This document shows, piece after piece, positions 1 to 44,851 of a stretch of DNA of 44,851 nucleotides. The notes below the pieces were generated by a model. The model made no database searches, was not told the origin of the DNA, and saw only the letters and a list, made by a program, of their open reading frames with translations. The position numbers were made by a program, and so were the translations under genes. Origin of the DNA: Chloroflexota bacterium (lineage in GTDB: Bacteria > Chloroflexota > Anaerolineae > Promineifilales > Promineifilaceae); contig JAHDEB010000024.1 of the NCBI GenBank assembly GCA_020629055.1, positions 1,761 to 46,611 of the forward strand, in the 5' to 3' direction. Every line of letters starts with the position of its first letter. Position 1 is the stretch's first letter.

Positions 1-60
1 ATCGCTAAAGATAGTCTTAAAGTGTGAACTCGACTTCAACAAGCTGTGCTAATAAATTAG

Positions 61-150
61 CCCTAGCAGAACTTCGTTCTGCACGTAAGCGAAACGACGC
101 TCAGTCTACACTTGACAGCGGAGGCTGAGCTTGTCGAATCTGGAATTCGC
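61..150. repeat. Degenerate palindromic intergenic elements
   Basis: Bases 1-177 hold no gene. GCAGAAC at 66-72 and GTTCTGC at 76-82 form a 7-bp hairpin with a 3-nt loop. Further on, GGCTGAGCTTGTCGAA (about 123-138) resembles a small palindromic repeat I associate with intergenic DNA of several environmental bacteria; that link is from memory, not a search. The hairpin could also terminate the leftward gene that ends at 178, but it has no T-run. Confidence 0.35.
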
Positions 151-177
151 AGTTGCCAAAAACCAAACTTATATTTG

Positions 178-3100
178 TTAATGTCTAGCAAAAACTTCGG
201 GGCAAATATCTTGAAAGATTATCCAATCTGGATAATCTTCTAGAATAGATTTTGAGATCGCTTTCACTCCAAACTTTTTTAAAGTTGATTTAACAAGAAT
301 TTCAATCTCCCTATCCGTTTGATTTTTCTGGAGGCCTTGGCGGCTCTTCAAAGCAGAAGCAAAGTAATTCAGTGAAGTTTCAAACACATCGTCTATCAAA
401 TGTGCTCTGCCTAATAACAGCAGTGATTTTGCTTGACCGGCAATATTATTTAATTCTTTAAATCTAACCATGCATTGATCTAAAAAATAAAGAGCTTGTC
501 GCTTGTCTTTTGCGGCAATTCGATTCCACCCCAAATTTTGATAAGCAATTGCAATTGCTATTTGATCACCATAATTCTGTGCAAATCGTAAAACCTCGTC
601 AAGGTATCCCGCGCTTTTTTCAAATTGATTTTGTTCAATAGAAATCAAACTTAGGTTGTTCAAAATATTAATAATAGCCTGTGCATCCCCTATTTTTTCA
701 TTTAAAAAATATGCTTTTTCAAGCACATCAGTTGCCTTTGTATACTCTTTTTCGTTCAGGAAAACAACACCTTGATTATTGAGAGACTGAGCCAAACGTT
801 TAAGGTTATTCGTCTTTTCCCAATGCTTTGCCGCCTTTCCTAACAACTTAATTGCGTCATCTGGTTGGCTTTGATGATAACTAACAATGCCTAGGTGATA
901 TTGAGTGGAAGCCACAATTTCAAGTAAATCAAGGTTCTTTGCATCTTCCCTAACTACGTCAAGAAGTTTAGTTGCCTCATCATACTTTTCTGTCCGCCAA
1001 AGCAATTCCCCCCAAGACAACCCCATTAAACCTTCAATCGCGGGAAAATTATTGGTAGATTCAAAATATCGGTCAATAAGTCCCAACGCCGAGTCATATT
1101 CAGACATGCGAACCAGGGCGCGAATTTGATGGGTGCGCAGGGTTAAAACAGTTTCATCGGCCGACCCTCTCTCTTTTTCAAAAACCCCAGCCGTTGTCGC
1201 AAAGCGTTCGGCCGCCTCGCGATAATAGCCGCGCAGTTCATAAAACGTTGACAACGGCTCGATGGCGGGCAAAAGCAGATCACTGTCTAGCTGATCTGCG
1301 GCCGTTTGCCACGCCGAACGAATGTTGTCTAAATCCTGCGTGATTTCGGCCGCGGGGTCCTGCGGCCGAGGGCCTATTAAATCTTTCGCCTGTTGAGCGA
1401 CAAAGTTCAAATAGTAATAGCTGTGCCGATCTCGAACCCCTAACCCCGTAAACTCCATCCTTTTTTCAGCGGCAAACTGACGCACCAGTTCATGCAGGCT
1501 ATACCGGCCGCTCTCATCCCGTTGCAGCAGGGATTTTTCGGCCAATACATTCAGCAACACCACCGGACCGCCGGTCACTGTGTCGGCCGCGGCGGGCCAA
1601 AAGCCCCCTCGAAAAACGGCACACAATGCGAAGACCCGCTGTTCGTCAGCGGCTAACAGTGTCCATGAATTTTCAAAAACCGCCCGCATACTCTGATGCC
1701 GTTTGGGTATATCTCGAAAACGGACCGAAACCGTGTCAAACGATTGCTGAACTGACTTTAACAGATCAGACAAAGACTGTTGGCGCAAACCGGCCGCGGC
1801 TAATTCTAGTGCCAGTGGGACGCCGCCCAAAAGGTGGACCAGCTCGGTCACATGGGTGACGTGATCCTCGTCACCCAGTTCGAAATCGCCGGTTGCCCGC
1901 TGCGCCCGGTCGGTAAATAGAGCCACGGCCGGATTGTGAGATTGGCTATCGGCATCACCGATTTGATCGGGCAAAGTCAGCGGCTTTACCCTGTTCACAG
2001 TCTCCGCCATAAAACCAAGCGGCTCGCGAGACGAAGCTAAAATCATAAGATCTGGAGAAGCCTCGAGCAGCTTTATCAAAAGATTTGCACCCTCTAACAC
2101 ATGTTCGAAGTTGTCAAAAATCAGGAACAGATGCCGATTTTTGACGTGGGTCAGCAGCAGATCTACGGTCGGCGTATTGCTGCTAAGAGACAGGCCGATG
2201 GTTTCGCAAACTAAGGTGGCGATGGCATTCTCAAGCTGATCAGCGTCGTCGCCGGCCGGTACAACCACAAGCGGCACCAGCCAAACACCGTCTTTAAAAC
2301 TGCTGTTAAGACGACGGCCGACCTCAAGTGACAGCCGTGATTTCCCAATCCCCCCTTCACCGACCAGGGTTACGAGCCTTTTGTGAGGGTCATCGACCAA
2401 TCGAATTAGTTTTTTGATGTCTTGGTCTCGGCCGAAATACGAAGTCGTTTCGGCTGGCAAGTTGTTGGGTGAAAATTCTCGGGGTCCGGTCGTCGTGACC
2501 ACCTTGGTAATTTCATGCCCTTCAACGGCCGATTCTCCCTTTTCGATTTGCTGGGCCAGTTCTAAGGTTTCAGGAGTGGGTTCAGCGCCCAACTCATCCC
2601 ATAAAATTGTTTTGCACCGTTCAAACTGGGCCAGCGCGGCCGACCGTTGCCCGCTGTTGGCGAGAGCCAACATTAAATGACGATGGGCGGATTCTCGCCA
2701 AGGTTCAAGCGTTAATAGCCGTGAACCATATTCACGCACCAGTTCGTGCCGCCCCTGAGCCTGGTAGCTCTCTATAATAATGTCTAACACGAGCTGAGCC
2801 TGCTGCAACAGCCGCTCCCGTTGCAGAATCATCCATTCCTCAAACACATAGGCCTCATCCATTTGGATACCTGCCAGCAGGTCACCTTGGTATAGGTCGG
2901 CCGCCTCTTTTAAACGTTTGAGGCAGGTGCTGCAATAGTGAATGTCTTCATGATCATGGGTTTCGCACGTGCTCAGCAGCTGGCGAAAACGGGTTACATC
3001 GCAGAACACGCCGTCTAATGCGGCCGGCTTAAAGCGGATCGTTTGGTTGCTGATTTCAAATAGCTGATCACTTATTTTCCCCCCAGCCGCCTTGTCGATC

Positions 3101-3327
3101 GCCTTGCGCATGCGTGACAAATTAATTCGGAAGTTTTGCCGGGCGGTCTTTTCATCGCTTTCGCTCCATAAAAGGGTTGCAAGTCGGTCACGTGGATGCG
3201 CCAGTCCGTCAGCTCCAGATTCAACAGCAAGATATGCGATCAAAGCTCGTATTTTATTGGTCCGAAATTGGATATCCGTGGTGTGATGTGTGCTGCGGAA
3301 CGACCCCAATAGAGTCAGCTTAAGCAA
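178..3327 (-). CDS. SARP/AfsR-like regulator (winged helix-BTAD-ATPase-TPR)
   Basis: Probable transcriptional activator of 1049 residues. Residues 1-100 form an OmpR-type winged helix, and about 105-260 the BTAD helical domain (YQGDLLAGI, EEWMILQRERLL) that together define SARP regulators. An NB-ARC/STAND ATPase follows: P-loop GEGGIGKS at 323-330, Walker B LIFDNFE near 402-408, an ASSRE sensor motif and a GVPLALELA motif. About 690-1000 are TPR repeats, probably the signal- or partner-binding part. The start is TTG with AAAGGGG about 10 nt upstream. It diverges from a small gene, and 11-bp-period direct repeats of the kind SARPs bind lie between them. The 3' third (178-1140, the TPR part) is visibly more AT-rich and has no CGGCCG, while 1141-3030 has about 16, suggesting a mosaic origin. 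The trigger is unknown. Confidence 0.9.
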   Translation of the reverse strand: MLKLTLLGSFRSTHHTTDIQFRTNKIRALIAYLAVESGADGLAHPRDRLATLLWSESDEKTARQNFRINLSRMRKAIDKAAGGKISDQLFEISNQTIRFKPAALDGVFCDVTRFRQLLSTCETHDHEDIHYCSTCLKRLKEAADLYQGDLLAGIQMDEAYVFEEWMILQRERLLQQAQLVLDIIIESYQAQGRHELVREYGSRLLTLEPWRESAHRHLMLALANSGQRSAALAQFERCKTILWDELGAEPTPETLELAQQIEKGESAVEGHEITKVVTTTGPREFSPNNLPAETTSYFGRDQDIKKLIRLVDDPHKRLVTLVGEGGIGKSRLSLEVGRRLNSSFKDGVWLVPLVVVPAGDDADQLENAIATLVCETIGLSLSSNTPTVDLLLTHVKNRHLFLIFDNFEHVLEGANLLIKLLEASPDLMILASSREPLGFMAETVNRVKPLTLPDQIGDADSQSHNPAVALFTDRAQRATGDFELGDEDHVTHVTELVHLLGGVPLALELAAAGLRQQSLSDLLKSVQQSFDTVSVRFRDIPKRHQSMRAVFENSWTLLAADEQRVFALCAVFRGGFWPAAADTVTGGPVVLLNVLAEKSLLQRDESGRYSLHELVRQFAAEKRMEFTGLGVRDRHSYYYLNFVAQQAKDLIGPRPQDPAAEITQDLDNIRSAWQTAADQLDSDLLLPAIEPLSTFYELRGYYREAAERFATTAGVFEKERGSADETVLTLRTHQIRALVRMSEYDSALGLIDRYFESTNNFPAIEGLMGLSWGELLWRTEKYDEATKLLDVVREDAKNLDLLEIVASTQYHLGIVSYHQSQPDDAIKLLGKAAKHWEKTNNLKRLAQSLNNQGVVFLNEKEYTKATDVLEKAYFLNEKIGDAQAIINILNNLSLISIEQNQFEKSAGYLDEVLRFAQNYGDQIAIAIAYQNLGWNRIAAKDKRQALYFLDQCMVRFKELNNIAGQAKSLLLLGRAHLIDDVFETSLNYFASALKSRQGLQKNQTDREIEILVKSTLKKFGVKAISKSILEDYPDWIIFQDICPEVFARH

Positions 3328-3591
3328 GGTTGATTCGCCCCTTTTTCTATTTCCCCGTTTTCGAAGCTGGTGTCACGACTAGGGTGATATGATCGATAAA
3401 CCAGCCTAAAAAGTCGTGACTTTAAGTGTTTCTTTGATTTTTCAATCTATCACATCATGCTGGTTGAAACACTACCCCCTCTTTATAGAACATGATACCT
3501 GCTTAAATCGGTATCGGCAAAGAAAAAATTACGTTTCGAGTGTCAGGTTTCTATCAAGGATCCTATGCTTATACGGCTCACAAAATTAACT

Positions 3592-3643
3592 CCGTATCCA
3601 ACCAAATTAATTTGGCTACGCTTCGGTCACAGATTGGATACGG
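3592..3643 (+). promoter_or_regulatory. Candidate SARP operator upstream of the 121-aa gene
   Basis: Three related octamers lie exactly 11 bp apart: TTGGCTAC (3612), TCGGTCAC (3623, a weak match) and TTGGATAC (3634). SARP activators are known to bind heptamer direct repeats with 11-bp period just upstream of the -10 box. TTATTC at 3651 is a poor but correctly placed -10. The last copy also forms a 10-bp inverted repeat with CCGTATCCAA at 3592-3601, and the spacer contains the perfect palindrome CCAAATTAATTTGG (3602-3615). The rest of the 430-bp gap (3328-3758) shows nothing else recognisable. Confidence 0.45.
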
Positions 3644-3758
3644 CCTTCAATTATTCTTCTAATCGTCAAGCACAAACAAGCGCCCAACACAACTAAAGTG
3701 ACACCTTTTTTAAAAACAGTTATTGAAAATTCAATTTTAGAATTTCAGGAGAAAAATT

Positions 3759-4124
3759 ATGACCCACGCAATTTCAACCCAAAGCACTTTAATCAGCAAT
3801 GTAATCAGCAACACGTTTGTTATCAGCCGCCCCAATAAAACGATGTCGGCCGATAAAGCGGTAGATCAAGCGTTCAGCGCCTTTGCAATGCGATACCCAT
3901 CGTGGGTCGATGCTCTGTTTGATCAACATTTTGTCGACCAACATCTGAAACCGGTTGTCAAAACAAATTGGAAACGGGGCCGGTCAATTACAGCCCTTGA
4001 TGTTGCCATGCTTTGGGATACTCAGTTTAGTGATAAAAACTTTGACCGCCGTCGTCAAAACCTTGCCGAGTTAAGAGATGCGGCCGGGCTGTTTATCAGC
4101 GAATTAAAGACGCGAATGAGATAG
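3759..4124 (+). CDS. Small hypothetical protein (121 aa)
   Basis: Not recognised. The start is supported by AGGAG seven bases upstream of the ATG. There is no signal peptide or membrane segment, so it is probably cytoplasmic. The first 30 residues are Ser/Thr/Asn-rich and look disordered. The rest is predicted mostly helical, with several aromatic/basic patches (RYPSWVDALFDQHF, KTNWKRGRS, DRRRQNLAELRDAA) and ends in a basic helix. The order helix, TALDVAMLWD, basic helix is loosely compatible with a nucleic-acid or protein adaptor role, but no family can be named. It is a single gene with its own upstream repeats and a downstream terminator. The divergent SARP regulator is the obvious candidate controller. 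Confidence 0.75.
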   Translation: MTHAISTQSTLISNVISNTFVISRPNKTMSADKAVDQAFSAFAMRYPSWVDALFDQHFVDQHLKPVVKTNWKRGRSITALDVAMLWDTQFSDKNFDRRRQNLAELRDAAGLFISELKTRMR

Positions 4125-4224
4125 AAAACGACCGTTGAAACATGGTCCAATTACCGTGGACCGTATCTAATCTATTCTTCTCCACCTCTCGGGACTGTGG
4201 ACAGACGGGCACGAGATAAAACAG

Positions 4225-4266
4225 AAAGAGTGGCTGGAATCAAACGATTCTTCACCACTCTTTTTT
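4225..4266 (+). terminator. Rho-independent terminator of the 121-aa gene
   Basis: AAAGAGTGG and GAATC pair with GATTC and CCACTCTTT around a CAAAC-type loop, with an internal bulge, followed by six T residues (4261-4266). A second inverted repeat, GGTCCA (4144-4149) with TGGACC (4157-4162), lies just after the stop codon without a T-run. Confidence 0.75.
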
Positions 4267-4312
4267 GGTCATATCAATTCAATTTTGGCGAAGCAACACC
4301 CATTAAATTTTC

Positions 4313-4347
4313 TTGGATACGGATTGGATACACCTATTCGATATGAT
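4313..4347 (+). promoter_or_regulatory. Candidate SARP-dependent promoter of the tectonin gene
   Basis: TTGGATAC occurs at 4313 and again at 4324, an exact 11-bp period. TATGAT follows at 4342-4347, about 10-11 bp after the second copy. The 10-mer TTGGATACGG at 4313 is identical to the one at 3634 and, inverted, at 3592. Such direct repeats replacing a -35 box are typical of SARP-activated promoters. Transcription would start near 4354, which excludes the longer in-frame ATG at 4313. Confidence 0.5.
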
Positions 4348-4378
4348 CTATTTATCGAACAAACATAGGAGAAAAAAA

Positions 4379-5338
4379 ATGACTGTGAAAAAATTTAAAT
4401 TGATCAAAGTGGGCAAACAAGGTGGTATGTGGGCTATCGGCAAAGATGATGATCGAATCTACAATTTGGTCGGTGATGCCGGCGTGGTGAGCTGGATTCC
4501 AGACAAGACAGGCAAAGGGGTTTCAATCGCTGCTGGCTTGCATAATCTACTTTGGGCAGTCAATAAAAATGGAGAGATTTGGCGCAAAACCAACGCAGGT
4601 CCTTATACCCCGGAGGGAGAGTGGAACAAAATCACAACCAAATCTGGCAAAAACGATGCGAAATCAATCGCGGCCGACAATGATGGACATGTCTGGTACA
4701 CCCAAACGGATGACAAAATCTTCCGCTCGAAAGATCCCGTCACCGACGAAAAAGCGCCAACTTGGATCGATGGTCCGGAGGGTGGAAAATCAGACAACCT
4801 AGCCCCTTTTAATAGCTCGATTCTTTATTGCACCAACAAAGCTGGTCAAATTTGGCTTCATGCAAATAACGTTTGGACAGAATTAAAAACAAAAAGCAAT
4901 CGGCCAGACGCAAGCATGGTCTCAGTGGGCAATGATCAAACAATCGCCTATGTTGATAAAAGTGGGTCGATTTTTAGATTTAAAGTTCCAAATGAAGGTG
5001 CCGCATTGCCCGATGTAATCGAGTGGGAAAACCGACCGATGGGCAAAGTCAGCATGGTGGCTGTTTACAACAAAGATCTAATTTGGTGCCTAAATACAAA
5101 AGGGGAAGTATGGCGCACGATGCAAAATGGCGTATGGGCTCAGTTGCGCGAAACAACCGGCCGGGTTTGGCGTTACACCGTGAAGCCAAACGACACGCTA
5201 AACGCAGTTGTGATGAAAGAATTCAAACTGACCAAAGCGGAAGACATTACTCGGCAAGCTGACTTAATTGCAGGGCAAAGTGGGCTTTTAAACCCGAATA
5301 TTTTGAAAGTAGGCGACGTTTTACAACTGTATCTATAG
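4379..5338 (+). CDS. Tectonin-type beta-propeller protein with C-terminal LysM
   Basis: A 319-residue protein. Residues about 1-260 are tectonin/tachylectin-like propeller repeats, each with a Trp-rich core (MWAIGKDDRIY-, LLWAVNKNGEIWRK-, HVWYTQTDDKIFRS-, QIWLHANNVW-, LIWCLNTKGEVWR-like). Tectonins bind glycans or lipopolysaccharide-like surfaces. The last 55 residues (RYTVKPNDTL to GDVLQLYL) match LysM, a peptidoglycan/chitin-binding fold. No signal peptide or membrane segment is visible, odd for two surface-binding modules; it could be released by lysis, exported by another route, or act inside the cell. ATG 4379 is chosen because AGGAG lies 7 nt upstream and the candidate promoter lies downstream of the alternative start at 4313. 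It has its own terminator. Confidence 0.85.
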   Translation: MTVKKFKLIKVGKQGGMWAIGKDDDRIYNLVGDAGVVSWIPDKTGKGVSIAAGLHNLLWAVNKNGEIWRKTNAGPYTPEGEWNKITTKSGKNDAKSIAADNDGHVWYTQTDDKIFRSKDPVTDEKAPTWIDGPEGGKSDNLAPFNSSILYCTNKAGQIWLHANNVWTELKTKSNRPDASMVSVGNDQTIAYVDKSGSIFRFKVPNEGAALPDVIEWENRPMGKVSMVAVYNKDLIWCLNTKGEVWRTMQNGVWAQLRETTGRVWRYTVKPNDTLNAVVMKEFKLTKAEDITRQADLIAGQSGLLNPNILKVGDVLQLYL

Positions 5339-5361
5339 CACATCATCCCAAGAGTAATCCG

Positions 5362-5398
5362 GTCAACTGGTTTTTTGAGAGTGATCAGTTGACTTTTT
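5362..5398 (+). terminator. Rho-independent terminator after the tectonin gene
   Basis: GTCAACTG (5362-5369) pairs perfectly with CAGTTGAC (5386-5393) and is followed by TTTTT. It sits 23 bp after the stop codon. It overlaps the 5' end of the next open frame, which supports placing that gene's start at 5422. Confidence 0.8.
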
Positions 5399-5421
5399 CT
5401 AGCACGAAAAGGAGTGTCAAA

Positions 5422-6516
5422 ATGTTTCAAAGACAGTTTAATCTCATCGGAAAGTACAGCGTCATTTTTGTGATGTCATTTTTCGCCATTAGTGGGTCGG
5501 TTTGGGCGGTTCAAGCACAAACGGCCGTACCAACCATTTCAATTACAGAAGTCGATCGCAACAACACCGTCACAATTTCGGGTAAAAACTTTCCGACCAA
5601 TCAAACCTTCAATGTCAGGATGGGGCATTTCGGTACGCTTGGTATCGGTGGAGCCGAATCAACGACAACTGTGAATAGTGGAAATGGGGCATTTACCGCC
5701 AAACTCGCAATACCGGCCGCAGTGCATAACTATAGTCGCATCGCAGTCCGCTTAGAAAATGGGTCAGCCTATAACAGCTACAATTGGTTCTGGAACAATT
5801 CAACAGCGACCGCAGTTCAAACCACAGACGATAAAAAAGTTGTCGTATCAGGCAAGCCGGCTTACAGCGGTATCCCCACAATTGAGTTTATAAAAGTTGA
5901 AGGGGAGCAGGTGACATTTAAAACAAACAACTTCCCACCCAACCAGTTGTTTAGAGTCACAATGGGATCACGCGCTTCGGGCGGTTACAGTGATTTTGTG
6001 ACCACGTTTAATTCAGGGGATGGGGCCAACAAGGAAATGTCGGTTACCATCCCACCCCGAATTGCCCACTATGGTTACATCTGGCTGCGTACCCAAACGA
6101 CACATGTCAATCCGTACAGCGCCTATGTTGGCTTTAACAACCCAGCCGCAGTCTCAAATGTTCAAGCCAAAGTTGATCCACCTGCAGGCAAGCCACCGGT
6201 CGCTAAATTACCCGTTTGGCACGGCACCCCCACCATCAAAATTTGTGGCGTCGCGGCCGGAAACGAGATTACCTTTGTAACCAACAACCTAACAACCAAT
6301 TTAGATTACACGGTGCGGATGAACGCATTTGGAACAATGGGGCATAACGGTTCGGTCGTTGGCACCTTATCACCAGGGGACGATCCATCTGTCAGGGCGA
6401 CATTCAAGATTCCAGCAGCATTTGCCGGACACGGCCGCATAGCCATTCGTTTGGATGCCCCAGGGGGGTACAACGCCTATAACTGGTTCTGGAATTCAAA
6501 TGCCGCTGTTTGCTAG
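5422..6516 (+). CDS. Secreted protein of three tandem Ig-like units
   Basis: A 364-residue exported protein. Residues 1-34 are a Sec signal peptide (hydrophobic VIFVMSFFAISGSVWAV, probable cleavage after VQA). The rest is three copies of a unit of about 105-110 residues. Each begins PTI-I--V, has a -NFPxNQxFxVxMG- segment, a -SGDG- turn and an IP---xxYxxIxxRL strand, and ends GxYxAYNWFWN or a variant. The middle copy is the most divergent (WLRTQ, GFNN) and the third carries an extra Cys pair. The unit looks like an all-beta adhesive or scaffold domain; no named family or catalytic residues are recognised. AAGGAG lies upstream of ATG 5422. No C-terminal anchor or YLP tail is present. It follows the tectonin gene but is separated by a terminator, so it likely has its own transcript. 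Confidence 0.85.
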   Translation: MFQRQFNLIGKYSVIFVMSFFAISGSVWAVQAQTAVPTISITEVDRNNTVTISGKNFPTNQTFNVRMGHFGTLGIGGAESTTTVNSGNGAFTAKLAIPAAVHNYSRIAVRLENGSAYNSYNWFWNNSTATAVQTTDDKKVVVSGKPAYSGIPTIEFIKVEGEQVTFKTNNFPPNQLFRVTMGSRASGGYSDFVTTFNSGDGANKEMSVTIPPRIAHYGYIWLRTQTTHVNPYSAYVGFNNPAAVSNVQAKVDPPAGKPPVAKLPVWHGTPTIKICGVAAGNEITFVTNNLTTNLDYTVRMNAFGTMGHNGSVVGTLSPGDDPSVRATFKIPAAFAGHGRIAIRLDAPGGYNAYNWFWNSNAAVC

Positions 6517-6581
6517 CAGCCTGTTTTCAGGTCTTGTTAATTTGTTCAAATGCATCGACAAACAAGATGAAGGAGACAGCT

Positions 6582-6782
6582 TTGAAGCGAACAAAATCAG
6601 GTGAATTAACCGCTCGGCCGAACAGCAATCGCAAATCATATCTGATTCGCTTTTGGCGCAAAAGTGAAAATGACCGCTGGCAGGTCACACTCGTTTCGGC
6701 CGAGGGTGAATCAAAAATCCACTTTGCAAATTTAGAATCATTTAAAGGGGGCTTGAACAGCTTCCTGAAAGATGGCAATTAA
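6582..6782 (+). CDS. Small basic hypothetical protein (66 aa)
   Basis: TTG 6582 is the likely start because AAGGAG (6570-6575) sits six bases upstream. An in-frame ATG at 6567 overlaps that ribosome site, and a still longer frame from 6510 overlaps the previous gene. The product is basic at its N-terminus (KRTKSGELTARPNSNRKSY), followed by a predicted beta-rich part (YLIRFWRKSENDRWQVTLVS, then KIHFANLESFKGGLNSFL). The pattern beta strands plus a final helix ending in FL suggests a small cytoplasmic fold. It is not recognised. It lies 65 bp after the Ig-like secreted protein in the same direction and could share its transcript. Confidence 0.6.
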   Translation: MKRTKSGELTARPNSNRKSYLIRFWRKSENDRWQVTLVSAEGESKIHFANLESFKGGLNSFLKDGN

Positions 6783-7158
6783 CGGAAATTAAGCTTGGCT
6801 CTTGGTTATAAAAAGAGCTGACAGGTCTAAAACGCAATTCGAAATTTCTTGAAATAAAAGAAACAATAGACCCACTTCTAAAGAATCAAATAAACGACGT
6901 GCTAAATTTTTGATTTAGCCTGATTGAGGTACACTTCATGAGAGGCGAGAATTGGGCCCTCCCCCTATGCGTGCTGTACCCAACGCTTTTTGCAACCACC
7001 CTAATTCACTACAACCGATTATAGACTGTCAAAAATTGGATTAAACCATCCAGATTCTTTGAATTTTCCCGACTTAGACAATTACTGATCAGTCTCGATC
7101 TCATTCTTTCAAGTTGTGCGTCATAGACACAGATAACAACCATCACAGAGGAAAAATC
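6783..7158. other. Gene-free interval with a small hairpin
   Basis: About 375 bp without a supported gene. GCTAAAT (6901-6907) and ATTTAGC (6913-6919) form a 7-bp hairpin with a TTTTG loop, perhaps a weak terminator of the 66-aa gene. No convincing promoter for the downstream protease gene is visible, and no TTGGATAC repeats occur. Confidence 0.5.
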
Positions 7159-10100
7159 ATGCCAAATGCGAACAGGAATAGAATTTTAGCGTCACTTGTG
7201 CTTGTTTTCATATTGCTGACAGGCGCTGCAGCCTCTGCAAACAATATTGAGCCAACAAGCGTTCCAATCACTAACGGTTTTAAAACCATGAACGCGTTGT
7301 CAGAACCGGATGCCGACATCTCGATGATAGCGGCCGGTTATTTTCACACCTGCGCGCTTAAAAATGGGGCTGTTTTTTGCTGGGGAAGTAACGCAGGTGG
7401 CCAACTCGGGACAAGAGACAGCTCTGTTACCCAGAGTAATCTGCCGGTTAAGGCCATGTCGGCCGGGGTCAAGGAAATTTCGGCCGGAGGCGCTCATACC
7501 TGCGCCCTGCTTGATGTAGGAACCGTGTATTGTTGGGGGTCCAACTTTGATGGACAAAGCGGCTCTCCCATCACCGTAACGGCTATCTATACTCCTACGA
7601 TTGTTGAAGGGTTCTTCAATGTGGACTCAATTTCGGCTGGGACTGATCACACGTGTGCGATTAAAAACGGCGGGGCCAAATGCTGGGGGGCCAACGACAG
7701 CGGTCAATTGGGTGATGGGGAAGTAGTCAACAGTGGCTCGTTTAATAACAAAACCCATATCCCAACGGACGTGATCGGAATGTCGAGCGGTGTGACCCAA
7801 ATTTCGGCCGGAAATGGCTTCACCTGCGCTGTTCAAAACGGTGGGGCGAAATGTTGGGGGGGCAACTCTTCTGGAGAGCTAGGTGCCGGATTTGTGACCA
7901 CACCGTATGGACTGAGTATCCCCCAAGAGGTAGTCGGGCTAACCAGTGGGGTTGCGCAGGTTTCGGCCGGGACATCCCATGCTTGCGCTGTTACCACAGC
8001 GGGTGGGGCTAAATGCTGGGGCGCTAATCTTAGTGGGCAAGGTGGAAACGGGTCAACGGGCAGCAATCTAATCGCTTCAGATGTTCTAGGCTTAACCTCT
8101 GGTGTTCAGCATATTGTGGCGGCTGGGTCCCATACATGCGCCCTGACTACGAGTGCAATGGCAAAATGTTGGGGCGGCAACGCTGGTGGCTATTTGGGAG
8201 ATGGAACTATTGATCAAAGCAACAGCCCAGTTGATCCAGTTGGCTTAGCGAGCGGTGTAACCTCCATCTCAGCCCCTCCATTTAATAGCCACACCTGTGT
8301 GGTTCAAAATAATAGACCGAAATGCTGGGGGGCAAACAGCTCCGGGGAGCTTGGAGACAATACAAAGACTGATAGCAACGTTCCAGTTTCTCTCTATATC
8401 CAAACTCCGAGACTTGTGCCACTTAAAAACATTACAAATGGAACTGCGGGAACTACAAAAGATACCAACAACATCTACCATCGATGGAAAGCACTTCCGC
8501 TTGTCACCTCCTATCAAATTGACACAAAAGTCAACGACGGAGATTGGACCCCTCTTACCTTTATAGATGGGGATGCGCTAAGAAAAGAATTTGTGCAAAA
8601 GAATATTCCTGCTTCTGTATCGTGCTATCGAATTCGTGCATGGATGGGTGTTGAAACAGGTGCATGGAGCCAGCCGAAATGCATAACGCTGAATGCTGAG
8701 TCTCAATACATTGACTTATCAATTTCGCTATATGCGGACTTAACGTTTGGCGGTAAACAGCCATATGAAGATACCATCGATTATTTTGCAGACGGTATTT
8801 ATGAAATGAGCAATGGAGCCCATCAGATTCGCAACGTTTATTTTTTCTTAGACGGCGCGCAAAAAAGCAATGCTGATGTCATCTGGAACAAACAAGAATG
8901 GCCCCGGGCAAGCAAATTAAGCGGTTATCACTACGCCAGCGGCCGAATGTGGATGGCTGATGTTTATCCATTTCCCGGCAGTCCATTTTTCGCCTTAGAA
9001 GCACAGAATTTAAAAGGGGCGGGTTATACGTTTGCCCACGAGTTTGGTCATTATTTTTATGGCGTTCATGATGAATACAAAAAAGATAGTACAAATACAG
9101 AGATTAGCCCGATAGACGATCAAATCTTTTATCGATCAGCTCCATTTTATCAGCCTTATTACATCCGAGATGATCAATATATCGCCAAAGCCGGCTACTA
9201 TCTAAAAAAGGTGGGAAGCAGTTGGCAACTGATTCCAGAAGGGCAAACAGTTGGTATAACCCTTGACCCTTCACATACGCCAACGGCATCAGATAACTAC
9301 ACCATTCGAGACGATAAATATGTTGCCAACAAAGGGTTCGAAGTTGTCAAAGAAAATGGGAAATGGAAATGGAACAGAAAATACGAATCGGTCCAAAATT
9401 CAATTATGAGTAGCCAATGGACTGCGGCAAATAACCCTGACTCACTCGCTTGGCTCAATTTTTCGACAGCGCTAAACAATAACAAATATTCAAACGATCA
9501 ATTCAGAACATATCAGGCAAGCAGTTGGGACACCCTCTCAAGAAAAGCGTCAAAGGACCCAAAATTTCCCGGCAACTTCAAACGAGTATATATGCCTGAA
9601 ATAGCAGCTGTGGCACCTGCCGCAGGTAAAACACCTGCTATCGAAATACCAAGCGACAAAAGTCGAGAGAAGATCAATATCGTTTGGATTGAACCGACAG
9701 AAGAGAGAGGCTTCTCCCAAGCAGCAGATGAGTCCGACTTCTATGCAATTGTCGAATCGCCATACGGGCAAAGTCTCGAGTACCCACAACCGGCCGTCGT
9801 TGTGGCCCACATTTTTGGAAACAATCCGATTGCACGGGCAACCGTAACAACCACTGTAACCAAGCCTGATGGTCTACAGGCCACCATTTTGCTAAAAGAT
9901 GATGGTGTGGCCCCTGACGAAATAGCTGAAGACGGTGAATACGTGGGCTATTTAGAGTATGATCAAGATGGTGAATATTTAGTCGAAGTAATATTCGAGA
10001 ATAAAAATGAGGAAGCTGGCGAAACCGATGCGGGCTTTCCTACAGTTGCACCAAATGGAGACACCCGGCCGTCATTTTTCAATATCGTCGAAACTCAGTT

Positions 10101-10566
10101 TGTTGAAGAAGCATCCACCATCATTGAAATAAGCGGCTTTACGGCCGACGACCATGACAATTCGGCTACTGGTGGCACCGCGATGACAGCAGATGATGCA
10201 GATATTTTTGGCCGTATCGATTATGCTGGTGACGTTGACGTTTTTGAGATTACCCCCACCCAAACAGACAAATTGACCATCTGGCTCTATCAGCTTGGCT
10301 TAGGCATGGAAGCTGACATTCGCTTTTATGCGGCCGATGGCACGAGCCTCATCAACTTTGGCCAATTTACCCCAACCCCAGAAATACCCGTCTATGAAAA
10401 GGAGCTAGACGCCACACAAAACGAAAAAATCTATGTTGAGATCCGTCACAAATCGTCGGACGCAACTAAAGGGTTGTATACGATCAGTGCCGGACAAGGG
10501 CTAGAAGAAGAAGTTTCGCCTCCTGACCCTGATACCGCCGTCTACCTTCCTTTCATCAGGCGTTAA
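7159..10566 (+). CDS. Secreted CLCA-like metalloprotease with RCC1 propeller and YLP tail
   Basis: An 1135-residue exported protein. Residues 1-29 are a Sec signal peptide. About 40-415 are seven RCC1/BLIP-II-like blades, each with HTCAxxxG--xCWGxNxxGxLG and a Cys pair. A short Fn3-like stretch (about 430-510) follows. The catalytic module has HEFGHYFYGVHDEY from residue 627. This closely matches the HExxHxxxGxxDEY zinc motif of CLCA family proteins, which act as self-cleaving metalloproteases. Between this motif and the later SIMSSQW segment are two related inserts (YIRDDQY, TIRDDKY). Next come a beta domain with KDDGxxPDExxxDGxY and a PPC-like domain (about 985-1110). The chain ends AVYLPFIRR. 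ATG 7159 follows AGAGGAAAA and precedes the signal peptide directly. The substrate is unknown. Confidence 0.85.
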   Translation: MPNANRNRILASLVLVFILLTGAAASANNIEPTSVPITNGFKTMNALSEPDADISMIAAGYFHTCALKNGAVFCWGSNAGGQLGTRDSSVTQSNLPVKAMSAGVKEISAGGAHTCALLDVGTVYCWGSNFDGQSGSPITVTAIYTPTIVEGFFNVDSISAGTDHTCAIKNGGAKCWGANDSGQLGDGEVVNSGSFNNKTHIPTDVIGMSSGVTQISAGNGFTCAVQNGGAKCWGGNSSGELGAGFVTTPYGLSIPQEVVGLTSGVAQVSAGTSHACAVTTAGGAKCWGANLSGQGGNGSTGSNLIASDVLGLTSGVQHIVAAGSHTCALTTSAMAKCWGGNAGGYLGDGTIDQSNSPVDPVGLASGVTSISAPPFNSHTCVVQNNRPKCWGANSSGELGDNTKTDSNVPVSLYIQTPRLVPLKNITNGTAGTTKDTNNIYHRWKALPLVTSYQIDTKVNDGDWTPLTFIDGDALRKEFVQKNIPASVSCYRIRAWMGVETGAWSQPKCITLNAESQYIDLSISLYADLTFGGKQPYEDTIDYFADGIYEMSNGAHQIRNVYFFLDGAQKSNADVIWNKQEWPRASKLSGYHYASGRMWMADVYPFPGSPFFALEAQNLKGAGYTFAHEFGHYFYGVHDEYKKDSTNTEISPIDDQIFYRSAPFYQPYYIRDDQYIAKAGYYLKKVGSSWQLIPEGQTVGITLDPSHTPTASDNYTIRDDKYVANKGFEVVKENGKWKWNRKYESVQNSIMSSQWTAANNPDSLAWLNFSTALNNNKYSNDQFRTYQASSWDTLSRKASKDPKFPGNFKRVYMPEIAAVAPAAGKTPAIEIPSDKSREKINIVWIEPTEERGFSQAADESDFYAIVESPYGQSLEYPQPAVVVAHIFGNNPIARATVTTTVTKPDGLQATILLKDDGVAPDEIAEDGEYVGYLEYDQDGEYLVEVIFENKNEEAGETDAGFPTVAPNGDTRPSFFNIVETQFVEEASTIIEISGFTADDHDNSATGGTAMTADDADIFGRIDYAGDVDVFEITPTQTDKLTIWLYQLGLGMEADIRFYAADGTSLINFGQFTPTPEIPVYEKELDATQNEKIYVEIRHKSSDATKGLYTISAGQGLEEEVSPPDPDTAVYLPFIRR

Positions 10567-10584
10567 AAACAATTAATGACAGTA

Positions 10585-10606
10585 GGCTTCGCACTCCGAC
10601 GAAGCC
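10585..10606. other. Short hairpin after the CLCA-like protease gene
   Basis: GGCTTCG (10585-10591) pairs with CGAAGCC (10600-10606) around an 8-nt loop, 19 bp after the stop codon. No T-run follows, so it is either a weak terminator or an mRNA-stabilising stem. Confidence 0.4.
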
Positions 10607-10772
10607 CGCTGGTACTATTAAGAACAAATTTACACTCAGCATGTGGCACTTACCAGGCAGATTAACCACAGACCGTTATAATAACGGCCGAGAGCACCAT
10701 CCCCCTCAATACCGCCTCTCTCAAACTGATAACCGAAAACGCCTACAAAGTTATTTAAGGAAAAAGTTTGAA

Positions 10773-13577
10773 ATGTTAGAACAAAAACAAGTTAACAATA
10801 GAACAAGGTTTAAAACAATTGGTTCGTTTTTGGCCTTACTGCTCATGTTACTGATCGCCACCGGTCTCAAACCGGCAAGCGCGGCCCCAGAAACGCCGCT
10901 GACCCTCAGCGACATTCAGGCGATCTCGCAAAAAGGAACGATCACATTTGATGGAGAGCGAAATATTAGCTCGGCCGTCATCGATCAAGATAGCGGCTTT
11001 GCCTATTTAGGAACCAGTACCTCACCTGCATCAATTATTAAAATTAGACTGTCAGACTTTACCCGAGTTGACACCATTACCTTACAAGATGGTGAAGACG
11101 ATTTAACTTCAGCCGTTATTGACCCACGGGGCGAAGGGTATGCTTATTTTGGCACAGACACCCAGCCAGGTATTGTTGTTAAAATTCGCCTGTCAGACTT
11201 TCGACGCATCGGCGCCATTACCCTTGGCTCTAGCGAACGGAACCTGATGTCTGCGGTCATCAATCTGAGCGAACAAGGGAATAACTTCGCTTATTTTGGT
11301 ACAGACACTACCCCTGGCAGGGTCATTCAGATCAACCTAGATACCTTCACCCACGAAGAAACAATCATCATGCCAGATTCAAGCGAGGGTCGCTTTAGAA
11401 CCGCTGTCGCAGATTTTAACTCTGGCTATGCCTATTTTGGTTCTTATCTTGCCCCAGCTTCAGTCACACGAATTAATATCCAAAAAGACAATTTTGGGCG
11501 CGAAGAAGCGATCCCATTTGAGCCTGGTGAAAATCGTCTTTCCTCATCAGTGATCGATTCAGATAACGGGTTTGCCTATTTTGGTACAGACAGCAATTCT
11601 AGAAGCTTGGTCAAGGTCGATATCAACCCACTAAATGATCTAGCCCGCATCGGCGTTCTAGATATGGATTATGAAATTTATTCAGCCGTTATCGATGCTG
11701 CCAACGGCAAAGCTTATTTTGGTGTCAAAAATGACAACCAAGATAGCCGCGTCGAACGGGTCGACCTGGCAACATTTACCCGCGATGTCGGGGCCGGTGT
11801 CGACAGCCTCGGCAGTGATCCGTTCTTTAGCGCGGTCATCGATACCAATTCCAGCAAAGCTTACTTCGCCACGCTGTCAGACCCCGCTTATGTGCATAAA
11901 ATCGATTTATCAGGCGAAAATTTAGCCTCTGAAGGCGAAATCCAGCTAAATGAAGCGGCGACCAACTTCTGGGCGGCCGCCATCGATGAAGAAGCCGGGT
12001 TCGCCTACTTCGGCACCTATGATGCACCGGCCGTCATCGCCAAAGTCGACCTGTCTGACTTTAGTAAAGTCGCCACCCTAACCTTGCCCAACGGCGATGA
12101 AGGGGCACGTTCGGCCGTCATCGACCCTGAAGGTGGATTTGTCTACTTTGGGTTAGCCACGCGCAGCACGGGCAAAGTCGCCAAAATCCGCCTGTCAGAT
12201 TTCAGCTTCGTCGAATCGATCACGATGGATTCAGGCGTTGATGATCTGACCTCGGCCGTCATCGACACCGCCAATGGCTTTGCCTATTTTGGTACCAACA
12301 CCAGCCCGGGCATGGTTCAGCAGATTCAACTTTCAGACTTCACGGCAGCAGCCATGATTACACTAGATAGTGGTGAAGATGGCTTAACCTCGGCCGTCAT
12401 CGACACCGAAAACGGCTTTGCCTATTTTGGTACAGACACGAGTCCAGGCCAAGTGATCAAAGTAGACGTTGACCCAAGCAGAAACTTCCAGAAACGTGGC
12501 GTTGTTACTTTGGATTCTGGTTTAGACAAACTTGCGGCTGCTGCTATCGATGTTTCAGGTGGGCGGGCCTACTTTGGCACCAACACCTCAACCGGAAAGG
12601 TTGTCCGTATCGATATCGATCCGCAAAACTCATTTGAAGAACGCGGTTCAATCGACTTAACCATTGGGCGAATTGCCTCAGCCGTGATCAACCCATCGGC
12701 CGGTTATGCTTACTTCGGTTCGCAAGAACAAGCTGGTGAAGTATCAGAAGTTGACCTAAGCGTCTTCCAAGAAGAAAGCACCATCACCCTAAACAATGGG
12801 GAAGATCACCTAACCGCGGCGGTTATTGACACCACAAGCGGCTGTGCTTACTTTGGATCAGGCTTTTCTTCAGCAGACGGGTTTGACACCAATGACATCC
12901 CGAATAACGCCAATGAAGTCATGCAGATCAAAACGGGTGAGTGTAAAGACCAGACGATTACAACGTTAACCGCTTCTCCTTCACCATCAGATCTAAATGA
13001 GTCAGTCACGTTTACGGCCGAAGTCACAGCCGGAAGCGGGACACCCAGCGGCTCAGTCAAGTTCTCTGTTGATGGGAATGAACTAAGCACACAAACGCTA
13101 ACCGATGGCAAAGCTACCTATTCAATTAGCTTGCTACCTGTAGGCCCGAACTCGATCACGGCCGAATATAGCGGTGACAGCGACTACGCTGAAAGTTCAG
13201 CAGATTTAACCCACACGGTTGAAGACAGTCGATTGGCAACAACCATTCTTCTGATCGCATCCCCTAATCCTTCTACAGAAGGAGAAGAGGTGACCCTAAC
13301 GACCCAAATCAGTGCAGCCATTGGAGAACCTAGCGGCACCGTCACCTTCTACGATGGTGATACTGAGCTAGGCACGGCCGAAGCGACTGACGGCATCGCC
13401 ATGTACAAGACCAGTTCGCTAACCGAAGGGGATCATGGTTTGCGGGCCGAGTATGCCGGTGATACCAACTACGGACCAAGTAGTTCGAACACCTATAACC
13501 ACACGGTTAAAGCGGGCACGACAGGTCCAGACCCAGATGGAGACACATTCATCTATCTGCCATACCTCAAGAAGTAG
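10773..13577 (+). CDS. Secreted 14-repeat beta-propeller with two Ig-like domains and YLP tail
   Basis: A 934-residue exported protein. The signal peptide spans about residues 1-37 (FLALLLMLLIATGLKPASA). About 40-720 hold 14 repeats of about 45-50 residues with the core SAVID---GFAYFGTDTSPGxVxKIxLSDF-----ITL. Fourteen such repeats would fit two seven-bladed propellers. Some are nearly identical in DNA as well (around 12246 and 12385), indicating recent duplication. Then come two bacterial Ig-like domains of the Big_3/5 type (GTPSGSVKFSVDG- and GEPSGTVTFYDGD-, each ending ITAEYSGDxxYxxSS or similar). The tail is IYLPYLKK. No catalytic motif is seen, so a binding or adhesion role is most likely. 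ATG 10773 is chosen because the signal peptide follows; AAGG is 12 nt upstream, a loose ribosome site. Confidence 0.85.
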   Translation: MLEQKQVNNRTRFKTIGSFLALLLMLLIATGLKPASAAPETPLTLSDIQAISQKGTITFDGERNISSAVIDQDSGFAYLGTSTSPASIIKIRLSDFTRVDTITLQDGEDDLTSAVIDPRGEGYAYFGTDTQPGIVVKIRLSDFRRIGAITLGSSERNLMSAVINLSEQGNNFAYFGTDTTPGRVIQINLDTFTHEETIIMPDSSEGRFRTAVADFNSGYAYFGSYLAPASVTRINIQKDNFGREEAIPFEPGENRLSSSVIDSDNGFAYFGTDSNSRSLVKVDINPLNDLARIGVLDMDYEIYSAVIDAANGKAYFGVKNDNQDSRVERVDLATFTRDVGAGVDSLGSDPFFSAVIDTNSSKAYFATLSDPAYVHKIDLSGENLASEGEIQLNEAATNFWAAAIDEEAGFAYFGTYDAPAVIAKVDLSDFSKVATLTLPNGDEGARSAVIDPEGGFVYFGLATRSTGKVAKIRLSDFSFVESITMDSGVDDLTSAVIDTANGFAYFGTNTSPGMVQQIQLSDFTAAAMITLDSGEDGLTSAVIDTENGFAYFGTDTSPGQVIKVDVDPSRNFQKRGVVTLDSGLDKLAAAAIDVSGGRAYFGTNTSTGKVVRIDIDPQNSFEERGSIDLTIGRIASAVINPSAGYAYFGSQEQAGEVSEVDLSVFQEESTITLNNGEDHLTAAVIDTTSGCAYFGSGFSSADGFDTNDIPNNANEVMQIKTGECKDQTITTLTASPSPSDLNESVTFTAEVTAGSGTPSGSVKFSVDGNELSTQTLTDGKATYSISLLPVGPNSITAEYSGDSDYAESSADLTHTVEDSRLATTILLIASPNPSTEGEEVTLTTQISAAIGEPSGTVTFYDGDTELGTAEATDGIAMYKTSSLTEGDHGLRAEYAGDTNYGPSSSNTYNHTVKAGTTGPDPDGDTFIYLPYLKK

Positions 13578-13590
13578 ACTCCACAATTTT

Positions 13591-13638
13591 GATAGGCTTG
13601 GCACCAATCGGGATAGGCTCTCGATTGGTGCCCCTATC
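13591..13638. terminator. Long inverted repeat downstream of the 14-repeat propeller gene
   Basis: GGCACCAATCG (13600-13610) pairs perfectly with CGATTGGTGCC (13622-13632). The stem extends outward through GATAGG/CCTATC with a 3-nt bulge. No T-run follows on either strand, so this is a structural 3' end or factor-dependent terminator rather than a classic intrinsic one. The rest of 13639-13863 shows no gene. Confidence 0.5.
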
Positions 13639-13863
13639 TGCACCTGCATACAATCATCTGTGAAAATCGGCTAATCCTCGGCCAAAACAATTGGATTAGA
13701 AAAGATGTAGCTAAAAGCCAACAGACCCTAATTTTGCCTATTTATTTATTTAACGATAAGGTTCTGTTACGCTCAAACAAGACAGCCAAGATCAGCCTAT
13801 TTTTACTTTTCACAAAACATCACAACCCAATTGAGAATCTGAATATTAGGAGAAATATCGCTT

Positions 13864-15150
13864 ATGGGAAAAAGAAATCGTGCCCAGTTTTTAACATACC
13901 TACTCATGACAACGGCCTTAATCGCTTTAATTGGTTGTAACTTTAGGAACACGCCGGAAGATCCAGCACCACAGGATGAACAAGAGCAAACAAACCAGGA
14001 ACAGGTTGATAACCAAAGCGAAAATCAAAACGCTGATAGCAATCAGGCGGTAGATGATGGTTCAGCATCTGAGCAACAAGACGAGGTAGAAGAGCCGGAA
14101 CCCGCCGAAAATCAAGAGGATTCGTCTGATCAGACAGATCAAACAGATCAAACGGATCAGCCCGTCGAAGACACCTCCAATGCAGCAGACGACAATATGA
14201 GTGATGACAGTGCGGCCGAAACGGTCGACCCAAGCATCCGTGTCCAATTTGATCCCGGCACAACCGGCACCATAATAAATGGAGAAATTGAAGCGGGGCA
14301 AATAAATTCTTATGTCTTGCAAGTAGCTGAACGGCAAATTATGGCAATTCGTTTTAACGGGCCCGACACTGCTGGCTTTGGCGTAAGTGATAGTGCAGGG
14401 TCATTATTTGAGTCCGAAACCTCGTTGAAAACTTTTACTTCTGAAGTTCCAACATCCGGAGACCTTACAATTTCTGTGGGGAGTCAAACTTCTGGAAGCT
14501 ATGAGCTGACGGTCACCGTTATCGATACAAATCAATTTGGCAGCCAAGCCTTGCCAAGCGGGGAACGGGTCCTGACGACGCTTAACCCCTTAGGAGATGT
14601 TTTGCTCCTTTTTAAAGGGACTGCAGACGTCGGTGATCTCCCTCAGGTTAATGGTGTAGATATTTACGGCTTATTCAATGGAGAGCTTCACCAAACGCTC
14701 AATTTCCAGTCTGAAACACCGGTCCCGGTACAGCCGCCATCATTAATTGTTGAAGATGTGAATTTTGACGGATATACGGACTTAGGAATTCCTCTATTTA
14801 CAACGGCCGGAACCAACTTACCTTTGTCTTACTTTTTGTGGGACCCAACCGTCAATCAATTTATCCGCAACGAGAACTTTGACGTACTAATGGGGCCAAC
14901 CATTCTCGATGGCAAACGAATTTTGACCCGCGCACGGGCTGGTGCGGGCGATGTTTACTATGAGCTATTTCGCATCGGTAAAAGCGGACCGATATCTGTC
15001 GCAAGACAAAGTTGTGAAGTGAAACCTGATGATTCGGGTGAAATCGTCATTCAAAACATCGGCGTCACCATTGACAATGCAGGTCTTGAAACTCAAGTCT
15101 TCAATGAACTTTCGACTGAAGAATGTTTACCCTTTAAAGTAGCACCCTAA
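13864..15150 (+). CDS. Lipoprotein with acidic linker, PPC-like and XAC2610-like domains
   Basis: A 428-residue predicted lipoprotein. Residues 1-25 are a lipoprotein signal ending in the lipobox LIGC, so Cys25 should be lipidated and the protein tethered to the outside of the membrane. About 30-125 are an extremely acidic, Gln/Asn-rich spacer (repeats of DQTDQT). About 128-220 form a jelly-roll PPC-like domain (GTTGTIINGEIEAGQINSYVLQV to GSYELTVTV). About 225-410 resemble the VCBS/XAC2610-like calcium-binding type, with VEDVNFDGYTDLGIP and FLWDPTVNQFIRN. AGGAGAAA lies upstream of ATG 13864. It has no YLP tail, consistent with lipid anchoring instead. It converges with the epimerase gene. Confidence 0.8.
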   Translation: MGKRNRAQFLTYLLMTTALIALIGCNFRNTPEDPAPQDEQEQTNQEQVDNQSENQNADSNQAVDDGSASEQQDEVEEPEPAENQEDSSDQTDQTDQTDQPVEDTSNAADDNMSDDSAAETVDPSIRVQFDPGTTGTIINGEIEAGQINSYVLQVAERQIMAIRFNGPDTAGFGVSDSAGSLFESETSLKTFTSEVPTSGDLTISVGSQTSGSYELTVTVIDTNQFGSQALPSGERVLTTLNPLGDVLLLFKGTADVGDLPQVNGVDIYGLFNGELHQTLNFQSETPVPVQPPSLIVEDVNFDGYTDLGIPLFTTAGTNLPLSYFLWDPTVNQFIRNENFDVLMGPTILDGKRILTRARAGAGDVYYELFRIGKSGPISVARQSCEVKPDDSGEIVIQNIGVTIDNAGLETQVFNELSTEECLPFKVAP

Positions 15151-15176
15151 CCCTACCACGTTAGATCTATTCGATT

Positions 15177-15211
15177 CCCTCTTCAATTTTCTTTTAGTTA
15201 ATTGGAGAGGG
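15177..15211. terminator. Hairpin between convergent genes
   Basis: CCCTCTTCAATT (15177-15188) pairs with AATTGGAGAGGG (15200-15211) with one wobble. It overlaps the last codons of the leftward epimerase gene and lies just beyond the rightward lipoprotein gene. It may end both transcripts, though neither side has a strong T-run. Confidence 0.45.
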
Positions 15212-15650
15212 GACCTTCTTCTATCTTCGTTTCTGCATCCGCTTGGATTTCATAAAACTCGACCAAAACTCCACCTGTGCTTTTAGGATGCACAAAAGCA
15301 ACCTTCACCCCTTTCGCGTTTAGCCTAGGCTCTTCATCAATCAGCTGAACCCCTTTCTCTTTAAGTTCGGCTAAAGTCGCCACAATGTCATCCACCTCAA
15401 AACAGAGGTGGTGCATGCCCGGCCCTTTTTTCGCCAAGTACCTCGCCACCCCTGACTCATCATCAAGCGGGCTGACAATTTCAATGGCTGGGATCGGGGA
15501 ATCTTCATCACCGGCCGGATAAAAGGCGACGTCTACCCCCTGATCCTCTTCTCGGTATGCTTTCCCGGCCGGTAGTCCCATGACCCCGTGCCAAAAATTG
15601 TGCCCTTCGGCCATGTCGTTCACAACAACTGCGATATGGTTAATTTTCAT
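15198..15650 (-). CDS. mce: Methylmalonyl-CoA epimerase (VOC family)
   Basis: Interconverts (R)- and (S)-methylmalonyl-CoA, linking propionyl-CoA carboxylation to the B12-dependent mutase. A 150-residue VOC protein with two babababb-type modules. Metal ligands expected for the family are visible: His5 in KINHIAVVV, His81 in GMHHLCFEV and Glu131 in VLVEFYEI. Glu57 sits at the remaining ligand position (AIEIVSP). Length is normal for the family. The mutase catalytic subunit gene lies upstream on the same strand, but a secreted metalloprotease gene separates them, 17 bp from this start. No Shine-Dalgarno sequence is seen before the ATG, so translation may depend on the upstream gene or be weak. 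The C-terminal 20 residues are an acidic extension. Confidence 0.92.
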   Translation of the reverse strand: MKINHIAVVVNDMAEGHNFWHGVMGLPAGKAYREEDQGVDVAFYPAGDEDSPIPAIEIVSPLDDESGVARYLAKKGPGMHHLCFEVDDIVATLAELKEKGVQLIDEEPRLNAKGVKVAFVHPKSTGGVLVEFYEIQADAETKIEEGPLSN

Positions 15651-15667
15651 AGATTAATAGCAAACAT

Positions 15668-17179
15668 TTATTTCACGACATAGGGCAAATAGATTTGCTC
15701 GTCTAAATCACCAGGGTCCACAGTTGAAACGGGGAACGTATAATCCTCGACTTCCCCATTCATCAACCGAACCGTTGACGAAACACCAACTTGGTCATCA
15801 CACATCCCATCGTTGTCCCAATCTTGGTGCAATCTAAATCGGTATTGATGAGGTGTTTCTGGGTCTACAGATCCGGGGATTTCAAACGAATTCATAAAGA
15901 ATCCGGCACTCACAGGCACCATATTGAAAATTTGCTCTCCCGCGTCCGCAAAATCATTATCTTGGTTCCAATCGGCCCAACCATTTAAACACCCTTTGGC
16001 ACCGGCATTCCCTTGAATATTATATTCGATCATGCCTCCAAGAGGGCCGATCGACCAAGTTCCGATCTTTCGAATACCATCATCGCTACCATCGGCAGCG
16101 GCCGGGCTGCTTTCCGTCGAAACGGTATCCCCAAAGCGAATATGGTTCACCATGCCACTGCTAGCGATATGACTAGCGGCCGGATAAGAAGTGCCATCAG
16201 AAAAGTCTTGGGCATCATTCACCGACCAACCGATATCTTTCATAAAAGCGAGCGTAATCGCATCAACCGTCCGAGAACTTGGCCCCTCACCGGTAGCCGC
16301 ATTCATCATACGCCCTAAATTTGTCACGTGATTATCGTCTAGATGTGACATGCTTGAACCGCTTTCCCAAGTGGTGGTTGAATAAACAAAAGCTGAGTTG
16401 CCATCGTTAGCCGCTTTGGTGTTGGGGCCAGCAAAAACCACGGTCCCTGAACCACCAAGGAAAGCATTGAGTAAAGCTGCCGAATTATTCTCCAAGTCAA
16501 TAAGCTTTGTAACTTCATTAGTCCCATCAAACGTATACACAAAGGTGTCGGTAATGTCTGGTGTGTAACTGCCGGTTGAAGGCGATTCTTCATCGTCTAC
16601 TGAAAAGGTCATTGCAAACCCCATCCCATGCAGAATTTCATGGACCAAGGTGCTCACAAAATCAAATTTATCATCAGCAACGGTACAGTTGGTCGAACAG
16701 TAATCCCAGCTGATGTTGCTGTTTACCGAAGTCAATATCTCAGAGCGATCTCCGTTGATGTCTATCCCATCAATCGCATTAGCAAGCGCGGCTGCGTAAG
16801 TCACAGAAACACCGTCAGCCTCCCCATCAAAACTCTCAGTTGCAGATGCAAACGCCAAAGATCCTTCGGTGCTATCCGGCTGATAGCAGGCGTCAATCAC
16901 AATCGGTACGTCAGAATTAACCAAATTGTCTAAGATATCAACAACGTGATTCATCGCACCCTGAGCCTCGGCCGGCCATGATTGAAGTTCACCAACCATT
17001 CCATCAGGGGTTGGACAATCTCCAGGATCAGCCGCTGTGCGAAATTTAACGGTAAAGGTCGCATTTTGATAGACGTCTACCGTTTGCCCATCATTAGGCT
17101 CAGCTGCGGCCGACTGTTGGCTCAAAAAGATTAACCCCATCAGGGTAAGGGTAAGTAAAAAAGTAAATTTAAATTTCAT
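15668..17179 (-). CDS. Secreted GEVED-domain zinc metalloprotease with YLP tail
   Basis: A 503-residue exported protease. Signal peptide is residues 1-26 (FTFLLTLTLMGLIFLSQQSAAA). The catalytic domain has VHEILHGMGF with His180, Glu181 and His184, the HExxHxxGF type found in secreted bacterial proteases with a later SSMSHLD element that could supply the third ligand. An MMNAATGEGPSS-like loop and a helix ending KDIGW complete it. About 385-490 form a GEVED beta domain (WADWNQDNDFADAGEQIF, then NGEVEDYTFPV), common in secreted proteins. The tail is IYLPYVVK. The frame extends upstream to 17314 into the mutase gene, but ATG 17179 directly precedes the signal peptide. No clear ribosome site. Its place between mutase (55 bp) and epimerase (17 bp) genes is unexpected. 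Confidence 0.85.
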   Translation of the reverse strand: MKFKFTFLLTLTLMGLIFLSQQSAAAEPNDGQTVDVYQNATFTVKFRTAADPGDCPTPDGMVGELQSWPAEAQGAMNHVVDILDNLVNSDVPIVIDACYQPDSTEGSLAFASATESFDGEADGVSVTYAAALANAIDGIDINGDRSEILTSVNSNISWDYCSTNCTVADDKFDFVSTLVHEILHGMGFAMTFSVDDEESPSTGSYTPDITDTFVYTFDGTNEVTKLIDLENNSAALLNAFLGGSGTVVFAGPNTKAANDGNSAFVYSTTTWESGSSMSHLDDNHVTNLGRMMNAATGEGPSSRTVDAITLAFMKDIGWSVNDAQDFSDGTSYPAASHIASSGMVNHIRFGDTVSTESSPAAADGSDDGIRKIGTWSIGPLGGMIEYNIQGNAGAKGCLNGWADWNQDNDFADAGEQIFNMVPVSAGFFMNSFEIPGSVDPETPHQYRFRLHQDWDNDGMCDDQVGVSSTVRLMNGEVEDYTFPVSTVDPGDLDEQIYLPYVVK

Positions 17180-17234
17180 ATTCGAGTTGAACCAATCTAT
17201 TCGGATTGGCTGAAACAGATCTAGGCTGATTAAA

Positions 17235-18875
17235 CTAAACGGTCGGCCGATATTCGCCCCAAACATCACGTAGGGTATGGCAAATTTCACCCAAAGTAAC
17301 ATCATTTTCAACACAGGTTACAAAAAGCGGCATCAAATTTTCATCCGAAGCGGCCGCACTGGCCAATTGCGCTCGCAGCTCTGCGACTTTGCCATTATCA
17401 CGATTGGCCCTCAGTTTGGCTAAATGTTGCCGTTGCCCCTCTTCAATCGCAGGATCCAACTTTAAAATTTGCATATTGACCGGCTCATCGGTCGTGAACT
17501 TATTCACACCCACTACAGTCTCGATCCCTTGCTCAAGCTCTTGTTGGAACCGATATGCCGCTTCATGAATCTCTTGACCCATATAGCCGTCTTCCACGGC
17601 CGCAATCGCACCGCCCATATCGTCAATCGTCTTGATATAGGCCCACGCTTTTTCTTCAATCTGATCAGTAAGCGCTTCCACCGCATACGAGCCAGCGAAC
17701 GGGTCGACCGTATCAGCTACCCCGCTTTCATGAGCGATGATTTGTTGGGTGCGTAACGCGATTTGCACCGCCTCTTCGGTCGGCAGCGAAAGCGCCTCAT
17801 CCCGGCCGTTGGTGTGCAAACTTTGGGTGCCGCCAAGTACGGCCGCAAGCGCCTGCATCGCCACCCGCACCACGTTATTTTCCGGCTGCTGGGCCGTTAA
17901 CGTGCTGCCACCCGTTTGGGTATGAAAACGCATTTTCCAACTTTTCGGGTTTTTAGCCCCAAAGCGATCTTTCATGATTTTGGCCCACATCCGCCGCGCG
18001 GCCCTAAATTTTGCGATTTCTTCTAAAAAGTTGTTGTGCGAATTAAAAAAGAAAGAAAGCTGTTTGGCGAAATCATCGACGTCCAGCCCCGCTTTGAGGG
18101 CTGTATCGACATAGGCGATGCCATTTGCAAGCGTAAAAGCGACCTCTTGAACCGCCGTACATCCCGCTTCCCGGATATGATAGCCACTAATCGAAATCGT
18201 ATTCCAACGGGGCACTTCTGCACCACAATATTCAAAAATATCGGTAATCAAACGCATCGATGGCTTTGGTGGATAAATATAGGTGCCTCTCGCGATATAT
18301 TCTTTTAAGATGTCGTTTTGGATTGTGCCGCGTAATTGCTTCGGATCAACCCCTTGCTCTTTCCCCACAGCGATGACCATCGCCAATAAAATCGCAGAAG
18401 GTGCATTAATCGTCATGCTGATGCTGACTTTATCGAGCGGGATTCCGTCAAGCAATATTCGCATATCGGCCAAAGACGGGATACTAACCCCGACTTTACC
18501 CACTTCCCCCAACGCCATCGGGTCATCACTGTCGTATCCGATTTGTGTCGGTAAATCAAAGGCAACACTTAACCCGGTCTGCCCTTGGGCCAGCAAATAT
18601 TTATACCGCTCGTTTGACTCTTTGGCTGTACTAAAACCGGCATATTGGCGCATGGTCCAAAAACGGCTGCGATACATGGTGGGCTGCACACCTCTGGTAA
18701 ATGGATATTCACCAGGAAATCCTAAATTTTCTTCGTATGCTGGGTCGATGTCGGCCGGGGTAAATAACCGCTCCATGGGGATGTCGGAGCTGGTTGTGAA
18801 GTCGTCTTTGCGTTCGGGGAAACGCTTGATAGTCGGCTCAACTTGAGATTTGGTCCACTCGTCTTTTTTTTTCAT
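17235..18875 (-). CDS. Methylmalonyl-CoA mutase, catalytic (large) subunit
   Basis: Rearranges methylmalonyl-CoA to succinyl-CoA with adenosylcobalamin. A 546-residue protein covering only the TIM-barrel substrate domain. Family blocks are clear: [77 protein letters not shown] and [17 protein letters not shown]. The cobalamin-binding domain (DxHxxG type) is absent, so the enzyme must be two-part, as in archaea and many bacteria; the small B12-binding subunit is not in this window. The start ATG 18875 follows a weak ribosome site. Downstream on the same strand are the metalloprotease and the epimerase. The thiolase upstream fits catabolism of fatty or branched-chain acyl-CoA. Confidence 0.95.
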
Positions 18876-18894
18876 GTGTTACTTGTAATCATGC

Positions 18895-18995
18895 CGGGGC
18901 GTAGGGACCAGGAAGTCAGATGGTTTGTTACAGAGTAAAGGTTGCCGCCGCTCCCTTCGCCCCTACGGCGATGTTTTTATAGTGTTGGCGGCAAC
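18895..18995. repeat. Nested inverted repeats between thiolase and mutase genes
   Basis: GTTGCCGCC (18941-18949) pairs with GGCGGCAAC (18987-18995). Outside and inside are partial copies of a GGGGCGTAGGG / CGCCCCTACGG inverted motif (about 18896-18906 and 18959-18969). The block is GC-rich relative to surroundings and looks like a degenerate dispersed palindromic element. It may also act as the thiolase terminator on the minus strand, though no T-run follows. Confidence 0.45.
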
Positions 18996-19008
18996 TTTCT
19001 TGCGGTAG

Positions 19009-20199
19009 CTATACCTTTTCGATTAGCACGGCCGTTCCGCCACCCACACCGTGGCACAATGATGCGATACCGTATTTTCCACCGGTACGCCCTAATCCAT
19101 TAATCAGGGTAAGCATCAGCCGTGCGCCTGTGGCGCCAATCGGGTGACCCAATGAGATACCGCCACCATAGATGTTCAGTTTTTCATATGGGATGCCGAA
19201 TACTTTATTGAAAAGTACGCTGTTGGTTGCAAAGGCTTCGTTGTTTTCCCACAGGTCGATATCTTCGACGCTTAAGTTGTGTTTGGCAAGCAACTTTTTC
19301 ACGGCCGGGATCGGTGCTTCAGCAAAACGCCAGCTCTCAACCGCAGACCAAGAACTACCAATTACTTTTGCCAACGGGGTTAACCCATGCTTTTCTACCG
19401 CCTCTTGCGAAGCCAGTAGCATACTGGCAGCCCCATCGCTCAGTTGGCTGGCGTTTCCGGCCGTCAAAATCCCATCTTCGGTAAATGCAGGGCGTAGCTT
19501 GGCCAACCCTTCGGCCGACGTATCTGACCGAATCCCTTCATCTGCACGAATCACGTTTGTGCCCTTACGCGTTTTGACTTCATACGGGGTAATTTCAGTT
19601 TCGAAGATACCGTTTGCAGTCGCCTCGGCCGCACGTTTGTGCGAATAGTAAGCCACTTCATCAACCTCTTCCCGCTCAACTTTATATTCTTTTGAAAGCC
19701 GATCCGTTTCATGCCCCATATTGTCCTGTTCAATCGGGTCAGTCAAACCGTCATATTCAAGGATGTCTTTGAGCTGTTCAGGCTTCCCGGACAGATATTT
19801 ATACCCCCAACGAGCCCGGGCAGATAAAAAGAAACCGGTTTGTGACATCGACTCCATACCACCGGCCAAAACTAAATCGGACTCGCCTGCTTTAATCGAG
19901 GTGGCAGCGTTCATGGCCGCCATCATCCCAGATGAGCAAACCATATCTACCGCATATCCGTCAACGTCTGATGAAATACCAGCTTTAATCGCCGCTTGGC
20001 GGGGCAAAAGCTGACCGTGTCCAGCTCGAAGAACATTCCCCATGATGTACAAATCGAGGTTGTCTCCATTGATACCGGCTTGCTCCAATGTTGCACCCAT
20101 CACATGGGCACCTAAATCAACTGGCAAAACATCTTTAAGACCACCACCAAATCGGCCAATGGGCGTCCGAGTTCCAGCAACAATATAAACATCTTTCAT
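19009..20199 (-). CDS. Acetyl-CoA acyltransferase (thiolase)
   Basis: Either condenses or cleaves acyl-CoA (3-ketoacyl-CoA thiolysis or acetoacetyl-CoA formation). 396 residues, the normal size of the family. The nucleophile Cys88 lies in DMVCSSGMMA, His352 in GHPIGATGAR, and Cys382 in LCHGVGGG; the NEAFA block before His352 is also present. It is cytoplasmic and degradative or biosynthetic; the sequence alone does not settle which. The start ATG 20199 follows GGGGAT about 11 nt upstream. A 24-bp palindrome of the kind bound by TetR-family fatty-acid regulators lies 22-45 bp upstream. The next gene downstream on the same strand is methylmalonyl-CoA mutase, after a 133-bp gap with inverted repeats. 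Confidence 0.95.
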   Translation of the reverse strand: MKDVYIVAGTRTPIGRFGGGLKDVLPVDLGAHVMGATLEQAGINGDNLDLYIMGNVLRAGHGQLLPRQAAIKAGISSDVDGYAVDMVCSSGMMAAMNAATSIKAGESDLVLAGGMESMSQTGFFLSARARWGYKYLSGKPEQLKDILEYDGLTDPIEQDNMGHETDRLSKEYKVEREEVDEVAYYSHKRAAEATANGIFETEITPYEVKTRKGTNVIRADEGIRSDTSAEGLAKLRPAFTEDGILTAGNASQLSDGAASMLLASQEAVEKHGLTPLAKVIGSSWSAVESWRFAEAPIPAVKKLLAKHNLSVEDIDLWENNEAFATNSVLFNKVFGIPYEKLNIYGGGISLGHPIGATGARLMLTLINGLGRTGGKYGIASLCHGVGGGTAVLIEKV

Positions 20200-20220
20200 A
20201 AATAAATATCCCCAACATAA

Positions 20221-20244
20221 AAATTCAAACGAGCGTTTGAATTT
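20221..20244. promoter_or_regulatory. 24-bp palindromic operator upstream of the thiolase gene
   Basis: AAATTCAAACG and CGTTTGAATTT form perfect 11-bp arms around AG. The core CAAAC-N4-GTTTG fits the published G/CAAAC(N2-4)GTTTG/C pattern of PsrA, a TetR-family regulator of beta-oxidation genes. It lies 22-45 bp before the thiolase start, where a bound repressor would block transcription. No tetR gene is in this window, so the cognate protein is unknown. Confidence 0.65.
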
Positions 20245-20282
20245 AATTATAGCCTCAAATTATGATCTGAGTAGAAAAGCGC

Positions 20283-23200
20283 TTAAATTGGTTTTTTCTT
20301 GAACCGATCCTCTGATCGCATGATGGCTTCCTCGATATCTGAAACCCGAACCGGCTTGCTCACATAATCGTCCATTCCGGCCGCTAGGAATTTCTCTCTG
20401 TCCCCTGTCATCGCGTTCGCAGTCATCGCGATAATCAACGGGCGCGACTCACCCCATTTTTCATTAATTATTTTTGTTGCCTCAACACCATCCATTTCAG
20501 GCATTTGAACATCCATAAAAATAACATCGTATGGGGCCTGCTCTAACATCGCAATCGCTTCTGCCCCGTTTTCTGCAATATCGACACCAAATCCCAACCG
20601 TTTAAACATGTTAACCGCGACTTTCTGGTTTACTTTATTATCTTCAGCCAGCAAAATCTGAATGTCAAACAGTTCACCAAGCACCGGTTTATCTTCAGCC
20701 TTTGGCGCTAAGAATCGTTGAGCGATATGCTCTTTTCCGGTAAACGAGTATGAAAGTGCCTTAAAAAACTCTTCTTGTTTCGGTGGTTTAGAAACAAATC
20801 GAGAAGTCCCAAGCATCTCTTTTTTATTGGGCTTATTCATGAGCGGGGCCGACAAAATTAGGGGTGGGGCTGAATGCCCTTTCAGCAGCTCATTCAAAAT
20901 CGCTTCCGAATCTACATCATGTATTTCTAGATAGTCTAAATCTAGGAAAATCGCATCAATATCATGCCCAGCTTCCAATAACATCATAAATGAGGCTGGC
21001 CCAGACTCAGATCTTACAACTTGGATGCCCCAATCATTTAACTGGTCTGCCAACAAATTTTGGCTGGCGACGTTATCATTAATCAGCAGCACTTGCTTCC
21101 CTTTCATCCTGCTAAGCAATTGCAGGTCTAAATGGGATGAGTTCTCAGCGGTAGCTCGGGCTTTGATAGTAAACGAAAAGGTCGATCCCTTGCCCGCTTC
21201 ACTTTCAACCCACATCTCACCATCCATCAGTTCGCTCAACTGCTTACTAATGGCGAGCCCAAGCCCTGTCCCACCGAATTTTCGGGTTGTCGAGGTGTCT
21301 ACCTGGCTAAAAGACTTAAACAATCGATCCATACGATCGGCCGGAATGCCGATGCCTGAGTCTTCTACAGCAAATTGGAGCGTCATCGGTTGTTCGTTTG
21401 TGACGGCAATAACGCGCAAAGTCACTTGACCCTCAGAAGTAAATTTAATCGCGTTTGAAAGCAAGTTAACGATAATCTGCCTTAACCGGGTGACATCACC
21501 CTCGATTTCCTCAGGCACACTTTTGTCATAATCTAGAAGCAGCTCTAGCCCTTTTTCAAACGCTTTTGGCGCGATTAAATCTAAAACTTCTTCTAGACTG
21601 CGTCTTAGGTTAAACGGCTCATTTTCAAGCTCCATCTTGCCCGATTCGATTTTAGAGAAGTCCAAAATTTCGTTGATAATTGTTAGAAGCGACTCTCCAC
21701 TATTTTTAATCGTTTCAACAAAACTAACTTGCTCTGGATTCAGGTCCGTATCGACCAATAGGCTAGCCATCCCGATAACCCCATTCATCGGTGTACGAAT
21801 TTCATGGCTCATATTCGCCAAGAAATCGCTCTTGGCTTGTGCGGCCGCTTCGGCCGCCTCTTTCCCTTCTCTCATCGCCTCTTCAGCTCTCTTTCTCGCA
21901 TCTATATCATAAATGCTGCCTAATGTAGAATTTTCACCAAAATAGGAGAAGTTCTTCAGCATCAATTCTCCCCAGAAAGAATCTCCATCCCTTTTTCCGA
22001 TTATTAGTTCTTGCCGTTCAACAAAGCCAAAGCTGTTTAATTCATCTGTAACCGTACCGCCTGAATCTTCATCAAAATAGAGGTTACGCAACAAATCTTC
22101 GCGGTGATCATCGGGGCCATTCCCCATCAAATTACGCATCGCTTCATTAGAAAAACGGATCGAACGATCATTTTGCCCCGTGATGGCGATAGGCACTGGC
22201 AAAACGGCCAAGATAGAGCCTAATTGCTCCTCACTCTCTTTGAGCTTCCGCTCATTCTCTAACCGCTCGGTCAGGTCAAGACATGTCGCAATCAAGACAT
22301 CTTTCCCTTTCCAGCTCATAAAATGAGCCGTCGTCAAAGCTTCAAAGTGCTCGCCCGACTGTTTTTTGTAAATTTGATGAACGTTTCTCGCTAACCCAGA
22401 TTTGTTGAGCTCTTCCCAAAGTTTATCTCGCCACAACTCATCAAAGTAGATATCTTTCCCTTGAATTTTACTTTTGAAGTCTTCGATATCAGCATCAAAA
22501 ACCTCAGCAAAGGCAAGGTTGACGTAATCAAAAATACCATTCCTGTCAGATATCGATACCGGAACCGGCAGCTGATCTAAAACCTGACGAATTTGCTCTT
22601 CGCTTGCTTTAATTTTTTCTTGCTGTTCGAGCAATTTTCGTCGCGCTTCAATACGTTCGGTAATATCTCGAGCAAAAGCAAAAATATATTCCTCCCCATC
22701 AAACTCCTGAAAAGATGAAGTGACTTCAATGGGTATTTTAGTTCCATCTTTATGCAACTGCATACCTTCATCGGTAATAAATCTTTTTTGCTTGATATGT
22801 TCCCAAATTTCATCCCATTTGGTTTTCATAGAAGGGTTTAAGTCGAATATGGTTGACGAGAGAAACTCTTCTTGGGTATAGCCTAATCCAGTCCATGCAG
22901 TTTGATTGGCCCATGTAATTGACCCATCCCGAGCCAAACGGAAAATTCGGTCCCCCGCATTTTCAATCGAAAATTCAGCGATCTTTAGCTTGCTTTCAGC
23001 CAGCTTACGTTCTCGAATATCCTTCACAAAGGCAAATATATATTCTTCCCCATCAAATTCTTGAAAAGATGAGGTGACTTCTACCGGTCGTGGTATCCCG
23101 TCTTTGGTGTATTGTGTCGCTTCATCGACAACAACCCCATGCTCCTTCACATTCTCCCAAAGACTTGTCCAAATCGGCTCCACTTCAGAATTTAGGTCGA

Positions 23201-25025
23201 AAATCGATAAGTTTAAAAACTCTTCTTGGGTATAGCCAAGACTGGTCCAAGCGGATTTATTAGCATAGCGGATAGACCCATCCCTAGAAAATCGGAAGAT
23301 GCCGTCTCCTGCATTTTCGATGGAAAATTTAGCGATTTTAAGTTCATTCTCCGCCTTTTTCCGATTGGTAATATCCATCGCCTGAGCAACAACGATCTGC
23401 TTCCCATTGTAGTCCAAAAAATCAAGATGTAGCTCGATAGGAAAACTTTCCCCATTTTTTGGAGTAATCAGAGACTCGAGTACCTGACTTCCAGTTTTTT
23501 CTAAATATGCCCAAAGATTTACATATTTCTTTTCATTTAGAGTCGGGTCAATTTCATAAACATACTTTTGCAATATCTCGTCTTGTGTATAGCCAATTCT
23601 GTCAATAACCGTTTGGTTTACACCGATGATTTTTGCATCTTGGTTCACCCAGAAAAGCATATGGGTTGAATTATCGATTGAAAACTGAGTAAGTCGGGCA
23701 GCTTCCTCAGCAGCTCGACGTTCTGTAATATCAATGAGAGTACTCTCATTGAATAAATGCTGATTGTTTTCATCCCGAATGACTCGAACCCGATCCTCGA
23801 CCCAAAACAATGATCCATCTTTACCAACGAGCTGGTACTCAACGGTAAACTCTTCAATGCCCTCTTTTAAATTGTTTAAACCTTGTTTAAATACCCGTTG
23901 GAGGTCATTGGGGTGGATCAGTGAATGAAGCGGCTTCTCTTGAACAGTAAATTCTTCAGGCGAATATCCAAATTGCTTGATATTAGACGACATATATTTT
24001 ACCGTCCAATTTCTGTCTGCAAGCCAACGAACTAAAATAACAGGGCTATTTTCAACGACTTTATTGGCAAGCTCTAGTTCATTTCTTTGTGCTTCAACCT
24101 CTTTTAATATTTTCTCTTGCTCTGCGAATAACAGTCGATTATGAATTGACCCAGAAGCTTGGGTAATAATCGATTCCATCAGATCGAGAGAGTCATTCGA
24201 CAGTTGAATCCCCTTTTCCATCACGGCGATACCGACCGTTCCAATTACTTCGTCTGAAACGATGATAGGCAGAATGGCTAAAGAATAAATGTTTTGGTCT
24301 CGTAATACCCGATTGATCGCAACCGAGTCATCAGCATGTTGCACATCGGTGACCAAAACCCGTTTTTTCTCGTCTAAAACGAGTTTGCTCTCAATATTCT
24401 CTTCAAGATCAATTTCCTCCCCTACCGTGTCGGTTGGAACCAGTGAGGCATATTTTTCTGAAATAACGGTTAATGATTTCTGATCTTTGTTGAGGAGGGC
24501 AACGCCAACTTTGCCAACCCCATCAATCTGTAACAAGCTTTCGACAACCACTTCAAGACATGATTCTAGATCGGTAGCGGCCGTCACAGACGAAATGACG
24601 GAGTTGATCAATGCCAGCTCACCACTTTTCTTATTCACTTCTACAAGGATGTTTTCAAGCTCGGCCGTACGCTCAAGCACCCGCTGCTCAAGTTCCTCCA
24701 TCGTTTTTTCCAAATCTTGGTTGACTTGGAAAAGTTCAAGGCTTTTTTCTTCTAGAAGCTTCTCAGCCTCTTTACGAGCGGCTCGCAAGCGGTCAAGTCT
24801 CTTTTGAATCTTATCGATTCTCTCAAGGCTCTTCTCAAGGTCGGCCGTACGATCAGATACCCGCTGCTCGAGTTCTTCAGTTGCCCGTTCCAGATCTTGG
24901 TTAAGGTAAAAAAGCTCTAGGCTTTTTTCTTCCAAGAGCTGCTCTGCCTCTTTGCGAGCCTCCCGAAGGCGCTCTAGTTTTCTTTGTATTTTCTGATCTT
25001 TTTGGGCTAAGAGGGAGTCTGCCAT
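20283..25025 (-). CDS. Soluble hybrid histidine kinase (GAF, six PAS, two receivers), H-NOX partner
   Basis: A 1580-residue sensor kinase without membrane segments. Residues 1-135 are a coiled coil containing a 60-residue tandem duplication ([20 protein letters not shown] and a near copy). GAF is at about 138-300. Six PAS domains lie between about 312 and 1045, of which the third and fourth (about 560-800) are close duplicates. HisKA has the phospho-acceptor His1074 in [11 protein letters not shown]. HATPase runs about 1175-1285, with NAIKF, DSGIGIP and GGTGLGL boxes. A first receiver (1306-1420) looks degenerate. The second (1453-1575) has Asp1505 in [11 protein letters not shown] and a KP pair. 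The H-NOX gene lies just upstream (48 bp), the arrangement of NO-responsive H-NOX/kinase pairs. The PAS region has no CGGCCG over 2.7 kb. Output presumably passes to a phosphotransfer protein elsewhere. Confidence 0.93.
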
Positions 25026-25073
25026 AATGATCTATGAATAAAATGAAGTGCCAATATTTTTTGAATAAAGCAA

Positions 25074-25637
25074 CTAATCTGCTGCTACACTTTCAGGGAC
25101 TTTAACAAGCGTAAATTTAGCCTCTGTCCCATTGGCTTCATTTAAGTCTTCGCGATGAATTTCAATTGACTCACCAAAGTGCTCTAAGCATCCCATCAAC
25201 AGCCCTTCTGCAAAGTCTGCAAATGGTCGTTTAGACGAATAAATCATGACCAAGGTTTCGTCATTCGGATATTCGTAATCAAATTTTGGCAATTCCGCAT
25301 CTGGGTAGAGCTTACGTACCTCCACATGAATATACTGATCGATACTTTTTAGGAAATCGAATGTCCCCGATACATCTTCAAAGAAGGTACTGTAAAGGGC
25401 GTTAAACCGGCCAAACAGATGCTTTCCATAAGCCTTCAACAAAGTTGGAATATCTAATCCGGTCTTTTCGCTTAAAGCAACGACCATGGTGACCATTTCG
25501 TTGTGATCGTAAGTCCCGACAGACGTATAAGCTCCGCCTGAAGGCAAATCACTTTCATCAACAATATCTTCTGCGATTTCCCAGCCAAACTTATCCTCTA
25601 CCATTTCCAAAAACTCGGTAAAAACCATGCCTTTCAT
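25074..25637 (-). CDS. H-NOX heme-binding gas sensor
   Basis: A 187-residue heme nitric oxide/oxygen-binding protein. Family landmarks are all present: the start MKGMVFTEFLEMVEDKFG, proximal heme ligand His104 in YIHVEVRKLYPDAELP, and the propionate-binding motif Y133-S-S135-K-R137. The final helices and strands match the HNOB domain, with no extra domain. The distal pocket Tyr that stabilises O2 in some members cannot be judged here. An upstream in-frame ATG at 25727 adds a non-homologous 30-residue stretch; ATG 25637 has GGAG 8 nt upstream and begins the domain exactly. The hybrid kinase follows 48 bp downstream, so H-NOX most likely binds the gas ligand and modulates that kinase. Confidence 0.95.
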   Translation of the reverse strand: MKGMVFTEFLEMVEDKFGWEIAEDIVDESDLPSGGAYTSVGTYDHNEMVTMVVALSEKTGLDIPTLLKAYGKHLFGRFNALYSTFFEDVSGTFDFLKSIDQYIHVEVRKLYPDAELPKFDYEYPNDETLVMIYSSKRPFADFAEGLLMGCLEHFGESIEIHREDLNEANGTEAKFTLVKVPESVAAD

Positions 25638-25829
25638 ATCAAATGTCTCCAAAATTAGTTTATAAAATGCGAATAGGTGACAAAAATACACCTTCGGCAG
25701 GTTGATTCTGGTGGAAAACCGAGGCAATCACAATGAGCAAAAGTTCCCAATAAGGACGAAAGTAGTAGGTTCCTGAATACTCTTTTTCTATCTAACTAAG
25801 ATCCCTGTAAAGTCGAAACCGCTTGAACG

Positions 25830-26600
25830 TTATTGGTTGCGGCCGCGTGCCTGAACCGCACGCCGTTTGTCTCCAATCGTTGCCACATCCATCTGCATCG
25901 CCCACGCCTTTGACCTAGCCCCTTCGAGCGCTAACCCCTCAGCCAAGGTAGTTCCATACCCAACATCAATTAATTTCTTGATCTCTTTTAAAGCGATTGG
26001 ATCACAGCTGGCAATATCACCGGCTAACTGAAGCGCCACTGCCATCAATTCCCCATCAGGAACAACCCTATTCACTAAACCCCAACGTTCAGCTTGGCCT
26101 GCATCAATAAAGTTACCGGTAAGGCTCATTTCCTTTGCACGTTGAATACCAATAATACGCGGCAGTTTTTGAGATAACCCCCATCCAGGCACAATGCCAA
26201 CCCGTCCATGGGTATCCGCAAATTTGGCACTTTCGGCCGCAATCATAAAATCGCTAAGCAACGCTAACTCAAACCCTCCAGTGATCGCAAAGCCATTTAT
26301 CGCCCCGATAATCGGAATAGAAAGCTGTTCGATCAGTTTAATAAAGGGGGCTGTAGTACCCAAATCATTCGAACTAAGACCATCCGCTTCCATCTCTTTT
26401 AGATCAAGGCCCGCACAAAAGGCACGCCCATTGCCCGTCAGTATCACAACCCTCAGATCTTCATTTTGCTGAATCTCTTTAAAGACAGTGACAAGTTGAT
26501 CTCGCATCGCCTTAGACAGTGAATTGAGCGCTTGCGGCCGATTTAGAGTCACAATAGCAATCTGATTTTTAATTTCTAGCAATACCGGTTGTTCTGTCAT
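25830..26600 (-). CDS. Enoyl-CoA hydratase/isomerase family protein
   Basis: A 256-residue crotonase-fold protein acting on an acyl-CoA thioester in the cytoplasm. The oxyanion-hole segments are AFCAGLDLKEM and NGFAITGGFELA. Glu111 aligns with crotonase Glu144, but the position of the second catalytic Glu (crotonase Glu164) appears to be His131 in THGRVGIVPGWG. Members of this subgroup are usually annotated as enoyl-CoA hydratases, but the substitution makes classical hydratase chemistry uncertain; an isomerase, hydrolase or binding role is possible. It diverges from the small membrane protein gene and is upstream of the H-NOX pair, separated by about 190 bp. The start ATG 26600 follows AGAAGGTAAC, an acceptable ribosome site. 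Confidence 0.88.
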   Translation of the reverse strand: MTEQPVLLEIKNQIAIVTLNRPQALNSLSKAMRDQLVTVFKEIQQNEDLRVVILTGNGRAFCAGLDLKEMEADGLSSNDLGTTAPFIKLIEQLSIPIIGAINGFAITGGFELALLSDFMIAAESAKFADTHGRVGIVPGWGLSQKLPRIIGIQRAKEMSLTGNFIDAGQAERWGLVNRVVPDGELMAVALQLAGDIASCDPIALKEIKKLIDVGYGTTLAEGLALEGARSKAWAMQMDVATIGDKRRAVQARGRNQ

Positions 26601-26639
26601 CTGTTACCTTCTTCTGCTTTAAGCGAATTCTGTTAAACA

Positions 26640-26653
26640 GTGACCCGCGTCAC
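26640..26653. promoter_or_regulatory. Inverted repeat in a divergent promoter region
   Basis: GTGAC-CCGC-GTCAC lies in the 134-bp gap between the divergent hydratase and small membrane protein genes, and a related GTGACGTCA occurs 9 bp later (26663). Position and symmetry suggest an operator, but no regulator can be assigned and no clear -10/-35 pair was found. Confidence 0.35.
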
Positions 26654-26734
26654 AAGCGGCCGTGACGTCAGGCACTATGGGCGATTATCGTAATCTGCCA
26701 TCATACAGTCAACAAATAAACACGGAGGTTCGAC

Positions 26735-27139
26735 ATGGACTTAACATCAATCGCATACATCATTTACATCGGCCTAAGCATCAGCATCACCATTTGGGTC
26801 GCCCAAACATTATTTAAAAACGGCCGAGTATTTATTATCGACGCATTTGCCGGGAACGAAACAGTCGCCAATGCCGTTAATCATTTACTACTCGTTGGCT
26901 TTTACCTCGTCAACATCGGCTTCATCGCCCTATTCATGCGCTTCGGCAGAAAGCCGGAAAATGTGCAAGAAGTATTTGAATTTGTAGCTACGAAAATCGG
27001 TATCGTGCTCTTCTTTTTGGGAGTCGCCCATTTTCTAAACATCTTTAACTTTGCACGGATTCGCAAAAAATCTTGGAAAACGGTCGTCGAAACAGAAGCA
27101 CAAACTGACCCAACCCCATCTACTCAACCTGCAACCTAA
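26735..27139 (+). CDS. Small integral membrane protein (134 aa)
   Basis: Three predicted transmembrane helices: about residues 5-25, 47-67 and 84-106. Between the first two is the conserved-looking stretch FKNGRVFIIDAFAGNE, and the tail after the third helix is basic then Thr/Pro/Gln-rich (KKSWKTVVETEAQTDPTPST). Related hypothetical membrane proteins with the pattern VNHLLLVGFYLVNIGF are, as I recall, widespread in Actinobacteria and Chloroflexota, with no settled function. The start is supported by CGGAGG seven bases before the ATG. A 29-residue membrane peptide follows 47 bp later, and one strong terminator closes both, so they form a two-gene unit. Confidence 0.8.
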   Translation: MDLTSIAYIIYIGLSISITIWVAQTLFKNGRVFIIDAFAGNETVANAVNHLLLVGFYLVNIGFIALFMRFGRKPENVQEVFEFVATKIGIVLFFLGVAHFLNIFNFARIRKKSWKTVVETEAQTDPTPSTQPAT

Positions 27140-27186
27140 TATCGGTGCAACGAGAGGCAGATACAAACTTTACTTGGAGAAAACAA

Positions 27187-27276
27187 ATGAGAATCTTAAA
27201 CGGAAAACTAATATTCACCTTCTTACTTGGTTCATTCATCGCCTACATTATGCTGATGGCTCAGCTAACAGGCTAA
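27187..27276 (+). CDS. 29-residue single-pass membrane peptide
   Basis: ATG 27187 is preceded by TTGGAGAAAACAA, with GGAG at a normal distance, and the frame closes at 27276. The peptide is MRILNGKLIF followed by TFLLGSFIAYIMLMAQLTG: a short basic start and one uninterrupted hydrophobic helix. It sits between the 134-aa membrane protein and a strong intrinsic terminator 28 bp after its stop. That position, its ribosome site and a clean helix argue for a real small protein, possibly a partner of the larger membrane protein. It is too short for homology to be judged by eye. Confidence 0.6.
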   Translation: MRILNGKLIFTFLLGSFIAYIMLMAQLTG

Positions 27277-27304
27277 AAATCCCTGACTGGGATCGCGACA
27301 CGAT

Positions 27305-27339
27305 ACTCAGCCTGATTTCGCAATCAGGCTGAGTTTTTT
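27305..27339 (+). terminator. Strong Rho-independent terminator
   Basis: ACTCAGCCTGATT (27305-27317) and AATCAGGCTGAGT (27322-27334) form a perfect 13-bp stem with a TCGC loop and a run of T to 27339. It ends the membrane protein and peptide transcript immediately before the promoter of the two-component system. Confidence 0.95.
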
Positions 27340-27343
27340 CCGC

Positions 27344-27349
27344 TATAAT
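27344..27349 (+). promoter_or_regulatory. Extended -10 box of an apparently leaderless kinase gene
   Basis: A consensus TATAAT ends six bases before ATG 27356, so transcription would start at or beside the first codon. There is no ribosome site, and the expected -35 position falls inside the preceding terminator stem. This geometry is typical of leaderless mRNAs. Confidence 0.65.
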
Positions 27350-27355
27350 TCACCC

Positions 27356-28669
27356 ATGGTAAAAATGCCAAACCCCCAAATAATTTTAACCTATCGTCTC
27401 GCAGCCCTATTCAAATTATTAGGTGTTACAACAGCGATAGTCGCCGGCTATTTCACAATTTGGGAATGGGGCCCTTCGTTTTACCGCTGGTGGTCGGCCG
27501 GGTTCGGTGCACTCATTCTACTGCTTGTCATCGCCCCATGGTGGCGCTTGTTTTCAGAAGAAAATCAGCCAACGGCGGCCCATGCAGGCCTCATCCTTGG
27601 CCTGTTAACAGGCATGCTAACCCCTCATCTAGAACTGCTGCATGCATTGTATCAACCCTATCAAGACCTTTACGCATATCCGCAGTTTGTCGAGATTCTC
27701 AAATTTACCCCGGATCAAGTCAACAATATCCACGGTTTTGGGCAAATGTTCATCATCATTCCCGTTATTTTGGCCACATGGCAATATCGCTTAAAAGGGA
27801 TTTTATGGTCAATGCCAGTCTCTGGACTAGCGTATGTCCTAATTACACTAATCATGCCAACAGACGCATTTAACTGGTATTTTTACGCCATCAAGGGGTT
27901 TGTTTTGCTGGGCATTGCGCTCATCTCTGCCCTGATCACCTGGATGCTGGTTGAAGCAACCCGGCGAGAGCAGAAAAAACTGGCCCGAGCCAATCGCAAA
28001 TTAGCTGAACAAGCTTTGGTGATGGAAGATTTAGCCGCAAGTCGTGAACGAAATCGACTCGCACGAGAATTGCATGACACCATGGCCCATTCAATCAGTG
28101 GCGCAACGGTGCAGCTACAAGCGGTACAAACATTACTGCAAGTCGATACGGCCGCAGCCGCAACCGAGCTAACCCAGGCACGCCTCGTTTTAAAAGATGG
28201 CTTGGCTGAATCTCGACGAGCAATCGCGACATTACGGGCCACACCTCTTGAGGAGTTAGGACTTCTTGCAGCCCTAACAAAAGAGGCGACAAAGATCGCG
28301 TCACGTACAGGCATCCAGCTTATTTCAAACTTGGAATCAAACCTGCAAGACAAAGCCCAACTCGATTTAACAGAAATTGAAGAGCAAGCGATTTACAGAA
28401 TATTATCTGCTGCAATGGGCAATATCGAACGGCATTCGGAGGCCACCCAAATGCAAATCAAACTAACCCAACTAAACGGGAAACCCACTTTTATCGTTCA
28501 AGATAATGGGAAAGGCTTTTTATCGGCCGCCCCACCCCCTGCCGGCCGATTTGGGCTGATGGGGATGCACGAACGAGCCAGCCTGATCGGTGCAAGACTA
28601 GACATCAACAGCCAACCGGGAGACGGCACAACTGTGATACTCTTTCTTGATCGGCCGGAACCGTCTTAA
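27356..28669 (+). CDS. NarL/DesK-type sensor histidine kinase
   Basis: A 437-residue membrane kinase. The N-terminal half has about five or six hydrophobic helices (about 16-34, 50-68, 78-98, 130-143, 150-170, 180-200) and no separate extracellular domain, so the signal may be membrane-related. A short coiled coil follows. HisKA_3 holds the phospho-acceptor His240 in RLARELHDTMAHS. The HATPase domain has the N box in a diverged form (AMGNIERHSEA), then DNGKGF and GRFGLMGMHERA with GDGTTV. The N-box Asn is kept (GNIERHSEA). The start is probably ATG 27356, leaderless under TATAAT; ATG 27365 is the alternative. It is followed by a small membrane protein and a response regulator, forming a three-gene operon. 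Confidence 0.92.
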   Translation: MVKMPNPQIILTYRLAALFKLLGVTTAIVAGYFTIWEWGPSFYRWWSAGFGALILLLVIAPWWRLFSEENQPTAAHAGLILGLLTGMLTPHLELLHALYQPYQDLYAYPQFVEILKFTPDQVNNIHGFGQMFIIIPVILATWQYRLKGILWSMPVSGLAYVLITLIMPTDAFNWYFYAIKGFVLLGIALISALITWMLVEATRREQKKLARANRKLAEQALVMEDLAASRERNRLARELHDTMAHSISGATVQLQAVQTLLQVDTAAAATELTQARLVLKDGLAESRRAIATLRATPLEELGLLAALTKEATKIASRTGIQLISNLESNLQDKAQLDLTEIEEQAIYRILSAAMGNIERHSEATQMQIKLTQLNGKPTFIVQDNGKGFLSAAPPPAGRFGLMGMHERASLIGARLDINSQPGDGTTVILFLDRPEPS

Positions 28670-28691
28670 ATAAACAACTTGGATACACCCT

Positions 28692-28928
28692 ATGAATAAT
28701 CGAACACAAAACCTCAAAGCGATCCTATCACTACTATTTCTGGCGCTTTGTCTTGGTAACCTCAGCTTTACCCCGCTTTGGATTCCCCAGCTTATAGGCT
28801 TAACAAGCCCAGAAATCCTAGTCTCAGAAACGATAGTCACCAGCAGTATCCTATTATTTTTCGTCATGCTTAACCTTATCTTCTATTTCGCCATCTATTC
28901 GATTTTGTTCGAGGGGGCTTCGTCATGA
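28692..28928 (+). CDS. Small two-helix membrane protein between kinase and regulator (78 aa)
   Basis: Two hydrophobic helices, about residues 9-36 and 45-72, joined by a short loop (LTSPEILVSET). A positively charged N-terminus suggests both ends are cytoplasmic. Its stop overlaps the response regulator start as ATGA, so the two are translationally coupled and it belongs to the two-component operon. No ribosome site is obvious before ATG 28692; the bases just upstream include one TTGGATAC, without a tandem copy. It is not recognised. A role modulating the membrane kinase is an inference from position only. Confidence 0.7.
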   Translation: MNNRTQNLKAILSLLFLALCLGNLSFTPLWIPQLIGLTSPEILVSETIVTSSILLFFVMLNLIFYFAIYSILFEGASS

Positions 28929-29596
28929 TCAAGGTTCTTATTTGTGACGACCAAGATATCGTCAGAAAAGGCTTAAACATCATTTTGACCCATGCAGATG
29001 GAATCGAAGTGATAGGGTTAGCAAAGGATGGCAAAGAAGCCTGTACAAAGACGGCCGAATTGCAACCTGATGTAATTTTAATGGACCTTAAAATGCCCAT
29101 TTTAAACGGGGTCCAAGCCACGAAACAGATCTCGGAACAAAATCAAAACGCGGCCATTTTAGTATTGACCACTTATGATGGGGATGATTGGGTTTTTGAT
29201 GCGATTCAAGCCGGTGCAAAAGGGTATCTATTAAAAGATACCGATGGAGAAGAGATCTTGCATGCGATCCACGAAACGGCTGCCGGCCGTGTCCATCTCG
29301 ACTCGCGCATTGCAGGAAAGGTTTTAGATGAATTTCGCAAAATCTCAACCCATAACGCAAAACGGCCCAAATCACCTTCAGAGGGTGATCATCAATTTGA
29401 CAAACTGACCGGCCGTGAACAGTCGATTTTGGAACAAATGGCTTTAGGGAAAAGTAATGCCGATATCGCGGCAGAACTCTTTTTGGCCGAAGGCACGGTC
29501 AAAAATAATGTGAGCCAAATCATTCAAAAACTACACGCAAATTCTCGAACCCAAGCGATTTTATCCGCTCTCCGGTCGGGTCTAGTCGATTTATAA
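28925..29596 (+). CDS. NarL/FixJ-family response regulator
   Basis: A 223-residue DNA-binding response regulator. The receiver has acidic residues DD at 8-9, phospho-acceptor Asp54 in ILMDLKMPI, the Thr in VLTTYD, and Lys in YLLKD. The C-terminal LuxR-type helix-turn-helix runs from LTGREQSILEQMA through NADIAAELFLAEGTVKNNVSQIIQKL. A linker of about 25 residues (HNAKRPKSPSEGDHQ) joins them. The start overlaps the preceding gene as ATGA and has a GAGGGGG ribosome site. It is the output partner of the histidine kinase two genes upstream; target promoters are not evident in the window. Confidence 0.95.
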   Translation: MIKVLICDDQDIVRKGLNIILTHADGIEVIGLAKDGKEACTKTAELQPDVILMDLKMPILNGVQATKQISEQNQNAAILVLTTYDGDDWVFDAIQAGAKGYLLKDTDGEEILHAIHETAAGRVHLDSRIAGKVLDEFRKISTHNAKRPKSPSEGDHQFDKLTGREQSILEQMALGKSNADIAAELFLAEGTVKNNVSQIIQKLHANSRTQAILSALRSGLVDL

Positions 29597-29820
29597 GCCC
29601 ATATCCAGTACTTTTTGGGCATGATGGTTGTTCATCTAGCCTGAACTTGGTACTATCGTACTACAACTAATTTGCACCAAACTGCTTACAATCTTAAGTT
29701 GAAATCCGAGAATATAAATTGATTTATTTCGGGGGGAAATTTATCGAGTATGATAGGGTTCCCTACTTAATAATTACAAGCAACATTTGGGGAATGTTAA
29801 AACAGATCGATAGGAAATAC

Positions 29821-30252
29821 ATGAAAAAGTTACTCGAAAATGTGCACATTTTTAGTAGACTCAACGACGACGAATTAACATTGGTCGAAGGCATATGCCA
29901 TGCACAAGAAATTCCTGCGGGGCAACTGATCGTAGAACAAAACTCGACCGGCAAGGACGTCTATATCGTTTCTGATGGCTCGATCGAAGTATTTGTTACG
30001 GTAGATGATGCCGACAAAGTGCTCGTTTTCCTAGGCCACGGTCAATTATTTGGTGAAATGGCTTTACTCGATCAAGGACATCGCTCAGCTTCGGGTCGCG
30101 CCGGCCGTGAAGGGTGCAATTTGGTGCGAATCAACAGCGATGACTTTAAAGAATTAAGTGAAAGACATCCGTCAATTGGATATTCTGTGATGAAACACTT
30201 TGCGATGGACTTAGCATTTAAGCTACGCCACATGAATCTGACAAGCGCTTAG
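29821..30252 (+). CDS. Cyclic nucleotide-binding domain protein
   Basis: A 143-residue stand-alone CAP_ED domain. The phosphate-binding cassette is intact: FGEMALLDQGHRSASGRA, with Glu and Arg at the positions that hold ribose and phosphate in cAMP/cGMP binders. The protein starts with a helix (KKLLENVHIFSRLNDDEL), typical of such domains in small regulatory proteins. No DNA-binding domain follows, so it is a binding or adaptor subunit. The frame is open from 29719, but ATG 29821 has AGGA six bases upstream and starts at the family's usual first helix. A small conserved hypothetical follows 17 bp downstream. Upstream, 29597-29820 has no other gene. Confidence 0.9.
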   Translation: MKKLLENVHIFSRLNDDELTLVEGICHAQEIPAGQLIVEQNSTGKDVYIVSDGSIEVFVTVDDADKVLVFLGHGQLFGEMALLDQGHRSASGRAGREGCNLVRINSDDFKELSERHPSIGYSVMKHFAMDLAFKLRHMNLTSA

Positions 30253-30269
30253 AATCGCTTCGAGTAATT

Positions 30270-30503
30270 TTGGATGGTTCAATGACAGACGACGAGACAA
30301 AAGAAGATACGATAATTTATAAGGTTAGCTATGTAGTTGAGGGTGGGGGACACCCCGGAGCGATTATCAACGCCGACCATTGCCCCGAGCCAGGAGACAA
30401 GGTCAGCTTCGATGGAAACAACTATGTGATTACCGCGGTTCAGGAACTTATGCCGCCGATCGGTGATTTCGGCTTCCTACATGCTGCTGTCAAGCTTGCT
30501 TAA
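30270..30503 (+). CDS. Small conserved hypothetical protein (77 aa)
   Basis: Starts at ATG 30270 or, four codons later, ATG 30282; neither has a strong ribosome site, and the gene lies 17 bp after the cyclic-nucleotide-binding gene, so it may be coupled to it. After an acidic N-terminus (TDDETKEDT) the sequence reads as a compact beta-rich domain: YKVSYVVEGGGHPGAIIN, PEPGDKVSFDGNNYVITAVQ and LMPPIGDFGFLHAAVKLA. I recall similar short proteins in Chloroflexota, but no function is known to me. No signal or membrane segment. Confidence 0.7.
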   Translation: MDGSMTDDETKEDTIIYKVSYVVEGGGHPGAIINADHCPEPGDKVSFDGNNYVITAVQELMPPIGDFGFLHAAVKLA

Positions 30504-30534
30504 TATCAAGCGATTCTTCTAATAAATGACTGAT

Positions 30535-31419
30535 CTACCGACCTGCAGACGCCTCACTGGCTAATTTCGCAGCAATGGCGAGCTCATCCCCATCAAGAAT
30601 CGTATTTTTCCCGTTAAACCAACGCACGTTCAGACTATTAGATTTATCATCAATCATCTGCCATAAATCAGCATTCGAGACAGCCTTCCCCCCCTTCTTT
30701 ACCCAGTTTTTCTTTTTCCAGCCTGTTATCCACTGGGTCGCCCCTTGAAATAGATAATCAGATACAGTGACAACTTGAACCGTCTTGGTCCCTGCAGGCA
30801 ACTCCGCAAAACCGTTCAAGACCGCTTCTATTTCCATACGATTATTGGTTGTAGCACTTGCATTCCCTGAGTTTTGCAATGTGTCTCCATCCGGTAGACG
30901 CACCACATATCCCCAGCCCCCTGGCCCGGGATTGCCTTTGCATGAGCCACGCACAAAAATGGTCGGCAGGTCAGCCGAAATTTCCATCGTTGGGGTTATC
31001 GCTTGCCGTGCTTCTGTTGCTAGTTGATCAACAATCTCGTTGTATTTGTTACCAGAGTGACCCTTGACCCAATTCCACTCAATCTGATGGGGCTCAATTA
31101 GCTTATGCAGCTTCTTCCATAGATCTTTATTCGGGATCGGTTCACCTTTTCGTTTAAAATCGGCCGCTACCCATCCGTCTAGCCACTCTAAAATACCCCG
31201 CCGCAAATATTGCGAATCGGTATAGAAATCAACCTCACAAGGGCGTTTTAACGCCTGCAAAGCGCCTATAGCGGCCGAAAGCTCCATCCGATTGTTGGTT
31301 ACATCTTTGGCACTTCCTTTTAATCGTTTCTCATGCTTTCCGTAAATTAATACGGCCCCCCAACCCCCATAACCGGGGTTGGGGTCTGCTCCACCATCCG
31401 AATAAATCGTTACCTTCAT
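30535..31419 (-). CDS. rnhA: Ribonuclease HI with a degenerate second RNase H domain
   Basis: Removes RNA from RNA/DNA hybrids. 294 residues, about twice a normal RNase HI. Domain 1 (1-140) has the complete active site: Asp8 (YSDGG), Glu46 (NNRMEL), Asp68 (YTDSQ), His121 (KGHSGN) and Asp131. Domain 2 (151-290) repeats the fold with Glu196 (NNRMEI), Asp221 (TVSDYLF) and a late Asp. The first metal-binding Asp is replaced by Arg157 (FVRGSCKGNPGPGG), and the handle carries extra Lys (WKKKNWVKKGG). Domain 2 is therefore probably non-catalytic and may bind hybrid or another partner. Its ATG overlaps the stop of the upstream LysM glycosidase gene as TAATG, with GGAGG just before. Confidence 0.92.
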   Translation of the reverse strand: MKVTIYSDGGADPNPGYGGWGAVLIYGKHEKRLKGSAKDVTNNRMELSAAIGALQALKRPCEVDFYTDSQYLRRGILEWLDGWVAADFKRKGEPIPNKDLWKKLHKLIEPHQIEWNWVKGHSGNKYNEIVDQLATEARQAITPTMEISADLPTIFVRGSCKGNPGPGGWGYVVRLPDGDTLQNSGNASATTNNRMEIEAVLNGFAELPAGTKTVQVVTVSDYLFQGATQWITGWKKKNWVKKGGKAVSNADLWQMIDDKSNSLNVRWFNGKNTILDGDELAIAAKLASEASAGR

Positions 31420-33110
31420 TAGCCTCCACTAACCGCTTTTAACGTTGCACAAGCTGGGCATGACCCGTCCGGCCGGATAATCGCATATCCGGCTTGGGGA
31501 TCACCATTAGGATCAAAGAAGGTAAGGTCTACATTGAAGACAATAAACATCTGAACCCGAGAGTCGCTGGCGGCCGAACGATATGCCTCGCCTAACCATT
31601 GAGCGTGCTGATCGACCGTCGTATTACCGGCCCAACCGAATGCTGGTGGCGTCGCCGGGAACCCGTTGGTGCTTAGATAACCGATTTCAGTGAAGCAAAG
31701 CGGTGTGTTCCGCCCCAAGGCCGCACTATAGGTGTTCACCATCGATCCAAAATACCAGCTGTAGTGGCGTGCACCATTATCAGCCGGATGACCGCTAGAG
31801 GCACCAGGAGCCGTTGCACCAGCGTTGTAATGCACCCCCATACAATCCATGTACCGGGTAGCCCCGGCCGCAGCCATGCTGCGGATGTATGCATCGTCAT
31901 CACAACCGTTGCCCGAACAGCCGCCAAAGAAACCGGTTGGGGCAGGTGCGCCACTAATTACCATGATGTTCGAGTTTGCCCCTTTAATCGCGTTATAAGC
32001 GGGAGCAAGCATGCTATTGACATACGTGGTCGGGTTAATTTGCCCAAGTGGCCACTCAAAGTCGATATTCATCTCGTTCCAAACTTCTATCGCATCTGGT
32101 GGATCAGCCAAACTAGCTACCCCACGTAGAAATTCAACATATCCGTTAAAATCAATCGATGTTGGGTAGGTATCTGCACCCGGAATACTGAGCAAGACTT
32201 TGAAACCATTGTTATGTCCGTTGGTAATTCGCCCTTGTAAGTCAGCAGGATTATTCCCAGCACCCCATTTGTGTTGGAACTTAACCCAAGTCATCCCTGC
32301 GCTTTTCATCTCGTTAGGATGAGAAAGGTTGTGGGTTTGTCCACCTAAAGGAGTCCCGCTAATTGTAATTGGGCCACCTGTTACTGGCGGTTGGGCCGGA
32401 GTCGTTGGTGTACCACCACCCGAAGATGCCCCAGGAATGGTCAGAACTTGCCCAACATAAATCAAATTGGCGCTAATTAATCCGTTTGCCGAAACAATCG
32501 ATTGAACCGACACACCATACAAAGCTGCAATGCCACCTAATGTCTGTCCGCGTGAAACCACATGGGTTCGTGCCGGAGATGGGGCAGGCGTTTCTGGCTC
32601 AGGGGTCGGATTCGGCGTTGTGGGTGGTGTAGGTGTACCGCCCCCACTGCCCGGGATAACCAACACTTGTCCCACATAAATAAGGTTAATGTTTAAAAGC
32701 TGATTGGCATTTGCGATATCATTGATCGTGACCCCGTATAAACGTGCGATCGTACCAACCGTTTGCCCGGAAGCGACCACGTGGGTCCTTGATTCAGTTG
32801 CTGGAGGAGGATTAGGTGTGGGTTCAGTCCCACCGCCGCCAGCGGTCCCCGGAATCGTAATGACTTGCCCTACTTTGATAAAATTTGGATTGATGAGGCT
32901 GTTGGCAGCGATTAAGTCGGCAACAGGAACATTGTATAGCCGCGAAATCGCATACATAGTTTCCCCTGGTGCGACGGTGTGTGTAGTTTGCGCAAAAGCG
33001 ACAGTTGGGGAGGTCAACATAGCGATTGCAACGACGGCCGAAATTAGTATCCAAGACATGGCACGCCTAGATAAACTCGACAGTTGAGGATTAAAGATTT
33101 TCTCTTTCAT
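31419..33110 (-). CDS. Secreted LysM protein with clan GH-A-like glycosidase domain
   Basis: A 563-residue exported enzyme. Residues 1-40 are a Sec signal peptide cut after AFA. Three LysM domains (about 43-88, 109-154, 181-226) are joined by Pro/Thr/Gly linkers and should hold it to the cell wall or other GlcNAc polymers. About 248-560 form a TIM barrel with the paired catalytic acids of clan GH-A type: acid/base Glu346 in VWNEMN and nucleophile Glu475 in CFTEIGY. Several Cys pairs fit an extracellular location. The substrate cannot be named. The start has AAGGAG nine bases upstream. Its stop overlaps the RNase H start (TAATG), an odd pairing of a secreted enzyme with a nucleic-acid enzyme. 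An inverted repeat lies 69-90 bp upstream. Confidence 0.9.
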   Translation of the reverse strand: MKEKIFNPQLSSLSRRAMSWILISAVVAIAMLTSPTVAFAQTTHTVAPGETMYAISRLYNVPVADLIAANSLINPNFIKVGQVITIPGTAGGGGTEPTPNPPPATESRTHVVASGQTVGTIARLYGVTINDIANANQLLNINLIYVGQVLVIPGSGGGTPTPPTTPNPTPEPETPAPSPARTHVVSRGQTLGGIAALYGVSVQSIVSANGLISANLIYVGQVLTIPGASSGGGTPTTPAQPPVTGGPITISGTPLGGQTHNLSHPNEMKSAGMTWVKFQHKWGAGNNPADLQGRITNGHNNGFKVLLSIPGADTYPTSIDFNGYVEFLRGVASLADPPDAIEVWNEMNIDFEWPLGQINPTTYVNSMLAPAYNAIKGANSNIMVISGAPAPTGFFGGCSGNGCDDDAYIRSMAAAGATRYMDCMGVHYNAGATAPGASSGHPADNGARHYSWYFGSMVNTYSAALGRNTPLCFTEIGYLSTNGFPATPPAFGWAGNTTVDQHAQWLGEAYRSAASDSRVQMFIVFNVDLTFFDPNGDPQAGYAIIRPDGSCPACATLKAVSGG

Positions 33111-33178
33111 TTTGGGAAGCTCCTTGCTTAATCACATTTCATCAGTATGAAAAAACAATAAAAGTGGTGAACTGACTC

Positions 33179-33200
33179 TGTAAATTCACTTTAGTTTACA
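33179..33200. promoter_or_regulatory. Operator-like inverted repeat upstream of the LysM glycosidase
   Basis: TGTAAA (33179-33184) and TTTACA (33195-33200) are the ends of a 22-bp near-palindrome, 69-90 bp before the glycosidase start on the minus strand. Elsewhere in the 354-bp divergent gap (33111-33464), TTCACGT occurs twice near 33350 and TATAAAAT lies at 33446-33453, a possible -10 for the phosphatase gene. No protein can be assigned. Confidence 0.4.
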
Positions 33201-33464
33201 AAAGTATCTGTATTAGAATAGAAACGTTTATAGGTAGAACCTGCGCTGATTGTGTCTGGGGGAATGTGTGGGAAGACATAAAAACACACCCTATCAGCAA
33301 CATTTTGAAGGATTTACATAATATTATCACGTTTTTCGGAACAGACAGCTTTCACGTGCCCTTCACGTTGAATTAAATAGTTTTACCGAATTGCCCCCTC
33401 TTAGAACAGCAAACCGTGACTAAAGTACCAACCCAACTTACTGAATATAAAATAGGAACATAGA

Positions 33465-34265
33465 ATGAATTATAAAGATCTAATGAACGATGTAGAGGAG
33501 ATCACTCGCCAAGCAGGAATGATCTTAAAGGGCTTTTATAAAGGTAAGTTCGAGGTTGAAGAAAAATCGCCTGACAATCCGGTTACTGAAGCTGACAAGG
33601 CGGCCGATGAATATCTCAAGTCTGCCCTAATGGACCTTTTGCCTGAAGCGGGGTGGCTCAGCGAAGAAACGGTTGATAACCCTGAAAGATTGATGAAGCG
33701 ATTCGTCTGGATTGTTGACCCATTGGATGGGACAAAAGAGTTTGTTATGGGTATCCCCGAGTTTTCTGTATCTGTCGCTTTAACAGAAGATGGAAAAGCG
33801 GTGATTGGCGCGATTTTCAACCCAATTACAGACGAGATGGTCTCAGCATACAAGGGTGGCGGACTAAGCTTAAACGGCAATCCCGTTAAATCATCGGTCC
33901 GTAAAGAGTTGCAAGGCTCTACGATCGATGCTAGCCGGTCTGAGCGTAAACGTGGGGAGTTTGAACCTTTTGAAGAGATGTTTGAGTTGATTACGATGGG
34001 CAGCATCGCTTGGAAATTGGCGCGAACAGGCTTTGGGGTTGCAGATGCAACGTGGAGCCGTGGCCCAAAACATGAATGGGACATCTGTGCAGGCATTATC
34101 ATTGTTCAAGAGGGAGGCGGCCGTGTGGTTGACCTAGATGGCGCTGATTTTGTCTTCAACAAATCGTTTCCAAAGGTCAACGGGATCATTGCAACCGGCC
34201 GATTCCTTTTAGACGAAGTCCTTGAATTGCTGGAACCACATAGAGACACCGCTCGGACCGACTAG
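33465..34265 (+). CDS. CysQ/inositol monophosphatase-family phosphatase
   Basis: A Mg-dependent, Li-sensitive-type sugar or nucleotide phosphatase of 266 residues. The metal site is complete: Glu67 and Glu68 in WLSEE, WIVDPLDGTKEF with Asp85 and Asp88, and Asp206 in EWDICAG. GTKEF after the DPLDG motif is more typical of 3'(2'),5'-bisphosphate nucleotidases (CysQ) than of inositol phosphatases (GTxNF). The N-terminal KSPDNPVTEADKAAD motif is also present. So PAP recycling in sulfate assimilation is the first guess, and inositol phosphate or another small substrate the alternative. AGGA lies seven bases before ATG 33465. It is a single gene followed by a strong promoter for the next. Confidence 0.9.
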   Translation: MNYKDLMNDVEEITRQAGMILKGFYKGKFEVEEKSPDNPVTEADKAADEYLKSALMDLLPEAGWLSEETVDNPERLMKRFVWIVDPLDGTKEFVMGIPEFSVSVALTEDGKAVIGAIFNPITDEMVSAYKGGGLSLNGNPVKSSVRKELQGSTIDASRSERKRGEFEPFEEMFELITMGSIAWKLARTGFGVADATWSRGPKHEWDICAGIIIVQEGGGRVVDLDGADFVFNKSFPKVNGIIATGRFLLDEVLELLEPHRDTARTD

Positions 34266-34290
34266 GATTATTTACCCTCTCGTAAATATG

Positions 34291-34319
34291 TTGACACCCG
34301 AAAATGGGTATGATAGTAT
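34291..34319 (+). promoter_or_regulatory. Near-consensus sigma-70 promoter of the roadblock gene
   Basis: TTGACA (34291-34296) and TAGTAT (34314-34319) are separated by exactly 17 bp. The spacer contains ACCC-N6-GGGT, a small inverted repeat. The transcript would start near 34326, about 75 nt before ATG 34401. Confidence 0.85.
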
Positions 34320-34400
34320 CCGCCGATGCATTAAACAGTTTTCATTAGAATACGTTTCATGCGTCGGCAATTAATCCTAAATTCCTAGGGAGAATCTCGA

Positions 34401-34769
34401 ATGAGATCAAGAACAGAGCAAATGGTTGACCGGTTGAGAGACCTTCAGGCGGGCACCCCAGATATTGAAGCTTCGGCCGTTGTAAGTGTTGACGGACTAA
34501 TTATGGCCTCATCTTTGCCATCCGGCGTTGATGAAGATCGTATTTCTGCGATGTCGGCAGCTATGTTGTCTTTAGGAGATAGAATTGCAGCCGAACTTCG
34601 GAGAGGGACATTAGACAGGGTTTATATAAGCGGTACATTAGGCATTATTGTTTTAATGGCCGTCGGGGAAGAAGCGGTTTTAACCGTTTTAGCCCGCAGC
34701 AGTGCAAAATTGGGGTTGATTTTTCTTGATATGCGCCGCGCTGCTGATGATTTAGAGAAGTTTCTTTAA
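34401..34769 (+). CDS. Roadblock/LC7 (MglB-like) domain protein
   Basis: A 122-residue cytoplasmic protein of one roadblock/LC7 domain: a first helix (EQMVDRLRDLQAG), the strand EASAVVSVDGLIMASSLP, a helix with ISAMSAAMLSLGDRIAAEL, strands VYISGTLGIIVLMAVGEEAVLTVLA, and a last helix. Such proteins dimerise and act as regulators of small Ras-like GTPases (MglB of MglA), often next to them; no GTPase gene is in the window. Bacterial members without a GTPase neighbour are common in Chloroflexota in my recollection. The promoter upstream is near-consensus, so expression may be high. AGGGAG lies just before ATG 34401. A terminator-like hairpin follows at 34909. Confidence 0.9.
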   Translation: MRSRTEQMVDRLRDLQAGTPDIEASAVVSVDGLIMASSLPSGVDEDRISAMSAAMLSLGDRIAAELRRGTLDRVYISGTLGIIVLMAVGEEAVLTVLARSSAKLGLIFLDMRRAADDLEKFL

Positions 34770-34908
34770 ATCATTTTCTGCATTTAGTACACAAAACAAT
34801 TTAGTTTTACTTTAAACCTAGTTATCTTGGGACTCTACTAGCATTAATATTTCACGGTATTTGCATAGCATACACCTGCGCTTTGGGGAAGAATTTAGCG
34901 CAACGTTC

Positions 34909-34943
34909 GAGTTGTCATGGGCAGATGACAACTCTTTCTTTTT
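34909..34943 (+). terminator. Intrinsic terminator between roadblock gene and pyrG
   Basis: GAGTTGTCAT (34909-34918) pairs perfectly with ATGACAACTC (34925-34934) around GGGCAG, followed by TTTCTTTTT. It lies 140 bp after the roadblock stop and 85 bp before pyrG. It may end the upstream transcript or be an attenuator in a pyrG leader; no strong promoter is visible on either side to decide. Confidence 0.85.
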
Positions 34944-35024
34944 GTTGGATGAAATCAAATTATTAGTAGTTTTGAAAATCGATACCTTGTAGGAAATGAT
35001 TTCAAAAAATAGGTACTCAGTTAA

Positions 35025-36698
<1,674 letters not shown>

Positions 36699-36724
36699 TT
36701 AAAGTAATCGGGTGATGACTGACG

Positions 36725-36757
36725 AAAGGGTACTCTCTGCGGGGTGTACCCTTTTTT
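36725..36757 (+). terminator. Rho-independent terminator of pyrG
   Basis: AAAGGGTAC (36725-36733) pairs with GTACCCTTT (36746-36754), 12-nt loop, with T-run to 36757, beginning 27 bp after the pyrG stop. Confidence 0.9.
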
Positions 36758-37095
36758 GTTTTAAGTTATGTAGTGTAAACTACAGAAAAAGGGTCCTGCC
36801 ACGTGTATAGTTCGTGAATTAATCCCCAACTTTTAAAGAATGTAACTTGAAATGAGAGAAAGAGTTTATTTTCCTTTTAGTCGTGGGGTTCCGATTTCTA
36901 TATTTATTGTTTAAAGTTAAATTATATTTTCGCTTTAATCATCTAAATAGGATTTGGTTATCAGAATCGCTCCTATGCAGATGTCAGGCCATCATTTCAA
37001 CCACCGTATGAAAGTCTCAAATTTAATGAGTGTCTCAATCAAAAAAACCATTTATGGGAAGCTGCTTGTATTCAAGGTGGGAGGCGACATCAACC
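36758..37095. other. Gene-free interval before the Tad-like cluster
   Basis: About 340 bp, AT-rich. It holds a palindrome-like TGTAGT-GTAA-ACTACA (36769-36784) and stretches such as AAATTATATTTTC that could contain a promoter, but no clear -35/-10 pair. GTCTCAA occurs twice (about 37013 and 37032). No gene is supported. Confidence 0.5.
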
Positions 37096-39324
37096 ATGTC
37101 TCGTAAACACAAAAATACAAACAACAGCGGCCAAGCTCTCGTTGAGTTTGCCTTGATCATCATTGTGCTGCTTATGCTACTTACAATGGTCATTGAATTG
37201 GGGCGTATCGTTTGGGCTTGGACGTCTGTACAGTCTGCGGCCCGAAATGGTGCGCGCTATGCGATAACGGGTAAATCTGAACCAGGCATATGCGATGATC
37301 AGCCGGTCGGTTGTCTGGCTAGAACTGAATCGGTAGAAGAAGAAGCCCTGCGCTATTTAACAGGATGGCGTATTGAGGAAGATGTCGCATTTCAAGAAGA
37401 TTACTATACCAATGTAGAAGTTTTCGGTTTTAATTCTTCTCTATCGCCTGGGGAGCAAATGCAGTTAGGTTTTGCGGGTGAACCGGGGCAGCCGATGGTT
37501 GTGCGTGTAACATACAATGTACCGATTATTACCCCGTTGTTAAGCCAAATTGTTGAAAATGTTCCTGTTTTTGGACAAGTTACCTTAACCAATGAATTAT
37601 TTGGTCAAACGGGTGGTCGTACTGAAGGTGCGGCATTACCGCCTCCGTTGCCCGCCTTGCCCAAAATTGGGCCAACAGATACTCCGACAGCGACCTTTAC
37701 ACCAACACCGGTCCCTTCTATTCCACCCGATGCGACCCCTACAGAAACACCGCGGCCAGAAACGTTGGTTCAATGTGATGTGAAAATTAAGGGGCCATTA
37801 ATTTCTGGTCAGAGAATCCTCCAAATTACAGGTGATCGCTTTGTAAACAATGATTCAGGGAATGCGGTTTACACGCTAGAGTTACTAGATGTAACCAATG
37901 GTCAGATCATAGCATCTGGCGTCCCGATGGATCTATTGCCGGTTGAATTAACCAACGATCACGGATGTATCAATGAAAATGAAGGCGCGGCCGAGATCGA
38001 TCTCAACTCGTCCCCTGGCTATTATATCAATCCGATATATGCCGGTGGTCTACCTGGCAACATCGTTGTGCTTGCACAACATGAAAACGGCTCTGAAGAT
38101 GATGAGTACGTGATTCCGGCCGCTGATGCAACCGCAACTGTTTTAGCTCCAACCCTGACCCCATTACCGTCTGAAACCCCAACACCGACGCCAGATGTAA
38201 CGAATACACCTTCTCCGGCTGGCCCATTTATCGCATTTCCTTTTGGGGATAACTGCGTGAATCCTAACCCATCCGCGCGTTTCACAATATTTGGTGGTAA
38301 CTGGACGGCTGGTCATGTCATCCAATTTGTATGGGATAACAACGAAATTGTAGGGAATGCCACGACAGATAGTACCGGTGCGATCGGCACTATGGACTTC
38401 GACTTGGGTGTACGAGATTCTGGGAACCACACCTTGAGTGCGATCGATGGGGTAACAAATCAAGTGTTCACCATGAACATATTGATTCCCTGCCCTGCAC
38501 CTATTCCAACAGAAACGCCGACCGCAACACCCACCCTCTCGCCTCCTGACTTGATTATTTCTATACCAAAATTGGTTTCAGATCTACCGATTACTGAATA
38601 CACATCGGTTGAGTTTAGCTTTGCTATTACCAATACCGGGCAAACAGACGTAAACAGTTTGTTCTTTGTAGACCTGTTTTTAGACCCACCAGCAGCCGCG
38701 ATTATTAGCGAGACAGATCCGATTACCCGAACATATATTATTGCCGACCCTTATAGTGATGGCTTTATCGCCATTCCAGATATGCCGGCGAATTCGTCTC
38801 GAGTAATCACAATCACCTCACCAATCGGTTTTCAAAATGATGTAACCGGGCTACGTGAAGCGTGGGGCATGGTCGATACGATTAACCAAATTAGCGATGA
38901 AGAGCACGAAGATAACAATTTGTCATCTCTCGGCAATATCGTGGTAACCCCTGCGCTAAATGTTCCAACACCCACGCCTATTCCATCTGAGGAAAGTGAT
39001 CCTTATTCGGTACGCGGCCGAGTGAAAGCCCTTTATACAGAATTTGTACCACAACAGCGAGCGTCTGTATTTCTGGTTGAACAACCGGCCGATGGCAGTC
39101 AGGGCACCGTTATTGCACAAACTATTTCCGATGCAAATGGACGTTACCGCTTCTTTGATGTGCCACCCTTAACCGGTGGTGATTATTACACCGTTGTCGC
39201 ATGCTTATCCTTGGCAGGTAGCGATGCTTATTTTGGCTCATGGTTCCCCATCTTACCTGACCCAGACGAAGCGGTTTTTGAAGATGTTTATATGACAATT
39301 ACGCCTACAGGTTGTTCGATATAA
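37096..39324 (+). CDS. Large TadE-like pseudopilin with PT-rich linkers, CARDB and carboxypeptidase-like domains
   Basis: A 742-residue exported protein. Residues about 10-55 (GQALVEFALIIIVLLMLLTM then QSAARNGARYA) match TadE: a short basic leader, Glu five residues into the hydrophobic segment, and a following helix. Such proteins are minor pilins of the Tad/Flp system. Four Pro/Thr linkers (TPTATFTPTPVP-like) separate Ig-like modules. One is CARDB-like (PDLIISIPKLVSDLPITEY then TNTGQTDVNSLFF). The last is a carboxypeptidase regulatory-like domain (YSVRGRVKALY to YRFFDVPPL). The body is far longer than typical TadE (about 150-200 residues), suggesting a surface-displayed tip or adhesin. ATG 37096 follows GGGAGG by 10 bases. 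The frame extends back to 37030 without a sensible leader. First gene of a five-gene cluster. Confidence 0.85.
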   Translation: MSRKHKNTNNSGQALVEFALIIIVLLMLLTMVIELGRIVWAWTSVQSAARNGARYAITGKSEPGICDDQPVGCLARTESVEEEALRYLTGWRIEEDVAFQEDYYTNVEVFGFNSSLSPGEQMQLGFAGEPGQPMVVRVTYNVPIITPLLSQIVENVPVFGQVTLTNELFGQTGGRTEGAALPPPLPALPKIGPTDTPTATFTPTPVPSIPPDATPTETPRPETLVQCDVKIKGPLISGQRILQITGDRFVNNDSGNAVYTLELLDVTNGQIIASGVPMDLLPVELTNDHGCINENEGAAEIDLNSSPGYYINPIYAGGLPGNIVVLAQHENGSEDDEYVIPAADATATVLAPTLTPLPSETPTPTPDVTNTPSPAGPFIAFPFGDNCVNPNPSARFTIFGGNWTAGHVIQFVWDNNEIVGNATTDSTGAIGTMDFDLGVRDSGNHTLSAIDGVTNQVFTMNILIPCPAPIPTETPTATPTLSPPDLIISIPKLVSDLPITEYTSVEFSFAITNTGQTDVNSLFFVDLFLDPPAAAIISETDPITRTYIIADPYSDGFIAIPDMPANSSRVITITSPIGFQNDVTGLREAWGMVDTINQISDEEHEDNNLSSLGNIVVTPALNVPTPTPIPSEESDPYSVRGRVKALYTEFVPQQRASVFLVEQPADGSQGTVIAQTISDANGRYRFFDVPPLTGGDYYTVVACLSLAGSDAYFGSWFPILPDPDEAVFEDVYMTITPTGCSI

Positions 39325-39344
39325 GGACATCACGACGATCTTTT

Positions 39345-40661
39345 ATGAAAGTTAAAAAAGATATCTTGTGGGCAGTGGCAACAGCCATCATGGTGACTAT
39401 GCTATTTACTTTGGGCTCGGCAGATGCTGATCAAGCAAGCCCTGAAGAAGAAGTAGCCTTATTTAACTCGCCTTGGACCTCTAATGGCACTCCGATTTCG
39501 ATTGCTGGGCAAAAATCATCTGTACCATCTTTGGCATTGGGTACAGACGGTGTATTGCATACTGCGTTTAAGCAAGGCTCTACAATCTCATCGACTGCGA
39601 ACGAGCCATATTATTCAATGAGTTCCGATGGTGGGAACAATTGGTCTACCCCACAAATCATTCGAGACGATCCGTTTTCATTTGTCGTCGACAAAGTTGA
39701 TATTGCGGTGGCAACAAACGGTGTAGTTCACGCGGTGTGGGTAGAGAAAAACAACTCAACTGAAAACTTTACGCTTTATTATGCCTCTAAATCTGGAGAC
39801 AATTGGGGACCGGCCGAAACCATCGAGGTTGCTGAAAGTCCATCAGTCCTTGATCAGCCATCTTTGGCGGTCAACAGCGGCCGTGTATACGTCGTATGGG
39901 CGAATACTTCTCGCATCCGTTTTGCTGCCCGCAGCGGCGGTACTTGGAGCACCCCGGCCGAAATTGGCCGCTCAGAGCTACCAGAAATCACCATTGATGC
40001 TTCTGGAAATCTGCATGTGGTCTTTTTAGAATCTCGAGACACACTCGTCGCTCGCTATACTCAAAGTTTAGATAATGGTGTGACTTGGAGTAATGATGTT
40101 GGGCTTTCGGCCGGCAATAAAGATGTCAAAGACATCGATTTAGCGGTTCAAGGCTCTACCGTGCATGTGGTATTTGGTGCATCAGAAGTTATTGGTGGGG
40201 CGATTGACCCGATCAGTTCAACACCGACGATTGCACCCTACTACACATCTTGTTCAGTAAATTGTGATAGATCAGCCAGTTGGCCACGAGAAGTTACAGC
40301 CACCTCGGTTCAGGCAGGCAATGCTCCGGCCGATGCGATTCTATTGGTACCCTCGATCAGCATCACAGAACAAAATGAAGCGATGATTTTTTATCATGGG
40401 GTACTACAAGAAAATGTCAACTTTGAGCAAGTGTTGGGAATGTGCTACCAGCCTGATCAAAATGTAGCCAAAAACTATAAATTACCGACCTCCTTTACAG
40501 AGCGGATGGTAAAACCACAAATTGTGTATGCCGATGGGGTTATGCACATGGTTTATGAACGGGTGAAAGGGCAATCGGTGTCAACGAACTTCCAAGAAGT
40601 GCATTACGCCCAGCTAGATGTGAGTTGTTATAACAGCCATATGCCGGTCATCTCTCACTAA
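39345..40661 (+). CDS. Secreted BNR/sialidase-like beta-propeller
   Basis: A 438-residue exported protein. Signal peptide about residues 1-28 (ILWAVATAIMVTMLFTLGSADA). The rest is a propeller with repeated YYxSSDGGxNWSxP or YAxKSGDNWGxA Asp-box-like motifs alternating with ITxDASGNLHVVFLE and VDIAVATNGVVHAVWVE strands, as in BNR/sialidase-fold proteins. No catalytic sialidase residues (FRIP motif) are seen, so it is probably a binding protein. It ends HMPVISH, a possible degenerate form of the YLP tails of other secreted proteins here. ATG 39345 directly precedes the signal peptide; a TTG at 39312 in frame overlaps the previous gene by 13 bp. Between TadE-like genes, so probably part of the same surface structure. 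Confidence 0.8.
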   Translation: MKVKKDILWAVATAIMVTMLFTLGSADADQASPEEEVALFNSPWTSNGTPISIAGQKSSVPSLALGTDGVLHTAFKQGSTISSTANEPYYSMSSDGGNNWSTPQIIRDDPFSFVVDKVDIAVATNGVVHAVWVEKNNSTENFTLYYASKSGDNWGPAETIEVAESPSVLDQPSLAVNSGRVYVVWANTSRIRFAARSGGTWSTPAEIGRSELPEITIDASGNLHVVFLESRDTLVARYTQSLDNGVTWSNDVGLSAGNKDVKDIDLAVQGSTVHVVFGASEVIGGAIDPISSTPTIAPYYTSCSVNCDRSASWPREVTATSVQAGNAPADAILLVPSISITEQNEAMIFYHGVLQENVNFEQVLGMCYQPDQNVAKNYKLPTSFTERMVKPQIVYADGVMHMVYERVKGQSVSTNFQEVHYAQLDVSCYNSHMPVISH

Positions 40662-40678
40662 GCGCAAGCTCTATTTTT

Positions 40679-41320
40679 ATGAAGAGAACTGATTGGATCA
40701 TCTCTGGGTTTTTAGCCGTTTTATTTTTAGCCGTCATCGGCGGCTTTCTTATTTTTTGGCTGCAGTCTAGAGCATTAGCGAATGCACCAGCAAGTCAGGT
40801 CAATAATTATGAAAGGGGTGGCACCGTCAAAGATGGAATCACCGCGGTTGATGCATTAGGCACAGCTGATATTGCAGCCCAAGCGTGGCAGGCAGATGCC
40901 CAAATGGTAACCGCCTCCGCCACAATCGTTCGCTTTGATCAATTAGAAGATATTTATGGTGGGCGAACCAATTGGAATGTTGTTTATTATTCACCGAGCA
41001 CAGCCCAATTTGGAACTTTTACGGTCACCGACCAAGGTGCAAAGCTGCTTGGCTCCAAGCAAGCGGATTTCGTACCCAGAACAATTGAACGAAATGTAGT
41101 GGTATTAAACAGTGGCCAAGCAATGACGTTAGCGGTAGCAAACGGTGGCTCTGAATTATTTGTGGGCGACGCCCAACGGGTGGCTCACTTACGGTTAGAG
41201 AAAAAAGAAAGCGGCTTGGCTGAATGGTTTATTATTATCCAAAATGAAACGGCCGGGTTAAATATGCAATTTAGGATAGATGCCGAGAATGGTGTCTTAA
41301 TTGAAAAAAGTGATTTGTAA
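40679..41320 (+). CDS. Single-pass membrane protein with extracytoplasmic domain
   Basis: A 213-residue protein: a short basic start (MKRTD), one hydrophobic helix (IISGFLAVLFLAVIGGFLIFW), then an extracytoplasmic domain of about 180 residues. It contains AAQAWQADAQMVTASATI, NWNVVYYSPSTAQFGTFTV and a final MQFRIDAENGVLIEKSDL. The pattern of helix with AWQADA, strand, and closing strand with a DAENG turn loosely recalls PepSY-like domains, which regulate proteases or bind partners, but the match is weak. It lies 17 bp after the propeller and 5 bp before the next TadE-like gene, so it is within the operon. A chaperone or assembly role for pseudopilins is only inferred. Confidence 0.75.
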   Translation: MKRTDWIISGFLAVLFLAVIGGFLIFWLQSRALANAPASQVNNYERGGTVKDGITAVDALGTADIAAQAWQADAQMVTASATIVRFDQLEDIYGGRTNWNVVYYSPSTAQFGTFTVTDQGAKLLGSKQADFVPRTIERNVVVLNSGQAMTLAVANGGSELFVGDAQRVAHLRLEKKESGLAEWFIIIQNETAGLNMQFRIDAENGVLIEKSDL

Positions 41321-41325
41321 AAGCA

Positions 41326-42579
41326 ATGGGTAAACGCAACAAGAAAACAAAAGGTCAAAGTCTGGTTGAATTGGCGATTAGCTTGCCACTTTTTATGATG
41401 CTTATTGCAGGTATCGTCGAAGTGGGCAACTTGCTCGTTCAACGGCAACGAATTACGACAGCTGTCGACATGGGGGTCCGCTTTGGGTCTCGCGGTGGAT
41501 CAGATGACGGCGTTTACGTTTCAGCGTATAACGTGTTAACCCAAACGATGCCGATTAGTGATGAGAGCTTGTGGGACGCCTATGTGGTACGCGGCCAAGT
41601 CAATGCTCAAGGGACCGGTTGGGTAGATGGGGGACCACAGTTTGAACATGTCTTTGGCTTGGGGCGGACTGAACTTTATACTCAGACTCAACTTTACTCC
41701 GACACTTTATCGAACGAAATTCTGCAAGGGTTACAAACCCGAGCCAGAGTCGTTGATGGAGAAGTGGTTGAGCTATTACAAAATACGGTTGAAGGGAGAA
41801 CTCAATCTGAGAATGAAGAAATAGTGGGCTTGATTCTGGGTCACAAGGCTGAAACGATTCTAGGTATTCAAACCTATTTTGGTCAAGACGTGATGATAAG
41901 CAGTCAAAAATATATGACTGTACATGCGATTGGAGAGCAAACAAACGGCTGCGACCTTTATCCATTGGCGATTTCTTCAGCAGCTCGAAATCTACCCAGC
42001 CAAGAATCACCTCAAGGGTTAAGTTACTACGAAAGGACTTCGAACACATTTGACCCTGTAGTTGGTACGGGTGGTTTAGAAAAATACAACTATCCGGCAA
42101 ACCCACCGTTATGGGACGAGTTTAGACCTCGTTCTGGTTTAAGAGATGTAAATGAGGGTGTGGAAGGGGACGTTTATGTCCTAAATGAAGGGTCCACATT
42201 CAGGTGGGCCAAGTGGACGAATGGCAGTTCAGCCGCAGCCGACTTAGCATGGCCGGGTACAACTGACAGCTACAACTATTATTCACCCGAGTTCGGTGTT
42301 GACCCTACTCCGGGAGATGGCGTCCACGTGGGCGACCGCATCAAATATGATGGTGGTGCAGGGGCATGGGCCGCATTGCAAGACCATATCGAAGTCGGAC
42401 GATCGATTCGAGTACCCATTATGGGAGACGAATCTTCAGATCACTTTAAAGTAGCTGGATTTATTATTTTAAAAATTATTGGCTACAGCAATGACGGAGA
42501 CGGAGTAGGTGGAAGCAACTTTATTGTCGCGGAAGCTGTTCGAACCGATACATCTTGTGGGCAGATTGTAGAACAGTAA
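41326..42579 (+). CDS. TadE-like pseudopilin (417 aa)
   Basis: Residues 1-45 are the TadE signature: basic leader (MGKRNKKTKG), QSLVELAISLPLFMMLIAGI as the pilin-like hydrophobic segment with Glu in its usual place, then NLLVQRQRITTAVDMGVRFG. The remaining about 370 residues are an extracytoplasmic domain with few recognisable motifs, rich in Gly and acidic residues, with Cys residues in CDLYP and DTSCGQIVE. The start follows the previous stop by five bases, indicating co-translation; no clear ribosome site. Its place in a cluster with a larger TadE protein and a TadG-like protein fits the minor-pilin trio TadE/TadF/TadG. The ATPase, platform and peptidase genes of the system are not in the window. 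Confidence 0.85.
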   Translation: MGKRNKKTKGQSLVELAISLPLFMMLIAGIVEVGNLLVQRQRITTAVDMGVRFGSRGGSDDGVYVSAYNVLTQTMPISDESLWDAYVVRGQVNAQGTGWVDGGPQFEHVFGLGRTELYTQTQLYSDTLSNEILQGLQTRARVVDGEVVELLQNTVEGRTQSENEEIVGLILGHKAETILGIQTYFGQDVMISSQKYMTVHAIGEQTNGCDLYPLAISSAARNLPSQESPQGLSYYERTSNTFDPVVGTGGLEKYNYPANPPLWDEFRPRSGLRDVNEGVEGDVYVLNEGSTFRWAKWTNGSSAAADLAWPGTTDSYNYYSPEFGVDPTPGDGVHVGDRIKYDGGAGAWAALQDHIEVGRSIRVPIMGDESSDHFKVAGFIILKIIGYSNDGDGVGGSNFIVAEAVRTDTSCGQIVEQ

Positions 42580-42587
42580 CTCTTACA

Positions 42588-42615
42588 AGAAGTGTGATCT
42601 TAAACTTCCACTTCT
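42588..42615 (+). terminator. Weak hairpin between pseudopilin genes
   Basis: AGAAGTG (42588-42594) and CACTTCT (42609-42615) make a 7-bp stem with a 14-nt loop right after the TadE stop. There is no T-run, so at most it attenuates transcription into the last gene of the cluster. Confidence 0.35.
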
Positions 42616-42667
42616 GCCAGCTGACATTTCTCTATCATTCGTTTAATAAGCGTCAGCCCTTTAAATC

Positions 42668-44773
42668 ATGAATAAAATAAAATCATTTTTCAAACAATTA
42701 GAATCAGAAGAAAGCGGGCAAGCGATCGTCATTGTGGCTGCGGCTCTAATTGTACTGATCGGCTTTACAGGGCTTGCGATCGACTTGGGCTTTGTATGGA
42801 TGCGCCAGGCGCAATTAAAGTCAATCGTCGACTCGGCCGCCTTAGCCGGTGCCCCACAATTGGGACCAACGGCCGAACAAGGGGGGCTGATCGAGGCGGA
42901 TAAAAACGCAATCCAGTATTTGGCCACCAACCAAATCATGGATACGAATGAAGCGGTCCCTTTGGAACAGTTAACCAGTTTCGAATCTTCACAACAGCTT
43001 TCCGCATTAGGTGCTCGAGAATATACGATTACGGTGACTTGGGATTTACCTCTATTTTTTATGCCGGTTTTAGGGTTTGATGAATGGACATTACGCGAAT
43101 CTTCGACGGCCGCCTATTTCCCGTTGGTTGACCTCTATGCGGGGCGCCGCGTTTCACTAAGTGGTATTACAACTTCGACCCAAGCGATTTTTGGCCCGCG
43201 CCAAGGGACAGGCTTTGGAGATGCTTTCTCGAATCCTGGATCTCCGTTTCGAGAGGAACGGGGACATAGTGGCACCTACATTTATCGAATTGAAGTGCCG
43301 GAAGATTACACAGGCACGGTAAACAATAACGGGACGGCAGATGACACTCAAATTGTCCGTGTCGAGCTGCTGGATCCTGATTCAATCAACCGCAATGTTC
43401 CAGCAGGAGCCACCTTGTCCCATTCAAATAAGTTTGGCACCCTACTGCTGAATAATGGCGCAACCCCATTAGATCTCATTCAGCCGGTTGATGAGTCCGA
43501 CTGTTCAGCTGCTAATCAGCTTCACAATCCGTGTATCATTAAGACATGTGAATGGGATCAACAAGCGGGTAAGGAGCGCTGTGGTGACAATCCATATTCG
43601 GCTTACTACAACAACAATACAAACCCATACGAGCTCGACCAAGTTAATCCATTTTGGTTTTATCGATTGGATGAACTTAGACGCCCTGGTAGCGACAGTG
43701 CCGATATCAACCAACAAACAGTTACGCTTTACAGCCTGTATTATTATCAGCAAGACACCGATGGCTCTGTTGTACGCCAAGATTTAGCCAGCTACGCGGG
43801 GCAAACGGAGTATTATCCTAACTTAGCTCCCTACGGCGTTCCCCCTATCGGCACATATCATGCTGAAACTGACCTGCATTGGGTTTCACCCGGAGCATGG
43901 AACGAAATTGGGCCGGTACCAACCAGTTGCCAGAATCAAAATTGGGCAAAAAACAACGGTGGTTTTGATGTCGTTGGTGGTGCGGCTGATGAATGTACCG
44001 TTGCATCGGCCGGTGATGAAGATGCATTAGCTACAGTTGCTCAAGATCGGGCAACGATGGGGCGTGGTTTTGAGATAGACATGTCCCAAGATGTAAATGG
44101 GATTATCGTTGACCAAGTAACCAGAATGAAATATATCTACTTGGCCATTCAAACAGTTGAAGGTGCCTCTGAAAATGGATACGAGGTATGGGCAGGTCCA
44201 CCCCATGCTCATTTCGGCTTTAAAAGTGAAGTAAACGAACGAAATCTACAGATGACAGATAAAGGGAATGTTTACTCCACAGATGGTGTATCAGTATATT
44301 CACTTGGGGTAATGCCCTTAAACTCTTTAACTGACAATCGTGTCGATTTCCCTCTTGTTTATGTCAGCCCGGAATATGCAGGGCGAACGATCGAGATCTC
44401 GCTATTTGATACAGACTCAGGAACAAGCTATCCGCTTTGTTTTTACTTCGACACCATTCCGAATCCTGAATGTGAGCCTGGGTTTGATAACTCGATTGAT
44501 GGCTACCTAAAATACTACGATGAGGCAAATGACACTGAAGATGGTCAAGATCGCTGCTTCCCTCGCTGTAACAATCGATTCGTTGACCCACCGTTCAAGG
44601 TGACGGTGCCTGACTTTACGGAAAATTGTGATCCAAATGCGGCATTTGATATTCGGATGGAAGAGTGTAATACATTCTTGGGCGGCCGGTTGATGGTTTC
44701 ATATGACGGTGGTCAGCACGATACCTATCAATGGCTGGTTAGTTTCCCAAGTGTGCCGTATATCAAAGAATAG
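42668..44773 (+). CDS. TadG-like pseudopilin (Flp pilus-assembly TadE/G-like, 701 aa)
   Basis: N-terminal residues about 12-65 match the putative Flp pilus-assembly TadE/G-like domain: EESGQAIVIVAAALIVLIGF as hydrophobic segment, then AIDLGFVWMRQAQLKSIVDSAALAGA, the usual TadG start. The long extracytoplasmic part (about 635 residues) has many Cys residues (ANQLHNPCIIKTCEWDQ, CQNQNWAKN, then RCFPRCNNRF) and Asn/Asp/Tyr-rich segments, suggesting an extracellular calcium-binding or disulfide-stabilised domain. No named domain is recognised. No ribosome site is seen before ATG 42668, yet the protein starts as homologues do. It ends the cluster and is followed by an intrinsic terminator. Confidence 0.85.
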   Translation: MNKIKSFFKQLESEESGQAIVIVAAALIVLIGFTGLAIDLGFVWMRQAQLKSIVDSAALAGAPQLGPTAEQGGLIEADKNAIQYLATNQIMDTNEAVPLEQLTSFESSQQLSALGAREYTITVTWDLPLFFMPVLGFDEWTLRESSTAAYFPLVDLYAGRRVSLSGITTSTQAIFGPRQGTGFGDAFSNPGSPFREERGHSGTYIYRIEVPEDYTGTVNNNGTADDTQIVRVELLDPDSINRNVPAGATLSHSNKFGTLLLNNGATPLDLIQPVDESDCSAANQLHNPCIIKTCEWDQQAGKERCGDNPYSAYYNNNTNPYELDQVNPFWFYRLDELRRPGSDSADINQQTVTLYSLYYYQQDTDGSVVRQDLASYAGQTEYYPNLAPYGVPPIGTYHAETDLHWVSPGAWNEIGPVPTSCQNQNWAKNNGGFDVVGGAADECTVASAGDEDALATVAQDRATMGRGFEIDMSQDVNGIIVDQVTRMKYIYLAIQTVEGASENGYEVWAGPPHAHFGFKSEVNERNLQMTDKGNVYSTDGVSVYSLGVMPLNSLTDNRVDFPLVYVSPEYAGRTIEISLFDTDSGTSYPLCFYFDTIPNPECEPGFDNSIDGYLKYYDEANDTEDGQDRCFPRCNNRFVDPPFKVTVPDFTENCDPNAAFDIRMEECNTFLGGRLMVSYDGGQHDTYQWLVSFPSVPYIKE

Positions 44774-44812
44774 AGCCCCTCTCCATAAAAAAACAGTTTA
44801 GTTATCGTCTAA

Positions 44813-44851
44813 AAACGGCCGATTAGGAACATAGTCCCTAATCGGCCGTTT
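44813..44851. terminator. Intrinsic terminator with CGGCCG in both stem arms
   Basis: AAACGGCCGATTAGG (44813-44827) and CCTAATCGGCCGTTT (44837-44851) form a perfect 15-bp stem with a 9-nt loop. The stem ends in TTT at the window edge, so a T-run may continue. It lies 39 bp after the TadG-like stop and probably closes the cluster. Both arms contain the palindrome CGGCCG. Confidence 0.8.

Follow-up and report, generated by a model that had tools for sequence, protein, structure and literature searches.

Two repeat arrays beside a large SARP gene

The window, by which we mean the whole 44,851-nucleotide stretch of Chloroflexota DNA analyzed here, lies on contig C109 of a 6.6-Mb, 82% complete assembly. 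It carries the gene of a large SARP regulator, P0001, and divergent from it two arrays of direct repeats, sites A and B, each followed by a gene on the opposite strand. The features are as follows.

178..3327, minus strand: large SARP regulator P0001 (winged helix, BTAD, STAND/NB-ARC ATPase, TPR), the proposed owner of the sites
3592..3601, minus strand: lone TTGGATACGG half-site, inverted so that it faces the SARP gene, with neither a partner repeat nor a -10 at the right distance
3612..3641, plus strand: site A, TTGGCTAC / TCGGTCAC / TTGGATAC, period 11
3652..3657, plus strand: -10-like TATTCT of site A, at the same spacing in relatives
3759..4124, plus strand: 121-aa gene P0002, proposed target of site A
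4223..4265, plus strand: terminator-like hairpin with a T run, between the two target genes
4313..4331, plus strand: site B, TTGGATAC-GGA-TTGGATAC, period 11
4342..4347, plus strand: -10-like TATGAT of site B
4379..5338, plus strand: tectonin-domain gene P0003 with a LysM-like tail below cutoff, proposed target of site B
6579..6782, plus strand: small YLLRxWR-family protein gene, with no readable operator here

P0001 has the build of a large AfsR-like SARP. An N-terminal OmpR-type winged helix is followed by a BTAD (Pfam match, 5.3e-26), the N-terminal 262 residues align with AfsR (8hvr, 1.9e-12) and with EmbR (2fez), and the C-terminal part consists of a STAND/NB-ARC ATPase and TPR. At the AfsR DNA-contact residues W74, R87, R92, R94 and K95, P0001 has W, R, R, R and K, while the residue aligned to T88 is I. 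Its named relatives come from Anaerolineae/Chloroflexota MAGs. No close orthologue was found in other members of the genus, where the best matches reach 32-38% identity, and the sites and their regulator therefore cannot be traced together. The genome carries about 18 SARPs; a second large one (BTAD and NB-ARC; G000:C109:1-1802, L026) lies directly downstream of P0001 in the same direction, just outside the window.

The sequence-only reading of this DNA placed a 121-aa gene and a tectonin-LysM gene next to a SARP-ATPase-TPR regulator. This description holds except for the LysM domain, which scores 14.1 bits against a Pfam cutoff of 20.9. Hairpins 3' of both the 121-aa gene and the tectonin gene suggest two separate transcription units. 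No biosynthetic gene cluster was present among the window genes scanned (178-26600), and with tectonin, 121-aa and peptidase-like genes as targets the regulator does not qualify as one of an antibiotic cluster. A contractile-injection or effector role for the tectonin gene was rejected for want of supporting neighbours. A model of the 121-aa protein gave no PDB fold match, and a homologue of the tectonin gene in another genome (G019) is without such repeats. Elsewhere in the window (20283-25727), a large PAS/GAF hybrid histidine kinase gene adjoins a gene for a haem-NO-binding (HNOB) protein, and the two form a probable NO-sensing pair.

Read directly from positions 3580-4380, site A is TTGGCTAC-GCT-TCGGTCAC-AGA-TTGGATAC-N10-TATTCT, its copies matching TTGGATAC at 7/8 (3612-3619), 5/8 (3623-3630) and 8/8 (3634-3641) positions. 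At site B both copies (4313-4320 and 4324-4331) are perfect and are followed by N10 and TATGAT. The 11-bp period reported for the five copies is thus confirmed, with the reservation that the one at 3623 is poor. The proposed gap of about 10 bp to a possible -10 proved to be exactly 10 bp at both sites, so that the last copy begins 18 bp 5' of the hexamer, and this gap recurs in relatives. As expected of SARP operators, both sites are direct repeats with an 11-bp period, and the 3' repeat precedes the -10 by some 8-10 bp, within the -35 region, here and at a third site described below. The count of three TTGGATACGG copies in the 3592-4347 stretch was also correct, although the copy at 3592-3601 is inverted, on the minus strand.

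In the window TTGGATA is more common than by chance, with 15 matches against 7.0 (sd 2.4) in shuffled sequence. Longer forms of the motif are rare: the assembly contains only 16 copies of TTGGATACGG, including the three in this stretch. The tandem 18-mer TTGGATACNNATTGGATA has a single exact copy in the whole assembly, plus one with a single mismatch on contig C54. When the -10 is included and up to 2 mismatches are allowed, the composite is found at sites A, B and C54 only, all three before genes; at 3 mismatches the matches fall to the level of the reversed control. Scatter at random positions in the genome, which would have counted against an operator, is therefore not what is seen.

Recurrence of the proposed operator in the genome and its relatives

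The C54 site had been missed when sites A and B, both real, were first reported. It is intergenic, having a 214-aa gene on one side and a 707-aa gene on the other, and TATTCT follows at the same 18-bp distance. The 707-aa gene behind it has a HEIGH metallopeptidase-like motif and no Pfam family. A TPR fragment beside the site was considered as a P0001 orthologue and rejected (27% in parts); because its N-terminus is off the contig and it is not that orthologue, we did not count it as a SARP.

In a sister species (G049), one gene row unites orthologues of the 214-aa gene (64%) and the 121-aa gene (51%) with a GNAT gene. Repeats of 11-bp period with TTGGAAAC-like words and a TA box at +18 precede the GNAT and 121-aa genes, and TTGGTTAC repeats with a TA box at +18 follow the 214-aa gene, which is where the C54 site lies too. 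In G028 and G029, the gene for a distant homologue of the 121-aa protein likewise sits behind an 11-bp operator, with the word TGTCACG. Separately, an operator of the TTGGAAAC type before a 62-aa protein and an arginase/agmatinase-like gene is kept in two species (L118, L120; G049, G050), although no SARP was seen in the 9-16 kb retrieved there.

Is the association of such repeats with SARP genes general? With 1 mismatch permitted, the composite TTGGNWAC-N3-TTGGNWAC-N10-TANNNT matched at 30 places in 56 genomes of the order, against 7 for the reversed pattern, most of the 30 outside reading frames and pointing at a gene. In five cases (G010, G017, G029, G041, G051), found from the DNA pattern alone, a divergently transcribed SARP gene starts no more than about 120 bp away. 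A first motif-free test detected period 11 in 10/24 SARP upstream regions (other periods, 0-3), some of these loci having been fetched via the motif. In 80 further divergent SARP upstream regions from related genomes, picked by SARP homology only, period 11 was present in 47, other periods in 0-12, and shuffles gave 2.9 with a maximum of 7. Strong repeat pairs could be anchored on a common final CG in 49 of 104 SARP regions, and 34 of these have TAnnnT at the single offset 17, equivalent to 18 from TTGGATAC, where 0.55 were expected. The full composite faces away from the SARP in 35/104 regions and occurs in reverse orientation in none, against a Markov expectation of 0.04. Non-SARP upstream regions were dropped as a period control, contaminated as they were by the many loci fetched via the motif; reverse orientation, the Markov model and other periods served instead.

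These results bear on the possibility that the repeats are fortuitous or non-regulatory, as copies of a dispersed element would be. In its favour, TTGGATA is plausible as an A+T-leaning word, and site A by itself is weak. Rarity, fixed distance and orientation toward the -10, and conservation in a sister species make coincidence scarcely credible, and for the class as a whole it is already refuted by the motif-free test (47/80). We rejected a random or dispersed repeat on orientation, spacing and conservation, and regard A and B as very probably SARP-type sites, in the absence of binding or transcript data.

Many operators in relatives lead to the gene of a protein of about 65 residues (YLLRxWR..WRA..TGE..F..L..FL), often followed by that of a large secreted protein. 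The family is present in 20/80 SARP loci and in 44/52 genomes of the taxonomic family, its counts following those of SARPs (Spearman 0.72), and 11 of the 15 copies in the genus are <250 bp from a divergent SARP. A beta-beta-beta-alpha core is predicted, and neither Pfam, NCBIfam nor a model-based PDB fold search gave a match. The family is undescribed, and members occur also at L100, L101, L102, L111, L122, L125, L128 and other loci. Genome G007 (L100-L103) shows an extreme expansion, with about 56 SARP matches and 44 small-protein matches.

Repeat words, recognition helices and ownership of the sites

The repeat word varies among SARPs (TGGATACG, TGGAAACG, TGGGGACG, TGGGTGCG, TCTCGACG, TTTTGACG, TCGTCACG and others), and SARPs with similar alpha3 helices have similar words to a degree that overall relatedness does not explain (partial Mantel r 0.36; 0/2000 permutations as high). 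Among 35 non-redundant SARPs, two residues account for the strongest helix couplings: the one aligned to AfsR R92, coupled to word positions 2-3 (z 7.7 and 8.2), and the one aligned to T88, coupled to position 4 (z 7.1). The cryo-EM structure of AfsR assigns the base contacts, at T-38 and position -36, to R92 and T88 (PMC10936776). The AfsR repeat is CGTT(T/C)ATCGNN (PMC10972967), and when aligned on the conserved CG these contacts correspond to word positions 2 and 4. Under stricter redundancy, the coupling of R92 with position 3 persists; the T88 signal is kept at a 50% cutoff and leaves the top list at 45%. Several residues outside the helix then couple with the word as strongly, making the covariation strong but not clean evidence.

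Could the sites belong to an OmpR/PhoB-type response regulator instead? Pho boxes, too, consist of direct repeats with a period of 11 bp that take the place of a -35 and lie about 10 bp before the -10. This is the same class of geometry, and both kinds of regulator have an OmpR-type winged helix. AfsR and PhoP sites even overlap in Streptomyces (PMC10972967). The operators, however, are linked to SARP genes throughout the order and their words change with the SARP helix, on which grounds a Pho box was rejected; moreover, no phosphate genes were seen behind the operators inspected. We consider this assignment very unlikely.

Which SARP, then, owns the sites? P0001 is divergent to site A and of type I88/R92 in AfsR numbering. 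A single further I/R SARP has a readable operator; it comes from G041, in another genus, and faces a perfect copy of the word found in the window, TGGATACG. Of the about 18 SARPs in this genome, 13 were compared, and I occupies the T88 position in P0001 alone. Ownership by another SARP, such as that at C109:1-1802 or a V/R-type paralogue on C23, draws support from the number of SARPs in the genome, from several others that also carry R at the R92 position, and from the C54 site, which is not next to P0001. It is countered by the position and the I/R type of P0001, by the same word before the I/R SARP of G041, and by the residues V and S at the two contact positions of the second SARP, unlike those of SARPs facing TGG words. 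A paralogue as owner is thus improbable, and we infer that the sites probably belong to P0001. Among the points against P0001 are the imperfect repeats of site A and its distance from the start of the SARP gene, about 285 bp where most relatives have less. The lack of an orthologue through which sites and regulator could be traced, the comparison of only 13 SARPs in an 82% complete assembly, and the tectonin homologue of G019 without repeats count against it as well.

The proposal that these are SARP operators is thus upheld, by the 11-bp repeats facing SARPs order-wide, the covariation of word and helix, and the identical word before an I/R SARP of another genus. The repeats, their fixed spacing, their conservation, the SARP linkage and the word-helix covariation are observations. 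Sites A and B are best explained as activator sites of the adjacent large SARP P0001, an explanation in which we have good confidence; whatever goes past DNA anatomy and covariation, SARP binding and activation included, is inferred. By analogy with AfsR, two SARP protomers would sit side by side on the repeats, replacing the -35 contact, and may recruit sigma region 4 to the weak -10. The STAND/TPR part might gate activation by P0001 on a signal, the nature of which is unknown.

In related uncultured bacteria, many sister SARPs face repeats of this spacing but of another word, from which we infer that the operator words tell which genes each SARP switches on. Taken together, up to dozens of SARPs per genome in this Anaerolineae family, each with its own word and target (often the ~65-aa YLLRxWR protein and then a secreted protein), could constitute a set of AfsR-AfsS-like switches that control surface and secreted proteins in parallel and insulated from one another, with words predictable from two or three recognition-helix residues. 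We put the chances of this broader reading at about even.

Proposed SARP operators in Chloroflexota and known ones in Streptomyces

In Streptomyces, SARPs are familiar as antibiotic switches. The present computational analysis places their operator geometry in an order of uncultured Chloroflexota, ahead of genes other than antibiotic ones, and the many SARP paralogues of a genome use different words. The original finding is sound and extends further than it claimed, combining a known geometry with a new word, new targets, a new phylum and order-wide SARP-operator pairs. Our literature search found no papers on SARP operators in Chloroflexota, which is not proof that none exist. The pairs provide a natural data set for the SARP DNA-recognition code, and the words offer a way to find the target genes of each SARP with no need of cultures. 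A small-protein family, also new, is tied to SARPs.

With the Pho box of PhoB/PhoP, the sites share 11-bp repeats that replace the -35, while the word and the regulator class differ. The heptameric sites of DnrI, ActII-ORF4 and PimR likewise place two or three direct repeats at the -35, with an 11-bp period and a fixed distance to the -10 (PMC10972967), and site A, with three copies, resembles the three-repeat sites. Those systems differ from the present one, which has no antibiotic-cluster targets and combines large STAND/TPR regulators with many SARPs per genome and different words.

The closest parallel is AfsR and the afs box of the afsS promoter in Streptomyces coelicolor, where a large SARP with NOD and TPR likewise acts at two 11-bp direct repeats over the -35, at a matching distance to the -10 (PMC10936776). 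The geometry, first described as that known for SARP activators, is indeed that of the afs box, down to a CG close to where the contacted part of each repeat ends. AfsR also activates a small-protein gene, as is inferred here, and the pairing of SARPs with the ~65-aa protein recalls that of AfsR with its small target AfsS; no sequence relationship is claimed. The Chloroflexota system is set apart by its phylum, by the word TTGGATAC, by at least three sites, and by proposed targets that are tectonin, 121-aa and peptidase-like proteins, for which we claim no sequence similarity to AfsS.
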